A stretch of 64,000 nucleotides of DNA from Paracoccus sp. (in: a-proteobacteria) (GTDB taxonomy: Bacteria > Pseudomonadota > Alphaproteobacteria > Rhodobacterales > Rhodobacteraceae). The stretch covers positions 1-64,000 of the forward strand of contig NZ_JAUNTJ010000014.1 of NCBI RefSeq assembly GCF_030538755.1. Reading direction: 5' to 3'. The notes below the pieces were generated by a model. The model did no database searches. It was not told the DNA's origin and saw only the letters and a program-made list of their open reading frames with translations. Made by a program: the position numbers and the translations under genes. Positions 1-64,000 of the stretch are shown here, piece by piece; position 1 is the first letter of the stretch; every line of letters starts with the position of its first letter.

Positions 1-2
1 AT

Positions 3-1004
3 TTGCTGACCCGGCTTTTGTCTGAACGCGACTGGCTGCTGGCCGATGGCGCGACGGGGACCAACCTGTTCAACATGGGCCTGTCCGCAGGCGACCCGCC
101 GGAACTGTGGAACACCGACCAGCCCGACAACATCCGCAAGCTGTATCGGGGCGCCGTGGATGCCGGGTCTGATCTGTTCCTGACCAACAGCTTTGGCGGC
201 AACGCCAGCCGATTAAAGCTGCACAATGCCCAGAACCGTGTGCGCGAACTGAACCGCGTTGCTGCCGAACTGGCGCGCGAAGTGGCCGATGCCGCCGGTC
301 GCCCCGTGGTCGTGGCAGGCAGCGTCGGGCCGACTGGCGAAATCATGATGCCAATGGGCAGCCTGACCCACGAAGCCGCCGTCGAGATGTTCCACGAACA
401 GGCCGAGGGTCTGAAAGAGGGCGGGGCCGATGTGCTGTGGGTCGAAACCATCAGCGCCCCCGAAGAATACCGCGCCGCCGCCGAAGCCGCCAAACTGGCC
501 GGAATGCCGTGGTGCGGCACCATGAGCTTTGACACCGCCGGGCGCACGATGATGGGCGTCACCTCGGCGCAACTGGCGGCGCTGGTCGAAAAGCTGCCGC
601 TGCCGCCGGTGGCCTTTGGTGCGAATTGCGGCGTCGGCGCGTCGGATCTGCTGCGCACGGTGAACGGCTTTGTCGCCACCGGCACCGAACGCCCGATCAT
701 CGCCAAGGGCAACGCCGGGATTCCGCGCTATGAACACGGGCATATCCACTATGACGGCACGCCGGAACTGATGGCCGATTATGCCGTGCTGGCCCGCGAT
801 CTGGGGGTGCGGATCATCGGCGGCTGCTGCGGCACCATGCCGGAACATCTGCGCTCCATGCGCGAGGCGCTGGAAACCCGCCCGCGCGGCGACAAGCCGA
901 CGCTGGACGAAATCGCCGCCAAGCTGGGTGGCTTCAGCAGCGCCAGCGACGGCACCGATGGCGGCGGCCCGACCCGCGAACGCAGCAGCCGTCGCCGGGG
1001 TTAA
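3..1004 (+). CDS. bmt: Betaine-homocysteine S-methyltransferase-like protein (homocysteine-binding unit of a split methionine synthase)
   Basis: Cytoplasmic TIM-barrel enzyme that transfers a methyl group to homocysteine. The N-terminal DGATGTNL motif, Cys209 (GANCG) and the Cys275-Cys276 pair (GGCCG) are the three zinc ligands of this family, where zinc activates the homocysteine thiol. The frame is open to the window edge and position 3 is a TTG, so the true start probably lies just upstream and the 5' end should be treated as partial. A corrinoid protein and DUF1638 follow within 3 kb. In Rhodobacterales such proteins are known as the homocysteine part of a split cobalamin-dependent methionine synthase, so the methyl donor may be methyl-cobalamin and not betaine; that is inference. 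It is convergent with the next gene. Confidence 0.85.
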   Translation: MLTRLLSERDWLLADGATGTNLFNMGLSAGDPPELWNTDQPDNIRKLYRGAVDAGSDLFLTNSFGGNASRLKLHNAQNRVRELNRVAAELAREVADAAGRPVVVAGSVGPTGEIMMPMGSLTHEAAVEMFHEQAEGLKEGGADVLWVETISAPEEYRAAAEAAKLAGMPWCGTMSFDTAGRTMMGVTSAQLAALVEKLPLPPVAFGANCGVGASDLLRTVNGFVATGTERPIIAKGNAGIPRYEHGHIHYDGTPELMADYAVLARDLGVRIIGGCCGTMPEHLRSMREALETRPRGDKPTLDEIAAKLGGFSSASDGTDGGGPTRERSSRRRG

Positions 1005-1011
1005 CGCGCGG

Positions 1012-2091
1012 CTAGAACAGCGACAACTGATCGCCCGCCCGTGGTGGCGGGCCAAAGCGGCTGCAATCCAGCGGCGCTGATTCGCTGTGATACCCCAGCC
1101 GTCGGCGCGCCATCTTGAAGCGTTGGTGCATCAGGTCTGCCTCGATCCCCTGGCCGCGCATCCGGTGGCCAAAGCGCGGGTCGTTGTCGCGCCCGCCGCG
1201 CATCGACTGCACCCGCCGCATGATATAGGCGGCTTTGCCGGGGTGATGCCGGTCCAGCCAGTCGCGGAACAGCGGCGCCACCTCGTAGGGCAGGCGCAGC
1301 GGGATCATGCTGGCATTCGTGGCCCCCGCCTCGCGCGCGGCGGTCAGGATCGCCTCGATGTCGGGTTCGGTCAGCACCGGGATGACCGGCGCCACCATCA
1401 CCCGCACCGGCACCCCGGCGGCGGCCAGTTCGCGAATCATCCGCAGCCGCGTGGCGGGTGGCGGGGCGCGTGGTTCCAGCGCGCGGGCCAGCGGCGCATC
1501 CAGCGTCGTGACCGAGACGCCAACAAAGGCCATCCGCTTGGCCGCCAGTTCTGCCCACAGATGAACATCGCGCAGCACCGCATGGCCGCGCGTCACCAGC
1601 GTGACCGGGTGGTTCCAGTCGGACAGCACCCGCAGAATGCCGGGCATGATCGCCAGCCGCGATTCGGCGGGCTGATACGGGTCGGTATTCGTCCCCATCG
1701 CAATCGGCGCGCAGCGATAGGATGGCCGCGCCAGTTCGCGTTCCAGCACCTGCGCCGCATCGGGCTTGGCGGTGATTTTCGTTTCGAAATCAAGCCCCGG
1801 CGACAGGCCAAGATAGCTGTGCGAGGGCCGGGCAAAGCAATAGATGCAGCCGTGTTCGCAACCGCGATAGGGGTTGATCGACCGATCAAAGGGCACATCG
1901 GGCGAGCTGTTGCGGTTGATGATGCTGCGCGGACGCTCGACCGCGATTTCGGTGCGCAGCGGGCGCTGATCTTCGGGAATGTCCCAGCCGTCGGATTCGC
2001 GTTCGGCCCGCAACGGCTCGAACCGGCCGGGCGGGCGGGTGTCGGCCCCGCGGGCCTTGAGGTCTTCGTCGGGGTTGCGGGGCGGCAGCAT
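1012..2091 (-). CDS. PA0069-family radical SAM protein
   Basis: 359-residue radical S-adenosylmethionine protein. The cluster motif CxxxCxxC is visible as CEHGCIYC (Cys78, Cys82, Cys85), preceded by the INPYRGCEHGC context typical of the PA0069/SplB-like group. The TIM-barrel core follows (THxAVLRD and VMVAPVIPVLTEP segments). Family members bind one [4Fe-4S] cluster and cleave SAM; the substrate of this subgroup is not established, so no reaction is assigned. The C-terminal tail ends in SLF. It is transcribed away from the corrinoid gene, leaving a shared 140-base divergent upstream region, and is convergent with bmt. Confidence 0.85.
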   Translation of the reverse strand: MLPPRNPDEDLKARGADTRPPGRFEPLRAERESDGWDIPEDQRPLRTEIAVERPRSIINRNSSPDVPFDRSINPYRGCEHGCIYCFARPSHSYLGLSPGLDFETKITAKPDAAQVLERELARPSYRCAPIAMGTNTDPYQPAESRLAIMPGILRVLSDWNHPVTLVTRGHAVLRDVHLWAELAAKRMAFVGVSVTTLDAPLARALEPRAPPPATRLRMIRELAAAGVPVRVMVAPVIPVLTEPDIEAILTAAREAGATNASMIPLRLPYEVAPLFRDWLDRHHPGKAAYIMRRVQSMRGGRDNDPRFGHRMRGQGIEADLMHQRFKMARRRLGYHSESAPLDCSRFGPPPRAGDQLSLF

Positions 2092-2231
2092 CCACCCAAG
2101 CTAGAACAATTCAGGAACAAACGCCAGCCTATTGCCATAATGGTCGCCGAAAGATGACCGTATGTCGCAATCCGGCTTTTCAAATCGGCAAAACCGCGCC
2201 AAATCCATCCCATAGCGGCAGGGAGCAAGCC

Positions 2232-2930
2232 ATGTCTGACGACGAGATCATCCTTTCTGAACTGAGTGACGACGACCTGGTTCAGCAGATGATGGACGAC
2301 CTTTACGACGGTCTCAAGGAGGAGATCGAAGAAGGCGTGAACATCCTGCTGGAACGCGGCTGGACGCCCTATGACGTGCTGACCAAGGCGCTGGTCGCCG
2401 GCATGACCATCGTCGGCCACGACTTCCGCGACGGTATCCTGTTCGTGCCCGAGGTGCTGCTGGCCGCCAACGCGATGAAGGGCGGCATGGCGATCCTCAA
2501 GCCGCTGCTGGCCGAAACCGGCGCGCCGCGCGTCGGCAAGATGGTGATCGGCACCGTCAAGGGCGACATCCACGACATCGGCAAGAACCTTGTCGCGATG
2601 ATGATGGAGGGCGCGGGGTTCGAGGTGGTCGATCTGGGCATCAACAACCCGGTCGAAAACTATATCGACGCCGCCAAGCGCGAGGATGCCGACATCATCG
2701 GCATGTCCGCCCTGCTGACCACGACCATGCCCTATATGAAGGTCGTCATCGACACGATGAAGGAACAGGGCATCCGCGAGGATTACATCATTCTGGTCGG
2801 CGGCGCGCCGCTGAACGAAGAATTCGGCCACGCCATCGGTGCCGACGCCTATTGCCGCGATGCCGCCGTCGCGGTGGAAACGGCCAAGCAATTCATCGCC
2901 CGCAAGCACAACCAGCTTGCAGCAGGCTAA
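2232..2930 (+). CDS. Corrinoid (cobalamin-binding) methyl carrier protein
   Basis: 232-residue protein of the MetH/MtbC corrinoid-binding type. Residues 1-95 form the helical cap (B12-binding 2 domain) and residues 100-232 the Rossmann-like cobalamin domain, with the lower-axial histidine signature DxHxxG at Asp112-His114-Gly117 (GDIHDIGKN) and a GGAPL loop that holds the nucleotide tail. The start at 2232 is preferred because GGGAG lies 7 bases upstream; an in-frame ATG at 2154 would add 26 residues unlike the family. It would shuttle methyl groups as methyl-cobalamin to the homocysteine transferase encoded upstream. A hairpin-bearing repeat follows the stop codon. Confidence 0.9.
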   Translation: MSDDEIILSELSDDDLVQQMMDDLYDGLKEEIEEGVNILLERGWTPYDVLTKALVAGMTIVGHDFRDGILFVPEVLLAANAMKGGMAILKPLLAETGAPRVGKMVIGTVKGDIHDIGKNLVAMMMEGAGFEVVDLGINNPVENYIDAAKREDADIIGMSALLTTTMPYMKVVIDTMKEQGIREDYIILVGGAPLNEEFGHAIGADAYCRDAAVAVETAKQFIARKHNQLAAG

Positions 2931-2937
2931 GTCGGCA

Positions 2938-3000
2938 GGGGGGCTTTCTGCCCCCCGTCGCCAAGGCGACTCCCCCCGAGGATATTTGCAAACGAAAGAC
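2938..3000 (+). repeat. Dispersed repeat family 1, copy a (two hairpins plus ATATTT core)
   Basis: Directly after the corrinoid gene: hairpin GGGGGGC-TTTCT-GCCCCCC (2938-2956), a second hairpin GTCGCC/GGCGAC (2957-2970), then CCCCCCGAGGATATTTGCA and an AACGAAAGAC end. The same layout (GC hairpin, C-run, GGATATTT, purine-rich CAAAGA end) recurs at 6126-6179, 10152-10214 and 30241-30279. Here it could also serve as a transcription terminator, although the T-run expected of an intrinsic terminator is missing. Confidence 0.75.
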
Positions 3001-3111
3001 GGGGCAGGCGGTTTTTTGTCCGGCGGGGCGAAATGCCGCTGTGTGTCGGTGCAATCGCTCTTTCCAAGGCGGCATGTGCGCCCCATATTCATGGCAGGAA
3101 AGGGATTCGTC

Positions 3112-3276
3112 ATGCCGCTGCCACATTTCTTGTTTCTGATTGCCATTGTCGTTCTTTTTGCGGCTGTAACCCTGTGGGCTTCGGTCTCGGCGGGTGTGCC
3201 GTTGGCGGCCTTGGCCATTGTTGCGCTGATGGGGGTGGCTGTGCTGCACCTGTCGATGCGCGATCATGAAGGCTGA
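3112..3276 (+). CDS. Small membrane protein of unknown function (54 aa)
   Basis: Tiny ORF with two predicted membrane helices (about residues 4-24 and 28-48) and a charged RDHEG end. ATG 3112 is chosen because GGAAAGGG precedes it; an in-frame ATG at 3091 would place that ribosome site inside the gene. Its 3' end overlaps the DUF1638 start by 11 bases, implying translational coupling and a shared transcript. I do not recognise a family. It could be an accessory of the neighbouring methyl-transfer module or simply a leader peptide. Confidence 0.55.
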   Translation: MPLPHFLFLIAIVVLFAAVTLWASVSAGVPLAALAIVALMGVAVLHLSMRDHEG

Positions 3277-3880
3277 CAGCCCCGCCCTGCCCCGCATCCT
3301 GTTGCTGGCGTGCGGCGCCCTTGCGCGCGAGGTGATCGCCATTCGCGATGCCAATGGCTGGGCGCATATGGATCTGCATTGCCTGCCCGCCGATCTGCAT
3401 CTGTGGCCCGACCGCATTCCCGACGCGGTTGAGGCCGCGATCCGGCAGCGGGGCGGCGCTTATGACAAGGTAATCGTGGTTTACGCCGATTGCGGCACCG
3501 GCGGGCTTTTGCAGGCGCGTTGCGATGCTTTGGGCGTCGAGATGATCCCCGGCCCGCATTGCTATGCGTTTTTCGACGGCCTTGCCGCGCATGAGGCGCG
3601 GGCCGAGACCGAGTTCACCGCCTTTTATCTGACCGATTTTCTGGTGCGCCAGTTCGACGCCTTTGTGTGGCGGGCAATGGGGTTTGACCGCCACCCCGAG
3701 CTGATCCCGATGATGTTCGGCAATTATGAAAAGCTGATCTATCTGGCCCAGACCAACGATCCCGCGCTGGATCACGCCGCGCAGCAGGCCGCCGACCGCC
3801 TTGGCCTGCGGTATGAGCGGCGCGCGACCGGCTATGGCGACCTGCCGGGCGTGCTGGCGCGGCTTGGCGGCACGCCATGA
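3266..3880 (+). CDS. DUF1638 family protein
   Basis: 204-residue protein matching DUF1638: the opening LLACGALAREV, the LHCLPADLH segment and YADCGTGGLL are characteristic, with conserved Cys residues in ACGALA and ADCGTG. In Rhodobacterales and methylotrophs this family travels with corrinoid proteins and methyltransferases, and it has been linked genetically to split methionine synthase function, so a role in corrinoid loading or reactivation is plausible but unproven. It overlaps the small membrane protein by 11 bases and the downstream GNAT gene by 4 bases (ATGA), so all three are probably co-transcribed. Confidence 0.85.
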   Translation: MKADSPALPRILLLACGALAREVIAIRDANGWAHMDLHCLPADLHLWPDRIPDAVEAAIRQRGGAYDKVIVVYADCGTGGLLQARCDALGVEMIPGPHCYAFFDGLAAHEARAETEFTAFYLTDFLVRQFDAFVWRAMGFDRHPELIPMMFGNYEKLIYLAQTNDPALDHAAQQAADRLGLRYERRATGYGDLPGVLARLGGTP

Positions 3881-4335
3881 TCCGCTGGGCCGGGCCGCAG
3901 GATGCCGAGGCCTTGGGCCGGGTGATGTTCGACGCGATCCACCGCGGCCGCAGCCCCTATAGCCCGGCGCAGCAGAATGCCTGGCTGCCCGCCCCCAATT
4001 CGGGCCGCGCCTGGGCCGGACGGCTGGCGCGGCAGCGGGTTGCAATGGCCGAACAGGATGGAAACGCCATCGGCTTTATGACACTGGCCGAAGATGGCTG
4101 TATAGACCTGGCCTATCTTTTGCCCGAATATCGCGGCCACGGCCTGTTCCGCCAGCTTTACGAACGGCTTGAGCAGGACGCACGGCAGCGCGGTCTGGAT
4201 TCGCTTTACACTCATGCCAGCCTGATGGCCGAAGGGCCGTTCATGGCCGCCGGTTTCGTCACCGAGCAGGCCGAACATGTCGCGCGCGGCGATCAGGTGC
4301 TGGCGCGGTTCCTGATGCGCAAGTGGCTGATCTGA
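3877..4335 (+). CDS. GNAT family N-acetyltransferase
   Basis: 152 residues, one GNAT domain. The acetyl-CoA loop is the RGHGLF motif (R/Q-x-x-G-x-G/A) after strand YLLPEYRG, and the C-terminal strand ends with YTHASLMAEGPFMAAGFV. Members transfer an acetyl group from acetyl-CoA to an amine on a small molecule, peptide or protein; the substrate cannot be read from the sequence. The start codon overlaps the DUF1638 stop in an ATGA junction, so the two are translationally coupled. It converges on the HNH nuclease gene with only 4 bases between the stop codons. Confidence 0.85.
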   Translation: MIRWAGPQDAEALGRVMFDAIHRGRSPYSPAQQNAWLPAPNSGRAWAGRLARQRVAMAEQDGNAIGFMTLAEDGCIDLAYLLPEYRGHGLFRQLYERLEQDARQRGLDSLYTHASLMAEGPFMAAGFVTEQAEHVARGDQVLARFLMRKWLI

Positions 4336-4339
4336 GCGA

Positions 4340-4933
4340 TCAGCTTTCCAGTTCGGCATCCCAATACAGAAAATCCATCCAGCTTTCATGCAGGTGGTTC
4401 GGCGGAAAGCGCCGCCCGACCGCGTGCATTTCCTCGGACGAGGGGCGGCGCGGCGCGCGGCGCAGGGTCAGGCCGGAATGGCGCAGGCTGCGGTTGGCCT
4501 TGCGCAGATTGCAGGGCGAACAAGCGGCAACAACGTTTTCCCAGCTTGTCACCCCGCCACGCGACCGGGGCACGACATGATCAAAGGTCAGATCGCCCTT
4601 TGCCCCGCAGTATTGGCAGCAGAATTCATCCCGCAGAAAAAGATTAAAGCGCGTGAAGGCCACGCGCTTTTGGGGTTTGACGAAATCCTTCAGCACCACG
4701 ACCGAGGGGATGCGGAACGCCTGCCGCTGACTTCGCACACATTCGTCATATTCCGCCAGAATGGTGACGCGATCCAGAAACACGGCCTTGATCGCCTCTT
4801 GCCAGGGCCAAAGCGACAGCGGGTAATAGGAAAGCGGCCTGTAATCGGCGTTCAGCACCAAAGCCGGGTGATGGCGCAGGCTTGCCGACTCGCGCACGAA
4901 ATGGGTTCTGAAGTCGCGTTGCTCGTCCAGCAT
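4340..4933 (-). CDS. HNH endonuclease
   Basis: 197-residue protein with a central HNH fold: CCQYCGAKGDLTFDHVVPRSRGGVTSWENVVAACSPCNLRKANR. Two CxxC pairs (CQYC and CSPC) hold structural zinc, and the DH of FDHVVPRS is the catalytic beta-beta-alpha metal part. The start at 4933 is chosen for the GGAAAGGG site upstream; an in-frame upstream start (4957) would add 8 residues. This length and the N-terminal LNADYRPLSYYPLSLW motif identify a widespread stand-alone bacterial HNH family whose target DNA is unknown. There is no neighbouring restriction methylase or phage gene, so a housekeeping repair role is as likely as defence. Confidence 0.85.
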   Translation of the reverse strand: MLDEQRDFRTHFVRESASLRHHPALVLNADYRPLSYYPLSLWPWQEAIKAVFLDRVTILAEYDECVRSQRQAFRIPSVVVLKDFVKPQKRVAFTRFNLFLRDEFCCQYCGAKGDLTFDHVVPRSRGGVTSWENVVAACSPCNLRKANRSLRHSGLTLRRAPRRPSSEEMHAVGRRFPPNHLHESWMDFLYWDAELES

Positions 4934-5100
4934 GTGCCCTTTCCACCTTGGCCCCAAAGGGCGGGCGCGGATCAGATCATAAGCCGACTATATCTCGCGG
5001 TTCATGTCTGACAAGCCCCCGCATCTGTCCTGTTCAGCCGCATAATACGAGGCTGTGACGCGAGTGTGACAATGGCGAAGTTTCATGGCATCCTGCGGCA

Positions 5101-5520
5101 ATGACGCCACCAGTTCTGGGAACCTTGGAATCGGCGCTCTATGCCGATGATCTGGATGCCGCCTTGGCCTTTTGGCAGGGCGTGATCGGGCTGACACCGT
5201 TTCAGCAGGTGCCGGGGCGCCACGTCTTTTTCCGCGTCGCCCCCGGTCAGGTGCTGTTGATCTTTCGCGCCGATGTCACCGAAAAGCCCCCTGCCCCCGA
5301 TGCCCGCCTGCCGGTGCCGCCGCATGGTGCGCGCGGGCCGGGACATTACTGCATGGCCGCCGCCCCGGACAGGCTGGACGACTGGCGCGCGCATCTGGAA
5401 CAGCATGGCATCGAAATCGAGGCCGACTTCCGCTGGCCGAACGGCGCACGCTCGATCTATTTCCGCGACCCGGCGGGCAATTCCATCGAACTGGCCGATC
5501 CGGCGATCTGGGACGGCTAG
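5101..5520 (+). CDS. VOC (glyoxalase/bleomycin resistance) family protein
   Basis: 139 residues with two beta-alpha-beta-beta-beta modules: LESALYADDLDAALAFWQGVIGL opens the first and HYCMAA...FRDPAGNSIELADP ends the second. The metal-ligand positions of the family are compatible with His after GPGH and the Glu in SIELADP. Vicinal oxygen chelate proteins include glyoxalases, dioxygenases and drug-binding proteins; the exact activity is not visible here. The stop overlaps that of the convergent cobO gene by 4 bases. Confidence 0.85.
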   Translation: MTPPVLGTLESALYADDLDAALAFWQGVIGLTPFQQVPGRHVFFRVAPGQVLLIFRADVTEKPPAPDARLPVPPHGARGPGHYCMAAAPDRLDDWRAHLEQHGIEIEADFRWPNGARSIYFRDPAGNSIELADPAIWDG

Positions 5521-6128
5521 AACTCGACCCCGCGCTGCGCCTTGACGCCCTGCGCTTTGAAGGGATGCTTGATCTCGGTCATCTCGGTGACAAGATCGGC
5601 GGCCTCGATCAGCAGATCAGGCGCATTGCGCCCCGTCAGCACGACATGAGTCATCGGCGGCTTTTCATCCAGCAGGAAATCCGCCACCTCGCCCGCATCC
5701 AGATAGCCATAGCGCAGCGCGATGTTGATCTCGTCCAGCAGGACCATCTGGACCGAGGGATCGCGGATCAGCTCTTTCGCCTTGTCCCATGCCGCCTGCG
5801 CTGCCGCCGTGTCGCGCTCGCGATCCTGCGTGTCCCAGGTAAAACCCTCGCCCATGACATGGATCTGGCACAGCCCGGCCAAAGGCCCCTCCAGCGCGCG
5901 GCGTTCGCCGGTATCCCACGCACCCTTGATGAACTGCACCACGGCGCAAGGCATCCCCCAGCCGATAGCCCGCAAAATCATCCCAAAGCCCGAGGAAGAC
6001 TTGCCCTTGCCCTTGCCGGTATGAACGATAATCAAGCCTTTTTCAGCGGTCTTGTCCGCCATCATACGTTCCCGCGCCGCCTTGATCTTGGCCATCTTTT
6101 CGCGGTGGCGATCGGTGTCATCCTGCAT
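5517..6128 (-). CDS. cobO: Cob(I)yrinic acid a,c-diamide adenosyltransferase
   Basis: 203-residue CobA/BtuR/CobO-type adenosyltransferase that attaches the 5'-deoxyadenosyl group to the corrinoid cobalt, an essential step to coenzyme B12. The P-loop is GKGKGKSSSGFG near residue 38; family motifs QFIKG, VLLDEIN and VVLTGRNAP are all present. The start ATG at 6128 is unusual: it is the last three bases of a dispersed repeat, and the AAGGA inside that repeat is at normal spacing to act as ribosome site. An upstream gene on the same strand is dctD, 51 bases away. Adenosylcobalamin supply fits the corrinoid enzymes at the left end of the window. Confidence 0.93.
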   Translation of the reverse strand: MQDDTDRHREKMAKIKAARERMMADKTAEKGLIIVHTGKGKGKSSSGFGMILRAIGWGMPCAVVQFIKGAWDTGERRALEGPLAGLCQIHVMGEGFTWDTQDRERDTAAAQAAWDKAKELIRDPSVQMVLLDEINIALRYGYLDAGEVADFLLDEKPPMTHVVLTGRNAPDLLIEAADLVTEMTEIKHPFKAQGVKAQRGVEF

Positions 6129-6179
6129 CTTTGGTCCTTAAATATCCTCGGGGGGTCCGGGGGGCGAAGCGCCCCCGGC
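6126..6179 (-). repeat. Dispersed repeat family 1, copy b (supplies the cobO start site)
   Basis: Read on the minus strand: a GC hairpin (CCGGGGGC / GCCCCC region, 6157-6178), then CCCCCCGAGG followed by ATATTTAAGGACCAAAGATG. The final ATG is the cobO start codon and AAGGA sits 6 bases before it. The last 20 bases are identical to copy d inside nnr (30260-30279). The hairpin abuts the dctD stop codon at 6180, so the element fills the whole dctD-cobO gap and may end dctD transcription while providing cobO translation signals. Confidence 0.8.
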
Positions 6180-7505
6180 TTACAGATAATCCCCGCGCGA
6201 CAGCCCGTATTTGGCCATCTTTTCGTTCAGGGTCCGGCGCGGCAGGCACAATTCGTCCATCACCGACGCGATCGAACCCTTGTGCCGCCGCATCGTGTTG
6301 TCGATCAGCATTTTTTCAAAGCTCTCGACATATTCCTTCAGCGGCTTGCCCTCGGTTGTGGTGGCCTGCTGCGTTTCCTCGCCATCCGCCATCAGCAGCG
6401 ACGCGATCGAGCCGGACCCGCGCCGGTTCTGCAACACCGCCCGTTCGGCGACGTTAATCAACTGCCGGATATTGCCGGGCCAAGGGGCCTGCAACAGTTG
6501 CGCCGCCTCTTGCGCCGTGACCTGAGGCGGTTCGCAGCCGTATTCATCCGCGAATTGTTCGGTCATCCGGGTGAACAGCGCCAGAATATCTTCGCCACGG
6601 GCACGCAGCGGCGGCAGGGTGATCTGCAAGGCCGACAGGCGATAGAACAGGTCGGGCCGCAGGCTGTCTTCGGCCCGACGGCCTTCACCGCGGGCGTTGG
6701 AAATGGCGATGATCCGGGTTTCGGCCGGGGCACCCTGATCGGCGATAAAGGCCAGCAGCCGCGCCTGCAAGGGTTCGGTCAGCGCCTCGATATCCTCAAG
6801 ACACAGCGTCCCGCCGCGCGCTTCCTCGACGGCAGGCAGGCCGTCTTCGACCGGGCCGAACAGGCGTTCCCCCAGCGTGTCGGGCGCATAGGCGGCGCAA
6901 CTGATCGGCACGAACTTGCGCGAGGCGCGCGGGCCGACGGCATGCAGCGCATGGGCGACCAGAGTCTTGCCGGTGCCGGTTTCGCCGTCGATCAGAACGT
7001 GACCGTCAGCCTGCCCCAGATCCAGAATATCTTCGCGCAGGCGTTCCATCACCGGGCTGGCCCCGATCAGTTTCGACATGACCTGCTGACCCTCGGACAG
7101 ATCGCGGCGCAGCGCGCGGTTGTCCAGCGTCATCCGCCGCGACTGCGTGGCCTTTTTCGCCAGTTCGGTCATCCGGTCGGGGTTGAAGGGTTTTTCCATA
7201 AAGTCCATCGCGCCAAGGCGCATCGCCTCGACCGCCATCGGCACGTCGCCATGGCCGGTAATCATGATGACCGGCAGGCCGGAATCCAGCGCCATCAGCT
7301 TTTTCAGGAAGGCCATGCCGTCCATGCCCGGCATCCGGATGTCGGTCACGACAACGCCCGGCCAATCGGCCCCGATTACCTTCAGCGCGTCTTCGGCACT
7401 GGGATAGGTTTCCGTTTCAAACCCCGACAGGACCAGCCACTGGCTGATGGATTCCCGCATATCGGGTTCGTCATCGACGATTGCGATTTTCAACTTGCGC
7501 GCCAT
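6180..7505 (-). CDS. dctD: DctD-type response regulator, AAA+ activator lacking the GAFTGA loop
   Basis: 441 residues: receiver domain 1-120 (phospho-Asp55 in VVVTDIRMPG), AAA+ domain about 143-385 with Walker A GETGTGKT (174-181), and a C-terminal Fis-type helix-turn-helix ending in RRTLNEKMAKYGL. Homologues control C4-dicarboxylate uptake. Two departures from classical sigma-54 activators are visible: the GAFTGA sigma-54 contact loop between LFG (215-217) and GGTL (231-234) is absent, and Walker B reads LCLEDI where LFLDEI is usual. It may therefore act without sigma-54, as reported for Rhodobacter capsulatus NtrC. It pairs with the dctB kinase gene upstream; no dctPQM transport genes are in the window. 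Confidence 0.88.
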   Translation of the reverse strand: MARKLKIAIVDDEPDMRESISQWLVLSGFETETYPSAEDALKVIGADWPGVVVTDIRMPGMDGMAFLKKLMALDSGLPVIMITGHGDVPMAVEAMRLGAMDFMEKPFNPDRMTELAKKATQSRRMTLDNRALRRDLSEGQQVMSKLIGASPVMERLREDILDLGQADGHVLIDGETGTGKTLVAHALHAVGPRASRKFVPISCAAYAPDTLGERLFGPVEDGLPAVEEARGGTLCLEDIEALTEPLQARLLAFIADQGAPAETRIIAISNARGEGRRAEDSLRPDLFYRLSALQITLPPLRARGEDILALFTRMTEQFADEYGCEPPQVTAQEAAQLLQAPWPGNIRQLINVAERAVLQNRRGSGSIASLLMADGEETQQATTTEGKPLKEYVESFEKMLIDNTMRRHKGSIASVMDELCLPRRTLNEKMAKYGLSRGDYL

Positions 7506-7569
7506 GCGGCGTCGTTCCTTTCACTTGTGCCCTCGGGCCGTCGTTCAACAAACGTCCGAGCCTCACCAC

Positions 7570-9366
7570 TTATTCCGCCGCCATCGGGCGCCCCGGCTCG
7601 ACGCCCTGGGTGCCGTGCAGCGGCAGTTCCATCGTAAATACGGCCCCGCCCGTCACTTCGTTATGCGCGGTCAGCCGCCCCCCCATATCAGCGACGATCC
7701 CGGACGAGATGGCCAAGCCCAGCCCGGTGCCCTCGCCGGGCTTTTTCGTTGTCCAGAAGGGTTCAAACAGTTTTTCCAGATCAGAAACACCCGGCCCGTT
7801 GTCGCGGACGGACACATATGCGTGCGCACCCTCGCTGACCTCGATCTCGACCAGGGGATCGCGGGCGTTCTTGACGGCATCGACGGCATTGCGCAGCAGG
7901 TTGATGATGACCTGTTCCAGCCGGATGCGGTCGGCCATGACCATCACCCTGCGGCGCGGCAGTTTGTGGGTGATCCGCACCATGCGTTCGCGCAACTGCG
8001 GTTCCATCATGGTCAGGGCCGAGGATACGGCGGCGCGCAGATCGACCGGCTCGAACGCCTCGCCGCCCTTGCGGGCATAGGATTTCAACTGCCGGGTGAT
8101 CGCGCCCATCCGTTCGATCAGGTTGTCGATGCGATGAAACGAGGCCAGCGCCTCTTCGGGGCGGCCGCGTTGCAGCAACAGCCGCGCGCCGGCCAGATAG
8201 GTTTTCATCGCCGCCAGCGGCTGGTTCAATTCATGGCTGACCCCGGCCGACATTTCACCCAAAGCAGCCAGCTTGCTGGATTGCTGCACCGTCTGTTCGG
8301 CGACGCGCAGTTCTTTTTGCACCCGCTCGCGTTCGGCAATCTCGCGCGTCAGCCGGGCATTCAGCGCGCGCAGATCAGCGGATTCGCGCATGAACGCCTC
8401 GGACTGGGCGCGGGCGCGGTGCGACAGCAGATAGAAGGTCGCGGCCAGCAGGATCGCCAGCCCCATGATTTCCAGCGCCAGCACAGCGTTCACCCGCTCG
8501 CGCACGGAATCATAGGCGGTGAAGGTCGTCATCCGCCAGCCGCGAAAGCTGATCCGGCTTTCCGTCTGCATCACCGCCCGCCCTTTAAGATAGGCGTCCA
8601 CGGGGGCGTTGCTCCAGTCGGTGGTCAGTTGGAACGCCCGCTGGATGGCCGAGGGGGCCGAGCGCACCTCCAGCGCCTGCGGCAAGGTCAGACCCCGCCA
8701 GCGCGCTTCGGTGGAGAGGATGATGTTGCCTTCGCTGTCGGTGACGGCAACGGCATCCGATACGCTGGCCCACGACCGTTCCAGCCGCGTCAGATCCGCG
8801 CCGACCACGATCACGCCCAGGGTCTTGCCCTCGGCAATCACAGCGCGGGAATAGGCGAACTCGAACCCGCCTTCATCCCGCAGCGAGACGGTAAACACAC
8901 TGTCACGCGACCGCAGCGCCTCGACGAAAAAGGGTTGCTGGCTGTTGTTGGTGCCGATTTCGAACCTGTTCGTCGCCCCCACCGTGCGCCCGGTCGAATC
9001 GAGCAAGGTGATCGAAGCCGCGCCGATTTCCTTTTGCGCCCCGATCAGGCGGGCCGAAGTGGACGAGAACTCATTGCTCTGAAGCGATCCGATCAGCGCC
9101 GGATCGCGCGCCAGCAGCAGCGGCACGACCGAGGTGCGTTGCAGTTCCGAAATCAGGTTGCCGGTGAACAGCGCCGCGCGCATTTCGGCGCGAACGCGGG
9201 TGTTTTCGGAAAAACGCTCGGTCAGCCAGGCATTGGTCATCCAGACCAGCGCCATACCCGCCAGCAGGATCGCAGCCACAACCGCGCGCAGCCACCACGG
9301 ATTGCGCAGCTTGCCTCCGCCGGCACCGGCGGTCTGGTCGTCTTCGATCTGGTCGCGCTGGTTCAC
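7570..9366 (-). CDS. dctB: DctB-type sensor histidine kinase
   Basis: About 598 residues from a GTG at 9366 (AGAAAGG upstream); the frame is open to 9507 but that would overlap purQ. Order of domains: membrane helix near residues 24-46, a periplasmic PAS-like double sensor region (about 47-310) with the dicarboxylate-binding style of DctB, a second helix, a coiled coil, the HisKA dimerisation helix with phospho-acceptor His in GVSHELNQPLAAM, and the HATPase domain with N (LLRNAVDAV), G1 (DNGPGV) and G2 (GTGLGLAI) boxes. It would phosphorylate DctD. The gene is followed by dctD after 64 bases and preceded by purQ on the same strand. Confidence 0.88.
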   Translation of the reverse strand: MNQRDQIEDDQTAGAGGGKLRNPWWLRAVVAAILLAGMALVWMTNAWLTERFSENTRVRAEMRAALFTGNLISELQRTSVVPLLLARDPALIGSLQSNEFSSTSARLIGAQKEIGAASITLLDSTGRTVGATNRFEIGTNNSQQPFFVEALRSRDSVFTVSLRDEGGFEFAYSRAVIAEGKTLGVIVVGADLTRLERSWASVSDAVAVTDSEGNIILSTEARWRGLTLPQALEVRSAPSAIQRAFQLTTDWSNAPVDAYLKGRAVMQTESRISFRGWRMTTFTAYDSVRERVNAVLALEIMGLAILLAATFYLLSHRARAQSEAFMRESADLRALNARLTREIAERERVQKELRVAEQTVQQSSKLAALGEMSAGVSHELNQPLAAMKTYLAGARLLLQRGRPEEALASFHRIDNLIERMGAITRQLKSYARKGGEAFEPVDLRAAVSSALTMMEPQLRERMVRITHKLPRRRVMVMADRIRLEQVIINLLRNAVDAVKNARDPLVEIEVSEGAHAYVSVRDNGPGVSDLEKLFEPFWTTKKPGEGTGLGLAISSGIVADMGGRLTAHNEVTGGAVFTMELPLHGTQGVEPGRPMAAE

Positions 9367-9427
9367 CCGGCGGTCTGCCTTTCTGACTGATCCGCGCAAT
9401 CTAAGCCTGCGCGGCCTTTCGCTCAAG

Positions 9428-10096
9428 TCAGGCGGATACCAGCGAACGCACCAGACCGGCGAAAAGTGGCGCACCATCGGTTCCACCAAGCGCGGCATCG
9501 GCCGCACGTTCGGGATGCGGCATCATCCCCAGCACCCGACGGTTTTCCGACAGGACGCCCGCAATATCAGCGACCGAGCCATTGATCGCGGGGGTATAGG
9601 TGAAGGCGATGCGATCCTGATCGCGCAGGGTGGCCAAACCGTCGGCGTCGATCTGATAATTGCCGTCGTGATGCGCGACCGGCACGGTAATCTGCTGGCC
9701 GGTCTGATAGGCATTGGTGAAATCGCTGCTGGCCGTGGCGACCGTCAGCACCACGGGTTTGCACAGAAAGGTCAGCCCGGCATTGCGCATCAGCGCGCCC
9801 GGCAGCAGGCCCAGTTCGGTCAGCACCTGAAAGCCATTGCAGATGCCCAGCACATAGCCGCCGCGCGCCGCATGGTCGCGCAGGGCGCGGGCAATGGGCG
9901 ACTGCGCGGCAATGGCCCCGCAGCGCAGATAATCGCCAAAGCTGAACCCGCCCGGCACTGCAACCAGATCGGTGCCCTCGGGCAGGCGGTCGTCCTTGTG
10001 CCAGACACGGGTGACGCTGGCGCCCGCGCGGTCGAGAGCGACGGCCAGATCGCGGTCGCAGTTCGATCCGGGAAAGGTGATGACGGCGGCTTTCAT
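9428..10096 (-). CDS. purQ: Phosphoribosylformylglycinamidine synthase, glutaminase subunit
   Basis: 222 residues, class I glutamine amidotransferase supplying ammonia to PurL in purine biosynthesis (FGAR to FGAM). The catalytic triad is visible: Cys in GICNGFQVL, and His and Glu in the C-terminal MMPHPERA. The N-terminus [16 protein letters not shown] is the family start, with AGGAG shortly upstream of 10096. purS and purL are not adjacent in this window. It lies between dctB downstream and repeat copy c upstream. Confidence 0.95.
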
Positions 10097-10151
10097 CGGC
10101 TTCTCCTGCCCTTGGATGGTTTGCTGTAGCGCATGGTTGGGGGCGGGGAAA

Positions 10152-10214
10152 GGGGGGCCAGCCCCCCATCCGGCATTCGCCGGATTCCCCCCGGGATATT
10201 TGCGGACCAAAGAT
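10152..10214 (+). repeat. Dispersed repeat family 1, copy c
   Basis: Hairpin GGGGGGC-CA-GCCCCCC (10152-10167), hairpin ATCCGGC-ATTC-GCCGGAT (10168-10185), then CCCCCCGGGATATTTGCGG and ACCAAAGATA. The layout is the same as copy a, with different stems but conserved structure, which suggests the hairpins are maintained. It lies between purQ and the ClpP-fold gene, both on the minus strand. Confidence 0.75.
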
Positions 10215-10216
10215 AC

Positions 10217-10948
10217 CTAGCCGCTGTCGGTGGTCAGGCGCAGGTCGCGCATCAGGGCGGGGTCGAGGATATTGATGTCTTCGGGCGGGGTGCGCAATGC
10301 GTAGGACATGATGCGCAGGTCAACGCCCATATCAGAGAGAAAGTCGATCACGCTGGCCTGAGCGCGCTGCAAGTCGTTGATGGCCATGAAGGCGGGCAGG
10401 ATCGTGTTCTGGCCAAAGTAATGCTGATGCACCCCGACGATGCCGCCCTGCTCTACCCGTCGTTCTGTGCCTGCCGCCAGCAGGTAGGGGCAGGCCGACA
10501 GGCAAACCGCGCCGTTATCCACCCGCGTTGCCCAACTGGCCGCGCGGATGGTGCGCCCGATGGCCAGCGCATCCGAGACCGAGCCGCCCGAACTGTCGAG
10601 GCTGACCCGGCTGGCCTGCGGGCGGGTTTCATCTATCCATGCCGCAAAGCGGTCGGCATCGCCGGGGGCGATTTGGCCGGTGAGGGTGATGGCGTCGTCG
10701 GATTCGGTAAATTCGAGCCGTTCGGGCATAGGCCGCATCGCCGGGGCGCCCGGGGTTCCGGGCTGGCCGGGGCGCAGGTCGGGGCGATAGGGGCGCACGC
10801 TGGGGCCTTGGGCCGGGGGCGCGAACATGCCCGGCGCGGCGGCACCGGGGGCGCGGATCAGGTCTGCCCCGATGATGATCGCCGCCATCGCCACCTGCGC
10901 CACCAGCACCGCCCGGATCACCTGCCGCGGCGAGGAAAACATCCGCAT
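10217..10948 (-). CDS. Membrane-anchored ClpP/crotonase-fold periplasmic protein (COG3904-like)
   Basis: 243 residues: signal-anchor helix at about 10-30, a proline-rich linker (about 33-75), then a ClpP-like domain. Typical elements are VSLDSSGGSVSDALAIGRTIR, and CLSACPYLLAAGTERRVEQGGIVGVHQHYF, where the Ser of LSAC and the His of GVHQH are positioned like the nucleophile and base of the ClpP/SppA fold. Function is unknown; a periplasmic protease or an inactive scaffold are both possible. It follows the large membrane protein gene after 4 bases, so the pair is very likely one operon. Confidence 0.7.
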   Translation of the reverse strand: MRMFSSPRQVIRAVLVAQVAMAAIIIGADLIRAPGAAAPGMFAPPAQGPSVRPYRPDLRPGQPGTPGAPAMRPMPERLEFTESDDAITLTGQIAPGDADRFAAWIDETRPQASRVSLDSSGGSVSDALAIGRTIRAASWATRVDNGAVCLSACPYLLAAGTERRVEQGGIVGVHQHYFGQNTILPAFMAINDLQRAQASVIDFLSDMGVDLRIMSYALRTPPEDINILDPALMRDLRLTTDSG

Positions 10949-10952
10949 GGTG

Positions 10953-12224
10953 TCAGACCTCGGGCCGGGGCGGCGGTGGCGGAGGGGCCGGGGGCGCGGC
11001 TGTCTGCGCCTCGGCCTCGCGCAGCGCCTCGGCTGCGGCCAGCGCGGCGCGCAGTTCGCGGACCGTCATGCGGTCATCCAGATGGCCGTGGCCGCGCCCT
11101 GACCGGATCGCCGCCTGCACCACCATGATGATGAACACCAGCACGGCGGGCAGAAGGTCGATGGAAATCGCCCCCGCCCATGCCGGAACGAAGTTCCCGG
11201 CATAGACGATCACCGCATCCGCCGCCGACATTGGCGTGTAAAGCGCCTCGTCCGGTTGCGGCAGCGTCATCACATCGGCGGCGGCGCGGCCCAGGGTCTG
11301 CGCCCGCTGTTGCACCAGCGACAAGACCGAGGCAATCGTGCTGGACTGCCCGGCCCGGATGTCCGCCGAGGTGCCATCCAGTTCCGGCAGCACCACCGCA
11401 TCGGCCAGATCCTGCGCCGCGCGCGACACCAGCGGCGCGGGGTTCAGTTGCCGCATCTGGGTAATCAGCCCCGCCAGTTGCACCGCGTCTTCGGAAAAGC
11501 GGATGGTGCGATCTTCCAGCCCGCCCGGCTCGACCGAGATCGACCGCATTTGCGACAGAATGGTGTTGCCTTGGGCGAAAGTCGCTTCGATCGGGTCGGC
11601 GACGGCGGCAAGCTGATCTTCGAGCGCCTGCAATTCGGCCTGTTTCTGGGTCAGCACGCGGAACACAGCGCCGCGCCCGGCCCAGCCCGACAGGGTGCCG
11701 CCGGCCTCTTGTTCGGACAGATCACCAAAACTTTGCCGCACACGCGCCACGTCACGGGTCAGTGACTGGCCGGCAACCGCATTGGCGTGCGCCCGCTCGA
11801 GCGCGGCCTGATAATGCTGCACGGTGGTCGCCATATGCGTTTCCACCGCCGCACCGCCCGCCAGCGCCGCCGCGTTCAGCCAGGACGACATGGCCACAAT
11901 CGCCACGCAGCCCAGCCCCATCGCCAGAAACAGCCCCACGCGCGACACCGCGCTGCGCACCGCAGGCAGCAGGCGCAGCATATAGGACCAGAACACAAAG
12001 ATCCCGACCGACACCGCAATCGAATAGGCCAGCGCGGCAAAGGTCGTCCAGATCCCTGAATCGGTCAGCAGCGTCCGCACGCCCAGATAGGTGTAAATCC
12101 CCGAAGCCGAGGCCAGCACCCCCAGCGCGGTCGAGGTAAACGTCTCCAGCCAGTCAAGGTGCTGTTCCAGTTCGCGAGCATAGCGTGCGCCGCCGTGCTG
12201 AGCCGTTGGTCCGTCATCGTCCAT
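10953..12224 (-). CDS. Membrane protein with long extracytoplasmic helical region, unknown function
   Basis: 423 residues. Predicted membrane helices at about 29-50, 60-85, 96-122 and 348-374 enclose a roughly 220-residue alanine/glutamine-rich helical segment that could form coiled coil (QALEDQLAAV region). The C-terminus has a short helical EL-RAALAAAEAL stretch and ends in a polyproline tail (PAPPPPPPRP). I do not recognise a family. It is transcribed with the ClpP-fold gene 4 bases downstream, suggesting that the two products form a membrane-bound complex. The start lies next to a GGATATTTC sequence resembling part of the dispersed repeat. Confidence 0.65.
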   Translation of the reverse strand: MDDDGPTAQHGGARYARELEQHLDWLETFTSTALGVLASASGIYTYLGVRTLLTDSGIWTTFAALAYSIAVSVGIFVFWSYMLRLLPAVRSAVSRVGLFLAMGLGCVAIVAMSSWLNAAALAGGAAVETHMATTVQHYQAALERAHANAVAGQSLTRDVARVRQSFGDLSEQEAGGTLSGWAGRGAVFRVLTQKQAELQALEDQLAAVADPIEATFAQGNTILSQMRSISVEPGGLEDRTIRFSEDAVQLAGLITQMRQLNPAPLVSRAAQDLADAVVLPELDGTSADIRAGQSSTIASVLSLVQQRAQTLGRAAADVMTLPQPDEALYTPMSAADAVIVYAGNFVPAWAGAISIDLLPAVLVFIIMVVQAAIRSGRGHGHLDDRMTVRELRAALAAAEALREAEAQTAAPPAPPPPPPRPEV

Positions 12225-12321
12225 GAAATATCCGCTGTCAGGTGCTCCAAAGCCGAGACATAGGGCAGATCTGCCGCCATCTCATCCCCCGCGCGCACCG
12301 GGCGGCTTCACGCTTGCGGCA

Positions 12322-12759
12322 TCAGCGCAGGGCGACCAGCATCGCCCCGCCCGCGATCATCGCCACCCCGGCCCAGTTCACGGCGCTGAGCTTTTCGCCC
12401 AGAAACGCCACGCCAAACAGGGCGACCAGAACCACGCTCAGCTTGTCCACGGGGGCGACGCGGGCGGCGTCGCCCAGTTGCAGGGCGCGATAATAGCAGA
12501 CCCAGCTGGCCCCGGTGGCCAGACCCGACAGGACCAGAAACACCCAGCTTTTGCCGGAAATCGCGCCCAAAGGCTGGCGCTGCCCGGTCGCGCTGACGAT
12601 CAGCAGCAGCGCGGCAAGAATGACTACAGTGCGGATCAGCGTGGCGAAATCGGCATTGACCCCGGCCACGCCGACTTTGCCAAAAATGGCCGTCAGCGCG
12701 GCAAAAATCGCCGCCAGCAGCGCCCAGAAAATCCAGCTTTCGGCCACAGACACCTCCAT
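12322..12759 (-). CDS. EamA family half-size transporter
   Basis: 145 residues, a single EamA/DMT unit of about five membrane helices starting WIFWALLAAIFAALTAIFGKVGV and ending AGVAMIAGGAMLVAL. Full EamA permeases carry two such units, so this one would work as a dimer, as small multidrug transporters do. The family moves metabolites or amino acids across the inner membrane; the substrate cannot be read. A strong GGAGGTGTC ribosome site precedes the ATG. The gene lies just downstream of the icd terminator. Confidence 0.85.
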   Translation of the reverse strand: MEVSVAESWIFWALLAAIFAALTAIFGKVGVAGVNADFATLIRTVVILAALLLIVSATGQRQPLGAISGKSWVFLVLSGLATGASWVCYYRALQLGDAARVAPVDKLSVVLVALFGVAFLGEKLSAVNWAGVAMIAGGAMLVALR

Positions 12760-12761
12760 GC

Positions 12762-12787
12762 AAAAGGCCGGGGTTTCCCCCGGCCTG
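12762..12787 (-). terminator. Intrinsic terminator of icd
   Basis: On the minus strand AGGCCGGGG-GAAA-CCCCGGCCT is followed by TTTTGC, immediately after the icd stop codon. Stem, tetraloop and T-run all fit an intrinsic terminator. Confidence 0.85.
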
Positions 12788-12792
12788 CGCGA

Positions 12793-14007
12793 TCAGCCCT
12801 TGAGGGCCTTGTTCAGATATTCATCGACTTTTTCCAGATAGCCCATGGTCGTCAGCCATTTCTGATCCGGGCCGACCAGCAGGGCAAGGTCTTTGGTCAT
12901 GTGGCCGTCTTCGACCGCCTGAACCGTCACCCGCTCCAGCGTTTCGGCAAAGTTCTTCAGCGCATCGTTGCCGTCCAGCTTGGCGCGGTGCTTGAGCCCG
13001 CCGGTCCAGGCAAAGATCGACGCGATCGAGTTGGTCGAGGTTTCCTTGCCCGCCTGATGCTGGCGATAGTGGCGGGTCACAGTGCCATGCGCTGCCTCGG
13101 ATTCGACGGTCTTGCCATCGGGCGTCATCAGCACCGAGGTCATCAGACCAAGGCTGCCAAAGCCCTGCGCGACGGTATCGGACTGCACGTCACCGTCATA
13201 ATTCTTGCAGGCCCAGACATAGCCGCCCGACCATTTCATTGCGCTGGCGACCATATCGTCGATCAGGCGATGTTCATAGGTGATGCCGGCGGCTTTGAAT
13301 TTGTCAGCAAATTCAGCGTCGAACACCTCCTGGAACAGATCCTTGAAGCGGCCGTCATAGGCCTTCAGAATGGTGTTCTTGGTGGACAGATAGACCGGAT
13401 AGCCGCGCGCCAGACCATAGTTCATGGATGCGCGGGCAAAATCGCGGATCGATTCGTCCAGGTTATACATGGCCATGGCCACACCGGCGCCGGGCGACTG
13501 GAACACCTCGTGTTCGATGGTCTCGCCGTCTTCGCCGACGAATTTGATCGACAGCGTGCCCTTGCCCGGAAAGCGGAAATCGGTGGCCTTATACTGGTCG
13601 CCAAAGGCATGGCGGCCCACGATGATCGGCTGGGTCCAGCCGGGGACCAGACGCGGCACGTTCTTGCAGATGATCGGCTCGCGGAAGATCACGCCGCCCA
13701 GGATGTTACGGATGGTGCCGTTCGGCGATTTCCACATCTTTTTCAGGCCGAATTCCTCGACCCGCGCTTCGTCCGGGGTGATGGTGGCACATTTCACGCC
13801 GACGCCATATTGCTTGATCGCATTGGCGGCGTCGATGGTGATCTGATCTTCGGTGCGGTCACGCTCTTCGATGCCGAGATCGTAATATTTCAGGTCGATG
13901 TCCAGATAGGGGACGATCAGCTTCTGTTTGATGAAGTCCCAGATGATCCGGGTCATCTCATCGCCGTCAAGCTCGACGACGGGGTTTTCTACCTTGATCT
14001 TCGACAT
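12793..14007 (-). CDS. icd: NADP-dependent isocitrate dehydrogenase
   Basis: 404-residue homodimeric (eukaryotic-type) isocitrate dehydrogenase, catalysing oxidative decarboxylation of isocitrate to 2-oxoglutarate in the TCA cycle. [23 protein letters not shown] is the family N-terminus, fixing the start at 14007. Substrate and metal motifs include the GTIRNILGG loop with the phosphate-binding serine region, [24 protein letters not shown] and the NADP-side [12 protein letters not shown]. Monocistronic: an intrinsic terminator follows and 73 bases separate it from the 46-residue ORF upstream. Confidence 0.96.
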
Positions 14008-14080
14008 GAATGCCCCCTTCGGTTCAGGATTCTCTGGCGCGGCTATAGCTGATCCCGCCGCAAATGAAAAGCGTTGTATG

Positions 14081-14221
14081 CTATGGTATGCAGCCAGAAT
14101 GCCGGGCAAAGGATGGCCTGATCCAGTGCAGCCCCAGACCAATCAGCAGAAAACCAGTGCCAACCCCGGCGATCTTGATAGCCGTCTTTATCCATAGGCC
14201 AAGCCACGGCCCGCCCAGCAT
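14081..14221 (-). CDS. 46-residue membrane peptide coupled to the HD protein
   Basis: ORF too short for usual gene calling. It encodes one strongly hydrophobic helix ([24 protein letters not shown]) and a basic C-terminus. Its ATG overlaps the stop of the HD gene in a TGATG junction, the usual sign of translational coupling. No family recognised. It may be a membrane anchor or partner of the HD enzyme, or a fortuitous frame. Confidence 0.45.
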
Positions 14222-15339
14222 CAGACATTGAAATACCCCCGCGCCCTGCCCTGCAACCAATCCCAAAGCCGGGGCGAGCCACGCGCGATCCTGTCACCGA
14301 CGCGGCTTTGCAACTGGTCCCAGGTGACACCGAATTCAGCCCATGTTCCGCCTTCTGCGGCAATATTCAGCCAGACCGGCTGCGCCCGGTCCAATGCCTT
14401 GGCGAACCGGGCATCCGGGGTTTCGCCCGCCTCGAATTCATCCCACAGCGCCCGAAAATCCGCCGCCTGCGCCGCAGGCAATAACCCGAACAAGCGATCC
14501 GCCGCAGCCTGTTCCGCCGCCACACGCGCGGCGCTGCCATGGGCCAGCCCACCGGCGGCATGGATCGGTACATCCCCGGTGTCAATTTCAACCAGATCAT
14601 GCAGGATCAACATGCGGATCACCCGATCCACATCCGCCCCCTGCGGTGCCAGCTCGGCCAGAACCAGAGCATACAGGGCCAGATGCCAGCTATGTTCAGC
14701 ACTGTTTTCGCGTCGCCCGGAATGGATCACCCCAGCGCGCAGCACCGATTTCAGCCGGTCCGCCTGCGCCAGAAACCTTAACCGCCGCCCGAAATCACCC
14801 GGCACCTTGCCGCCCTGCAACAATGCATCCGCCGCCGCCATCGCCTCGGGCCATTCGTCGCGCAGCCGGGCGGCGCGCCCAAAGGCCATATTATCCCGCA
14901 CGATCTGCACATGATCTGGCAGAGGGGCAACAGATTGCAGCACCTGAAACATCGGCTGAACATGATCCATCCGGCGGGCAAAGCGGGCATCATCCGACTG
15001 ACCCGCCTCGAACTCTTGCCAAAGCTGTAACAGGTGGCCACCATCGGGAAAGCAGCCAAACACGCGCTGCGCCGCCGCCTGTTCCGCCACAGCCAGCGCC
15101 GCCAGATCATGATCCAGATGGATCGGGTGATCGCCCACCTCGATCTCGATCAGATCATGCAGCAAAATCATCGAGATCGCGCCAGCGCCCGCACCAAACA
15201 CCATGGCATAAAGCGCAACATGCCAGCTGTGTTCCGCACTGTTTTCCGCACGCGAACCATCCATCAGCACATTCGCACGGGCGACGGATTTCAGCCGGTC
15301 AGTATAAGACAGAAAATCAAAGACGTGATCGAAATCCAT
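14221..15339 (-). CDS. Tandem-duplicated HD-domain phosphohydrolase (YfbR/HDDC2-like)
   Basis: 372 residues made of two homologous HD units. Unit 1 (about 1-180) has RLKSVARANV, ENSAEHSWH (32-40) and LLHDLIEIEVGDHPIH (HD at 61-62); unit 2 (about 185-372) repeats RLKSVLRAGV, ENSAEHSWH (211-219) and ILHDLVEIDTGDVPIH (HD at 247-248). Each carries the H...HD...D metal set of 5'-deoxynucleotidase-like enzymes, which are normally about 190 residues and single. The start at 15339 (ATG) is preferred over a GTG at 15366. Likely reaction: dephosphorylation of (deoxy)nucleoside monophosphates, inferred from family. The fusion seems to reproduce the natural homodimer in one chain. Confidence 0.85.
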   Translation of the reverse strand: MDFDHVFDFLSYTDRLKSVARANVLMDGSRAENSAEHSWHVALYAMVFGAGAGAISMILLHDLIEIEVGDHPIHLDHDLAALAVAEQAAAQRVFGCFPDGGHLLQLWQEFEAGQSDDARFARRMDHVQPMFQVLQSVAPLPDHVQIVRDNMAFGRAARLRDEWPEAMAAADALLQGGKVPGDFGRRLRFLAQADRLKSVLRAGVIHSGRRENSAEHSWHLALYALVLAELAPQGADVDRVIRMLILHDLVEIDTGDVPIHAAGGLAHGSAARVAAEQAAADRLFGLLPAAQAADFRALWDEFEAGETPDARFAKALDRAQPVWLNIAAEGGTWAEFGVTWDQLQSRVGDRIARGSPRLWDWLQGRARGYFNV

Positions 15340-15428
15340 CACCCACCGCCCTGCTGTCCACCGCACCCCAAGATGGGTGCATCATACATGCCGCACTATC
15401 GTATCCGCCCGATCTGACGCAAGATCGC

Positions 15429-15461
15429 CTTCCTGTTTGCCCAAATACGCATCTTTGGGCG
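15429..15461 (+). repeat. Dispersed repeat family 2, copy e
   Basis: CTTCCTGTTTGCCCAAATAC followed by GCATCTTTGGGCG. Contains the perfect inverted repeat GCCCAAA-N8-TTTGGGC (15439-15460). Other copies are at 24081-24112, 26158-26189 and 49220-49252, always between genes. Confidence 0.75.
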
Positions 15462-15512
15462 CAACCCTGCATCCCAAAGACAATAGCAGCCCCCTGAACG
15501 CAAACCGCAGTA

Positions 15513-16217
15513 TCAGCGACCGTCCGTTCCCAGAACCGCACCCAGCCCCAGCGTTGAAAATCCGGCCCGCACGGCTGTGCCATCCGGCGCTGACCAGATC
15601 AAAGCCGCGCGGCCAGCCCGAACCAGGGCCGGAACATACCCATCGGGAATCGCCAGCCGCGCAACGCAACGGCTGGCATCACAATAAGCAAACGGCCCTG
15701 CAACCATGTCATGATCCGCCACCTCCAGCGCAACCCCGGAAACAAGACCGACCGGCGGCTGCACCACGACCTCGATCATATCTTGCGGCTGCCAAACTCC
15801 GTCGCTGGCCGGGCCTTGTATCAGCAGCACGGCAACGATGGTCGTGCCGTCGGCCAGAACCAGATCGCGTTTGACCGTGCAATTCCCCAATTGCCCGGAC
15901 TGCAAGCTGATGCAATCAAAGGACCAGTCCCCGTCAACGACGCTGCGGCGAAACTGCGGCGCGCTGTCAATCTGACGGATTGGCAAGCTGACGCCAGCCC
16001 CCTGCGGCAACGGCGCCTCGGGCAAGGGTGCCGCAGGAACAGGCGGTGGTTCCGGCAGCGCCAATGCGGCGGGCGGTATTTCTGAATCTGTCGCAGGCAC
16101 CACCTGCGGTATCGTCAGATCTGGCGCAGCAACCGGATTTTCCTCGACTGCAGGATCGGCAGATGCGGCAAACGCCGCAAAACACCACAGGAACACGGCC
16201 CCCGGAAACCCGCGCAT
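15513..16217 (-). CDS. Secreted invasion-associated locus B (IalB) family protein
   Basis: 234 residues from the ATG at 16217. A signal peptide (MRGFPGAVFLWCFAAFAASA) precedes a proline/alanine-rich linker (to about residue 85) and a C-terminal IalB domain with paired cysteines: GDWSFDCISLQSG...CTVKRDLV, and PFAYCDASRCVARLAI. The MIEVVVQPPVGLVSGVALEV stretch is typical. IalB relatives are secreted or periplasmic proteins of alphaproteobacteria; the molecular role is unclear. The start lies one base after the adhesin stop codon with no clear ribosome site, so translation probably depends on the adhesin gene upstream. Confidence 0.8.
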   Translation of the reverse strand: MRGFPGAVFLWCFAAFAASADPAVEENPVAAPDLTIPQVVPATDSEIPPAALALPEPPPVPAAPLPEAPLPQGAGVSLPIRQIDSAPQFRRSVVDGDWSFDCISLQSGQLGNCTVKRDLVLADGTTIVAVLLIQGPASDGVWQPQDMIEVVVQPPVGLVSGVALEVADHDMVAGPFAYCDASRCVARLAIPDGYVPALVRAGRAALIWSAPDGTAVRAGFSTLGLGAVLGTDGR

Positions 16218-16218
16218 C

Positions 16219-19107
16219 TTAATCAAACGTGTAAGTCGCACCAAAGGCCGCCCCCATATCGTTACCGCCGCCATAAGTCATACCCCCCGAAAACCGCCAT
16301 TTTTCATCACGGCTGACATATCCGGCCCCCAAGGACATGCTGGTTGCCCCCTTATAGTTACCAAGGCCAAAGCCGATCGACAGCTTGGCCGGGCGGTCGT
16401 CATGGCGGATCGTCGCCAGGGCCATTGCGCCTGAGATACCGCTGTTGGCTTCGCGGCGGTTACGGGCAATGTCATGGCCCTGCGCGCTGACCTGAGCCGA
16501 CAACTCATACATCTGCCCGCCTGTCACCGCATCGGTAGAACCGGCGCTGATCCGCCCCCGGCCAAGGTTCGAGATCGTAACCGGGGCCGTATCGCTATCT
16601 GACTGGCGCAGCATATAGGTGCCGGGCCGATCTTGTGACCAGCGGCCGGGCAGTTGCGCACGGGTTTCGCCGATGCTGGCGGTGTTGGCCGACACCTGCG
16701 CCTTGACGCCCGCCACGTCGCTGGACACCGCATGAAGCTGTGCGCCATTGACCGCATCACCGGACCCCGCCGCAACCCGACCCGCCGCCACATTCGACAA
16801 GGCCACCGCCTGACCATCCGTGCGGCCCAGCACATAGCCAGACGAACCATCCTGCGCCCAGTGCCCCGGCAACCGTTCGGCATTGGCGGTGATGGCGGCG
16901 GTGTTGGCCGCCGTTTCGTTGCGCAAAATGCCAATATCCTGACGGGCTGTGTGCAACTGCGCACCATTCACGGCATCCGTTGAATTGGCCGCCACATCCC
17001 CCGCCGCCACATTCGTCATCACAACCGGAGCCGCAGCCGTTCCGCCATGATCCAGCGCGTATTTCCCATCAGCGGCCCAGCCACCGGCCATATTGGCGCG
17101 CAGATCCCCAATATCCGAAATCACGGCAGCCGTACCCGCCTTGAGCGCCGCAAGCTCTTGATTAGTGGCATAGAGTTGCGCGCCGTTCACAGCATCTGTC
17201 GAAGTCGCGCTTAACTGTCCGGCGGCAAGGTTGGTCATCGTGACAGCGTTACCACCAGCACCCGAGCGGCCCAGCGCATAAGTTTCGGCCCCGCTCCACC
17301 CGCCGGGCAGGTTGATGCGGGTGGCGGTCAGTTCCGTGTTCGTGGCGTAAAGCTGCGATCCGTTCACCGCATCGGTGGAACCCGCAGCAACACGCCCCGC
17401 GGCCACATTCTGCACCTGCCGTTCTGCCCCGGCCGCGCCAACCGACACCACATCGCCCGCAGCGGCGGCGACACCAGCATAGCTGTGCGTGACGCCCGCC
17501 ACCGCGCCGCCTGTCACCGGCACAGCCGCCGCCACGGTCGCGCCGTTACCCAGCGCCACGGCTCCATCCAGCCCGGCCGCAACCGCCACATCATTGCCGA
17601 TAACAAAGCTGTTGGCCGCCTCGATCATATTGTTGTTCCCGACGGCATAAGACCCATCGCCAGACACCGTGTTCGGATCGCCGATGGCACCCGCATGATT
17701 GCCCGTCACCTGATTGCCGGTGCCGATGGCAATCGACTGTTCGCCGGTCGCGCGCGCCCCGCTGCCCATGGCAATCGAATCGGTTCCAGCCAGCGTAGCC
17801 TGACCAATGGCAATAGAGCGGCTGACGACCAGCGGTTCCGCACTCGTGCCAGCGCCCGCTTTGTGGCCCAGCGCGATATTGCCAACCCCGGTCACATAGG
17901 AACCAGCCGCAGTGCCGCCCGCATAGTTGTAATCGCCGATGACATTGCGGCCAGCCCAGTCGCCACCAATCGCGACATTGCCACTGCCGATCAGGCTCAG
18001 CCCGGCGCCGGTGCCCAACGCCACGTTCTGCTGACCTTGAACATCACGTCCGGCGTGCCAGCCAATCGCGTTGTTCTGCATACCTTTGGTGCCCGTGCCA
18101 GCGTTGGTGCCGATGGCATTATTGGCGCTGCCATCACCACCACCAGCAAGGCTTTGACACCACCAGCCATGCCCCCAGACGCACGTAATATCTGTCCTGT
18201 CAACGCCCAGCGCCCCGATATTCCGCCCCGCGCCGGAACCGATGGCCACGTTTTCGCTGGTGGAAACGCCTTGCCCGGCATTGGCACCGATGGCGATCAG
18301 ATTGCTGGCTTTGTCAGTGCTGTCCCGGCCTGCCCCAGACCCCATGACAATCGAATAATGCCCCGCCGCGACAGCCCCGATGCCAAGCGCGAAAGAATCA
18401 TTCCCCTGTGCCTTTGCATTCACGCCAACCGCGATCGAGTTCCGCCTTTCCGTCAGCGCGCCATGCCCCAGCGCGACCGAGCTTGTGCCACTTGCCGACG
18501 CGCCCTGCCCGATTGCGGTTGTGTTATCCGCATTGGCCTTGGCTGAATTGCCCACCGCCACAGCAGCATTGCCCGTCGCAGCCACAGTAGCCTGATACCC
18601 TAGAGCAATTGCCGCTTTTCCAAACGAAGACGCCTCTTGTCCAATGGCAATCGCGCTCTCGGCCCGTGATGCGGCCTTATAGCCCACTGCAATTCCATAA
18701 ATAGAAGCGGCTCCGCTATGGGCGCCGAAAGCCAGCGAATGTGTGCCCTTGCTATACGCACCCCAACCGATGGCAACCGAGCTTTGCCCAACCGCACGGG
18801 CCAGTTTGCCGATGGCAATATCCGAAGTACGTACTGCCAATGCCTGATCCCCGAGCGCCACCGAAGACGCGCCTGAGGCTATGGCGCCCGCGCCAATTGC
18901 CACGGCACTTTCCCCCGTTGCACTGACACCAATACCGCAGACGATCTGATGTCCTTCTGCGGCTTCCATTGCTGCCTTTTGTTCAGCATCCACAGTGCCA
19001 TCCAGGGCCGGACAAACAACATCCGCCTGAGCCTGCCCGGCGTCAAGCATAACTCGGCAGGCAACAAAAATGGCGCCACTCATCATCAAAAATCGCATCA
19101 CCGCCAT
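16219..19107 (-). CDS. Trimeric autotransporter adhesin (YadA-like)
   Basis: 962 residues from ATG 19107 (ATG 19098 also possible). Signal peptide to AQA near residue 28; head of many Hep/Hag-type 14-16 residue repeats (SVAIGxxAxAxGxxSVALG pattern) over about 45-545, interrupted by a cysteine-containing insert (ITCVWGHGWWCQS); then a stalk with five HIM/neck units (xNVAAGxVAAGSTDAVNGxQLY), each followed by a short LPGxW-type segment and coiled coil; and a C-terminal four-strand YadA anchor ending in GATYTFD, the outer-membrane trimer barrel. Such proteins mediate surface attachment and autoaggregation. It heads an operon with the IalB-like gene, and a perfect dyad lies 37 bases upstream. Confidence 0.93.
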   Translation of the reverse strand: MAVMRFLMMSGAIFVACRVMLDAGQAQADVVCPALDGTVDAEQKAAMEAAEGHQIVCGIGVSATGESAVAIGAGAIASGASSVALGDQALAVRTSDIAIGKLARAVGQSSVAIGWGAYSKGTHSLAFGAHSGAASIYGIAVGYKAASRAESAIAIGQEASSFGKAAIALGYQATVAATGNAAVAVGNSAKANADNTTAIGQGASASGTSSVALGHGALTERRNSIAVGVNAKAQGNDSFALGIGAVAAGHYSIVMGSGAGRDSTDKASNLIAIGANAGQGVSTSENVAIGSGAGRNIGALGVDRTDITCVWGHGWWCQSLAGGGDGSANNAIGTNAGTGTKGMQNNAIGWHAGRDVQGQQNVALGTGAGLSLIGSGNVAIGGDWAGRNVIGDYNYAGGTAAGSYVTGVGNIALGHKAGAGTSAEPLVVSRSIAIGQATLAGTDSIAMGSGARATGEQSIAIGTGNQVTGNHAGAIGDPNTVSGDGSYAVGNNNMIEAANSFVIGNDVAVAAGLDGAVALGNGATVAAAVPVTGGAVAGVTHSYAGVAAAAGDVVSVGAAGAERQVQNVAAGRVAAGSTDAVNGSQLYATNTELTATRINLPGGWSGAETYALGRSGAGGNAVTMTNLAAGQLSATSTDAVNGAQLYATNQELAALKAGTAAVISDIGDLRANMAGGWAADGKYALDHGGTAAAPVVMTNVAAGDVAANSTDAVNGAQLHTARQDIGILRNETAANTAAITANAERLPGHWAQDGSSGYVLGRTDGQAVALSNVAAGRVAAGSGDAVNGAQLHAVSSDVAGVKAQVSANTASIGETRAQLPGRWSQDRPGTYMLRQSDSDTAPVTISNLGRGRISAGSTDAVTGGQMYELSAQVSAQGHDIARNRREANSGISGAMALATIRHDDRPAKLSIGFGLGNYKGATSMSLGAGYVSRDEKWRFSGGMTYGGGNDMGAAFGATYTFD

Positions 19108-19143
19108 CTGCAATATTACCCGACAAAAGTTACGACCAAACCC

Positions 19144-19170
19144 CGGTTATCCAAGACAGTCAGATAACCG
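19144..19170 (-). promoter_or_regulatory. Candidate operator dyad upstream of the adhesin
   Basis: Perfect 8-base inverted repeat CGGTTATC-N11-GATAACCG in an AT-rich stretch that begins 37 bases before the adhesin start. Half-site centres are about 19 bases apart, close to two helical turns, as for a dimeric repressor or activator. Only sequence symmetry supports it. Confidence 0.4.
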
Positions 19171-19266
19171 CAGGTGATTAACAATTGATTGATAACAAGG
19201 GGCTATAGCGAAATTTTCTTCGCAGAAACAGCAGATTGCCCGCGGCATTTAGCTCAAATGCGATGC

Positions 19267-19293
19267 AAAAGGCCGGGGGCAGCCCCCCGGCCC
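19267..19293 (-). terminator. Intrinsic terminator of the alpha/beta hydrolase gene
   Basis: Minus strand: GGCCGGGGGG-CT-GCCCCCGGCC followed by TTTTGC, six bases after the hydrolase stop codon. Confidence 0.8.
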
Positions 19294-19298
19294 GGCTT

Positions 19299-19961
19299 TC
19301 AGCGCGATGTTTCCGTCAGGCGGCGGCGCACATAAGCCTGCACCTTGTCGATCATCGGCTTCATATGTTCTTCGTCGTCGCGGAAGAAATGGTCCGCACC
19401 CTCGATTTCTTCGTGGGTGATGGTGATGCCCTTTTGCTCGCGCAGTTTGCCGACAAGGGCGTGCGTGTCCTTGGGCGGGGCCACGCGATCCGCCGTGCCG
19501 TTGATAATCAGCCCCGACGACGGGCACGGCGCCAGAAAGCTGAAATCATACATGTTCGCAGGCGGCGCGACGCTGATAAAGCCGGTGATTTCGGGGCGGC
19601 GCATCAGCAGTTGCATCCCGATCCAGGCCCCGAAACTGAAACCCGCCACCCAGCAATGTTTCGAATTGGGGTTCATCGCCTGCAAATAATCCAGCGCCGA
19701 GGCCGCGTCCGACAGCTCGCCAATGCCCTGATCGTATTCGCCCTGACTGCGACCCACCCCGCGGAAGTTGAACCGCATCACCGTGAACCCCATGCCGTGA
19801 AAGGCATAGTGCAGGTTATACACGACCCGATTGTTCATCGTGCCGCCGTATTGCGGATGCGGGTGAAGGACGATAGCTATGGGGGCATCAGGCTTGCCGG
19901 GCTGAGGGTGATAGCGGCCTTCCAACCGGCCTTCGGGACCGGGAAAAATCAGTTCTGGCAT
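19299..19961 (-). CDS. Alpha/beta hydrolase (COG2945 type)
   Basis: 220 residues. The nucleophile elbow is GFSFGAW (GxSxG), the acid lies in NGTADRVAPP and the catalytic His in EGADHFF, completing the serine-hydrolase triad; HPHPQYGGTMNN is the oxyanion-side motif of this subgroup. The start at 19961 (MPELIFPGPEGRLEGRY) has AAAAGG upstream. Substrate unknown; possibly an esterase. In related genomes this gene sits divergently beside the iscR-suf operon, and here too it is back-to-back with iscR, sharing a 149-base upstream region. Confidence 0.88.
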   Translation of the reverse strand: MPELIFPGPEGRLEGRYHPQPGKPDAPIAIVLHPHPQYGGTMNNRVVYNLHYAFHGMGFTVMRFNFRGVGRSQGEYDQGIGELSDAASALDYLQAMNPNSKHCWVAGFSFGAWIGMQLLMRRPEITGFISVAPPANMYDFSFLAPCPSSGLIINGTADRVAPPKDTHALVGKLREQKGITITHEEIEGADHFFRDDEEHMKPMIDKVQAYVRRRLTETSR

Positions 19962-19988
19962 CAGAGACCTTTTGCGGATGTGGATTTC

Positions 19989-20017
19989 TTGACGCCTTCG
20001 CGCCCGGACTTTATCTG
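19989..20017 (+). promoter_or_regulatory. Candidate promoter for iscR
   Basis: TTGACG, 17-base spacer, TATCTG, in the divergent gap and about 95 bases before the iscR start. It is a reasonable housekeeping sigma match by eye only; no mapped transcript supports it. Confidence 0.3.
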
Positions 20018-20110
20018 GTGAGCCTGCGGAACAGGTGCAAGAAACTGCCTTGGCGGCATAGCGCAGCACAGCGTCATGCGTCAAGGAAACCTGCCAAAGG
20101 GGGCGCTGCG

Positions 20111-20569
20111 ATGAAACTGTCAACCAAGGGGCGTTACGCCATTATCGCGCTGGTCGATCTGGCCATCGCGCGGGGGGATGATCTGACCTCGCTGGCGGAA
20201 ATTTCCGAACGGCAGGATATTTCGCTGCCCTATCTGGAACAATTGTTCGTCAAGCTGCGCCGCGCCGGTCTGGTCGATTCGGTGCGCGGGCCGGGCGGCG
20301 GCTATCGTCTGGCGCGGACGCCCGAAACCATCCGCGTGGCCGATGTGCTGGGCGCGGTGGATGAAACCGTCAGCGCCATGCATGTGGGCGCGGGGGCCTC
20401 GGGCGGGGTGTCGGGGTCGCGGGCGCAAACCCTGTCGAACCGGCTGTGGGAAAGCCTGTCGGCGCATGTCTATGTGTTCCTGCACAACACCACGCTGGCC
20501 GATGTCGCCAAGAACCAGCTTCTGCCCTGCCCGGCGCTGCCGCAAATGTTGCAGATCGAGGACGAATAA
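20111..20569 (+). CDS. iscR: Rrf2-family iron-sulfur regulator, IscR type with a single cysteine
   Basis: 152 residues. The winged helix (MKLSTKGRYAIIALVDLA ... DISLPYLEQLFVKLRRAGLVDSVRGPGGGYRLAR) is clearly Rrf2/IscR. The three-cysteine cluster-binding motif of E. coli IscR is absent: the region VSAMHVGAGASGG carries no Cys, and Cys140 (LLPCPALP) is the only one. This matches the unusual IscR described in Rhodobacter sphaeroides, which represses iron-sulfur genes. The suf/isc genes that normally follow are not here; the aminotransferase gene converges on it instead, so it acts in trans on a locus elsewhere. Confidence 0.88.
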   Translation: MKLSTKGRYAIIALVDLAIARGDDLTSLAEISERQDISLPYLEQLFVKLRRAGLVDSVRGPGGGYRLARTPETIRVADVLGAVDETVSAMHVGAGASGGVSGSRAQTLSNRLWESLSAHVYVFLHNTTLADVAKNQLLPCPALPQMLQIEDE

Positions 20570-20600
20570 TCCCATCAGGTCAGCACCTTGGACCGGGTTG

Positions 20601-21701
20601 TTAACCCGCTTTCTGGCGCGTCAAAGCCTGTGACATCGCCGCGTCCAGAATGTCCAGTTCTGCCTGCGGCCCGCAGGAAATGCGGATGCAGCGGTCCAGC
20701 GGCGCAACGCCCGGCATTCGGATAAAGACGCCCGCCTCTGCCAGCCCGGCCACCACTCCGCGCGCGAAATCGCCATCGCGCCCGGTATCCACCGCAACGA
20801 AATTCGTGGCCGAGGGCAGCGCCGCCATCCCGTGCCGCGCGGCGATCTGGCCGATCCGGTCACGCGCGGCAGCGACCTGCGCGATCACCTGTTGCAGCCA
20901 GCCCTGATCCTCTAGCGCGGCCAAGGCCCCCGCCTGCGCGATCCGGCCGACGCCGAAATGATTGCGGATGCGGTCGAACCCCGCCACCAGTTCCGGCGCG
21001 CCGATGGCATAGCCGACACGCACCCCGGCCATCCCATAAGCCTTGGAAAACGTCCGCATACGGATCACGCGCGGGTCATCCGCCACGATCTGCGGCACGG
21101 CATCGGCGGGGGCAAATTCGACATAAGCCTCGTCCAGAATCAGCAGGCAGTCGGGCGGCAGGTGATCCAGCATCGCGGCCACATCGGCACCGCTGTTCCA
21201 ACTGCCCATCGGGTTATCGGGGTTGGCCAGATAGACCAGCCGCGCGCCCACCTGCCCGGCGCGGTCGATCAGCGCGGCAATATCCTCGCGGTCATTGCGA
21301 TAAGGAACCTTGTGCAGCACGCCGCCAAAGCCCGTGACGTGATAGTTAAAGGTCGGATAGGCCCCCTCGGAGGTGACAACCGCATCACCCGGCGCGATCA
21401 GCAGCCGCACCAGATTGCCCAGCAACCCGTCGATCCCCTCGCCCACGGTCAGATGCGCTGCGGTCACACCGCAATGCGCCGCCAGCGCGGTTTTCAGATC
21501 GAACAGATCCGGGTCGCCGTATTTCCAGCTTTCCCCCGCCGCCGCAGCCATCGCCGCCACCGCGCGCGGGCTGGGACCAAAGCCGTTCTCGTTCGCACCC
21601 AGCCGCGCGCGAAAAGGGAGACCCGCGCGGCGTTCCAGCGTTTCGGGGCCGGTAAAGGGCACGGTCGCGGGCAGGCTGGCGGGGATGGGGGCAAAGCGCA
21701 T
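20601..21701 (-). CDS. hisC: Histidinol-phosphate / aromatic aminotransferase (PLP, class I/II)
   Basis: 366 residues, fold type I aminotransferase. The Schiff-base lysine is in TFSKAYGMAG, with NPDNPMG and LDEAYVEF as PLP-binding motifs and the C-terminal arginine in RISCG for substrate carboxylate. The sequence fits the HisC family, whose alphaproteobacterial members often serve both histidine and tyrosine/phenylalanine synthesis; which pathway applies here cannot be decided. The SDR gene follows on the same strand after 3 bases, suggesting an operon. Confidence 0.85.
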   Translation of the reverse strand: MRFAPIPASLPATVPFTGPETLERRAGLPFRARLGANENGFGPSPRAVAAMAAAAGESWKYGDPDLFDLKTALAAHCGVTAAHLTVGEGIDGLLGNLVRLLIAPGDAVVTSEGAYPTFNYHVTGFGGVLHKVPYRNDREDIAALIDRAGQVGARLVYLANPDNPMGSWNSGADVAAMLDHLPPDCLLILDEAYVEFAPADAVPQIVADDPRVIRMRTFSKAYGMAGVRVGYAIGAPELVAGFDRIRNHFGVGRIAQAGALAALEDQGWLQQVIAQVAAARDRIGQIAARHGMAALPSATNFVAVDTGRDGDFARGVVAGLAEAGVFIRMPGVAPLDRCIRISCGPQAELDILDAAMSQALTRQKAG

Positions 21702-21704
21702 CGG

Positions 21705-22400
21705 TTAACCTCGTCCGATCAGGGGCATATTCGTGGCCATCACCGTCATCGACAGCACATTGCTGCCCGCCGGCAGGCTGGCCATGTGCAGAACGGCGTG
21801 CGCGGCCTGATCCACCGGCATCATCGGCTCGGGGTTATCCTGCCCCGCCGCGATCCCGGCCAGCAGCTCGGTCGCGGCGTTGCCGATGTCGATCTGCCCG
21901 GCAGCAATGCCAAAGGGCCGCCCGTCCAGCGCAAGCTGCCGCGTCAGCCCGGTCAGCGCATGTTTCGCCACCGTATAGGCCATCGCGCGCGGGCGCGGCG
22001 CCTGCGCACTGACCGATCCGTTCAGGATGATGCGCCCGCCCTGCGGGTCTTGCCGCCGCATCTGCGCGAATGCCGCGCGGCAGACATGGAACATCCCGTC
22101 AAGGTTCACCGCCATCGCCGCGCGCCATTCCTCATCGGTGATCCCGTCAATGCTGTCGGCGCGCGGAAAGGCCCCGGCATTGGCGAACAGCACATCCACC
22201 CTGCCCCAATCCGCCGCAATCGCATCGAATGCCGCCCTAACCGCCGCGCTGTCGGTTACATCGCAGGCGATGGCGCGCACACCATCCGGCGCCACCTCGC
22301 GCCGCGACAGCCCCGCCACCTGCCAGCCCTGCGCCACGGCCATCGCCGCCACCGCCGCGCCGATGCCCGACGAAGCGCCCGTCACCACCATCACCGGCAT
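21705..22400 (-). CDS. Short-chain dehydrogenase/reductase
   Basis: 231-residue Rossmann protein: NAD(P) motif TGASSGIG near residue 7, ANAG near residue 75, catalytic Ser in NGSVS and YxxxK as YTVAK. Substrate unknown. The start overlaps the stop of the upstream RAM-domain gene by one base (TGATG) and the aminotransferase start is 3 bases beyond its stop, so three genes are tightly packed. Confidence 0.85.
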   Translation of the reverse strand: MPVMVVTGASSGIGAAVAAMAVAQGWQVAGLSRREVAPDGVRAIACDVTDSAAVRAAFDAIAADWGRVDVLFANAGAFPRADSIDGITDEEWRAAMAVNLDGMFHVCRAAFAQMRRQDPQGGRIILNGSVSAQAPRPRAMAYTVAKHALTGLTRQLALDGRPFGIAAGQIDIGNAATELLAGIAAGQDNPEPMMPVDQAAHAVLHMASLPAGSNVLSMTVMATNMPLIGRG

Positions 22401-22636
22401 CAGAACGCCTTGAAGGTCATGGTGGTCAGGGTGCGGCTGATGCCGGGAATGTCGAACAGACGTTCGGCCAGAAAGCGGCCCACGTCCTCATCCTCGGGGA
22501 TATAGATCTTGGCCAGCAGGTCGAAATCGCCCGAGGTCGAATAAAGCTCGCTGACCACCTCGCGGTCATAGATGGCATCGGCGACCTGATAGGTCTTGCC
22601 GGGGTCGCAACGGAACTGCACAAAGACGGGGCGCAT
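22400..22636 (-). CDS. Stand-alone Lrp/AsnC ligand-binding (RAM) domain protein
   Basis: 78 residues comprising only the alpha-beta RAM domain of Lrp/AsnC regulators (FVQFRCDPGKTYQVADAI ... VVSELYSTSGDFDLLAKIYI ... GISRTLTTMTFKAF); the N-terminal DNA-binding helix-turn-helix is missing. Such stand-alone RAM proteins are known and oligomerise with amino-acid ligands. A GGGGACTCC-type upstream region and AGGAG precede the start. It is translationally coupled to the SDR gene downstream, and could sense the product of that enzyme or of the aminotransferase. Confidence 0.85.
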   Translation of the reverse strand: MRPVFVQFRCDPGKTYQVADAIYDREVVSELYSTSGDFDLLAKIYIPEDEDVGRFLAERLFDIPGISRTLTTMTFKAF

Positions 22637-22660
22637 CGGGGACTCCTTTTTCGCGGGATG

Positions 22661-24037
22661 TTAGGCTGCGGGGGCGGCGCTGGTCCAGTCCCCGCGCAGC
22701 AACCCAACCCAAAAGCGCCGCATCAACAGGACGCCGGCGACGGTCAGGCCCACGCACAGACCCAGCCACAGCCCGCCCGGCCCCATGCCTGCGCGAAAGG
22801 CCAGCAGCCAGGCCACCGGCATCCCGACCACCCAGTAACTGAAGGCCGCGATCCACATCGGCACCCGCGTATCCTGCACCCCGCGCAGAAAGCCAAGCGC
22901 AATGACCTGCATCGCATCCGTCAACTGAAACAGCGCCGCATACATCAGCAGATAGGCGCCCAGCCCCACGATCAGCGGGGCCTGCGGATCGGTCGGGTCA
23001 AGGAACAACCGCACCATCGGCGCGGCAAACAGCAGATAGATGGTGATGGCGACCACCGCAAAGGCCAGCGACAGCGCAATCACCGTCACCGCAGCATCCC
23101 GCATCCAGATGCCATCGCCGCGCCCACGCGCCTGCCCGACCCGCACCGTCGCCGCATTCGACAGCCCCAGATGCGCCATGAAGGTGATCGAGGTGATTTG
23201 CAGCGCAATGCCATGCGCCGCCAGCTCTTGCGTGCCGATCCAGCCCATCATGATGTTCGAGCCGACAAACAGCCCGCCCTCGGCCACCATGGTCAGACCG
23301 ATGGGCAGACCGATCACGGCCACCTGCCGTATCGCCGGCCAGTCGGGCCGCCAGAACCGCTGGAACAGATGATATTTCCGCGCATAGGGCAGCCACGCCG
23401 CATAGGCCATCAGCACCAGCAGTTGCCCCACCTGCACGATCAGCGTGGCAATCGCCGCACCACGCACACCCAGTTCCGGCGCGCCAAGGTTGCCAAAGAT
23501 GAACACCCAGTTCAGGGCCAGATTGACCGGCAGACCGATCAGCGTCACCCACATCACAACCTGCGCCCGCTCCATCGCGGCCAGATAGGACGACAACACA
23601 ACCTGCCACAACAAGATCGCCAGCCCCCAGCCCGCAATCCGCAGATAGGACTGCGCCAGCGATGAAATCTCGGGGGTCTGGCCCAGCAACAGCAAGACCG
23701 GCTCGGACCACCACATCAGCGGCATGGCCAACAGACCGAAACCCGCCGACAGCCACAACGCCATGCGCGTGCCACGCCGCACCTCGGTTTCATGCCCGGC
23801 CGCAATATCCGAGGCGATCACCCCCATCAGCCCGATGCCAAAACCCATCCCCAGAAACATCAGGATATGAATGACCGAGGTGGCAATCACCAGCGCCGCC
23901 AGCGGCGTGACACCATACCAGCCGATCATCACCGTGTCGCCCACACCAATCGCCATGCGCGCCAAATGGCTGGCGATCAGGGGCAACCCCAATGCCAGAG
24001 TGGCCGTGATATGAGGGCGATAGCGCGTAAACTCCAT
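22661..24037 (-). CDS. MATE family multidrug/metabolite efflux transporter
   Basis: 458 residues with about 12 membrane helices in two MatE halves (opening HITATLALGLPLIASHLARMAIGVGDTVMIGWYG; second half starting IGLPIGLTMVAEGGLFVGSNIMMGWIG). Members export cationic drugs or metabolites in exchange for Na+ or H+; NorM-like. Followed after 24 bases by the RAM-domain gene on the same strand. The start ATG at 24037 gives the expected family length. Confidence 0.92.
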   Translation of the reverse strand: MEFTRYRPHITATLALGLPLIASHLARMAIGVGDTVMIGWYGVTPLAALVIATSVIHILMFLGMGFGIGLMGVIASDIAAGHETEVRRGTRMALWLSAGFGLLAMPLMWWSEPVLLLLGQTPEISSLAQSYLRIAGWGLAILLWQVVLSSYLAAMERAQVVMWVTLIGLPVNLALNWVFIFGNLGAPELGVRGAAIATLIVQVGQLLVLMAYAAWLPYARKYHLFQRFWRPDWPAIRQVAVIGLPIGLTMVAEGGLFVGSNIMMGWIGTQELAAHGIALQITSITFMAHLGLSNAATVRVGQARGRGDGIWMRDAAVTVIALSLAFAVVAITIYLLFAAPMVRLFLDPTDPQAPLIVGLGAYLLMYAALFQLTDAMQVIALGFLRGVQDTRVPMWIAAFSYWVVGMPVAWLLAFRAGMGPGGLWLGLCVGLTVAGVLLMRRFWVGLLRGDWTSAAPAA

Positions 24038-24080
24038 ACCGCCGCCATAACCGCGCCCCGCCCCCGCGGCAAGCCCGCCG

Positions 24081-24112
24081 CTTCCTGTTTGCCCAAATAC
24101 GCACCTTCGGGC
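24081..24112 (+). repeat. Dispersed repeat family 2, copy f
   Basis: CTTCCTGTTTGCCCAAATAC then GCACCTTCGGGC. The first 22 bases match copy e exactly and the inverted repeat has one mismatch. It fills the gap between the MATE gene and the nudix gene. Confidence 0.75.
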
Positions 24113-24123
24113 GAAACCGCGCC

Positions 24124-24567
24124 CTAGGAAACCAACCCCTCCAACGGATCATACAGCGCCGCGGCATCACCCCAGACCGCATCGGCCAGCCGATCCGGCT
24201 TGTGCCGCAGCCCCGCCAGTTCGGCGCGCGAAGCCCAGCACAGCCGGTTGACCACCCGCTCGGGGTCGGCCAGACGTTCGGCCCCGCCGGTCAGACGGGC
24301 GCGGAAGATCAGGTCCACCTGATGAAAACCGCTGGCCGGGTCGTGGAACTCATTCACCAGAACGGGCGGGCCAACGACGATGGTCAGGCCGGTTTCCTCG
24401 GCCACCTCGCGGATCAGATTTTCAGGCAGCGAAGCGCCCGGCTCGACCCCGCCGCCGGGCAGGCACCACAGGTCGGATTGCGCGCCGGGAAAGGCGTTCA
24501 CCAACAACAGCCGGTCATCGCGCAAAATGGCCGCCCGCACGGCCAGCCGGGGGCGGGCCAGCTTCAT
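24124..24567 (-). CDS. NUDIX hydrolase with altered Nudix box
   Basis: 147 residues. The Nudix helix reads GGVEPGASLPENLIREVAEE then TGL: the REVAEE core that binds Mg2+ is intact, but the first Glu of the consensus (GxxxxxE) is Ala. Members hydrolyse nucleoside diphosphate derivatives; substrate unknown. Start overlaps the purK stop by 4 bases (ATGA), so it is the last gene of the purE-purK-nudix operon. Confidence 0.88.
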   Translation of the reverse strand: MKLARPRLAVRAAILRDDRLLLVNAFPGAQSDLWCLPGGGVEPGASLPENLIREVAEETGLTIVVGPPVLVNEFHDPASGFHQVDLIFRARLTGGAERLADPERVVNRLCWASRAELAGLRHKPDRLADAVWGDAAALYDPLEGLVS

Positions 24568-25601
24568 CCCGAGATCCGGTTGACATGCCCCATCTTGCGA
24601 CCGGGCCGCGCCTCGCCCTTGCCATAAAGATGCACCTGCACCCTTGGCGAGGCCAACAGCGCGGGCACCCGGTCCAGATCGTCACCGATCAGGTTTTCCA
24701 TCACCACATCGGCATAGCGCGCCCCGTCGCCCAAGGGCAGGCCAGCGACGGCGCGGATATGCTGTTCAAACTGGTCCACCGCGCAGCCCGCCTGCGTCCA
24801 GTGGCCACTGTTGTGCACACGCGGAGCGATCTCGTTCACGATCAGCCCGTCGGGCGTCACGAACAGCTCGACCCCCATCACGCCGATATAATCCAGCGCC
24901 GTCACAATGCGCCCGGCCAGCAGAACGGCATCGGTGGTGACGCGCGCGGGCAGGCCGCAGGGCACGGTTGTCGTGCGCAGGATACCTTGGCCATGGACAT
25001 TCAGCCCCGGATCATAGGCCGCCACCTGCCCATCGGCTCCGCGCGCCACAATCACGCTGATTTCGGCACTGAAATCGACAAAGCCTTCCAGAACCGAGGC
25101 CGCGCCGGTCCATTCCGCCGCCCCGGCATCGGTGATGCGCACCTGCCCCTTGCCGTCATAGCCCATGCGGCAGGTTTTCAGGATTGCGGGCACACCGGTT
25201 TCGGCCAGCGCGGCAGGCAGGTCAGCCTCGGTCTCGACCGAGGCAAAGGGGGCCACGCGCAGGCCCAGATCGCGCAGAAACGTCTTTTCCGTCAGCCGGT
25301 CCTGACTGACGGCCAAAGCCCGGCGGTTGGGGCGGATCGGCACGATGCTTTCGATCAGATCCAGCGCCGAAGTCGGCACGTTTTCAAATTCATAGGTGAC
25401 GACATCCACCGATTCCGCAAAGCGGCGCAGCGCCGCTTGGTCCTCGTATGGGGCGGTTGTCACGGCATGGGCCACATCGCCCGCAGGCGCGGCACCGGGT
25501 TCGTAAATATGGCAACGCAGGCCCAGACGGCTGGCCGCGACCGACAACATCCGCCCAAGCTGGCCGCCGCCCAGAATGCCGATGGTGTGCAGCTCAGTCA
25601 T
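24564..25601 (-). CDS. purK: 5-(carboxyamino)imidazole ribonucleotide synthase
   Basis: 345 residues, ATP-grasp enzyme converting AIR, bicarbonate and ATP to N5-CAIR in purine synthesis. The start [20 protein letters not shown] is the family N-terminus (25601). ATP-grasp motifs include [12 protein letters not shown] and the metal-binding ELFV and [14 protein letters not shown]. It overlaps purE by 8 bases and the nudix gene by 4 bases. Confidence 0.95.
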
Positions 25602-26079
25602 CGGACGGCTCGTGCGGGATGGAATCGGACAGCGCCGCGCGCCAGGCATCCAGCCGCTCGGCCAGCGCCGGATCGCTGATGGCCAGAATCCCCGCCGCCA
25701 TCAGCCCGGCATTGGCCGCCCCCGCCGCCCCGATGGCCATGGTGGCAACCGGATAGCCCTTGGGCATCTGCACGATGGAATAAAGCGAATCGACCCCTGA
25801 CAGCGCCTTGGTCTGCACCGGCACCCCGATCACCGGCACCCGCGTTTTCGAGGCCATCATGCCGGGCAGATGCGCCGCCCCGCCCGCGCCCGCGATGATG
25901 ACACGCAAGCCGCGATCCACCGCCGTCTTGCCATAATCCCACAGCCGGTCCGGGGTGCGGTGGGCGCTGACGATCCGCGCCTCGTATCCGATGCCGAGTT
26001 CGTCCAGAATCGCCGCCGCCTCGCGCAGTGTCGGCCAGTCGGACTGGCTGCCCATGATGATTCCGACCGGCTTGTCCAT
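25594..26079 (-). CDS. purE: N5-carboxyaminoimidazole ribonucleotide mutase
   Basis: 161 residues, class I PurE, which rearranges N5-CAIR to [13 protein letters not shown] near the N-terminus is the phosphate-binding loop, SAHRTPDRL contains the catalytic His, and [11 protein letters not shown] and [20 protein letters not shown] are diagnostic. Start fixed at 26079 by the family N-terminus [14 protein letters not shown]. First gene of the purE-purK-nudix operon. Confidence 0.95.
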
Positions 26080-26157
26080 GCTGCCCCTCGCCTTTGCTGA
26101 TCCCTTCGCAATAACGCGGGGTCCGGGCGGACGCAACGCGGGCCGGGGCGCGGCCCT

Positions 26158-26189
26158 GCCCAAAGATGCGTATTTAGGCAAACAGGAAG
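26158..26189 (-). repeat. Dispersed repeat family 2, copy g
   Basis: On the minus strand CTTCCTGTTTGCCTAAATAC then GCATCTTTGGGC; the only difference from copy e is one C to T in the left arm of the inverted repeat. Confidence 0.75.
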
Positions 26190-26335
26190 CCGGGGCGCTG
26201 TGTCATCGGCTGGCCCGGTGCATCAGCAGCGCGGCGTGATGAGGCCGGATCAGCGGGACCGGATGGATTTGTTCGGACCATCTGTCACCGGCAGGGCGAG
26301 GGCGATCCATCCAAGGCGCATGTGATTTATCCATA

Positions 26336-26367
26336 TGAAAAAGCCGCAACCTGATGGTTGCGGCTTT
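26336..26367 (-). terminator. Intrinsic terminator of tig
   Basis: Minus strand: GCCGCAACC-ATCA-GGTTGCGGC followed by TTTTTCAT; perfect 9-base stem, tetraloop and T-run, 24 bases after the tig stop codon. Confidence 0.92.
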
Positions 26368-26390
26368 CCGGTTCGCGCGTCAATCGTGGA

Positions 26391-27725
26391 TCACAGCGTG
26401 TCCAGCGCCTCGACGGCTTTTTCCAGATCTTCTTTGCTGACCTCTTTTTCATCGACCTTGGCGGCTTCAGCAATGTGGTCAACAACCTTGTCTTCAAAGA
26501 TCGGCGCGCGCAATTGCTGTTGCATCTGCGGGTTTTGCTGCACGAATTCAAAGAACTGGCGTTCCTGACCCGGATATTGGCGGGCCTGACGGATCACGGC
26601 CTGCGTCATTTCCTGATCGCTGACGGTCACTTCCGCTTTCTGACCGATTTCGGCCAGCAGCAGGCCCAGACGCACGCGGCGTTCGGCCAGTTTCTTGTGT
26701 TCGTCGGTCGGTTCGATATTGCCGTGGTTGTGGTCGTGAACCTCGGGGTTTTCTTCGTGCCACAACTGATGTGCGATCTGCTGCGCTTCGGCATCGACCA
26801 GCACTTCGGGCAGGTCGAATTTCACCAGATCATCCAGTTGATCCAGCAAGGCGCGCTTCATCACCGCGCGGCTGGCACCGGCGTATTCTTCTTCCAGACG
26901 CTGGCCGATCTGTTCTTTCAGCTTGTCCAGCGATTCCGCGCCGAATTTCTTGGCCAGTTCGTCGTCGATTTCCGCCGGTTTCGGCTCTTTCACGGCCTTG
27001 ACGGTGCATTCGAACACGGCGTCTTTGCCTTTCAGCGTCGGGTGGCCGTAATCGTCGGGGAATTTGACGTTGACGGTCACATCCTCGCCCGCCTTGGCGC
27101 CGACAAGCTGTTCTTCAAAGCCGGGGATAAAGCTGCCCGACCCCAGAACCAGCGGGTAATCCTCGGCGGTGCCGCCTTCGAAGGCTTCGCCATCGACCAT
27201 ACCTTTGAAGTCGATCACGACCTGATCGCCGTCCTTGGCCTTGCTGCCCTTACGGCGGTCGGCAAAATTCTGGGCGTTCTTGGCCAGATTTTCCAGCGCC
27301 TCGGTGACCTGAGCTTCGTCGGCCTTGACCTTGAGGCGTTCCAGTTTCACGCCGGACAGGTCAACCTCGGGAATGGCGGGCAGCGCCTCGTATTCGACGT
27401 TGACGATAACGTCGTCACCCTCTTTCCAGGTCTCGCCGTTTTTCATCTCGATCTTTGGCTGAACGGCGGGGCGGTCGCCGGTTTTTTCCAGCTGTTCGCG
27501 CACGGCGTTATCGACGGCGGATTGCATCGCCTCGCCCATGATGCGCTGGCCGAACTGCTTTTTCAGCAGTGCCATCGGCACCTTGCCCTTGCGAAAGCCC
27601 TTCATCTCGACCTCGGGCTGGGCTTCTTTCAGCTTGGCGTCCACCTCGGCGGCCAGATCGGCGGCGGGCAGGGTCATCTCATAGCCGCGCTTGAGACCTT
27701 CGTTCAGGGTTTCCTTGACCTGCAT
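26391..27725 (-). CDS. tig: Trigger factor (ribosome-associated peptidyl-prolyl isomerase/chaperone)
   Basis: 444 residues. The N-terminal ribosome-binding domain has the GFRKGKVP signature (family GFRxGxxP); the FKBP-type isomerase domain spans about 160-245 ([21 protein letters not shown] ... [23 protein letters not shown]); the C-terminal chaperone arms end in an acidic tail. It binds nascent chains at the ribosome exit. Monocistronic, with its own terminator downstream; a tRNA-Leu gene lies just upstream on the same strand. Confidence 0.96.
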
Positions 27726-27749
27726 GTGCGTTCCTTCATCTCGTTCTTA

Positions 27750-27834
27750 TGGTGCGGGTGGAGGGACTTGAACCCCCACGCCTTGCGGCGCCAGAACCTA
27801 AATCTGGTGCGTCTGCCAATTTCGCCACACCCGC
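27750..27834 (-). tRNA. tRNA-Leu (anticodon TAG)
   Basis: Minus strand, 85 bases including an encoded CCA. Acceptor stem GCGGGTG pairs with CACCCGC; the anticodon loop reads CAGATTTAGGTTCTG with TAG as anticodon; a long variable arm (class II) and T-arm GGGGGTTCAAGTCCCTC are present. It reads CUA and probably other CUN leucine codons. It lies 24 bases upstream of tig on the same strand and could be co-transcribed with it. Confidence 0.95.
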
Positions 27835-27987
27835 AATACCGAACCGGGCAAGCCGAGGCCCGCCGGAAAATCCGCCACGTCATAGCAGGCGCGCGCGCGG
27901 GGTGCGAGGGGGATTTTGCAGATTCATTCCACGCCGCCAACCAAGGCCGGTTTGGGCGGGGTCAGTCAGCCGGACCCCGCCCCTGCG

Positions 27988-29316
27988 TTACGCCTTTTTC
28001 CTGCGCCACGGCGCATGTTTATCGACATCGCCCGCCATGATGCAGCCATAGGGCATGATCCGGTCCTGAACCCTGGCCAGATCGAAGTGCTGCATGTCGG
28101 CCTGAACCCGCGCCGCATCCTTATAGGCGCTTGGCAGTTCGCTGGCGTCAGCCTCGCCACAATAGAACCGCACGTCCAGCCCCTCGGTTTCCACGCGCAC
28201 CGCCTGGTCAACGGTCATGTCCAGCGCCCGCAGATGCGCGGTGCGGCTGGTCATGCGCCCGGCCCCATGCGGGGCAAAGTCGCAGCCCGCGCGGCTGACG
28301 ATCAGCACCGGCTGGCCCATGTTCATCGGAATCGCCATCAGGCCATCGCTGTCGGGCATGAATTTGGGGTTCATCGGCGTGGCCCCCTTGGCGTGCCAGA
28401 AATCATCTCCGTCACGAAACACAAAGTTATGTTCGTTCCACAGCCGGTCCGAACAGCCGAACCTGTCCACCAGCACCTGATGCAGCACCCGGTGATTATG
28501 TTTTGTCCAGTCACGGATGATCTGAAGCGCATTCCAGTAATCCTGCCCCTGAGGCGAATCAAAGGGAATCCATGCGTTCTGTTTCAGCGTATCGGGCGAA
28601 AGTTTCGTGCGGAACTGTTCCGCCACCTTCATGCCCGCCTTATACAGCAGCGCGCCCGGCTTGCGCGAACCGTGATGCGTTACCAAAGCGGCCTCGCCGG
28701 TATTTTGCGACACACCGACAAAGGCGAAATGGTTGCCGTCGCCTTGCGTGCCAAGGTGATGCTGCGCCGCATCGAGGATTTGCGGATCGGACAGAAAAGG
28801 ATTATCCGCCATGGCGCGGCGCAGATCATCGGGCAGCGGAAACCGCCCGTCCTTGCGCCCGCCATAGCCGAAATGCGTTGCCTCGTGGATCGTGTCCAGC
28901 ACGTCGCCCGGATCGGCCGAGCCAAAGCGCGTCACCATCATCGAACAGCAAATATCGGCCGAGTGCATCCCCGGATGGATCGCCCCCCTGGCCCGCGCCA
29001 CGCCGCCCACCGTAATCGTGCCCAAGCCCCCGGTCGGGCAGGCGTCAGGCATCAGATAGGCCGCGCTGATCGTCGGGGTTTTCGCCATTTCCAGCATCGA
29101 CGCATAAGAGGCGTCGAAATTGCTGCCGGTTTCTGTCGAATATACCGTGACCGGGCTGCTTTCCAGCGGCATATAAACCGGCACCAGCGCATCACAAACC
29201 GCCCGGATCGCCTCGTCCGAGGTCAGACCCTGTGCGTTGATTTGCTCCAGTGCGGTTTTGAACCATGCGCCGGGTTTATAGCCAAGCGCGGTCAGGTGTT
29301 TTCCCGTAATATCCAT
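27988..29316 (-). CDS. rtcB: RtcB family RNA ligase
   Basis: 442 residues. Core RtcB elements are present: ADICCSMM (metal ligands Asp121 and Cys124), GTQGDGNHF (His196), the HHGSR loop (214-218), and APHGAGRMTSR, where His350 is the expected GMP-accepting histidine. RtcB seals RNA 2',3'-cyclic phosphate or 3'-phosphate ends to 5'-OH ends with GTP and Mn2+. The first 80 residues are less conserved than the catalytic core. No rtcA, rtcR or archease gene is adjacent. Probably monocistronic. Confidence 0.88.
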   Translation of the reverse strand: MDITGKHLTALGYKPGAWFKTALEQINAQGLTSDEAIRAVCDALVPVYMPLESSPVTVYSTETGSNFDASYASMLEMAKTPTISAAYLMPDACPTGGLGTITVGGVARARGAIHPGMHSADICCSMMVTRFGSADPGDVLDTIHEATHFGYGGRKDGRFPLPDDLRRAMADNPFLSDPQILDAAQHHLGTQGDGNHFAFVGVSQNTGEAALVTHHGSRKPGALLYKAGMKVAEQFRTKLSPDTLKQNAWIPFDSPQGQDYWNALQIIRDWTKHNHRVLHQVLVDRFGCSDRLWNEHNFVFRDGDDFWHAKGATPMNPKFMPDSDGLMAIPMNMGQPVLIVSRAGCDFAPHGAGRMTSRTAHLRALDMTVDQAVRVETEGLDVRFYCGEADASELPSAYKDAARVQADMQHFDLARVQDRIMPYGCIMAGDVDKHAPWRRKKA

Positions 29317-29406
29317 CGCGCGATACCTTGTTAATCACAGAGCGGCGCTTTTAGCGGTAAAATCCGGCTGCGTCGAATGTCTATTCAGGCAGGTTGGGGG
29401 AATATT

Positions 29407-30966
29407 TCAGCGCAGATCGCGCAGCACACCGGGGATTTGTTCGGGCAGATCGTCCGCGATCAGGCCGGGGCCATGGCGGCGGGCTGCCTGCGCGTGGATC
29501 AAGGTGCTAGTGGCAGCGGCCTCGAGCGGCGGCAGGCCGCGCGCCAGCAGACCGGCAATGATCCCGGCCAGCACATCGCCCGCGCCTGCGGTGGCCAGCC
29601 ACGGAATATCATAGGCCGAATGAATCACCGCGCGGCCATCGGGCGCCGCTATCACCGTATCAGGGCCTTTCAACAGCACCGTTGCACCACAGCGGGCGGC
29701 TGCATCGCGCGCGGCCTCCAGTTTCGAATAGGGCGATGTCATCCGCGCCGTCCATTGCTCCGTGTCGGAGTTTCGCGATCCGTTCAGCCGCTCGGCCAGA
29801 TCGGGGAACAGGCGCGCGAATTCGCCCCCGTGCGGGGTCAGCACGCAATCGCGGTGCAGCGGTTGCGGGTCGCGCGCCCATGCCGTCAGCGCGTCGGCAT
29901 CCAGCACGCAGGGACGTTTGCTGGCCAGCACCGCCGGCACCAGCGCCGCCGCGCGATCCACGCCGCAGCCGGGGCCAATGGCAACGGCGCTGATACGTTT
30001 ATCTGTCAGCAGCATGGCCAGCGCGTCGGCATCATCATCCACCCCGCGCCGCATCAAGGCATCAGGCGGGCCGCTGTGGTCGATCAGTGCCGAACGCGGC
30101 GGCGCGATCGTCACCAGCCCCGCCCCGATCCGCAAGGCGGCACGGGCGGCAAGACGGGCCGCGCCGCCTTGGCCGATGCCGCCCGCGATGATGACGGCAT
30201 GGCCGTGCGTGAACTTGTGACCGTTGCGCTTGGCAAGAGCGCCGGAGCCTCCGGCGGGGATATTTAAGGACCAAAGATGCGGGGCGGGGCGCCAGGGGGT
30301 GATACCGATGTCGGCGATCACCAACTCGCCGCAGACTTCTGGCCCGCGTTCCAGCAGGTGGCCGGGCTTGGGGCTGTCGAAGGCGACGGTCAGGCGGGCA
30401 TGCAGGTCGAAGTCGCCGGATTCGCGCGGCTGGCCCAGAAAGCTGCCGCTGTCGAGGCACAGCCCCGACGGACAATCCACCGCAACAATGCGCGGTCGGT
30501 AAGAGGCCCGGTCTTCGCCGCCACCACCCATATGGTGCAGGATCGCCTGAATCTCGCCCGTGGGTGCGCGGGTCAGGCCGGTGCCAAAGATGGCATCGAC
30601 GTAAACATCGGCATCCTCGCGGCGCAGTTCGGTTTCGGTCAGCGGCAGGATCGGCCCCATCCCGGCCCATTTCCGCCGCATTTCAGCCGCGTCCGGGCCG
30701 GAGCTGTTATCCATCCCCAGCACCCGCATCTGCCAGCCCGCCTGCGCCAGATGCCGCGCGATGACATAGCCGTCGCCGCCGTTATTGCCCGGCCCGCACA
30801 ACACGGTGGCGCGCCCCGGCCTGGGCCAGCGCAGGCGGATATGACCGGCAACGGCGGCGCCCGCGCGCTCCATCAGGGTCAGCCCCGTGACCTGACCGCT
30901 GCTGATTGCGGCGGATTCGGCGGCGCGCATTTGGGCGGTGGTCAGGATTTCGGTGCCTTGCAACAT
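29407..30966 (-). CDS. nnr: Bifunctional NAD(P)H-hydrate epimerase / ADP-dependent dehydratase with in-frame repeat
   Basis: 519 residues. The N-terminal YjeF epimerase domain (about 1-215, GPGNNGGDGYVIARHL at 58-73) interconverts R- and S-NAD(P)HX; the C-terminal ribokinase-like dehydratase (about 250-519, HGHAVIIAGG, and AGAGDVLAGIIAGLLARG near the end) repairs S-NAD(P)HX with ADP. The linker contains residues His230-Gly242 (HLWSLNIPAGGSG), encoded by the opposite strand of a dispersed intergenic repeat, yet the frame is preserved. Divergent from glnB, an arrangement seen in related genomes. Confidence 0.93.
   Translation of the reverse strand: MLQGTEILTTAQMRAAESAAISSGQVTGLTLMERAGAAVAGHIRLRWPRPGRATVLCGPGNNGGDGYVIARHLAQAGWQMRVLGMDNSSGPDAAEMRRKWAGMGPILPLTETELRREDADVYVDAIFGTGLTRAPTGEIQAILHHMGGGGEDRASYRPRIVAVDCPSGLCLDSGSFLGQPRESGDFDLHARLTVAFDSPKPGHLLERGPEVCGELVIADIGITPWRPAPHLWSLNIPAGGSGALAKRNGHKFTHGHAVIIAGGIGQGGAARLAARAALRIGAGLVTIAPPRSALIDHSGPPDALMRRGVDDDADALAMLLTDKRISAVAIGPGCGVDRAAALVPAVLASKRPCVLDADALTAWARDPQPLHRDCVLTPHGGEFARLFPDLAERLNGSRNSDTEQWTARMTSPYSKLEAARDAAARCGATVLLKGPDTVIAAPDGRAVIHSAYDIPWLATAGAGDVLAGIIAGLLARGLPPLEAAATSTLIHAQAARRHGPGLIADDLPEQIPGVLRDLR
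30241..30279 (+). repeat. Dispersed repeat family 1, copy d, inside nnr
   Basis: Hairpin GCCGGA-GCC-TCCGGC (30241-30255) followed by GGGG and ATATTTAAGGACCAAAGATG (30260-30279), the last 20 bases being identical to copy b at cobO. It lies within the nnr coding sequence, antisense to it, in the linker between the two enzymatic domains, and encodes HLWSLNIPAGGSG in the nnr frame. Confidence 0.8.
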
Positions 30967-31072
30967 GAATCTGCCTGTTTTTTGAGCTGACTGCCTGAAT
31001 TGCGGGCGGTTTGGCCGGGTTCTGACGGGTCACGGCACCATAGCCACGCCGCCGCATTTACCCCCCGCATGA

Positions 31073-31459
<387 letters not shown>

Positions 31460-31517
31460 TCCGCCGCACTGAATACCTATCGCCCGTGATGCGGGCATCC
31501 AGGAAGGAAAGAAACAG

Positions 31518-32924
31518 ATGAAAGTCAAAGACGTTCTTGATCTGATGAAGAATGAGGAGGTCGAATATGTCGATATCCGCTTCACCGATCCCAAGGGCAA
31601 ATTGCAGCATGTGACGCTGGTCGCTGATCTGGTCGATGAAGATTTCTTTGAAGAAGGCTTTATGTTCGACGGCAGCTCTATCGCGGGCTGGAAATCCATT
31701 GACCAGTCGGACATGAAACTGATCCCGGATCCGGCCAGCGTTTATATCGACCCGTTTTATGCTGAAAAAACCATGTGCATTCATTGCAACGTGGCAGAGC
31801 CAGACACCGGCGAAGCCTATTCGCGCGACCCCCGCGGCACCGCCGTCAAGGCCGAGGCTTATCTGAAATCGACCGGCATCGGTGACGCATCCTATTGGGG
31901 CCCCGAGGCAGAGTTCTTTCTGTTTGACGACGTGCGCTATTCGGTGACTCCGCAAAAGGTTGCCTATGAAATCGACGCAGCCGATGCGGCGTGGAATACC
32001 GACAGCGAATATGAAATGGGCAACCAGGCCCATCGCGCGGCGCATAAGGGCGGCTATTTCCCGGTGAACCCGATCGACGCCGGTCAGGATATTCGCGGCG
32101 AAATGCTGTCCACGATGAAGCGCATGGGCATCAAAGTGGATAAACACCACCACGAGGTCGCCACCGCGCAGCATGAACTGGGCATGATCTTTGGCGGGCT
32201 GGTCGAACAGGCCGACAATATCCAGAAATACAAATACGTCATCCATAACGTCGCCCACGCCTATGGCAAATCGGCGACCTTTATGCCCAAGCCGATGAAA
32301 GGCGATAACGGGTCGGGGATGCACGTTAACATGTCGATCTGGAAAAACGGCAAGCCGTTGTTTGCAGGTGACAAATACGCCGATCTCAGCCAAGAGGCGC
32401 TGTGGTTCATCGGCGGCATTCTGAAACACGCCAAGGCGCTGAACGCACTGACCAACCCTTCGACCAACAGCTATAAACGGCTGATTCCGGGCTTTGAGGC
32501 GCCGGTGCTGCGGGCCTATTCGGCGCGCAACCGCTCGGGCTGCGTGCGTATTCCGTGGACCGAAAGCCCCAAAGCCAAGCGGGTCGAAGCGCGTTTCCCT
32601 GATCCGTCCGCAAACCCCTATCTGTGCTTTGCCGCGCTGCTGATGGCCGGTCTGGACGGGATCAAGAACAAGATCGACCCCGGCCCGGCATCCGACAAGG
32701 ATCTGTATGATCTGCCGCCCGAAGAACTGGCCGAAATCCCCACCGTCTGCGGCTCGCTGCGCGAGGCGCTGGAGGAACTGGAAAAAGACATGGACTTCCT
32801 GCTGGCGGGCGATGTATTTACCCGCGACCAGCTGGAAGGCTATATCGCGCTGAAGTGGGAAGAGGTTTACGCCTACGAACACACGCCGCACCCGGTCGAA
32901 TACGCGCTGTATTACAGCTGCTGA
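31518..32924 (+). CDS. glnA: Glutamine synthetase, type I
   Basis: 468 residues; makes glutamine from glutamate, ammonia and ATP. Metal and ATP motifs include [35 protein letters not shown] and the [13 protein letters not shown]-type loop ([17 protein letters not shown]). Tyr397 in DLYDLPPEE is at the adenylylation position, so GlnE-type control is expected. A GGAAGGAAAG ribosome site precedes the ATG. Followed by a strong intrinsic terminator. Confidence 0.97.
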
Positions 32925-32951
32925 TCCACGAACTGGCCTAGCCTATTCTAC

Positions 32952-32983
32952 AACAGGCGCCCGTAAGGGCGCCTGTTTTTTCC
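32952..32983 (+). terminator. Intrinsic terminator of glnBA
   Basis: AACAGGCGCCC-GTAA-GGGCGCCTGTT followed by TTTT; perfect 11-base stem 27 bases after the glnA stop. Confidence 0.95.
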
Positions 32984-33120
32984 ACACAGCCAGCCCGTTT
33001 CGTTTCAATTCAAATTGACATTCAGTCAGATTGCGCGGGCAAGCAACGGACCTGAGATTATCACATCAAAAAGGCCGTATGCGGGCATTTAAATCAAAAT
33101 CCCGCAGCAAATCGCTTCAA

Positions 33121-33156
33121 GCAAAACGGGCATCACCGCCAGAGTAATGCCCGTTG
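33121..33156 (-). terminator. Intrinsic terminator of guaB
   Basis: Minus strand: AACGGGCAT ... ATGCCCGTT with a 13-base loop, followed by TTGC; 13 bases after the guaB stop codon. Confidence 0.75.
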
Positions 33157-33168
33157 CGCCGCCCCCGA

Positions 33169-34695
<1,527 letters not shown>

Positions 34696-35673
34696 TCAGG
34701 CGATGGCGGCGTTCGTCTTGACCGCCAGCCTGCCGCGCGCCCAATCGCGCAGGATCAGAAACAGGATCGGCGAGATGGCCAGCGTCGCCGCCAACAGCAG
34801 CAGCCCGGCCACGATCCGCGCGCCCGGCAGACCGCCTTGCGTCAGCGCCAGCCATGCCCCCGCACTGGCCGACAGGGGAAAGGTAAACGCCCCCCACATC
34901 GGCGAAAAGCCCGACGCCAGCAGCCAACGGGCCGACAGCAGCAACGCCAGCACCAGCAGCAACCCGGCCACCGCCGAGACGGCTGCCACTGTGTCATGGC
35001 CCAGCCCGGCTGCAACCATTGCGATCAGCGCGAACGGCGCGGCGTGAACAGCCAGCAGCGGGCGCAGCGGTGCGGGCGGGGCAACTGCGGCGAACTGCCG
35101 CGCGCTGATCGCCCAGATCGCCACCGCAGCCACCAGCGAGGGCCACAGCAGCGCCGCAGCCAGCCCCGGCCAGCCCAGCGACAGGGCAACCTTGGCCGCG
35201 ACCAGAAACCCGGCCCAGTTCAGGTGCCACACCGGCGAAACGCGCCTTTGTTCAGCCGGACCATTTCGCAGCACCGACAGCAGCACGGCCAGTGTCACCC
35301 CATGCAGCGCCATGGCCAGCAACAGCAGCCCGCGCGCCAGCCCCGGCGCATAGGGCACCAGCACCCCGGCCAGCAGATACAAAGCCAGGACCCCCGCCGC
35401 CACACCGGCACGACCGGGCAGGATTTTCAATTCATCCGCCAGAACGGCAGGCCGCCAGCTCAGCTTGACGGCATAGGTCAGCGCCGCGAACAGCGTCAGC
35501 AGGCTCAGCGCGCCTGCCCCCGCCTCGACCAGCCCGGTATTCAGCGCGAAAACCGCCACCGCATCGCGCCACGCCAGCACCAGCTCCAAAGCCCCCAGCA
35601 CCGGCACGAAAATCAGCGGCGGCACCCGGCGCCAAAGGCCGGCTGGAACAGTTTTCGGCATGGCAAAGCGCAT
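34696..35673 (-). CDS. SLAC1/TehA-type (TDT family) membrane transporter
   Basis: About 325 residues from ATG 35673 (AAAGGA upstream), with roughly ten hydrophobic helices. Pattern and helices such as WHLNWAGFLVAAKVAL and FSPMWGAFTFPLSASAGAWL fit the tellurite-resistance/dicarboxylate transporter family, in which the F-P-L segment of helix 9 lines the pore. Possible substrates are anions, C4-dicarboxylates or sulfite; none is indicated by context. Upstream, 197 bases separate it from the divergent FadL gene. Confidence 0.8.
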   Translation of the reverse strand: MRFAMPKTVPAGLWRRVPPLIFVPVLGALELVLAWRDAVAVFALNTGLVEAGAGALSLLTLFAALTYAVKLSWRPAVLADELKILPGRAGVAAGVLALYLLAGVLVPYAPGLARGLLLLAMALHGVTLAVLLSVLRNGPAEQRRVSPVWHLNWAGFLVAAKVALSLGWPGLAAALLWPSLVAAVAIWAISARQFAAVAPPAPLRPLLAVHAAPFALIAMVAAGLGHDTVAAVSAVAGLLLVLALLLSARWLLASGFSPMWGAFTFPLSASAGAWLALTQGGLPGARIVAGLLLLAATLAISPILFLILRDWARGRLAVKTNAAIA

Positions 35674-35870
35674 GGTCGTCATCCTTTGGGAAGTAGCATT
35701 CAAACCTGAACGATTAGTTAAGATGCGTCAGGGCGTTGCGCCAATGACACGATGCCGCGGCAGAGCTGCACCAAACGTAGCGTCATACGCAGGCGATAAT
35801 TGATTCGTAGCATTATCGGGTTAGGCTGACAGCAATGCAAAAAACGAATCCGTCTTTGGGAGGAACGAGA

Positions 35871-37004
35871 ATGAAATCCGCGTTGAGGGGCATTGCGGCA
35901 CTGATGCTGTCCGCCGCACCAGTCGTGGCCGGCGGGCTTGAGCGTGCGCCCCAGTCCATCGCCATCCTGTTCGAAGAAGGGAACTACGCCGAACTGGGCT
36001 TTGGCCGCGCCAAACCCAGCGTGTCGGGGCAGGATACGGCAATGTTCGGCGCCAGCAATTTTGGCAATGTCAGCTCAGCGTATAATTTCTTCTCGCTGGG
36101 GTATAAGCACCAGTTTTCGCCGAATCTGTCGGCGGCGTTCATCATCGAACAGCCCTTTGGTGCCGACATCCTGTATCCGGCGGCCTCCATCGCGTTTGGC
36201 GGAACGGCTGTGACGGTCGATTCGACCACCTACACCGCGCTGCTGCGCTATAAATTCGACAACAATTTCGGCGTTCACGGCGGCCTGCGGGGCAGCACGG
36301 CGGATGGCAGTGTGACGCTGGCCGGCATGGCCTATTCATCGCTCGACGGCTATAATGCCACGCTGGACAGCGACACCGGCTGGGGTTACGCCATCGGCGC
36401 AAGCTGGGAAAAACCGGAAATCGCCGCCCGCGTGTCGCTGACCTATAACTCGCCGATCACGCATGATTTCCGCACGGTGGAAACGCTGGACGGCAACCCG
36501 ATCAACCCGGCGGGGTCGTCCAATACCGAAATCGACACGCCGAAATCGTGGAACCTTGAGTTCCAGACCGGCGTCGCCCCGGATACGCTGGTGTTCGGCT
36601 CGATCCGCTGGGTGGAATGGTCGGCCTTCCGGGTTGAGCCGATCGTCTTTGCCAACATGTCCAGCCCCTCGACCGGCCAGCCCCTGGGCAGCCTGGTCGA
36701 GCTTGAGGATTCGACCACCTACACCCTGGGCGTGGCGCGCAAGTTCACCGAAAACTGGTCGGGCGCTGCATCGTTCAGCTGGGAAAAATCGGGCAGCGAT
36801 CTGGTGTCGCCGCTGGCACCGACGAACGGACGCCGGGGCATCACGCTGGCCGGGATCTATACGCAGGACAACCTCAAGATCACGGCGGGGATCAACTATA
36901 CCAAGCTGGGCGACTCGACCCCCTCAACGGCGGACACCGCGCGCGCGGTGGTGGCGGATAATGATTTCGTCGGTGTCGGCATCAAGATCGGCTACAGCTT
37001 CTGA
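35871..37004 (+). CDS. FadL/OmpP1-type outer-membrane transport protein
   Basis: 377 residues. Signal peptide MKSALRGIAALMLSAAPVVA, then a FadL-like beta barrel with alternating amphipathic strands, ending in the aromatic GIKIGYSF typical of the BAM recognition signal. FadL relatives import long-chain fatty acids or other hydrophobic compounds. ATG 35871 has GGGAGGAACGAGA directly upstream; an earlier in-frame ATG would disrupt the signal peptide. Monocistronic with a strong terminator. Confidence 0.85.
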   Translation: MKSALRGIAALMLSAAPVVAGGLERAPQSIAILFEEGNYAELGFGRAKPSVSGQDTAMFGASNFGNVSSAYNFFSLGYKHQFSPNLSAAFIIEQPFGADILYPAASIAFGGTAVTVDSTTYTALLRYKFDNNFGVHGGLRGSTADGSVTLAGMAYSSLDGYNATLDSDTGWGYAIGASWEKPEIAARVSLTYNSPITHDFRTVETLDGNPINPAGSSNTEIDTPKSWNLEFQTGVAPDTLVFGSIRWVEWSAFRVEPIVFANMSSPSTGQPLGSLVELEDSTTYTLGVARKFTENWSGAASFSWEKSGSDLVSPLAPTNGRRGITLAGIYTQDNLKITAGINYTKLGDSTPSTADTARAVVADNDFVGVGIKIGYSF

Positions 37005-37046
37005 TCGCACGCCAACGTCCGGGCGGCCCCCCCGGCAACAGCAACG

Positions 37047-37078
37047 CAAGGCCCCGCCCGCGACGGCGGGGCCTTTTG
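37047..37078 (+). terminator. Intrinsic terminator of the FadL-type gene
   Basis: GGCCCCGCC-CGCGAC-GGCGGGGCC followed by TTTTGCC, 43 bases after the stop codon. Confidence 0.92.
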
Positions 37079-37189
37079 CCTGCCGCGCCGCTGGTGTCAC
37101 GCAGCCCCGTTGCCCGGCAGCACCCCTGCCCCTTTCCCCCGGACGCTCGCTGCACTAGATTTCCGGCGCGGCGGCGAATGGGGCACGGC

Positions 37190-38053
37190 ATGATTTACGG
37201 CAGCGGGCAAGACTGGCGGGACGCCCAGAACAAACGGGTGGCGCTGTTTGGCATGTCGGGCCTTGGCAAGACCTATCTGTCGGCCATGCTGCGCGATACC
37301 GGCGACTGGTTCCACTATTCGGTCGATTATCGGATCGGCACCCGCTATATGGGCGAACTGATCGCCGACAACTTCAAGCGCGAGGCGATGAAAGTGCCGT
37401 TTCTGCGCGAATTGCTGCTGTCGGATTCGGTCTATATCGGCAGCAATATCACCTTTGATAACCTTGCGCCGCTGTCCACCTATCTGGGCAAACCCGGCAG
37501 CCCGACGCGCGGCGGCCTGCCCTTTGATGAATACTGCCTGCGCCAGCGACAGCACCGCGCGGCCGAAATCGCCAGCCTGCTGGACACCGGCCACTTCATC
37601 GCCCGCGCGCAGGATATTTACCGCATCCCGCATTTCGTCTGCGACACCGGCGGATCAATCTGCGAGGTGGTGGACCCGGCAGACCCCGACGATCCCGTGC
37701 TGTCGGCACTGGAATCGGAATTGCTGCTGGTCTGGATTCAAGGCTCGGACGCCCATACCGCCGAACTGGTGCGCCGCTTTGACCGCGCGCCCAAGCCGAT
37801 GTATTACCAGCCCGAGTTTCTGGAAAAGGCGTGGGTGGCCTATCGGGTTGAAAACGGCCTGACCGAAGATCAGGTAAACCCCGACGATTTCATCCGCTGG
37901 ACCTATTGGCGCGCCCTTGCGCATCGTCAGCCGCGCTATGCCGCCATGGCGCGCCGTGGCGTTACCGTGCTGGCCGAGGAGGTCGCCGAAACCCGGAATC
38001 TGGCTGATTTCATCGACCTGATCGCCCGCGCCATCGACCGCAAGAAAGACTGA
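37190..38053 (+). CDS. P-loop ATPase of unknown role, linked to metA
   Basis: 287 residues from ATG 37190 (ATG 37178 in frame is an alternative). Walker A GMSGLGKT lies near residue 21, followed by conserved FHYSVDYRIGTRYMGE and ADNFKREAMKVPFLRELL, and FVCDTGGSICEVVD in the middle. The nucleotide-kinase-like layout and the conserved tail occur widely in Rhodobacterales, annotated only as ATPase. Four bases... the metA start is 3 bases beyond its stop, so it probably shares a transcript with metA, ppk2 and the TPM gene. Function unknown. Confidence 0.75.
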   Translation: MIYGSGQDWRDAQNKRVALFGMSGLGKTYLSAMLRDTGDWFHYSVDYRIGTRYMGELIADNFKREAMKVPFLRELLLSDSVYIGSNITFDNLAPLSTYLGKPGSPTRGGLPFDEYCLRQRQHRAAEIASLLDTGHFIARAQDIYRIPHFVCDTGGSICEVVDPADPDDPVLSALESELLLVWIQGSDAHTAELVRRFDRAPKPMYYQPEFLEKAWVAYRVENGLTEDQVNPDDFIRWTYWRALAHRQPRYAAMARRGVTVLAEEVAETRNLADFIDLIARAIDRKKD

Positions 38054-38056
38054 TCC

Positions 38057-38989
38057 ATGCCTATTACCCTGCCCTCTGACCTGCCCGCCTTCGACATTCT
38101 GTCGCAGGAAGGGGTGATGGTGATGACGCCGGGGCGCGCGGCCATGCAGGACATCCGCCCGATCCGCATCGGCCTGCTGAACCTGATGCCGAAAAAGATC
38201 CAGACGGAAAACCAGTTCGCGCGACTGGTGGGGGCGACACCCTTGCAGATCGACTTTCAACTGATCCGCATGTCCGACCACGAAAGCCGCAACACCGCCG
38301 CCGACCACATGGCCAGCTTTTACCGCACCTTCCGCGAGGTCGAGGCGGCGGGCGAAAAGTTCGACGGCCTTATCATCACCGGCGCGCCGGTCGAAAAGCT
38401 GCCGTTCGAGCAGGTCACTTATTGGGACGAGCTGACCCGCGTCTTTGACTGGACGCAAAGCCATGTGCATTCGACCATGGGCGTCTGCTGGGGCGGCATG
38501 GCGATGGCGTGGCATTTCCACGGCCTGCCCAAGCATCTTTTGCCGCACAAGGCGTTCGGCTGTTTCCGGCATCACAATCTGGCCCCCGCCAGCCCCTATC
38601 TGCGCGGGTTTTCCGATGACGTGCTGATGCCGGTCAGCCGCTGGACCGAGGTGCGCCAGCCCGATGTTCAGGCCGCGCCGGGCCTGACAACCCTGCTGGG
38701 CAGCGAGGAAACCGGCCCCTGTCTGGTGCAGGACGCGGGCCACCGGGCGCTGTATGTGTTCAACCATCTGGAATATGATTCCACCACGCTGAAAGAGGAA
38801 TACGACCGCGACGTAGCGGCGGGCAAACCGATCAACGTGCCGCTGAATTATTACCCGGATGACGACCCGTCGCAGCCGCCTTCGAACCGTTGGCGCAGCC
38901 ATGCGCATCTGCTTTACGGCAACTGGATCAACGAGATTTATCAGACCACATGGTTCGACATGAACCGGATCGGGGAACCGCAGCCATGA
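38057..38989 (+). CDS. metA: Homoserine O-acyltransferase, predicted acetyl-CoA specific
   Basis: 310 residues; acylates homoserine as the first committed step of methionine synthesis. Nucleophile Cys144 (GVCWGGM), with the catalytic His and Glu in FNHLEYD. The specificity position in GAPVEKL (Glu113, equivalent to Glu111 of Bacillus cereus MetA) is Glu; E. coli MetA has Gly there. Published work on this residue links Glu to acetyl-CoA use, so homoserine O-acetyltransferase is predicted. ppk2 overlaps its stop by 4 bases. No S-adenosylmethionine riboswitch is evident because the gene is internal to an operon. Confidence 0.93.
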
Positions 38990-39864
38990 CCGAACAGACC
39001 ATCCCCTATGTCGGCGACATTACCGCTTTTCTGGAAAAGGCGGCGCCCAAGGATCTTCGCAAGGCAATCGAGGGCGCGGGCAAGCGCGACATTCTGGACC
39101 CCGCCTATCCCTATGACCAAGAGATGGGCAAAGACGAATACAAACAGCGCATGGACGAACTGCAATTGCAGCTGGTTCGGATGCTGTTTGACATCAACCA
39201 CACCGGCAAGCGGCTGGTCGTCGTGTTCGAGGGGCGCGACGCTGCAGGCAAGGGCGGCACGATCGAGGTGATGCGCGGCAATCTGAACCCGCGCAGCGCC
39301 TATATCGTCGCCCTGCCCAAACCGACCGAGCGCGAGGCCGGGCAGTGGTATTTCCAGCGTTATATCGACTGGCTGCCCGCTGCGGGCGAAATGGCGCTGT
39401 TTGACCGAAGCTGGTATAACCGCGGCGTGGTCGAGCGGGTGTTCGGCTTTTCCACCGCGCAGCAGCGGGACGCCTTTTTCCGGCAACTGCCTGCCTTTGA
39501 ACAATCGCTGGTCGATGACGGCATTGTGCTGGTCAAGCTGTGGCTGAACGTGGGCCGCGCCGAACAGTTGCGCCGCTTTCTGGATCGCGAAAAAGACCCG
39601 CTGAAACAGTGGAAGCTGTCGGGCATCGACGTGAACGGCCTTGCCCTGTGGGATGAATACACCGCCGCAATTCAGGATACGCTGTCGCGCAGCCACTCGC
39701 CTCTGGCACCGTGGACGGTGATCCGCTCGGATGACAAGCGCCGCGCCCGGATCGCCGCGATCCAGACGGTGCTGAACGCGGTCGATTTCGCCGGCAAGGA
39801 CGAAGCGATCATCGGCGCCCCCGACCCCGCGATCACCGGCGGGCCAGAGATCATCGGCGCATGA
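38986..39864 (+). CDS. ppk2: Polyphosphate kinase 2
   Basis: 292 residues, PPK2 family. Walker A is GRDAAGKGG, Walker [10 protein letters not shown], and the lid motif follows ([29 protein letters not shown]). PPK2 enzymes use polyphosphate to phosphorylate nucleotides (NDP or NMP); class I is suggested by the length and the DPLKQWKLS motif. The start overlaps metA (ATGA) and the stop overlaps the TPM gene (ATGA), so the three are translationally coupled. Confidence 0.93.
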
Positions 39865-40715
39865 TCCGCGCGGCAATCCTGTGGGTGGCCCTGTCCCTGC
39901 CCGTGGCGGCGCAGGGTCTGCCCGACTGGCAGCACACCAGCATCAACGACTTCGCCGCCGTGCTGAGCGCCGAGGATACGCAGATTCTGGATCAGGCGCT
40001 GATCGCCCTGCATGACGGCACCGGCGTTCAGGGCACCGTCGTCACGCTGAGCGACCGCGCCCGCTATGGCGGTTCAGACGGGCTAGAGCCGTTCGCGACC
40101 CGGCTGTTCAACCACTGGGGCGTCGGCGATGCGGAACGCAACGACGGCTTCATGGTGCTGCTGCTGACCGACGACCGCGAGGTGCGGATCGAACTGGGCG
40201 CGGGCTATCCGGCGGCGGCTGATCGCGTGGCCGGGCAGATCATCGACGACACCATGCTGCCCGATTTCCGCGCCGGGAACATGTCGCGCGGTGTGCGGGA
40301 AGGAACGCTGGACGTCATCCAAAGGATCGCGCGGCCTCATGCAGCGGGCGAGCAGGTCGCGCCGTCGCGCGACGGGCTGGGCTGGCTGATCCCGGCGGGG
40401 GTGTTTGCCTTCTTTGGCTTTGTCATCGTGCAGATCGGGCGGGGGCTGATCGGTAACCTGCTGCGCGCCCGTCAGCCCTGCCCGCAATGCGGCGGTGCCG
40501 GGCTGATGCAGGAAAGCGAAACCGTGGGCGACGCCCTGCCCGGCGGCACCCCCACAACGCGCCGGGTCATCTGGCGGCGCTGCACCCGCTGCGGCTGGAC
40601 CAGCCCGCGCGAAACCCGGTCATCGCCGGTGTCCTCACCCAGACCACGGCGCAGCCGGGGCGGCGGCTTTGGCGGCGGGCGATCATCGGGCGGCGGCGCT
40701 TCGGGGCGCTGGTAA
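39861..40715 (+). CDS. TPM-domain membrane protein with zinc ribbon
   Basis: 284 residues: signal peptide (1-18), TPM domain about 25-150 ([23 protein letters not shown] ... [26 protein letters not shown]), a membrane helix about 174-195, a cytosolic zinc ribbon (CPQCG ... CTRCG) and a glycine/serine-rich tail ([18 protein letters not shown]). YgcG-like TPM proteins occur in membrane quality-control and acid-phosphatase contexts; biochemical role unclear. It overlaps ppk2 by 4 bases and closes the operon. Confidence 0.85.
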
Positions 40716-40733
40716 TTTTCAAGGGAGAGAGAC

Positions 40734-41477
40734 ATGGAACTGAGCAAGACACGCGCCATCATCACCGGCGGCGCATCCGGCCTTGGCGCGGCAACGGCAG
40801 AATATTTCCGCAAGATGGGCGCACAGATCATGGTGCTGGACCACGATCCCAAGGGCGCGGCCTTTGCCGACAGTATCGGCGCGGGCTTTGCCGAAACCGA
40901 TGTGACCGACGAAACCAGCGTGCAGGCCGCGATCAAGGCCGCCACCGAACGGATGGGTGGCATCGACGCCTGCGTGAACTGCGCGGGCATCGTGATCGGC
41001 GAGAAAACCGTGGGCCGTGACGGCGCGCACAAGCTGGACAGCTTTCGCCGCGTGATCGAGGTGAACCTGATCGGCACCTTCAACGTGCTGCGTCTGGCGG
41101 CCGAGGCGATGTCGGCGAACCCAGGCCCCGAACGCGGCGTCATCGTCAACACCGCCAGCATCGCCGCCTTTGACGGTCAGGCGGGTCAGGCCGCCTATGC
41201 CGCATCCAAGGCCGCCATCGCCGGGATGAGCCTGCCCATCGCCCGCGATCTGGCCCGCAACGGCATCCGCGTCTGCGCCATCGCACCGGGCACCTTTGGC
41301 ACGCCGATGCTGCGCAGCCTGCCGCAGGATGTGCAGGATTCGCTGGCCGCCGAAGTGACCTTCCCCAAACGTCTGGGCGAACCCGAAGAATATGCCCGGC
41401 TGGCCGCCTTCATCATCGAATCCGGTTACATGAACGGCGAAACCGTGCGGCTGGACGGCGCGCTGCGGATGCGCTGA
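40734..41477 (+). CDS. SDR family 3-hydroxyacyl-CoA dehydrogenase (HSD17B10-like)
   Basis: 247 residues, Rossmann fold: GGASGLG coenzyme loop, CAGI, catalytic Ser in NTASIAAFDGQ, and YAASK. The FDGQAGQAAYAASKAAIAGM stretch and the C-terminal LDGALRM match type II 3-hydroxyacyl-CoA dehydrogenases, which act in fatty-acid and branched-chain amino-acid oxidation. GGGAGAG precedes the ATG, 18 bases after the TPM gene. It lies about 14 kb from the valine genes, so a link is only suggestive. Confidence 0.85.
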   Translation: MELSKTRAIITGGASGLGAATAEYFRKMGAQIMVLDHDPKGAAFADSIGAGFAETDVTDETSVQAAIKAATERMGGIDACVNCAGIVIGEKTVGRDGAHKLDSFRRVIEVNLIGTFNVLRLAAEAMSANPGPERGVIVNTASIAAFDGQAGQAAYAASKAAIAGMSLPIARDLARNGIRVCAIAPGTFGTPMLRSLPQDVQDSLAAEVTFPKRLGEPEEYARLAAFIIESGYMNGETVRLDGALRMR

Positions 41478-41561
41478 CCGGCCCCCGGATGCCGCAGTAT
41501 CACCCTTGCGCGGCATCCGGCCCACCAGTAGCGTCAGGCTCAAAGAACACACGGAGGTTCC

Positions 41562-42608
41562 ATGAAACTGCGCCATCTTTGCCTGACCTCGGCCTTGGCC
41601 GCGCTGACCGCGCCCGCCTTTGCCGCCGACCCCGAACTGACGGTCTTTGACTGGGCCGGCTTCGAGGAGCCTGACATCTATCCCGCCTATATCGAAAAGC
41701 ACGGCACCGGCCCGACCTTCGCCTTTTACGGCAATGATGACGAGGCATTTCAGAAACTGGCATCAGGGTTCCGGGCCGATGTGGCGCATCCGTGCAGCCA
41801 GATGGTGTCGAAATACCGCGACGCCGGCCTGATCGAGCCTTGGGACGTGTCGCGCATCCCCGAATTTGACAACATCGACTCGCGTTTTCTGGAATCAACG
41901 GTCATCAGGGATGACGAAGGCGTGTGGTATATCCCCGCCGACTGGGGCGTAACCGCCGTTGCCTATTCCAACGAAAAAGTCCCGGCCGAGGATGTGTCCA
42001 CGCTGCAAGTGTTCGTGAACCCCGACTATCAGGGCCGCACCTCGCTGCCCGATTCGTCGGATGACGTGTGGGCACTGGCCTATCTGGCCACCGGCACCAC
42101 CGATTGGGACGATGTGACGGACGAGGAATTCACCAGGGCCGCCGACTGGTTGCGGCAGGCGCATCAGAACGTATCGGCCTATTGGGCTGACCCGGCGCAG
42201 ATGACGCAGATCATGGCATCCGGGGCCGCCGATGTGGCGTGGTCGTGGAACGATGGCGTGGTTTACCTGCGCGACGACAATTACGATGTCGGCTTTCAGC
42301 GCGAAGCGACCGAGGGCAGCTCGACCTTTTACTGCGGCTGGGTGAACCTGAAGAACGCTCCGGGCAGCGAAGACAAGGCGTATGATTTCATCAACGCCTG
42401 GATCGCCCCCGAGGCCGCGCGCGGCCTGTATGACAAGATCGGCTATGGCTCTACCAACAATCGCGGCATGGAAACCCTGTCGGCCGAGGAACTGGAACAC
42501 GCGGGCCTGTCGTCCATCGACGTGCCGATTCTGGCCCAGACCCCGAACGACCCGGAACAGCGCCAGCGGCAACTGGCCGAATTTGAACGCATCAAGGCCG
42601 GGTTCTGA
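41562..42608 (+). CDS. Periplasmic polyamine-type solute-binding protein (PotD-like)
   Basis: 348 residues. Signal peptide MKLRHLCLTSALAALTAPAFA, then a two-lobe binding protein with the polyamine family features LTVFDWAGFEEPD, the hinge IPADWGVTAVAYSNEKV and the YSWNDG-like site (VAWSWNDGVVYL). Likely ligand: spermidine, putrescine or a related amine, inferred from family. No permease or ATPase gene accompanies it here, so the rest of the ABC transporter would be elsewhere. An imperfect terminator follows. Confidence 0.85.
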   Translation: MKLRHLCLTSALAALTAPAFAADPELTVFDWAGFEEPDIYPAYIEKHGTGPTFAFYGNDDEAFQKLASGFRADVAHPCSQMVSKYRDAGLIEPWDVSRIPEFDNIDSRFLESTVIRDDEGVWYIPADWGVTAVAYSNEKVPAEDVSTLQVFVNPDYQGRTSLPDSSDDVWALAYLATGTTDWDDVTDEEFTRAADWLRQAHQNVSAYWADPAQMTQIMASGAADVAWSWNDGVVYLRDDNYDVGFQREATEGSSTFYCGWVNLKNAPGSEDKAYDFINAWIAPEAARGLYDKIGYGSTNNRGMETLSAEELEHAGLSSIDVPILAQTPNDPEQRQRQLAEFERIKAGF

Positions 42609-42613
42609 AACGA

Positions 42614-42644
42614 CAAAGGGCACCCTTGCCGGGCGCCCTTTTCA
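42614..42644 (+). terminator. Probable terminator of the binding-protein gene
   Basis: AAGGGCACCC-TTGCC-GGGCGCCCTT followed by TTCA, 8 bases after the stop codon; the stem has one mismatch. Confidence 0.7.
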
Positions 42645-42660
42645 CCCTTGGCGGGAGTGA

Positions 42661-42924
42661 TTAGCGGTTTTCGCCCGTCACCGGGTCCAGCCGCAGATCG
42701 ACCTTGGCACCAGCGGTGGTGCGGTATTCGACGTCCCAATAGCCGTCATCATCCCAATCGACTTCCTTGATATAGGCCAGTTCGGCACCGGCCTGATTTT
42801 CGATCAGCGCCACAACGTCGGACAGCTTCATCGAACCGGCGGGCGGCGCGGTGTCAGCAAAGGCCGTGCCCGCGATCAGAGTGGCCGGAATGGCGGCAGC
42901 GGCAAAAATCTTGACAAACGACAT
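42661..42924 (-). CDS. Small secreted PepSY-domain protein
   Basis: 87 residues: signal peptide (MSFVKIFAAAAIPATLIAGTAFA) and one PepSY domain (LSDVVALIENQAGAELAYIKEVDWDDDGYWDVEYRTTAGAKVDLRLDPVTGE). PepSY modules bind or inhibit peptidases or act as small periplasmic sensors; no partner is evident. GGAAAGAAG-type ribosome site upstream. Convergent with the binding-protein gene. Confidence 0.85.
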   Translation of the reverse strand: MSFVKIFAAAAIPATLIAGTAFADTAPPAGSMKLSDVVALIENQAGAELAYIKEVDWDDDGYWDVEYRTTAGAKVDLRLDPVTGENR

Positions 42925-43063
42925 GATGTCTTCCTTTCAGTCTTAATGACCCGCCGTTAACGCATCACCAGCCGGGATATTCCATCTGATGTTCCATCCG
43001 CCCGACCCTTGCGCGGAAACACGCTGCGCCCTATGTTGGGTCTGTTCGGGGCAACCCGGACTA

Positions 43064-43362
43064 TGGACATAAACGCGCAGGTAATAAGCGGATCGGACCC
43101 GGGGGCGGTACCCGGCGGCTCCACCAGATCACCCTCGTTGGGGGAACATGGGGCCGAAACAGGATCGACGAACGTCTAAAGCTGTTTGCTTTGTCTCGGT
43201 GAGCTACCACCGTTATCGGTGCAAAATGTACAGTTGCCAACGACAACCGTGCTCCGGTCGCTCTGGCTGCGTAAGCAGCTCGAAAGACCGAAACTTAAGT
43301 CCTTACGCCTAGCAGCCTAAGGCGGGGTCCGCAGGAACCTGGCAACAGAATCCTGCACCTTT
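43064..43362 (+). ncRNA. ssrA: Two-piece (circularly permuted) tmRNA
   Basis: Permuted alphaproteobacterial arrangement: the acceptor piece comes first and ends in CGGCTCC-ACCA (3' end 43126); after a 23-base intervening segment the coding piece starts GGGGCCG at 43150. The two strands form the acceptor stem with a G3-U70 wobble, the alanine identity element. The tag frame at 43236-43271 encodes ANDNRAPVALAA and stops at TAA (43272). The apparent T-loop is GGCGGTA between CCGGG/CCCGG stems, unlike the TTCGANT consensus. Pseudoknot-like GC segments follow the tag; outer ends are approximate. It rescues stalled ribosomes; the tag is read by ClpXP with SspB, encoded next door. Confidence 0.93.
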
Positions 43363-43506
43363 CCCCCGTATTTGCGCCCCTGCCCGCCACGTTCGCGTGA
43401 CGTTCCGCGCCCATTATGTGCATACATATTTCACCTGCAATCCGCCCCTTTTCAATCGCAGCCACATGCCTATGCTGGCGCAAGGATTTTCAACCGGGGG
43501 AACGGG

Positions 43507-43971
43507 ATGACGCGCGGAATCGATTATGGCAGCATGATGCATCGGGCGATGCAGGGCCTGATCGCAGATGTGCTGCGGGGCGTCGCGCAGAACGGCCTGC
43601 CGGGGGAACACCACTTCTTTATCACCTTCGACACCCGCGACGAAGGCGTGCAGATCGCCGACTGGCTGCATGAGCGTTACCCCGACGAAATGACCATCGT
43701 TATCCAGCACTGGTTTGAAAACCTCAGCGTCGATGACGAAGGCTTTACCGTCACGCTGAACTTTGGCAACTCGCCCGAGCCGCTGCGCATTCCCTTTGAC
43801 GCGGTGCGGACCTTTGTCGATCCCTCGGTCGAATTCGGCCTGCGATTCGAGACGCAGGAACCTGACGAGGACGACAGCGAAGACGAAGAACCCGCCCCCG
43901 TTGACGACACCCCCGACGATACGCCCAAAGGCGGCGGCGAGGTTGTCAGCCTGGACAAGTGGCGGAAATAG
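43507..43971 (+). CDS. sspB: ClpXP adaptor protein SspB (alphaproteobacterial type)
   Basis: 154 residues. The substrate-binding domain spans about 8-115 (HHFFITFDTRDEGVQIADWLHERYP ... MTIVIQHWFENLSV), then a flexible acidic linker and a short conserved C-terminal peptide (GGEVVSLDKWRK), which in SspB docks to the ClpX N-domain. It delivers tmRNA-tagged proteins to ClpXP. The start follows GGGGGAACGGG. The gene sits about 145 bases downstream of ssrA on the same strand, coupling tag and adaptor genetically. Confidence 0.9.
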   Translation: MTRGIDYGSMMHRAMQGLIADVLRGVAQNGLPGEHHFFITFDTRDEGVQIADWLHERYPDEMTIVIQHWFENLSVDDEGFTVTLNFGNSPEPLRIPFDAVRTFVDPSVEFGLRFETQEPDEDDSEDEEPAPVDDTPDDTPKGGGEVVSLDKWRK

Positions 43972-44036
43972 CCCGTCACACCCCTGTCACCCGGCTGCGA
44001 TAGCCCTGATGCGACACTGTTGCAAAAGGATCATCA

Positions 44037-44585
44037 ATGTCGGATCTCGGCCTGTTTCTGACCCAGTTCATCCGCCGTCCTTCTGAAATCCGTGCCGTGG
44101 TGCCAACCGGCCGTGCCGCCGCGCGAGAAATGGCGCGCGTCATCCGCCCCGACATGCCCGCCGTGGCGGAAATCGGCGCGGGCACCGGCACCATCACCCG
44201 CGCTATCCTGAACCGCGGCCTGCCCCCCGCCGCGCTGGAATTGTATGAACTGAACGCCGCCTTTTGCGACCGCCTGCGGCAATTGTTCCCCGGCACCCGC
44301 GTCCACAACCTGCCCGCACAGGAAATGGTGAACGTGGGGCGGCGCGATCTGGATGCGGTGATTTCCGGTGTGCCGGTGCTGGCCCTGCCCGACGACATCC
44401 AGACCGCCATCATCGGTGCCGCGCTGAGCATGATGCGCCCCGGCGCGCCGTTCGTGCAGATCACCTATGGCCCGAACCCGCCACTGTCCGAGAGTGTGCG
44501 CAACCGTTTCGGGCTGCGCCATGACAAAAGCCCGCGCATCTGGGCCAACCTGCCCCCGGCGCAGGTCTATGTGTTTCACCAGTAA
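44037..44585 (+). CDS. SAM-dependent methyltransferase (COG3963, phospholipid N-methyltransferase-like)
   Basis: 182 residues. Opens with FLTQFIRRPSEIRAVVPTGRAAAREM, the COG3963 signature, followed by the SAM-binding AEIGAGTGTITRAIL (motif I) and the acidic ELYELN end of strand 2. Relatives such as PmtA methylate phosphatidylethanolamine toward phosphatidylcholine, but COG3963 also includes unrelated methyltransferases, so substrate is uncertain. AAAGGATCATCA lies upstream. Between sspB and fumC on the same strand. Confidence 0.8.
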   Translation: MSDLGLFLTQFIRRPSEIRAVVPTGRAAAREMARVIRPDMPAVAEIGAGTGTITRAILNRGLPPAALELYELNAAFCDRLRQLFPGTRVHNLPAQEMVNVGRRDLDAVISGVPVLALPDDIQTAIIGAALSMMRPGAPFVQITYGPNPPLSESVRNRFGLRHDKSPRIWANLPPAQVYVFHQ

Positions 44586-44671
44586 GGAACTGTTCAGCAT
44601 ACCATCGCATACTGATTGCGAATCCACCCTTCAACGGCTAAAACCCGGCGAAACCGTAAGGGAGCGATGCC

Positions 44672-46069
44672 ATGACCAAGACCACCCGGACCGAAACCGA
44701 CAGCTTTGGCCCGCTTGAGGTGCCCGGCGACAAATACTGGGGCGCGCAGACGCAGCGTTCGATCCAGAACTTCCCCATCGGCTGGGAACGTCAGCCGGTC
44801 GCCATCGTCCGCGCCCTTGGCGTCATCAAACAGGCCGCCGCGCAGGTGAACATGGCCACCGGCAAGCTGGACCCGGCCATCGGCAAGGCCATGGTGCAAG
44901 CCGCATCCGAGGTGGTCGAGGGCAAGTTCGACGACAACTTTCCGCTGGTCGTCTGGCAAACCGGGTCGGGCACGCAGTCGAACATGAACGCGAACGAGGT
45001 TATCAGCAACCGCGCGATCGAAATTCTGGGCGGCGAGATGGGCAGCAAAAAGCCCGTCCATCCCAACGATCACTGCAACATGGGGCAGTCGTCGAACGAC
45101 ACCTTCCCGACCGCGATGCACGTCGCCATCGGCATGGTCGCCCGCGACGTGCTGATCCCCGGCCTTGAAAAACTGCACGCCGCACTGGCCGCCAAGGCCG
45201 AGGAGTTCAAGGACATCATCAAGATCGGCCGCACCCACACACAGGATGCCACACCCCTGACGCTGGGTCAGGAATTCGGCGGCTATGCCCATCAGGTGAA
45301 AATGGGGATCGAGCGGGTCAAGATGTGCCTGCCGCAGATCTATGAACTGGCGCAGGGCGGCACCGCCGTCGGCACCGGGCTGAACACCCAAAAAGGCTGG
45401 GATACTGCGATTGCGGCGGAAATCGCCAAGATCACCGACCTGCCTTTCGTGACCGCCCCCAACAAGTTCGAGGCGCTGGCCGCCCATGACGCGATGGTGT
45501 TCTTTTCCGGCGCGCTGAAAACCGTCGCCGCCAGCCTGTTCAAGATCGCCAATGACATGCGGCTGCTGGGGTCCGGCCCGCGCTCGGGCCTGGGCGAGCT
45601 GATCCTGCCGGAAAACGAGCCGGGTTCCTCGATCATGCCGGGCAAGGTCAACCCGACGCAGGCCGAGGCACTGACCATGGTCTGCGCCCATGTCATGGGC
45701 AATGATGCGGCGGTCGGCTTTGCCGGGTCGCAGGGGCATTTCGAACTGAACGTCTATAACCCGATGATGTCCTATAACGTCATCCAGTCCATGCAACTGC
45801 TGGGCGATGCGGCGGGGTCGTTCACCGATAACATGGTCGCCGGGACCCAAGCGAACGTGGCCCGCATCGACAAGCTGATGAAGGAAAGCCTGATGCTGGT
45901 GACGGCACTGGCCCCGACCATCGGCTATGACAACGCGACCAAGGTCGCCAAAACCGCGCATAAGAACGGCACCACCCTGCGCGAAGAGGCGGTCGGGCTG
46001 GGCTTTGTGACCGAAGACGAATTCGACCGCATCGTTCGCCCGGAACTGATGGTCGGCCCCGAAGACTGA
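44672..46069 (+). CDS. fumC: Class II fumarate hydratase
   Basis: 465 residues, oxygen-stable fumarase converting fumarate to L-malate in the TCA cycle. The signature [17 protein letters not shown] carries the catalytic Ser loop; [33 protein letters not shown] and [17 protein letters not shown] are the other superfamily motifs. GGGAGCGATGCC precedes the ATG. A terminator follows. Confidence 0.96.
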
Positions 46070-46073
46070 TCGC

Positions 46074-46103
46074 AAGGGGCGCGGCACAGACCGCGCCCTT
46101 ATT
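46074..46103 (+). terminator. Probable terminator of fumC
   Basis: GGGCGCGG-CACAGA-CCGCGCCC followed by TTATT, 7 bases after the stop codon; T-run is short. Confidence 0.7.
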
Positions 46104-46356
46104 CCCTGAACGGAACGGTCACAAGGCATCTGCGTGCGGGCACTTGCGGCCCGTGCGATTGCGCCAGCCAAAAAGGTTAACGCCCCCCGCTTCGCCATGC
46201 CGACCGGCCAGGCTCTGCCCCCTCTCGACCGCCAGCTAATCTGCTGGCTGGCCATAGGCATCACGCTGCTGGCTGTTTCGGGTGCCGTGCCGTGCTATAT
46301 TCGCCGCAAGAACGCCCCTGCATCTTATGGCCCATCACGCTGTCCCCGGTGGAACA

Positions 46357-46545
46357 ATGAACAACGTCATCAATCTGCGGCAGGCCCGAAAATCGCGCGC
46401 ACGCACCGACGCCCGCCGCACGGGCGATGCGAACGCGGCAAAATTCGGTCGCACCAAGGCCGAAGTCGCCGCTGAAACAACCCGAAAGAACCGGGCGTCG
46501 AAATCTCTTGACGGCCACCGGATCGACAAGGACGACCCGGCCTAA
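46357..46545 (+). CDS. DUF4169 family protein
   Basis: 62 residues, highly basic and arginine/alanine rich: MNNVINLRQARKSRARTDAR ... FGRTKAEVAAETTRKNRA ... LDGHRIDKDD. This is the DUF4169 pattern, common in Rhodobacterales near fumC and sspB. Probably helical; function unknown. GGTGGAAC is the ribosome site. The 287 bases between fumC and this start contain only the fumC terminator and no clear gene. Its stop overlaps the end of a minus-strand ORF (46542-46805). Confidence 0.8.
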   Translation: MNNVINLRQARKSRARTDARRTGDANAAKFGRTKAEVAAETTRKNRASKSLDGHRIDKDDPA

Positions 46546-46805
46546 CCCAGCCAGTCTGGCGCAACCGCTGCTTGGCCAAAGTCAAAAATCAGTTCGTCGC
46601 ATAGGCCAGACCACTCGGCCTGCGATGCAGGTTCAGACGCCGACGGCGGTTCGGTCTGCCCGTCCGCCCCACCTTGGGTCAGACACGCATCAGTGGCGTC
46701 AAAACAAAAGTCAGACCACTCTGGGTAGAAAAAACTTGCCGCTGCGTCATCCTGCGACGCTTTGGGGCTGGCCCATTTCTCTACAATGTTGTTCAATATT
46801 CTCAT
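46542..46805 (-). CDS. Possible orphan acidic 87-aa protein
   Basis: ATG-started minus-strand ORF in an otherwise gene-free 330-base gap whose base composition is more AT-rich than the neighbours. The product is acidic with paired motifs EWSDFCFDA and EWSGLCDEL, each holding Trp and Cys, suggesting an internal repeat. There is no good ribosome site and several codons (ATA, TTG) are rare here. No family recognised. It converges on DUF4169 with a 4-base overlap of stops and is divergent from the RHH gene. It could be a recently acquired small gene or chance. Confidence 0.35.
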   Translation of the reverse strand: MRILNNIVEKWASPKASQDDAAASFFYPEWSDFCFDATDACLTQGGADGQTEPPSASEPASQAEWSGLCDELIFDFGQAAVAPDWLG

Positions 46806-46875
46806 ATCGCTAGCCCGATTACCCTTTTATCAGCCCGGTTCTGGGCCGGCGAATGAAGCTGACTTGAGGTATCGC

Positions 46876-47178
46876 ATGAAACGAACCGAATCGGTTCAGA
46901 AAGATAACGAGCATTTGAACGAATCCGTGGCCGCGGCGCTGGTTCTGCCGATGCTGGATGCCCCGGCCAAGCGTTCGGTGACGATCGGCGGGCACCGGAC
47001 TTCGGTTTCGCTCGAAGATGCCTTCTGGAAGGTTCTGGGCCAGAAAGCGCGCGAATTGGGCCGCCCCCGCGCCGCGCTCATCGCCGAAATCGACCGCAAG
47101 CGCCCGCCCGAAGTCGGCCTGGCCACCGCTTTGCGCCTGTTCGTTCTGGACTCGGTTCAGAACCACGACCCCGCATAA
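46876..47178 (+). CDS. Ribbon-helix-helix domain protein
   Basis: 100 residues. A 28-residue non-conserved N-terminal extension precedes an RHH_4-type domain: KRSVTIGGHRTSVSLEDAFWKVLGQKARELGRPRAALIAEIDRKRP ... ATALRLFVLDSV. Relatives consist only of the RHH part and usually follow DUF4169 closely, whereas 330 bases intervene here. Likely DNA-binding, possibly autoregulatory. GAGG lies 8 bases upstream of the ATG. Confidence 0.8.
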   Translation: MKRTESVQKDNEHLNESVAAALVLPMLDAPAKRSVTIGGHRTSVSLEDAFWKVLGQKARELGRPRAALIAEIDRKRPPEVGLATALRLFVLDSVQNHDPA

Positions 47179-47500
47179 GCTGACGCCTGCGGCGCAGACG
47201 AATCACCCCCGCCGCAACCACGCCCGGCCGGGTGATCTGCCGGCCATCAGGCTGCATTGCTTGCTGGTATCCTTGGATTTGCAGCGATAGGATGGCCGCG
47301 CCCAAACGGTCGGGAGCAGGTCTGGCGCCCTGTAACCTGACCATGGGGCAAGCATTGCGGGGACGGAACGGCGGTGACAGCAAACGATGACATGGAACAG
47401 GCGGGGGCTTTGGGCCGGCAGGCACGTCACACGCGCGTCAACCGATGCAGGATCAACCGCTGATGGCCCGCTCCTGCCCATACCCGCCACGGACCACCGC
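47179..47500. other. 322-base stretch without a supported gene
   Basis: Between the RHH gene and phnN. Plus-strand frames are open toward phnN but have no family resemblance or ribosome site. No repeat, hairpin with T-run or RNA gene was recognised. It must carry the phnNM promoter. Confidence 0.5.
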
Positions 47501-48046
47501 ATGAGCGGCAGCACCCCGCAGGTCATCGCCGTGGTCGGGCTGTCCGGCTCGGGCGTTTCGACGCTGATGAAGGCCGCCGCCGATCGCATGGCCGGGCGCG
47601 TGTCGATTGTGCGCCGCGTCATCACCCGCCCCGCCGAACCCGGCGGCGAAAACATCATCAGCACCGAGGAACGCGCCTTCACCGCCCTGCAAAAGGCCGG
47701 GCTTTTCGCGGTGTCGTGGTATGCCTACGGCATGTCCTACGGCATCCCGAAAAAGCTGCCCGACGCGCCGGTGGTTCTGGCCAATATGTCGCGGCTGGCC
47801 TTGGCCGAGGCAGCGGCGGCCTTTCCCGGCCTCGCCGTGATCCATGTCACCGCCCCCGAACCCCTGCGCATCGCGCGGCTGACGGCGCATGGCCGCGACA
47901 ACCCGCGCGAACTGGCCGCACGAATCGGCCGAGGCCCCGAATTCGACCGCCTGAACCTGCCAGTTCACGACATCGACAACTCCGCCGAACTGGAAGCCGC
48001 GCTGACAGATTTCTGCAACGCCATCGACAGGATTTGCGGCACATGA
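47501..48046 (+). CDS. phnN: PhnN-like ribose 1,5-bisphosphokinase with degenerate P-loop
   Basis: 181 residues. Family features are clear: VRRVITRPAEPGGENI, GLFAVSWYAYGMSYGIPK, VVLANMSRLAL and VIHVTAPEPLRIARLTAHGR. PhnN makes PRPP from ribose 1,5-bisphosphate and ATP at the end of the C-P lyase pathway. However, Walker A reads GLSGSGVST: Val19 occupies the place of the ATP-binding lysine (family GPSGAGKD). Activity is therefore doubtful. The stop overlaps phnM in an ATGA junction. Confidence 0.82.
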   Translation: MSGSTPQVIAVVGLSGSGVSTLMKAAADRMAGRVSIVRRVITRPAEPGGENIISTEERAFTALQKAGLFAVSWYAYGMSYGIPKKLPDAPVVLANMSRLALAEAAAAFPGLAVIHVTAPEPLRIARLTAHGRDNPRELAARIGRGPEFDRLNLPVHDIDNSAELEAALTDFCNAIDRICGT

Positions 48047-49185
48047 TTTTGGCCAATGCCGAACTGATCCTGCCCCACGGTGTCATGCGCGGCGCCCTGC
48101 ATGTGGAAAACGGAGTGATCGCCGACGTCACGCCGGGCACGACAGTCCCAGTCGGTGCCATAAACTGCGACGGCGACTATGTGGCCCCCGGCCTTGTGGA
48201 ACTGCATACCGACAATCTGGAACGTCATATCCAGCCCCGCCCCGGCGTTGACTGGCCCCACGCGGCGGCGATCATCGCGCATGACGCGGAACTGGCCAGC
48301 GTCGGCATTACGACCGTGTTCGACGCCATGCGCATCGGCTCGATCCCCGGCGAAGGCGGCGATGACACAAGCTATGATCCCTATGCCCGCCCTCTGGCCA
48401 GCGAGCTGATGGCCGTCCGCGCACGCGGCGCGCTGAAGATCAGCCATTTTCTGCACCTGCGGGCCGAGGTCTGCTCGGAAACCCTGATCGCGGAACTGGA
48501 CGAATTTTCACCCGATGATCGCGTCGGCATCGTCAGCCTGATGGATCACACCCCCGGCCAGCGACAGTTCCGCGACATAGCCAAGCTGGCGCAATATGTG
48601 CAAGGCCGCCATCGGCTCAGCGATCAGCAATTCGCCGAACACGTTCAGCGCCTGCAAGACCTGCGCGCCCGCTACGGCGACCAGCACGAGGCCGCCGCCG
48701 TCGCCCTGGCCCACCGCCTTGGCGCAGCTTTGGCCAGCCATGACGACACAACGGCGCAACAGGTCGCGACCTCTGCGGGATACGGCGTCCGGCTGGCGGA
48801 ATTCCCCACCACGCCCGAGGCCGCAGCCGCCTGCCACGATCACGGCATCATGGTGATGATGGGCGCACCGAACCTGATCCGGGGCGGATCGCATTCCGGC
48901 AATGTCGCCGCCGCAGAACTGGCGCAGGCAGGGCTGCTGGACATCCTGTCATCCGACTATGTGCCCGCCGCGCTGCTGTCAGGCGCACTGCGGCTGGCGG
49001 CGATCTGGGGCGGCGACATGGCCCGCGCCATCGCCTGCGTCACCCAAAACCCGGCCCGCGCCGCCGGCCTTACGGATCGCGGCGCATTGACGACCGGCCA
49101 ACGCGCCGACCTGATCCGCTTTGGCGTAATAGACAGCGACACGCCGGTGCTGCGCGGGGTCTGGGCGCGCGGGCTGCGGATCTAG
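48043..49185 (+). CDS. phnM: Alpha-D-ribose 1-methylphosphonate 5-triphosphate diphosphatase
   Basis: 380 residues, amidohydrolase superfamily. PhnM removes diphosphate from ribose 1-methylphosphonate 5-triphosphate in phosphonate use. Metal motif ELHTDNLERH replaces the usual HxH, as in PhnM, and MDHTPGQRQF, LASHDDTT and GAPNLIRGGSHSGNVAA are diagnostic. The start overlaps phnN by 4 bases. The C-P lyase core genes phnGHIJKL are not in the window, so this pair is detached from them. Confidence 0.93.
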   Translation: MILANAELILPHGVMRGALHVENGVIADVTPGTTVPVGAINCDGDYVAPGLVELHTDNLERHIQPRPGVDWPHAAAIIAHDAELASVGITTVFDAMRIGSIPGEGGDDTSYDPYARPLASELMAVRARGALKISHFLHLRAEVCSETLIAELDEFSPDDRVGIVSLMDHTPGQRQFRDIAKLAQYVQGRHRLSDQQFAEHVQRLQDLRARYGDQHEAAAVALAHRLGAALASHDDTTAQQVATSAGYGVRLAEFPTTPEAAAACHDHGIMVMMGAPNLIRGGSHSGNVAAAELAQAGLLDILSSDYVPAALLSGALRLAAIWGGDMARAIACVTQNPARAAGLTDRGALTTGQRADLIRFGVIDSDTPVLRGVWARGLRI

Positions 49186-49219
49186 CAAGCCACCCCGCCA
49201 ACCTGACACCACGCCCCCG

Positions 49220-49252
49220 CTTCCTGTTTGCCTAAATACGCACCTTGGGGCG
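49220..49252 (+). repeat. Dispersed repeat family 2, copy h
   Basis: CTTCCTGTTTGCCTAAATAC then GCACCTTGGGGCG in the 96-base gap between phnM and the convergent DUF2189 gene. The inverted repeat is degenerate in this copy. Confidence 0.7.
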
Positions 49253-49281
49253 CGATCCCTCGCAACCTCGGCAAGCTCGGG

Positions 49282-50103
49282 TCAGATGTCCGGCATCAGC
49301 CGCCGATACATGTGCCAGCTTGCGTGCCCCAGCACCGGCAGCGCAACGAACAGCCCCAGAAAGAACGGGATGAAACCCGCGAACAGGATCGTCGCAATCG
49401 TCATCGCCCAGGCCAGCATCGGCCCCGGATTCATCAGCACCGCCCGAACCGAGGTGATGATGGCGGTGATGAAATCCACCTCGCGTTCCAGCAGCAAGGG
49501 CAGCCCGACCACGGTAAAGCTGAACAGCACCGCCGCAAAGCCTGCGCCGATGATCGAGCCGACCAGCAACATCATCAACCCACGCCCCTGATACAACACC
49601 TCGGGCGAACTGGTGATATTGGTCAATGCCGACACGCCCATGAACAGGGCAAAGATCGTATGCGCGACAAAGACCCAGAACATGAACAGCAGCAGAATCA
49701 CCATCGCCATGGACGGCATCTGCCGGTCTTTTTGCGCAAAGATGACGCCCGCGACCGACGGCCAGTCCAGCCGCTCGCCCGCCTCGATCCGGCGGCTGAC
49801 CTCATACAGACCGACGGCGGCAAAGGGCGCGATCAGCGGAAAACCGGCGATGAACGGGATCAGCCACCATTCCTGCCCGGCCGCCAGGGCCACCGCCATC
49901 AGCACCAGCCCGCCCGCGACGTAAAAGGCCGAAAACAGCAGGCCAAAGGCCGGAGCGCGGCGAAAATCGCGGATGCCGTCCATCAGCGAGGCCGAAACGG
50001 CGTCGATGCCGATCTGCACCGGCTCGGGGATAATGTCGGGGCCGCGCGGCTGGCCCGGTCCGGCTGGGGCGCGCAATGGCATGTCGTCGTTGATGTCGGT
50101 CAT
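49282..50103 (-). CDS. DUF2189 domain membrane protein
   Basis: 273 residues with about six membrane helices. Start at 50103 has AAGGGAGGAT upstream. The order (amphipathic N-terminus DGIRDFRRAPAFGLLFSAFYV, central PLIAPFAAVGLYEVSRRIEAGE, paired late helices) matches DUF2189, found in many alphaproteobacteria, sometimes near cytochrome oxidase genes. Function unknown. It is on the same strand as coaD, which lies 59 bases upstream. Confidence 0.88.
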   Translation of the reverse strand: MTDINDDMPLRAPAGPGQPRGPDIIPEPVQIGIDAVSASLMDGIRDFRRAPAFGLLFSAFYVAGGLVLMAVALAAGQEWWLIPFIAGFPLIAPFAAVGLYEVSRRIEAGERLDWPSVAGVIFAQKDRQMPSMAMVILLLFMFWVFVAHTIFALFMGVSALTNITSSPEVLYQGRGLMMLLVGSIIGAGFAAVLFSFTVVGLPLLLEREVDFITAIITSVRAVLMNPGPMLAWAMTIATILFAGFIPFFLGLFVALPVLGHASWHMYRRLMPDI

Positions 50104-50162
50104 GGCAGATCCTCCCTTGACCAAAAGGCTAGGGGCAAGCCGCGCAGCGATCAACGGATTTG

Positions 50163-50654
50163 TCAGCCGAACTTTTCGGTCAGCGCCTGCGACACCGGCG
50201 GGGTGACGAATTTCGACACGTCCCCGCCCAGCCGGGCAATTTCCTTGACCAGTTTCGAGGCAATCGCCTGCCGCCGCGCATCGGCCATCAGGAACACCGT
50301 CTCGACCGTCGAATCAAGCGCGCGGTTCATGCCAACCATCTGAAACTCATACTCGAAATCGGCCACCGCCCGCAGGCCACGCACGATGATCGAGGCCCCC
50401 ACATCGCGCGCGCAGTCGATCAGCAGGTTTTCAAACGGATGCACGATAATTTCGCCGCCGGTCTGCCGCAAAATCGCATCGCATTCCGCGCGCACCATGG
50501 CCACGCGCTGTTCCAGACTGAACAGCGGCCCCTTGTCGCGGTTGATGGCGACGCCGATCACCAGCCGGTCCACCAGCGCCATCGCGCGCTGAATGATGTC
50601 GATATGGCCAAGCGTGACCGGATCGAAAGTGCCGGGGTAAAATCCAATGCGCAT
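50163..50654 (-). CDS. coaD: Phosphopantetheine adenylyltransferase
   Basis: 163 residues; transfers AMP from ATP to 4'-phosphopantetheine, the penultimate step to coenzyme A. Start MRIGFYPGTFDPVTLGHIDII carries the TxGH nucleotidyltransferase motif; IIVRGLRAVADFEYEFQM and the C-terminal FVTPPV are diagnostic. Start fixed at 50654. Confidence 0.96.
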   Translation of the reverse strand: MRIGFYPGTFDPVTLGHIDIIQRAMALVDRLVIGVAINRDKGPLFSLEQRVAMVRAECDAILRQTGGEIIVHPFENLLIDCARDVGASIIVRGLRAVADFEYEFQMVGMNRALDSTVETVFLMADARRQAIASKLVKEIARLGGDVSKFVTPPVSQALTEKFG

Positions 50655-50802
50655 GGGTCCGTCCTGCAATGCCTTTGCCAAGGGAAAGCGGATATTGGCG
50701 GCAAAGACAAGGGCCAGCACCCCTGCCCCGCATCATCGCAGGCAGGATATGCTGCCCTGATCCCCGGTGGCGCGACCCTGCGCCGGTGGTAAAAGACGCG
50801 GC

Positions 50803-51264
50803 TCAGTTCCCCATAATCATGCCGGTCAGGGCCTCGCGCTCGGCCGCAAGTTCTTGCAGGCGGCCCGAGACCGCATCACCGATCGACACGACGCCCAGCA
50901 TATGCCCGTTGTCATCCACCACCGGCATGTGCCGGAATCGCCCCTGCGTCATGCGTTGCAGCACCGTCAGCGCGTTTTCCGCGACCGTGCAGGTCTGCAC
51001 CGATGCGGTCATGATCCCGCTGACCGGCTGATCCAGCACGCCCGGCCCGTTTTTGCCGATCTGGCGCACGATGTCGCGTTCCGACAGGATGCCCGCCGGT
51101 GTCTGACCATCGGCGGACACCACCACCGCCCCGATCCGATGTTCCGCCAGCAGGCGGGCGGCGTCGGCCACCGTCGCGTCGGGCTTGATGGTCATGATCG
51201 CATCTGCGTTAACGCCCGGCTTGTCGGAACCATTCTTGAGCGCGAGTATCTGATTGACCAGCAT
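50803..51264 (-). CDS. Two-CBS-domain protein
   Basis: 153 residues, a pair of CBS motifs: TVADAARLLAEHRIGAVVVSADGQTPAGILSERDIVRQI and TVLQRMTQGRFRHMPVVDDNGHMLGVVSIGDAVSGRL. Such stand-alone Bateman modules bind adenosine nucleotides and regulate partner enzymes. ATG 51264 follows a GGAGGAATG-type site. Partner unknown. Confidence 0.9.
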   Translation of the reverse strand: MLVNQILALKNGSDKPGVNADAIMTIKPDATVADAARLLAEHRIGAVVVSADGQTPAGILSERDIVRQIGKNGPGVLDQPVSGIMTASVQTCTVAENALTVLQRMTQGRFRHMPVVDDNGHMLGVVSIGDAVSGRLQELAAEREALTGMIMGN

Positions 51265-51324
51265 GACATTCCTCCGGTGTCGCGTATGGGTTGAGTGCAT
51301 CATGTTCGGCGGTCGGGGCACCCG

Positions 51325-52236
51325 TCAAGTGGGACGATCGGCCTGCCGCGCGGCAAGAGCCTCCAGCCGCGTCACCTCGCGCCGGATGGCGATGGCCAAT
51401 GCCTCGGCCAGACGGGCCAGACGGGCCGAAGCGCGGTCATCGGCATGGCGCAGCAACCAAAAGCTGCGGGTCAGCGAGATCTGGTCGGTCAGCACCCGCC
51501 GCACCTCGGGCGCAAAGGGGATGGCAAAGTCATGCACGATCCCCAGCCCCGCCCCCGCCCGGATCGCCTGCATCTGCACCGACACCGAATTTGATGCGAC
51601 AGCCGCCGTTTCGGCTCCGGTTTCGGCCAGATAGTCCAGCTCGCGGTCAAAGATCATGTCGGGGATATAGCCGACAAAGCGGTGCCCGCGCAGGTCGGCG
51701 CGGCTTTTGATCGGCGGATGCGCGGCCAGATAATCGCGCTGCCCGGCCAGATGCAGCCGGTAATCGGTCAGCCGCTGCACCACCAGCCGCCCGGTTTCGG
51801 GCGGGCTGACGGTGATCGCCATATCCGCCTCGCGGCGGGACAGGCTGATGACGCGGGGCAGCGCGACGATCTGGATTTCAAGGCCGGGATGGGCCGCGCA
51901 CAGGCTTTGACAGATTTGCGGCAGCAGATAGTTGGCACAACCATCGGGCGCACCGATGCGCAACTGCCCAGTCAGCCCGGCGGCGGGGGTGCCGACCTCG
52001 GCGGCAGCGGCAGCGGCCTGTTCGGCGGTTTCGGCAGGGGCGATCAGCCGCTGGCCGCGTTCAGTCAGCGTATAACCCTGCGGCGTTTTCACGAACAGCG
52101 CCGCGCCAAGGCCGGCTTCCAGCCGCGCGACCCGCCGCCCCACGGTCGATGCGTCCATCCCCAGCCGACGCCCCGCCGCCGACAGGCTTTCGCCGCGCGC
52201 CACCGCCAGAAAGATGCGCAGATCGTCCCAGTCCAC
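51325..52236 (-). CDS. LysR-type regulator, probable controller of mmsA
   Basis: 303 residues. N-terminal winged helix (DWDDLRIFLAVARGESLSAAGRRLGMDASTVGRRVARLEAGLGAALF) and a LysR substrate-binding domain (TGQLRIGAPDGCANYLLPQI ...). The start is a GTG at 52236, chosen because AGGAGG lies 5 bases upstream. It is divergent from mmsA with 102 bases between starts, and a 16-base palindrome lies directly before its ribosome site, consistent with autoregulation and control of valine catabolism. The inducer is unknown. Confidence 0.88.
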   Translation of the reverse strand: MDWDDLRIFLAVARGESLSAAGRRLGMDASTVGRRVARLEAGLGAALFVKTPQGYTLTERGQRLIAPAETAEQAAAAAAEVGTPAAGLTGQLRIGAPDGCANYLLPQICQSLCAAHPGLEIQIVALPRVISLSRREADMAITVSPPETGRLVVQRLTDYRLHLAGQRDYLAAHPPIKSRADLRGHRFVGYIPDMIFDRELDYLAETGAETAAVASNSVSVQMQAIRAGAGLGIVHDFAIPFAPEVRRVLTDQISLTRSFWLLRHADDRASARLARLAEALAIAIRREVTRLEALAARQADRPT

Positions 52237-52246
52237 CACCGCCTCC

Positions 52247-52262
52247 TTTGCATAAATGCAAA
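52247..52262. promoter_or_regulatory. Candidate LysR operator 1
   Basis: Perfect palindrome TTTGCATAAATGCAAA immediately upstream of the lysR ribosome site. Shares TTGC/GCAA half-sites with the dyad at 52285-52303. Sequence symmetry only. Confidence 0.45.
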
Positions 52263-52284
52263 ACCCTTTTGCCAGCATTCCCCT

Positions 52285-52303
52285 TTGCGCGGCATTTCCG
52301 CAA
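52285..52303. promoter_or_regulatory. Candidate LysR operator 2
   Basis: TTGCG-N9-CGCAA, a LysR-style T-N11-A type dyad 36 bases before the mmsA start, placed to contact RNA polymerase at the mmsA promoter. Sequence symmetry only. Confidence 0.4.
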
Positions 52304-52338
52304 GGCTATTGTGCCGCCAACACGCAAAGGAGGATGCG

Positions 52339-53838
52339 ATGAAAGAGATTGGCCACTGGATCGACGGCAAGGAAGTTGCAGGCAAATCCGGCCGCTTTGC
52401 CGATGTGTTCAACCCGGCGACGGGCGAAGTTCAGGCCCGCCTCGCGCTGGCCAGCGACGATGAAATGGCCCATGCCGTCGCCCGCGCCGCCGAGGCGCAA
52501 AAGGCCTGGGGTGCGACCAACCCGCAGAAACGCGCCCGCGTGATGATGAAGATGGTCGATCTGATTAACCGCGACATGGACAAGATGGCCGAAGTGCTGT
52601 CGTCCGAACACGGCAAGACCTTCCCCGACGCCAAGGGCGACATCCAGCGCGGGCTGGAGGTGATCGAGTTTTGCGTTGCCGCCCCGCATTTCATGAAGGG
52701 CGAATTCACCGATGGCGCCGGTCCGGGCATCGACATGTATTCGATGCGCCAGCCGCTGGGCGTGGTCGCGGGCATCACGCCGTTCAACTTTCCCGCCATG
52801 ATCCCGCTGTGGAAGATGGGTCCGGCACTGGCCGCCGGGAACGCCATGATCCTGAAACCGTCCGAGCGTGATCCCTCGGTCCCCTTGATGCTGGCGAAAC
52901 TGTGGCAAGAGGCGGGCCTGCCCGATGGCGTGTTGCAGGTCGTCAACGGCGACAAGGGCGCGGTGGATGCCATCCTGAACAGCGATGTGATTCAGGCGGT
53001 GGGCTTTGTCGGCTCGACCCCGATTGCGCAGTATATCTATGAAAACTGCGCCCGCACCGGCAAGCGTAGCCAGTGCTTTGGCGGCGCCAAGAACCACATG
53101 ATTATCATGCCCGACGCCGATCTGGATCAGGCGGCAGATGCGTTGGTCGGGGCCGGTTTCGGCGCGGCGGGCGAACGCTGCATGGCGATCTCGGTTGCGG
53201 TGCCGGTGGGCGAGGAAACCGCCGACAAGCTGATCGAAAAGCTGGTCCCCAAGATCGAGGCGCTGAAGGTCGGCCCCTATACCGCCGGCAATGATGTGGA
53301 TTACGGCCCCGTCGTGACCAAGGCGGCCAAGGAAAACATCCTGCGGCTGGTGGAAACCGGCGTCGATCAGGGCGCGAAGCTGGTGGTCGATGGCCGCGAT
53401 TTCAGCCTGCAAGGGTATGAGAACGGCTTTTTCGTCGGCCCGCATCTGTTCGATAACGTGACCACCGACATGGACATCTACAAGACCGAGATTTTCGGCC
53501 CGGTCCTGTCCACCGTCCGCGCGAAATCCTATGATGAAGCGGTCGATCTGGTGATGAACCACGAATACGGCAACGGCACCGCGATCTTTACCCGCGACGG
53601 CGACACTGCCCGCGATTTCGCCAGCCGCTGCAATATCGGTATGGTGGGCATCAACGTGCCGATCCCGGTGCCGCTGGCCTATCACACCTTTGGCGGCTGG
53701 AAAAAGTCGGGCTTTGGCGACCTGAATCAGCACGGCCCGGACGCTTTCCGCTTTTACACGCGGACGAAAACCGTCACGTCGCGCTGGCCCTCGGGCATCA
53801 AAGAGGGTGCGGCCTTTAACTTCAAGGCGATGGACTGA
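52339..53838 (+). CDS. mmsA: CoA-acylating methylmalonate-semialdehyde dehydrogenase
   Basis: 499 residues, aldehyde dehydrogenase superfamily; oxidises methylmalonate semialdehyde to propionyl-CoA in valine catabolism (and malonate semialdehyde to acetyl-CoA). Catalytic Cys is in GERCMAIS; GVVAGITPFNFPAMIPLW, FVGSTPIAQYIY and the C-terminal FYTRTKTVTSRW are MmsA motifs. AAAGGAGG gives an ideal ribosome site. Strong terminator after the stop, so it is transcribed separately from the downstream valine genes. Confidence 0.96.
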   Translation: MKEIGHWIDGKEVAGKSGRFADVFNPATGEVQARLALASDDEMAHAVARAAEAQKAWGATNPQKRARVMMKMVDLINRDMDKMAEVLSSEHGKTFPDAKGDIQRGLEVIEFCVAAPHFMKGEFTDGAGPGIDMYSMRQPLGVVAGITPFNFPAMIPLWKMGPALAAGNAMILKPSERDPSVPLMLAKLWQEAGLPDGVLQVVNGDKGAVDAILNSDVIQAVGFVGSTPIAQYIYENCARTGKRSQCFGGAKNHMIIMPDADLDQAADALVGAGFGAAGERCMAISVAVPVGEETADKLIEKLVPKIEALKVGPYTAGNDVDYGPVVTKAAKENILRLVETGVDQGAKLVVDGRDFSLQGYENGFFVGPHLFDNVTTDMDIYKTEIFGPVLSTVRAKSYDEAVDLVMNHEYGNGTAIFTRDGDTARDFASRCNIGMVGINVPIPVPLAYHTFGGWKKSGFGDLNQHGPDAFRFYTRTKTVTSRWPSGIKEGAAFNFKAMD

Positions 53839-53843
53839 TGCAG

Positions 53844-53870
53844 ACGGCCCCGGTTCGCCGGGGCCTTTTG
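53844..53870 (+). terminator. Intrinsic terminator of mmsA
   Basis: GGCCCCGG-TTCG-CCGGGGCC followed by TTTT; perfect 8-base stem with a stable tetraloop, 8 bases after the stop codon. Confidence 0.93.
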
Positions 53871-54018
53871 CCATGGCGTTGGTCAGGGGTATGACGGCAG
53901 GCTGACGCGCCTTTTCGTTCTGGTGCATCTGCCCGCCGCCTTGTGCCGGTGGGCGATCCGCATCATGAATTGCGTTGCCTGATGCCCCTTGATGCGCTGC
54001 CAACGACGGGAAAAAGCC

Positions 54019-55146
54019 ATGCCTGACTCACCGGATTTCACCCTGGGCATCGAAGAGGAATACCTGCTGGTCGATCAGCAGACCGGCGACCTGTCCCCTA
54101 TGCCTGAAAGCCTGCTTGAGGAATGCCGCGCCGATCTGGGCGATCGCGTCAGCCCCGAATATCTGCGCTGTCAGATCGAGGTGGGCACCGGCGTCTGCCG
54201 CGATATTGCGCAGGCGCGGGCGGAACTGTGCGAGTTGCGCGAAACCGTGGCGCATCATGCGGGGCGGCACGGGCTGGCACCGATTTCGGCCTCGTGCCAC
54301 CCTTATGCCGACTGGCGCGATCAGCATCACACCGACAAGGATCGCTATAACGCGCTGCGGCAGGATCTGGCGGGCGTGGCGCGGCGGATGCTGATAAGCG
54401 GGATGCATGTGCATATCGGCCTGCCCGACCGCGACCGGCGCATCGACCTGATGAACCAGTTCGTCTATTTTCTGCCGCATCTGCTGGCGCTGTCGGCCTC
54501 CAGCCCGTTCTGGCAGGGCGAGGATACCGGGCTGGCCAGCTATCGCCTGACGGTTTTCGGCAATCTGCCGCGCACCGGCCTGCCGCCCCGGCTGGACAGT
54601 TGGGGCGATTATGAACGCTCGGTTCAGGCGCTGACCGACATCGGCGTGATCGAGGATGGCAGCAAGCTGTGGTGGGATCTGCGCCCGTCGGCCCGGTTCC
54701 CGACGCTGGAAACCCGCATCTGCGACGCCTGCCCCCGGCTGGAAGATACGCTGACACTGGCCGCGCTGATCCAGTCCACCACGCGAATGCTGTGGCGGCT
54801 GTCGCAACGCAATCAACGCTGGCGCATCTATGACAATTTTCTGCTGAACGAAAACCGCTGGCGCGCGCTGCGCTATGGCGGGACCGAGGGGCTGATCGAC
54901 TTTGGCCGCCGCCGCGTGGTGCCCTTCGCCGATCTGGTGGACGAATGGATCGACCTGATCGCCCCCGACGCCGAGGCCCTGAACTGCGCCCCCGAGGTCG
55001 CGCGCGCCCGCGACATGGTGCAGCGCGGCACCAGCGCCGCACGTCAGCGGGCGGTTCTGGCCAGCGCAATGGCCGCAGGCGCGCCGCGCGATCAGGCTCT
55101 GCGCGCCGTGGTGATGGAGCTGATCGGTGAATACCGCGCCGCCTGA
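54019..55146 (+). CDS. YbdK-type carboxylate-amine ligase (glutamate-cysteine ligase 2 family)
   Basis: 375 residues. [20 protein letters not shown] is the GCS2 family opening with metal-binding glutamates; [22 protein letters not shown] and [23 protein letters not shown] are the other catalytic motifs. YbdK-like enzymes show weak gamma-glutamylcysteine synthesis; the natural substrates are not settled. It lies between mmsA and the rest of the valine genes but has no obvious place in that pathway. Start 54019 is preceded by GGGAAAAAGCC. Confidence 0.9.
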
Positions 55147-55217
55147 CCCGTTTGAAACAGTTACGCAAGATTTGCGCCCTATAGCGGTGCAACCGGAGGA
55201 GAGATGAGGGGGACCGC

Positions 55218-56363
55218 ATGGATTTCGCACTGACCGAGGAACAGCAGGCGATCTTTGAAATGGCCTATGATTTTGGCCAGACACGCATCGCACCCAATGC
55301 AAAGGAATGGGAGGCCGCAGGCACCATCCCGAAAGAGCTGTGGCCGGAAATCGCCCAGCTTGGCTTTGGCGGGCTGTATGTGTCCGAGGAATACGGCGGC
55401 TCGGGCCTGTCGCGCAGCGATGCCGTGCTGGTGTTCGAGGCTTTGGCGATGGCCTGCCCCTCGGTCGGGTCGTTCCTGTCGATCCATAACATGTGCGGCG
55501 GCATGATCGACAAGTTCGGCACCGACGACGACAAGGCCCGCTGGCTGCCTGCCCTGTGCAGCATGGAAAAGGTGTTTTCCTATTGCCTGACCGAGCCGGG
55601 GTCCGGCTCCGACGCCGCCGCCCTGCGCACCCGCGCCGAACGCACGAATGACGGGTGGAAGCTGAACGGAACCAAGGCGTTCATTTCCGGCGGCGGCTAT
55701 TCAGACGTTTATGTGACCATGGTCCGCACCGGAGACGACGGGCCAAAGGGCATCAGCACCGTCATCGTCGAGGACGGCACCCCCGGCCTGTCCTTTGGCG
55801 CGAACGAACACAAGATGGGCTGGAAATCGCAGCCGACCGCGCAGGTCCAGTTCGACGATTGCGTGATCCCCGCCGAAAACCTGCTGGGCGAGGAAGGGCG
55901 CGGCTTTACCTATGCCATGGCCGGGCTGGACGGCGGGCGGCTGAACATTTCCGCCGGGGCGCTTGGCGGCGCGCAGGCCGCGCTGAACGCCACGCTGCAA
56001 TATATGGGCGAACGCAAGGCCTTCGGCAAAACCATCGACCAGTTTCAGGCGCTGCAATTCCGCTTGGCCGAGATGGAGATGAAGCTGCAATCCGCCCGCA
56101 CCTTCCTGCGGCAAGCCGCGTGGAAGCTGGACAACGCCGCCCCCGACGCGACCAAATTCTGCGCCATGGCCAAGTTTCTGGTAACGGAAAACGCCTCGCA
56201 GGTTGCGGATCAGTGCCTGCAACTGCATGGCGGTTACGGCTATCTGGCCGATTACGGTATCGAAAAGATCGTGCGCGACCTGCGCGTTCACCAAATTCTG
56301 GAAGGCACGAACGAAATCATGCGCATGATTACCGCCCGCGCCCTGTTGGCGGAGCGTGGCTGA
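55218..56363 (+). CDS. Isobutyryl-CoA dehydrogenase-like acyl-CoA dehydrogenase
   Basis: 381 residues, FAD enzyme. Catalytic Glu is in QILEGTNEIMRMI; FAD-binding motifs YCLTEPGSGSDAAALRT and the QLHGGYGYLADYGIEKIVRD helix are present. Sequence style and the neighbouring HIB-CoA hydrolase and mmsB genes point to the isobutyryl-CoA (ACAD8-like) step of valine breakdown, giving methacrylyl-CoA. GGAGGAGAG lies upstream. The stop overlaps the next start (TGATG). A separate enoyl-CoA hydratase for the following step is not in the window. Confidence 0.88.
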   Translation: MDFALTEEQQAIFEMAYDFGQTRIAPNAKEWEAAGTIPKELWPEIAQLGFGGLYVSEEYGGSGLSRSDAVLVFEALAMACPSVGSFLSIHNMCGGMIDKFGTDDDKARWLPALCSMEKVFSYCLTEPGSGSDAAALRTRAERTNDGWKLNGTKAFISGGGYSDVYVTMVRTGDDGPKGISTVIVEDGTPGLSFGANEHKMGWKSQPTAQVQFDDCVIPAENLLGEEGRGFTYAMAGLDGGRLNISAGALGGAQAALNATLQYMGERKAFGKTIDQFQALQFRLAEMEMKLQSARTFLRQAAWKLDNAAPDATKFCAMAKFLVTENASQVADQCLQLHGGYGYLADYGIEKIVRDLRVHQILEGTNEIMRMITARALLAERG

Positions 56364-57370
56364 TGGATGATCTGCATATCCGCAAGGCGGGCCGCGCGGG
56401 CCGCATCACCTTTACCCGGCCCAAGGCGCTGAACGCGCTGTCGCATGACATGGCGCGCGCGATCCATGCGGCGCTGAACGACTGGCGCGACGACCCGGAT
56501 GTGGCGCTGATCGTCATCGACGCGCAGGGCGAGCGCGCCTTTTGCGCCGGGGGCGACATCGCAGCGGTCTATCGCGGCGGGCTTGAGGGCGATCACCAGA
56601 TCGGCCGCGACTTTTTCCACGACGAATATCGCATGAACGCGGCGATCGCCGATTACCCCAAACCCATCGCCGCCTTTATGCAGGGCTTTGTCATGGGCGG
56701 CGGGGTCGGCGTGGGCGGCCATGCCAGCCATCGCGTGGTCGGCGACAGCACCCGCATCGCCATGCCGGAATCGGGCATCGGGCTGATCCCGGACGTGGGC
56801 GGCACCTGGATCTTGTCGCGCGCGCCGGGCCGCACGGGCGAATATCTGACCCTGACCGGTGCCCAGATCGGGCCGGGCGATGCGATCTTTACCGGCTTTG
56901 CTGATACCTACCTGCCCGAAGCCGAATGGCCCGCGCTGATCGCCGCGCTAGAGGAAACCGGCGACATCGGCCTGATCCACGGCCAGCCCCCGCCCCCGGC
57001 CGAGCTTGAGGGCCGCGACCTGTCCGCTTTCGGCGGCAAGACCGTGGCCGAGATCACCGCCGCGCTGCAAACCGCCGGCGACGAACAGTCGCTGAAACCG
57101 ATCCGGCGCAACTCGCCCCTGTCGATGGCGGCGGGGCTGGCGCTGGTGCGGGCTGCGCGGGGCGACCGGCGGATTCAGGAATCGCTGTCGCGCGAATATC
57201 GCTATACCTTCCGCGCGACCGAACAGACCGACTTTATCGAGGGCGTCCGCGCCCAGATCATCGACAAGGACCGCAACCCGCACTGGACCGCCGATGCGTC
57301 TGCCGACAATGTGGCGGCAGTTCTGGCGCCATTGGGCGATGACGAACTGACTTGGGGGAAAGAAGCATGA
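56363..57370 (+). CDS. 3-hydroxyisobutyryl-CoA hydrolase
   Basis: 335 residues, crotonase fold. The oxyanion-hole motifs are FCAGGDIAAVYRGG and GFVMGGGVGVGGHASHRVV, and MPESGIGLIPDVGGTWIL carries the catalytic Glu and Asp typical of HIBCH. It frees 3-hydroxyisobutyrate from CoA in valine catabolism. Coupled on both sides: TGATG with the dehydrogenase gene and ATGA with mmsB. Confidence 0.92.
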   Translation: MDDLHIRKAGRAGRITFTRPKALNALSHDMARAIHAALNDWRDDPDVALIVIDAQGERAFCAGGDIAAVYRGGLEGDHQIGRDFFHDEYRMNAAIADYPKPIAAFMQGFVMGGGVGVGGHASHRVVGDSTRIAMPESGIGLIPDVGGTWILSRAPGRTGEYLTLTGAQIGPGDAIFTGFADTYLPEAEWPALIAALEETGDIGLIHGQPPPPAELEGRDLSAFGGKTVAEITAALQTAGDEQSLKPIRRNSPLSMAAGLALVRAARGDRRIQESLSREYRYTFRATEQTDFIEGVRAQIIDKDRNPHWTADASADNVAAVLAPLGDDELTWGKEA

Positions 57371-58236
57371 AGATCGGATTTATCGGATTGGGCAACATGG
57401 GCGGACCGATGGCCGCCAATCTGGCCCGCGCAGGCAATGACGTGTCGGGGTTTGACCTGACCGCGCCGATGCCCGATGGCGTGATCCGGGCCGCCACTGC
57501 CGCCGATGCGGCGCGCGGGGCGGATGTGGTCATCACCATGCTGCCCAACGGTGCCATCCTGAAAGCCGTCGCCGCCGAGGTCATCCCGGCCATGCCCGCC
57601 GGGGCGGTGCTGTGCGACTGTTCAACCGTCGATGTGGCCAGTGCCCGCGCGGTGGCGGCTGACGCGGCGGCGGCGGGCATGGGCGCGCTGGATGCGCCGG
57701 TATCGGGCGGCATCGGCGGCGCGCAGGCCGGCACGCTGACCTTTATGGTCGGCGGCCCTGACGACGCCTTTGCCACGGTCAAGCCTCTGTTCGGCATCAT
57801 GGGCCAAAAGGCCGTGCATTGCGGCGATGCCGGGGCCGGTCAGGCCGCCAAGATCTGCAACAACATGATCCTTGGCGTAACGATGATCGCCACTTGCGAG
57901 GCTTTCGCGCTGGCCGACAAGCTGGGGCTGGACCGGCAAAAGATGTTCGACGTGGTGTCCACCTCGTCCGGTTACAGCTGGACGATGAACGCCTATTGCC
58001 CCGCGCCGGGCGTCGGGCCGAAATCGCCTGCCGACAACGACTATAAACCCGGTTTCGCATCCGAGCTGATGCTCAAGGATCTGATGCTGGCGCAGGATGC
58101 CGCCGAATCCGTCGCCGCCGACACGCCGATGGGTCGCACCGCCCGCGATCTGTATCGTACCTTCGTCGAGGACGAGGACGGGCGCGGCAAGGATTTCTCG
58201 GCCATGCTGCCGCGTTTTTCAGCACGCAACGGCTAA
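57367..58236 (+). CDS. mmsB: 3-hydroxyisobutyrate dehydrogenase
   Basis: 289 residues; oxidises 3-hydroxyisobutyrate to methylmalonate semialdehyde, the MmsA substrate. NAD motif GFIGLGNMGGPMA, substrate motif DAPVSGGIGGAQAGTL and the catalytic Lys in GAGQAAKICNNM are all in place. The start overlaps the hydrolase stop by 4 bases. Last gene of the acyl-CoA dehydrogenase-hydrolase-mmsB operon. Confidence 0.95.
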   Translation: MKIGFIGLGNMGGPMAANLARAGNDVSGFDLTAPMPDGVIRAATAADAARGADVVITMLPNGAILKAVAAEVIPAMPAGAVLCDCSTVDVASARAVAADAAAAGMGALDAPVSGGIGGAQAGTLTFMVGGPDDAFATVKPLFGIMGQKAVHCGDAGAGQAAKICNNMILGVTMIATCEAFALADKLGLDRQKMFDVVSTSSGYSWTMNAYCPAPGVGPKSPADNDYKPGFASELMLKDLMLAQDAAESVAADTPMGRTARDLYRTFVEDEDGRGKDFSAMLPRFSARNG

Positions 58237-58357
58237 ACGGCCAGCGACATGGGCAGGGCCGGTGAAAATCGGTCATGCTCGCCGCATTCTGACGGGAAAG
58301 AATGCAACCAAAAGTCGCACAGGTTGTTATCCTTAGGGATGACGAAAGGACGTAACG

Positions 58358-58732
58358 ATGATGACGCTGCATCGGGGTGTAGCGGCTGTTTTTGTGCTGT
58401 TGACCGCAGTGGCGCTGGTTCCGCTGCCGTTAATCGCACAAGCCCAAGGCAACGGTCGCGGACAGGATAGCGCCCAAAGCTGCGCGCCCGGTCTGGCCAG
58501 TCGCGATCCGGCCTGCGCGCCAGCGGGGCAGGCACAGCAAAACGGCCTGCAAGTCGGCGATGTGCTGAACCTTGGTTCGATTCATATCGTGACGCATCCC
58601 GGCCTTTATGGTCTGGGGACGCCTCCTGCGGGCGACCACTATGCCATCGTCAACGGGCGTCTGATCCGGGTTGACGGCGAAACTGGCAAGGTGCTGTCGA
58701 TCCTGCGTATCGTTGACCGCATTCTTGACTGA
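58358..58732 (+). CDS. Small secreted protein with RcnB-like C-terminus
   Basis: 124 residues. Signal peptide to about residue 30 (VFVLLTAVALVPLPLIAQAQ), then a CAPGLASRDPACAPAGQA segment (paired Cys, a motif frequent in short periplasmic proteins of this order) and a C-terminal DHYAIVNGRLIRVDGETGKVLSILR domain. Periplasmic; function unknown. An alternative start at the second Met (58361) changes little. Confidence 0.75.
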   Translation: MMTLHRGVAAVFVLLTAVALVPLPLIAQAQGNGRGQDSAQSCAPGLASRDPACAPAGQAQQNGLQVGDVLNLGSIHIVTHPGLYGLGTPPAGDHYAIVNGRLIRVDGETGKVLSILRIVDRILD

Positions 58733-58761
58733 ATAGCGCAAACCTGGTGCCGCTGATCGGG

Positions 58762-60405
58762 TCAGCCGTCCAGCAAGGCGCGGGCGGCATCCAGCGCGGC
58801 GGGGGTGATCGTATCCCCCGCCAGCATCCGGGCGATTTCGCGCTGACGTTCGTCGTGATCCAGCACCACGACGCGGCTGGTCGTCATACCGTCTGACACC
58901 GATTTCGCCACCTGAAAATGATGGCTTGCCAGCGCGGCCACCTGCGGGCTGTGGGTCACGACCAGCACCTGCGCTTCATCTGCCAGACGACGCAACCGGC
59001 GACCGACGGCATCGGCGGTCGCCCCGCCCACACCCCGGTCGATTTCGTCAAAGATCATCACCAGCGCATCCGCCCCACGCGCCAGACAGACCTTGAGCGC
59101 CAACAGAAACCGCGACAGTTCCCCGCCCGAGGCGATCTTGTCCAGCGGACCGGCAGGCGCGCCGGGGTTGGTGGCGACGGTAAAGGCCACCGCATCCGCG
59201 CCATCCGGCCCGGCGGGGGCATCGCTCAGCCGGGTTTCAAAGACTGCGCGTTCCATCTTCAGCGGCGCAAGCTCTGCCGCGACCGCCGTGTCCAGCCGCG
59301 ATGCCGCCGCGCGCCGCGCGCTGGTCAGGGCCTGCGCGGCGGTATCATAGTCCTGCCCCGCCGCCTGCGCCGCCGCGGTCAAGGCAGCCAGCGACTCTGC
59401 CCCGGAATCTATCGCCCCCAGCCGGGCGCGCAAATCATCGGCCAGCCCGGCCAGATCATCCGCCAGAACGCCGTGCTTGCGGGCCAGTGCGCGCAGGGCA
59501 AACAGCCGTTCCTCGGCGGTTTCTAACGCGCGGGGATCGAAATCCAGCGCATCCAGCGCCGCCTCGACGCCGGAAAACGCCTCGCCCAATTCGATGCTGG
59601 CGCGCGACAGCGCCGACAGCGGCGCATCCAGCCGGCCATCGGCCCGGTCCGCCGCGCCTTCCAGCCAACGGGCGGCATCCATCATCGCCCCCTCGGCCCC
59701 TTGCGGGCCAAGGGCAGTCAACGCACGGGCCACATCTTCGCGGATGCGCGCCGCGCCCTGCATCGCACGGCGGCGGGCATCAAGATCGGCCTCTTCGCCG
59801 GGCTGAGGGGCCAGATCGTCCAGTTCCTTGACGGCGTGGCGCAGGAAATCTTCTTCGGCGCGCGCGGCCTCTAGCGCGGTTTGGGCATCGCTCAGCGCCT
59901 GTTCGGCCTGCCGCCGCGCGGCCCAGGCCACCCGTGCCGGGGCCGTGTCGATGCCGCCGAACGCATCCAGCAACTGCCGGTGCCCGCGCGGGTTCAGCAG
60001 GCCACGGTCGTCATGCTGGCCATGCAGTTCCACCAGCGTATCCGACAGCGCCCGCAACACCTCGCCCGAGACGCGGCGGTCGTTGACGTAACCCGTCTTG
60101 CGCCCGTCCAGCGCATTCACCCGACGCAGGATCAGTTCATCCTCGGCCTCGATCCCGGCATCGGCCAGCACCTGACGCGCGGGATGGCCGGGCGGCAGAT
60201 CGAACACCGCCGTCACCTCGCCCTGCGCGGCCCCGGCGCGGACCAGTTCGGCCCGCCCGCGCCAGCCCAGCACAAAGCCCAGACAATCCAGCAAAATCGA
60301 CTTGCCCGCGCCTGTTTCCCCCGTCAGCGCGTTCAGCCCCGGCCCGAAGGACAGATCCAGCCGGTCGATCAGCAGCATATCCCGAATATCGAGATGGCGG
60401 AGCAT
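58762..60405 (-). CDS. recN: DNA repair protein RecN
   Basis: 547 residues, SMC-like ATPase for double-strand break repair. Walker A GETGAGKS (about 30-37), long coiled coils in the middle, signature SGGELSRFLLALK and Walker B MIFDEIDRGVGG. The N-terminus MLRHLDIRDMLLIDRLDLSFGPGLNALTGETGAGKS is typical. It follows bamD after 10 bases on the same strand, the usual order in Rhodobacterales. Confidence 0.95.
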   Translation of the reverse strand: MLRHLDIRDMLLIDRLDLSFGPGLNALTGETGAGKSILLDCLGFVLGWRGRAELVRAGAAQGEVTAVFDLPPGHPARQVLADAGIEAEDELILRRVNALDGRKTGYVNDRRVSGEVLRALSDTLVELHGQHDDRGLLNPRGHRQLLDAFGGIDTAPARVAWAARRQAEQALSDAQTALEAARAEEDFLRHAVKELDDLAPQPGEEADLDARRRAMQGAARIREDVARALTALGPQGAEGAMMDAARWLEGAADRADGRLDAPLSALSRASIELGEAFSGVEAALDALDFDPRALETAEERLFALRALARKHGVLADDLAGLADDLRARLGAIDSGAESLAALTAAAQAAGQDYDTAAQALTSARRAAASRLDTAVAAELAPLKMERAVFETRLSDAPAGPDGADAVAFTVATNPGAPAGPLDKIASGGELSRFLLALKVCLARGADALVMIFDEIDRGVGGATADAVGRRLRRLADEAQVLVVTHSPQVAALASHHFQVAKSVSDGMTTSRVVVLDHDERQREIARMLAGDTITPAALDAARALLDG

Positions 60406-60415
60406 CCCCGCCCCT

Positions 60416-61264
60416 TTACAGCCAGCGGCCCTGAATGACCTGCCGATAGACGTTGGTCAGCCAGCTATCGCCCTTGGGCGTCGCGGTCAGACCACGGCCC
60501 CGCAACTGCGCATAGGCATCTTCGTAGAAGGGCGACGACTGGAAGTTATGCCCCAGAATCGCCCCCGCCGTCTGCGCCTCATCCGTCAGGCCAAGCGCCA
60601 GATACGCCTCGACCAGACGCATCAGCGCCTCGGGCGTGTGGGTGGTGGTCTGGAATTCCTCGACCACGACGCGAAAACGGTTGATCGCCGCCGTGTAATG
60701 ACCACGCTTGAGGTAATAACGGCCGATTTCCATTTCCTTGGCGGCCAGATGGTCAAAGGCCAGATCGAATTTGAGAATCGCCGAACGCGCATATTCGCTG
60801 TCGGGATATTGCTCGATCACCTCGCGCATGGATTGCAGCGCCTGAAAGGTCAGGCCCTGATCGCGGCCCACATCGTCGATCTGGTCGTAATAGGACAGCG
60901 CCAGCAGGTATTTCGCATAGGCCGCATCTTCGTCGCCCGGATAGGTATCCAGAAAACGCTGCGCCGCCGCCCGCGCCTCTTCATAGTTCTGCGCCTTGTG
61001 ATAGCCATAGGCTTCCATAATCAGCGCGCGCTTGGCCCATTCGGAATAGGGGTAAAGCCGCTCGATCTCGGCGAAATAGCGGACGGCATCTTCGGGCCGG
61101 CGGCTGTTTTCCAGCTCGTATTCGCCGCGCTTGTAGATTTCCTCGGCGGTGAACTGTTCCATGTTTTGCGGCATGGCAGTGGTGCCGCCACGGTTACAGC
61201 CGGCAAGCATCAGGGCAGAAAGCATCGCCGCAGTCAGAAAAGCAGCACTTTTGGAACGCGGCAT
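60416..61264 (-). CDS. bamD: Outer membrane protein assembly factor BamD
   Basis: 282 residues, lipoprotein of the BAM complex. Lipobox LAGC with Cys23 for lipidation; five TPR-like repeats follow (EIYKRGEYELENSRRPEDAVRYFAEIERLYPYSEWAKRALIMEAYGYHK ...). It sits at the inner face of the outer membrane and helps fold porins and the adhesin-type barrels. Start at 61264 gives the correct signal peptide. Likely co-transcribed with recN. Confidence 0.95.
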   Translation of the reverse strand: MPRSKSAAFLTAAMLSALMLAGCNRGGTTAMPQNMEQFTAEEIYKRGEYELENSRRPEDAVRYFAEIERLYPYSEWAKRALIMEAYGYHKAQNYEEARAAAQRFLDTYPGDEDAAYAKYLLALSYYDQIDDVGRDQGLTFQALQSMREVIEQYPDSEYARSAILKFDLAFDHLAAKEMEIGRYYLKRGHYTAAINRFRVVVEEFQTTTHTPEALMRLVEAYLALGLTDEAQTAGAILGHNFQSSPFYEDAYAQLRGRGLTATPKGDSWLTNVYRQVIQGRWL

Positions 61265-61455
61265 AGGGTCCGTCCATCGATTCTGTCGGTCGTGCCGGTG
61301 CAGAGACGGCACGGCCCGGCTGTCCTAGCATAGTTTTTTAGGGGGCGCAAAATGGCAATCTGCGGTTTGGATCAGCTTTGTGACAACGGGAAAAGCCAGC
61401 CACGCCGCCCGGTTGTGCGCGCCGGGGGGCAGCGCGCACAATTGTAACATGCGAT

Positions 61456-62397
61456 TCAGGCGATCAGGGCCAGCCGTGCGGCATCGGCCGAATAGGCCGC
61501 CACGCCCGCACCGGGCAAACGCCCCTCAAGATCCGGGGAGCAGGTGGTCCATTCCCACGCATCCGGCTGGGCGAACAGCGCCCGCAGCAGGCAGTTGGTC
61601 ATCGCGTGACCGGCGCGGTTGCCGGTATAGCGCGCCAGCAGCGGTGCCCCGGCCAGCGCCAGATCGCCCATGGCATCCAGCATCTTGTGGCGCACCGCCT
61701 CGTCCGAGTGGCGCAGGCCGCCCGGCGACAGCACGCGCGGGCCATCGACGACCACGGCGTTCAGATAGCTGCCGCCAAGCGCCAGCCCGTGGCGGCGCAT
61801 CGCATCGACATCGGCCTGACGGCAAAAGGTGCGGCTGTCGGCCAGCTCGCGCACAAAGGCGCCGTTCGCCATGTCCAGCCGCTTGTCCTGCTGACCGATG
61901 GCGGTGTCGGCAAAGTCGATGTGAAAGTCGATTTCCAGATGGTCGGCGGGTTCCAGACGTGCCCATGCCTCGCCCTCGCGCACCTCGACCGGGCGCAGGA
62001 CGCGGATGGCGCGCAGCGGGCTGCCGAACTGAATTTCGATCCCGGCGCGCAGGATTCCGCGCACGAACTGGGCCGACGATCCGTCGAGAATCGGCACCTC
62101 GGGTCCGTCCACCTGAATCAGGGCGTTGTGGATGCCCGTGCCCGACAGCGCGGCCATGATGTGTTCCACGGTGGACAGCGTAGCGCCCTGCCCGTTGTCC
62201 AGCAGCGTGCAAAGCTTGGAAGGCGTCACCTGATCCCACAGCGCCTTGATCTTTGCATCCGGGCCATCGCCCAGATCGGTGCGGTGAAACACGATGCCAT
62301 GATCGGGCGCAGCGGGCCGGATGACCAGCCGCGCAGGAACGCCAGAGTGGAGACCCACATCCGTAAATTCAGCCGGTGTCTTGATCGTCGCCTGCAT
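61456..62397 (-). CDS. lpxC: UDP-3-O-acyl-N-acetylglucosamine deacetylase
   Basis: 313 residues; first committed step of lipid A synthesis, zinc-dependent. Zinc ligands lie in TVEHIMAAL and in SDEAVRHKMLDAMGD, and the catalytic His is in NRAGHAMTN; GLHSGVP near the start is the family opening. Start at 62397 (MQATIKTPAEF). Downstream of ftsZ on the same strand, as in many alphaproteobacteria. The 191 bases after it, before bamD, hold no gene. Confidence 0.95.
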   Translation of the reverse strand: MQATIKTPAEFTDVGLHSGVPARLVIRPAAPDHGIVFHRTDLGDGPDAKIKALWDQVTPSKLCTLLDNGQGATLSTVEHIMAALSGTGIHNALIQVDGPEVPILDGSSAQFVRGILRAGIEIQFGSPLRAIRVLRPVEVREGEAWARLEPADHLEIDFHIDFADTAIGQQDKRLDMANGAFVRELADSRTFCRQADVDAMRRHGLALGGSYLNAVVVDGPRVLSPGGLRHSDEAVRHKMLDAMGDLALAGAPLLARYTGNRAGHAMTNCLLRALFAQPDAWEWTTCSPDLEGRLPGAGVAAYSADAARLALIA

Positions 62398-62589
62398 AAC
62401 CTTGCCTGCCCGTTTTTTCTTGTCCTGCCGATTTCCAGAATCGGTCCGGGCACCTTTTGCGCCCGGCTCAAGACAGCTAGGCGTGCGCACCCGACCGTTC
62501 AATTAACGAATTGTAACGGGGTGAAACATTCACCGGCACGCGGTGGCGGCGTTAACCCCGAATGCGGCGGACCATTTGGAATCACAACG

Positions 62590-62616
62590 AAAAAGGGCCG
62601 CCACAGGCGACCCTTT
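62590..62616 (-). terminator. Intrinsic terminator of ftsZ
   Basis: Minus strand: AAAGGGTCGCC-TGT-GGCGGCCCTTT followed by TTC, one G-U pair in the stem, 30 bases after the ftsZ stop. Confidence 0.85.
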
Positions 62617-62646
62617 AACGGTTGTCATATCCGAATTCGTGAAGGC

Positions 62647-64000
62647 TCAGTTCGCCTGACGACGCAGGAATGCGGGGATCTCGATGTTGTCGCCCTGCGC
62701 ATCCGGGCTGGCGAGATCATCGAAATTCGCCTCTTCCTGTTCGCGGGCGCGGGTGGCCACCCGTTCGCTGACACGTTCGGCAAGCGTGCCCGCCGTGGGT
62801 TTGGCGGCAGCGGCTGCCCCCTGCCCGGCGTTATGCCCGGCCATCCGTTCCAGCATCCGGCCCAGACCCGCCATGCGGCCGGCCCCGGCGCGCTGATCCT
62901 CGGCCACCGGCTGTTGCTGGCGCGGAGCCTGCTGCTGACGCGACTCGCCCGGATGGGCAACGGCCTTTTGCAGACGCTCCAGCACCTCGGGGCGCGGGGT
63001 CACGCCAGCGGCGCGGGGTTTGGGCGCGACATAGGCGGCGGAATCTTCGTGGATCATCGGCGAGGCCGGACGCGCCGCCGCGACGGCAGGCCCCGACTTG
63101 GGCTGCCAGCCCGGCGCAGGCATATCGTCATCGGCCAGATGCTGATCGCGGACGCTGGCAACCGGCGCTGTCTCGGGCGCGGGGTTGCGGCGCGGCGGAA
63201 CCGGCATATCGTCCTCGACGCTTTCGGCGCGCGACATGCTGGGCGTCTGGGTCAGCGGAGCGGCCATGCTGCGACGCGGCGCGGCCGGTTCGGCCGATCC
63301 GGCCACAGCGGCGTCGATGCCGGTGGCAACGACCGACACCCGCAGCGTGCCGTCCATTTCCGGGTCCAGGGTCGAACCGACGATGATATTCGCATCGGCA
63401 TCCACCTTGTCGCGGATGATATTCGCGGCCTCGTCCAGTTCGAACAGGGTCATGTCATAGCCGCCGGTGATGTTAATCAGCACGCCTTTGGCGCCGTTCA
63501 GGCTGATTTCATCCAGCAGCGGGTTGGCGATGGCGCGTTCCGCCGCCTCGACCGCACGGTTTTCGCCCGCAGCCTCGCCCGTGCCCATCATCGCCTTGCC
63601 CATCTCGTCCATGACGGCGCGGACATCGGCAAAGTCGAGGTTAATCAGGCCCGGACGCACCATCAGGTCGGTCACGCCCTTGACGCCCTGATACAGCACG
63701 TCATCGGCCATGGCGAAGGCTTCGGTGAAGGTGGTCTTTTCATTCGCCAGCCGGAACAGGTTCTGGTTCGGAATGATGATCAGCGTATCGACGACCTTTT
63801 GCAGCGCCTCGACCCCTTCTTCGGCCTGACGCATCCGCTTGGTGCCCTCAAAGCTGAAGGGCTTGGTCACGACACCCACGGTCAGGATACCCATTTCGCG
63901 GGCGGCCTGCGCAATGATCGGGGCCGCGCCAGTGCCGGTGCCGCCGCCCATCCCGGCGGTGATAAAGCACATATGCGCGCCCATCAGGTGATCGACGATA
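62647..64000 (-). CDS. ftsZ: Cell division protein FtsZ (3' part; gene continues beyond the window)
   Basis: The frame runs to the right edge ([11 protein letters not shown]...), so the first roughly 90 residues are missing. Visible: tubulin signature [11 protein letters not shown]6/T7 region ([22 protein letters not shown]) ending the GTPase core, then an unusually long proline/alanine/glutamine-rich linker of about 190 residues and the conserved C-terminal peptide [14 protein letters not shown] that binds FtsA/ZipA-like anchors. It polymerises with GTP into the Z-ring. The long linker is normal for alphaproteobacteria. Confidence 0.95.

Follow-up and report, generated by a model that had tools for sequence, protein, structure and literature searches.

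How does a short repeat that is dispersed mostly between genes come to lie in frame inside a protein-coding gene? The question is raised by nnr, which encodes a bifunctional NAD(P)H-hydrate epimerase/dehydratase in a 64,000-nucleotide stretch of Paracoccus sp. DNA (contig NZ_JAUNTJ010000014.1, positions 1 to 64,000; hereafter, the window). The identity of the host protein was assigned from its domains (Pfam YjeF_N at residues 30 to 202 and Carb_kinase at residues 258 to 497) and from a solved Nnr homologue that aligns over residues 17 to 518 (TM0922, PDB 2ax3; E = 2e-46). A reading of the window made from the sequence alone had proposed that an intergenic repeat is translated here between the two enzyme domains. 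This observation is confirmed: positions 30279 to 30241 of the reverse strand encode HLWSLNIPAGGSG (residues 230 to 242) with the frame open, and the peptide lies in the interdomain linker, since YjeF_N ends at residue 202 and Carb_kinase starts at residue 258. In an AlphaFold model of Nnr built with 25 relatives, pLDDT is below 50 across residues 229 to 251. The model contains another low-confidence stretch at residues 399 to 409, and the alignment of several relatives also breaks near residues 398 to 412, a second variable site of the protein.

The 20 bases said to be shared by nnr (30260 to 30279, forward strand) and the repeat preceding cobO (6126 to 6145, reverse strand) are indeed identical, and the identity extends to 22 bases (30258 to 30279 = 6126 to 6147), or to 23 counting the next C. 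Among the 91 copies examined, the longest match between the nnr copy and any other is a 40-bp exact identity with one locus (Table 1). The proposed hairpin layout held only in part: a hairpin is present, but the nnr copy is a short form and does not have the G-tract/C-tract hairpin of the other three copies in the window. Thirteen exact copies of the short form, GCCTCCGGCGGGGATATTT, occur genome-wide (control, 0), and the only intragenic one is that in nnr.

Table 1. Positions in the window of the nnr host gene, the parts of its element copy, and the other element copies
Feature	Position	Strand	Basis
nnr, bifunctional NAD(P)H-hydrate epimerase/dehydratase, 519 aa, host of the element	29407..30966	-	ORF, translation, Pfam, PDB match
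Short-form element copy, antisense to nnr	30241..30280	+	40 bp identical to C17:164676-164715 of the same genome (locus L004)
Element hairpin in nnr, 7-bp stem (30240-30246 / 30250-30256)	30240..30256	+	RNA fold, z = -1.02 versus shuffles
Invariant core GGATATTT of the nnr copy	30258..30265	+	
Variable 3-nt spacer of the nnr copy, AAG	30266..30268	+	
Lineage tag GACCAAAGATG (tag A) of the nnr copy	30269..30279	+	
Codons for Nnr residues 230-242, HLWSLNIPAGGSG, interdomain linker	30241..30279	-	Translation, frame open
Tag A copy in the long form, lying between cobO (5517-6128, -) and the gene upstream of it (6180-7505, -)	6126..6176	-	
Tag A copy whose tag ends in ATA, with a two-hairpin long form before it	10194..10215	+	
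Tag B copy (GATATTTGCAAACGAAAGACG) in the long form, roughly 50 bp 3' of a + gene that ends at 2930	2938..3001	+	

Across the genome (3.01 Mb in 50 contigs, 86.8% complete), the repeat occurs far above control and mostly outside genes. The 22-mer, searched with up to three mismatches, matched 63 sites, seven of them exactly. The pattern GATATTTNNNGACCAAAGA (GATATTT-N3-GACCAAAGA) matched 65 sites exactly and two more with one mismatch; of its 27 two-mismatch matches, 25 proved to be GATATTT-N3-AACGAAAGA, a second tag (tag B). With the two-mismatch matches at C13:67928 and C30:7214 left out of the copy count, the genome total comes to 92, of which 67 copies bear tag A and 25 bear tag B. Controls gave 0 for the 22-mer, the tagged pattern, and the short form, and chance matching was rejected accordingly as a source of the repeat; the reversed-pattern control for the full two-tag set was likewise 0. 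A family signature is evident in these counts: perfect matches give way abruptly to another fixed sequence, and in either case the two fixed blocks are separated by three bases that are free to vary. Those three bases take 22 different forms among the 67 A copies, and the third is a purine in 63.

We tabulated the gene context of 91 copies, excluding the tag B copy of the window at 2980 (2938 to 3001); genes were called by a codon-usage model that had been trained on the window and were not taken from an annotation. The upstream gene lay on the same strand for 71 copies and on the other strand for 17, and it was undetermined for one; three copies lay between divergent genes. Only two were intragenic, in nnr and in the helicase gene hrpB, and both were in frame. 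This is a strong depletion, because called genes occupy 88% of the window. A tag B copy at a further locus (L065) was rejected as intragenic and counted as intergenic because the called start codon falls within the element. Context was also classified for the elements of two relatives, G018 and G020, in which fully intragenic copies numbered 0 of 19 and 0 of 24, respectively. The preponderance of same-strand upstream genes and the scarcity of copies between divergent genes speak for an alternative that we regard as possible but rather unlikely, in which the element serves the host as a 3'-end signal (a terminator or mRNA-end stabiliser) selected site by site, its tags coevolving with a binding factor and its copy in nnr being accidental. 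Selection at 3' ends, however, would leave the 40-bp exact copy in nnr unexplained.

The element has a defined architecture. Its long form reads Gn - loop - Cn - 2 or 3 nt - Cn - tail - GG[A/G]TATTT - 3 nt - tag, and parsing of the 91 copies yielded 59 single-hairpin long forms, seven short forms, and 25 other forms; in many of the latter a second hairpin separates the two C tracts, and some have a different, A/T-containing stem. Among the loci analyzed, the second C tract equaled the G tract in length in 127 of 144 instances (r = 0.80; shuffle mean, 70.8). Of 32 distinct loop-tail combinations, 29 had the final two tail bases complementary to part of the loop (shuffle mean, 16.3), and for the final three tail bases the count was 12 of 20 (shuffle mean, 3.9); none of 5,000 permutations reached any of these values, a significance that is overstated because the copies are related by descent. 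An earlier count on a smaller string set gave 23 of 25 and 12 of 16. The loop-tail statistics cover single-hairpin long forms, to the exclusion of short and other forms, with pairs such as TTTCACA/GTG, TTTTGCA/GCA, CTTCGCG/GCG, CTAG/A, and CCAG/G. Such repeated compensating changes argue for a pseudoknot, and tracts of equal length are suggestive of three strands folded together. Covariation of this kind also means that a structure is maintained, a point in favor of the 3'-end signal.

Ordinary RNA folding did not distinguish the element. Minimum-energy folds of three of four copies were no stabler than those of shuffled sequences (z = -1.02, -0.48, and -1.48), the fourth reaching -2.35, and such a fold was rejected on these scores as the sole distinguishing mark. 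No Rfam 15 family matched any of the four window copies at the gathering score; elsewhere in the window, Rfam identified only an alphaproteobacterial permuted tmRNA (43005 to 43359, +) and a tRNA (27753 to 27834, -). Upstream modules 5' of the hairpin recur in the genome, GCGTCCCGCGA in 10 of the 91 copies and GCCCAAAG in 13, and in one predicted fold GCGTCCCGCGA can pair with the CGGGA that precedes TATTT. Two loci (L179 and L184, positions 1500 to 1706 of each; C17 near 32345 and C22 near 215058) share about 200 bp at 202 of 207 positions; these stretches are bounded by facing element copies, of which the right-hand hairpin differs while the interior is nearly the same.

We compared nnr across the genus, which is probably Paracoccus: named matches at 60% identity come from P. 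indicus and P. sediminilitoris, and the Nnr of P. sediminilitoris recurs among the duplicate rows as that of one genome of the genus, G070. The dehydratase domain, searched against all 124 other genomes available for the genus, found a match in 116 of 125 genomes, this one included, and the resulting alignment of relatives comprised 87 rows (84 distinct proteins, a few rows being partial). The peptide of residues 230 to 242 was present in none of the 87 rows. The closest relative, G018, which is 87% identical to the window over the dehydratase domain and about 82% over nnr, also lacks it; its stretch from ADIG to HK is 57 residues long, compared with 34 in the window. The linker varies in both length and sequence across the genus. 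At the same place, many relatives carry a native motif, WPxFxIPD, and a simple pattern recovered a related motif in 24 of the 87 rows; the LWSLNIP encoded by the element resembles it. This likeness is the one point that favors an ordinary ancestral Nnr linker matching the repeat by accident, an explanation we consider scarcely credible given the 40-bp exact identity with another locus, hairpin included, the absence of the peptide from every relative row, and the content of the relatives' nnr open reading frames, in which GGRTATTT matched once only, in a sequence (L096) unlike the element. Part of the likeness could nonetheless be ancestral. The similarity of LWSLNIP to WPxFxIPD suggests instead that the native linker was probably replaced, with entry perhaps helped by short, partial sequence similarity, rather than interrupted by a clean insertion. 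The nearest sequence with nnr lacking the element comes from a relative of about 82% identity over the gene, too distant for replacement to be told apart from insertion plus deletion.

The second in-frame copy (C17:153126-153147) lies on the sense strand of hrpB, which encodes a DEAH helicase (Pfam HrpB_C, 8e-48; DEAD, 2e-11), and is translated as IASRDGRGPAPAPPGYLQTKDA. hrpB was matched in 123 of the 125 genus genomes. Among 71 genes examined, which came from the 70 or so best-scoring of the 123 genomes, plus G020, and may therefore favor carriers, the element was present at one and the same site in 38 (23 full and 15 partial or altered) and absent from 33, one of which (L301) retains a remnant. 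On a tree of hrpB from which the element columns had been removed, presence and absence required 9 state changes, versus a shuffled mean of 24, and all carriers fell within one 56-row group with 99% support. The pattern requires several losses or gains; it fits, without proving, one old gain followed by several losses. The copies retain the design of the element as their loops, tags, and tract lengths change (from G5/C5/C5 to G7/C7/C7), and a gain of one base in each of three tracts keeps the frame. Two relatives carry further in-frame variants: a tandem pair of elements in G042 (L381) and, in G018 (L288), an element turned into one long inverted repeat that stops just before TATTT.

Tags differ by genome. 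This genome uses GACCAAAGATG, G020 uses GACAAAAGATG (51 copies), and G013 (14 copies) and, for the most part, G028 (21 copies) use GACCGAAGATG. A first family-wide pattern, CCCNNGGRTATTTNNNNNCNAAGA, was dropped as misregistered, with 0 matches in this genome and a few sites each in 48 of 121 genomes; all it revealed was that tags differ from species to species, and the tract pattern was used in its place. Another tag, TGAAGAAGAA, was present in 13 of the 20 genomes searched for it, at 8 to 72 sites in each (reversed control, 0). The hrpB element was present in 12 of these 13 genomes, and it bore TGAAGAAGAA in 11 of the 12, the exception being G023. Of seven other genomes with the hrpB element, six lack TGAAGAAGAA there; in G003, the hrpB copy bears TGAAGAAGAA with one mismatch and no other copy of that tag exists in the genome. 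In G091 and G005, CCAAGATGAA is found in hrpB and also near nnr. The tag in hrpB thus mostly follows the genome-wide tag of the species, an agreement that is confounded by relatedness and that G023 and G003 do not fit. Rewriting in place would be needed if an old, single hrpB insertion carries a tag that mostly follows the genome.

Comparison of whole loci with the closest relative points the same way. Of 20 element loci in G018, 13 aligned with element loci of this genome (G000; 3 kb each, about 86 to 91% identity). Read by eye, the 13 shared places had flanks about 88% identical, and yet the hairpin module differed in seven and the spacer in nine; at one place, tag A in one genome stood opposite tag B in the other. 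Near-uniform species tags over tens of sites, coding sites included, suggest concerted evolution of very short stretches of DNA, a process for which one would not expect ordinary homologous recombination to be responsible. A 3'-end signal sits poorly with these data: the same modules change within the coding sense strand of hrpB, in step with most genomes, and whole hairpin modules differ at shared places between well-conserved flanks. We offer, as a tentative proposal with somewhat less than an even chance of being right, that a hitherto undescribed family of three-strand palindromes of the Rhodobacteraceae (a G tract, a C tract, and an equal C tract, with the loop paired to a tail of 1 to 4 nt in a pseudoknot or triple strand, and a species tag after the variable 3-nt spacer) may actively rewrite the hairpin, spacer, and tag of its own copies genome-wide, those in hrpB and nnr included, as a system of DNA copying or conversion.

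The element extends well beyond this genome. Of 390 genomes sampled across the order, 248 contain the long-form tract pattern, and these represent 109 of 139 genera (control, 0); the number of sites per genome runs from 0 to 97, and a spread this wide within one order is a further point against a 3'-end signal. In a class-wide sample, the pattern occurred in 2 of 385 genomes, this one and, at a single site, G635. Outside the family it was present in 1 of 380 sampled, and the other four family members in the class-wide sample had none. We found no description of the element in open-licence papers, PMC3733652, PMC5107571, and PMC9836097 included, as far as their text was available, and one may be in print elsewhere. 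The genus names do not occur in PMC2267715, nor do Rhodobacter, Paracoccus, Ruegeria, or Roseobacter in the main text of PMC3733652.

The sequence-only reading had also described the repeat as mobile or copy-spread. Copy-spread fits better than mobile; neither an enzyme nor movement was observed. A classical REP mobilised by a RAYT, or a MITE mobilised by a transposase, appears improbable. The copy number, the size, the extragenic 3' placement, and the intragenic cases do resemble REPs as far as these are described in the available text of PMC3733652, and the near-identical stretch between two facing copies at L179 and L184 could be read as a mobilised unit. However, Y1_Tnp (PF01797) was absent from five of the six genomes searched, including this one at 86.8% completeness, with one match in G020 and matches in 5 of 14 controls; GTAG occurred in 4 and CGTC in 24 of the 91 upstream 60-nt stretches; and an unsystematic look revealed no target duplication or terminal inverted repeat.

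Taken together, these results support the original interpretation in its main lines, and the two checks that it had set, on nnr of relatives and on the abundance of the repeat, both came out in its favor. We consider it likely that the 39 to 40 bp in nnr represent, in its short form, a dispersed, REP-like palindromic element of the Rhodobacterales, tolerated in the linker after having been written there in frame and antisense. In the sequence of events we envisage, an element whose usual place is just 3' of genes would have been written, with the tag of this genome, into the hypervariable Nnr linker after the split from the closest sampled relative; native linker sequence would have been replaced, and the resulting floppy stretch of 13 residues would have been tolerated. 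The hrpB copy would be a second, older in-frame member of the same family. Copies may spread and be rewritten at the DNA level by ectopic conversion or by template switching at hairpins or short shared sequence, or else by an unrecognised enzyme, and those lying 3' of genes may double as RNA 3'-end structures. The element offers a clean test bed for the spread of short palindromic repeats without a known transposase: related genomes have element places in common at which hairpin, spacer, and tag differ, and two protein genes carry in-frame copies. Because the lengths of the G tract and the second C tract and the pairing of loop with tail stand in a fixed relation, a specific fold can be put to the test. 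Gene callers and comparisons of protein linkers in the Rhodobacterales will encounter such inserts.

Among known systems, the element behaves, as a kind, like REP and RPE elements. With REPs, as described in the available text of PMC3733652, it shares the character of small, high-copy palindromes that lie 3' of genes, between codirectional or convergent genes, and sometimes in frame; in-frame REPs, including cases in RNA helicase and repair genes, were already known (Di Nocera et al. 2013, PMC3733652), and in the same available text a transposase for the CGTC REPs is not known. It differs from the GTAG and CGTC REPs in that it is as a rule without their end tag, in that its stems are G/C tracts rather than the 8- to 9-bp stems starting with A/T pairs of CGTC REPs, and in its three-tract design with loop-tail pairing, followed 3' of the hairpin by GGATATTT, three variable spacer bases, and the tag of the species. 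Intrinsic terminators offer a second comparison: like them, the element is a G+C-rich hairpin soon after stop codons that is followed by an A/T-rich stretch, and it lies 3' of a same-strand gene in most cases. In contrast to them, it has ATATTT only in place of a long U tract, a conserved tag downstream, and copies in coding sense, as in hrpB. The likeness to the in-frame palindromic elements of Rickettsia, which the sequence-only reading had drawn, holds for behavior, an in-frame repeat tolerated as a linker, and the element is set beside the RPEs by description rather than by sequence. Like the RPEs, as described in the part of the literature available to us, it consists of many dispersed palindromic copies, both intergenic and in frame within protein genes, where they are tolerated as extra or replaced residues, as in nnr and hrpB, with relatives lacking them. 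It differs from the RPEs, as they are described there, in that nearly all copies are intergenic, with two of 91 intragenic, in its length of about 40 to 65 bp, in its G/C/C tracts, and in its free-living host of the Rhodobacterales.
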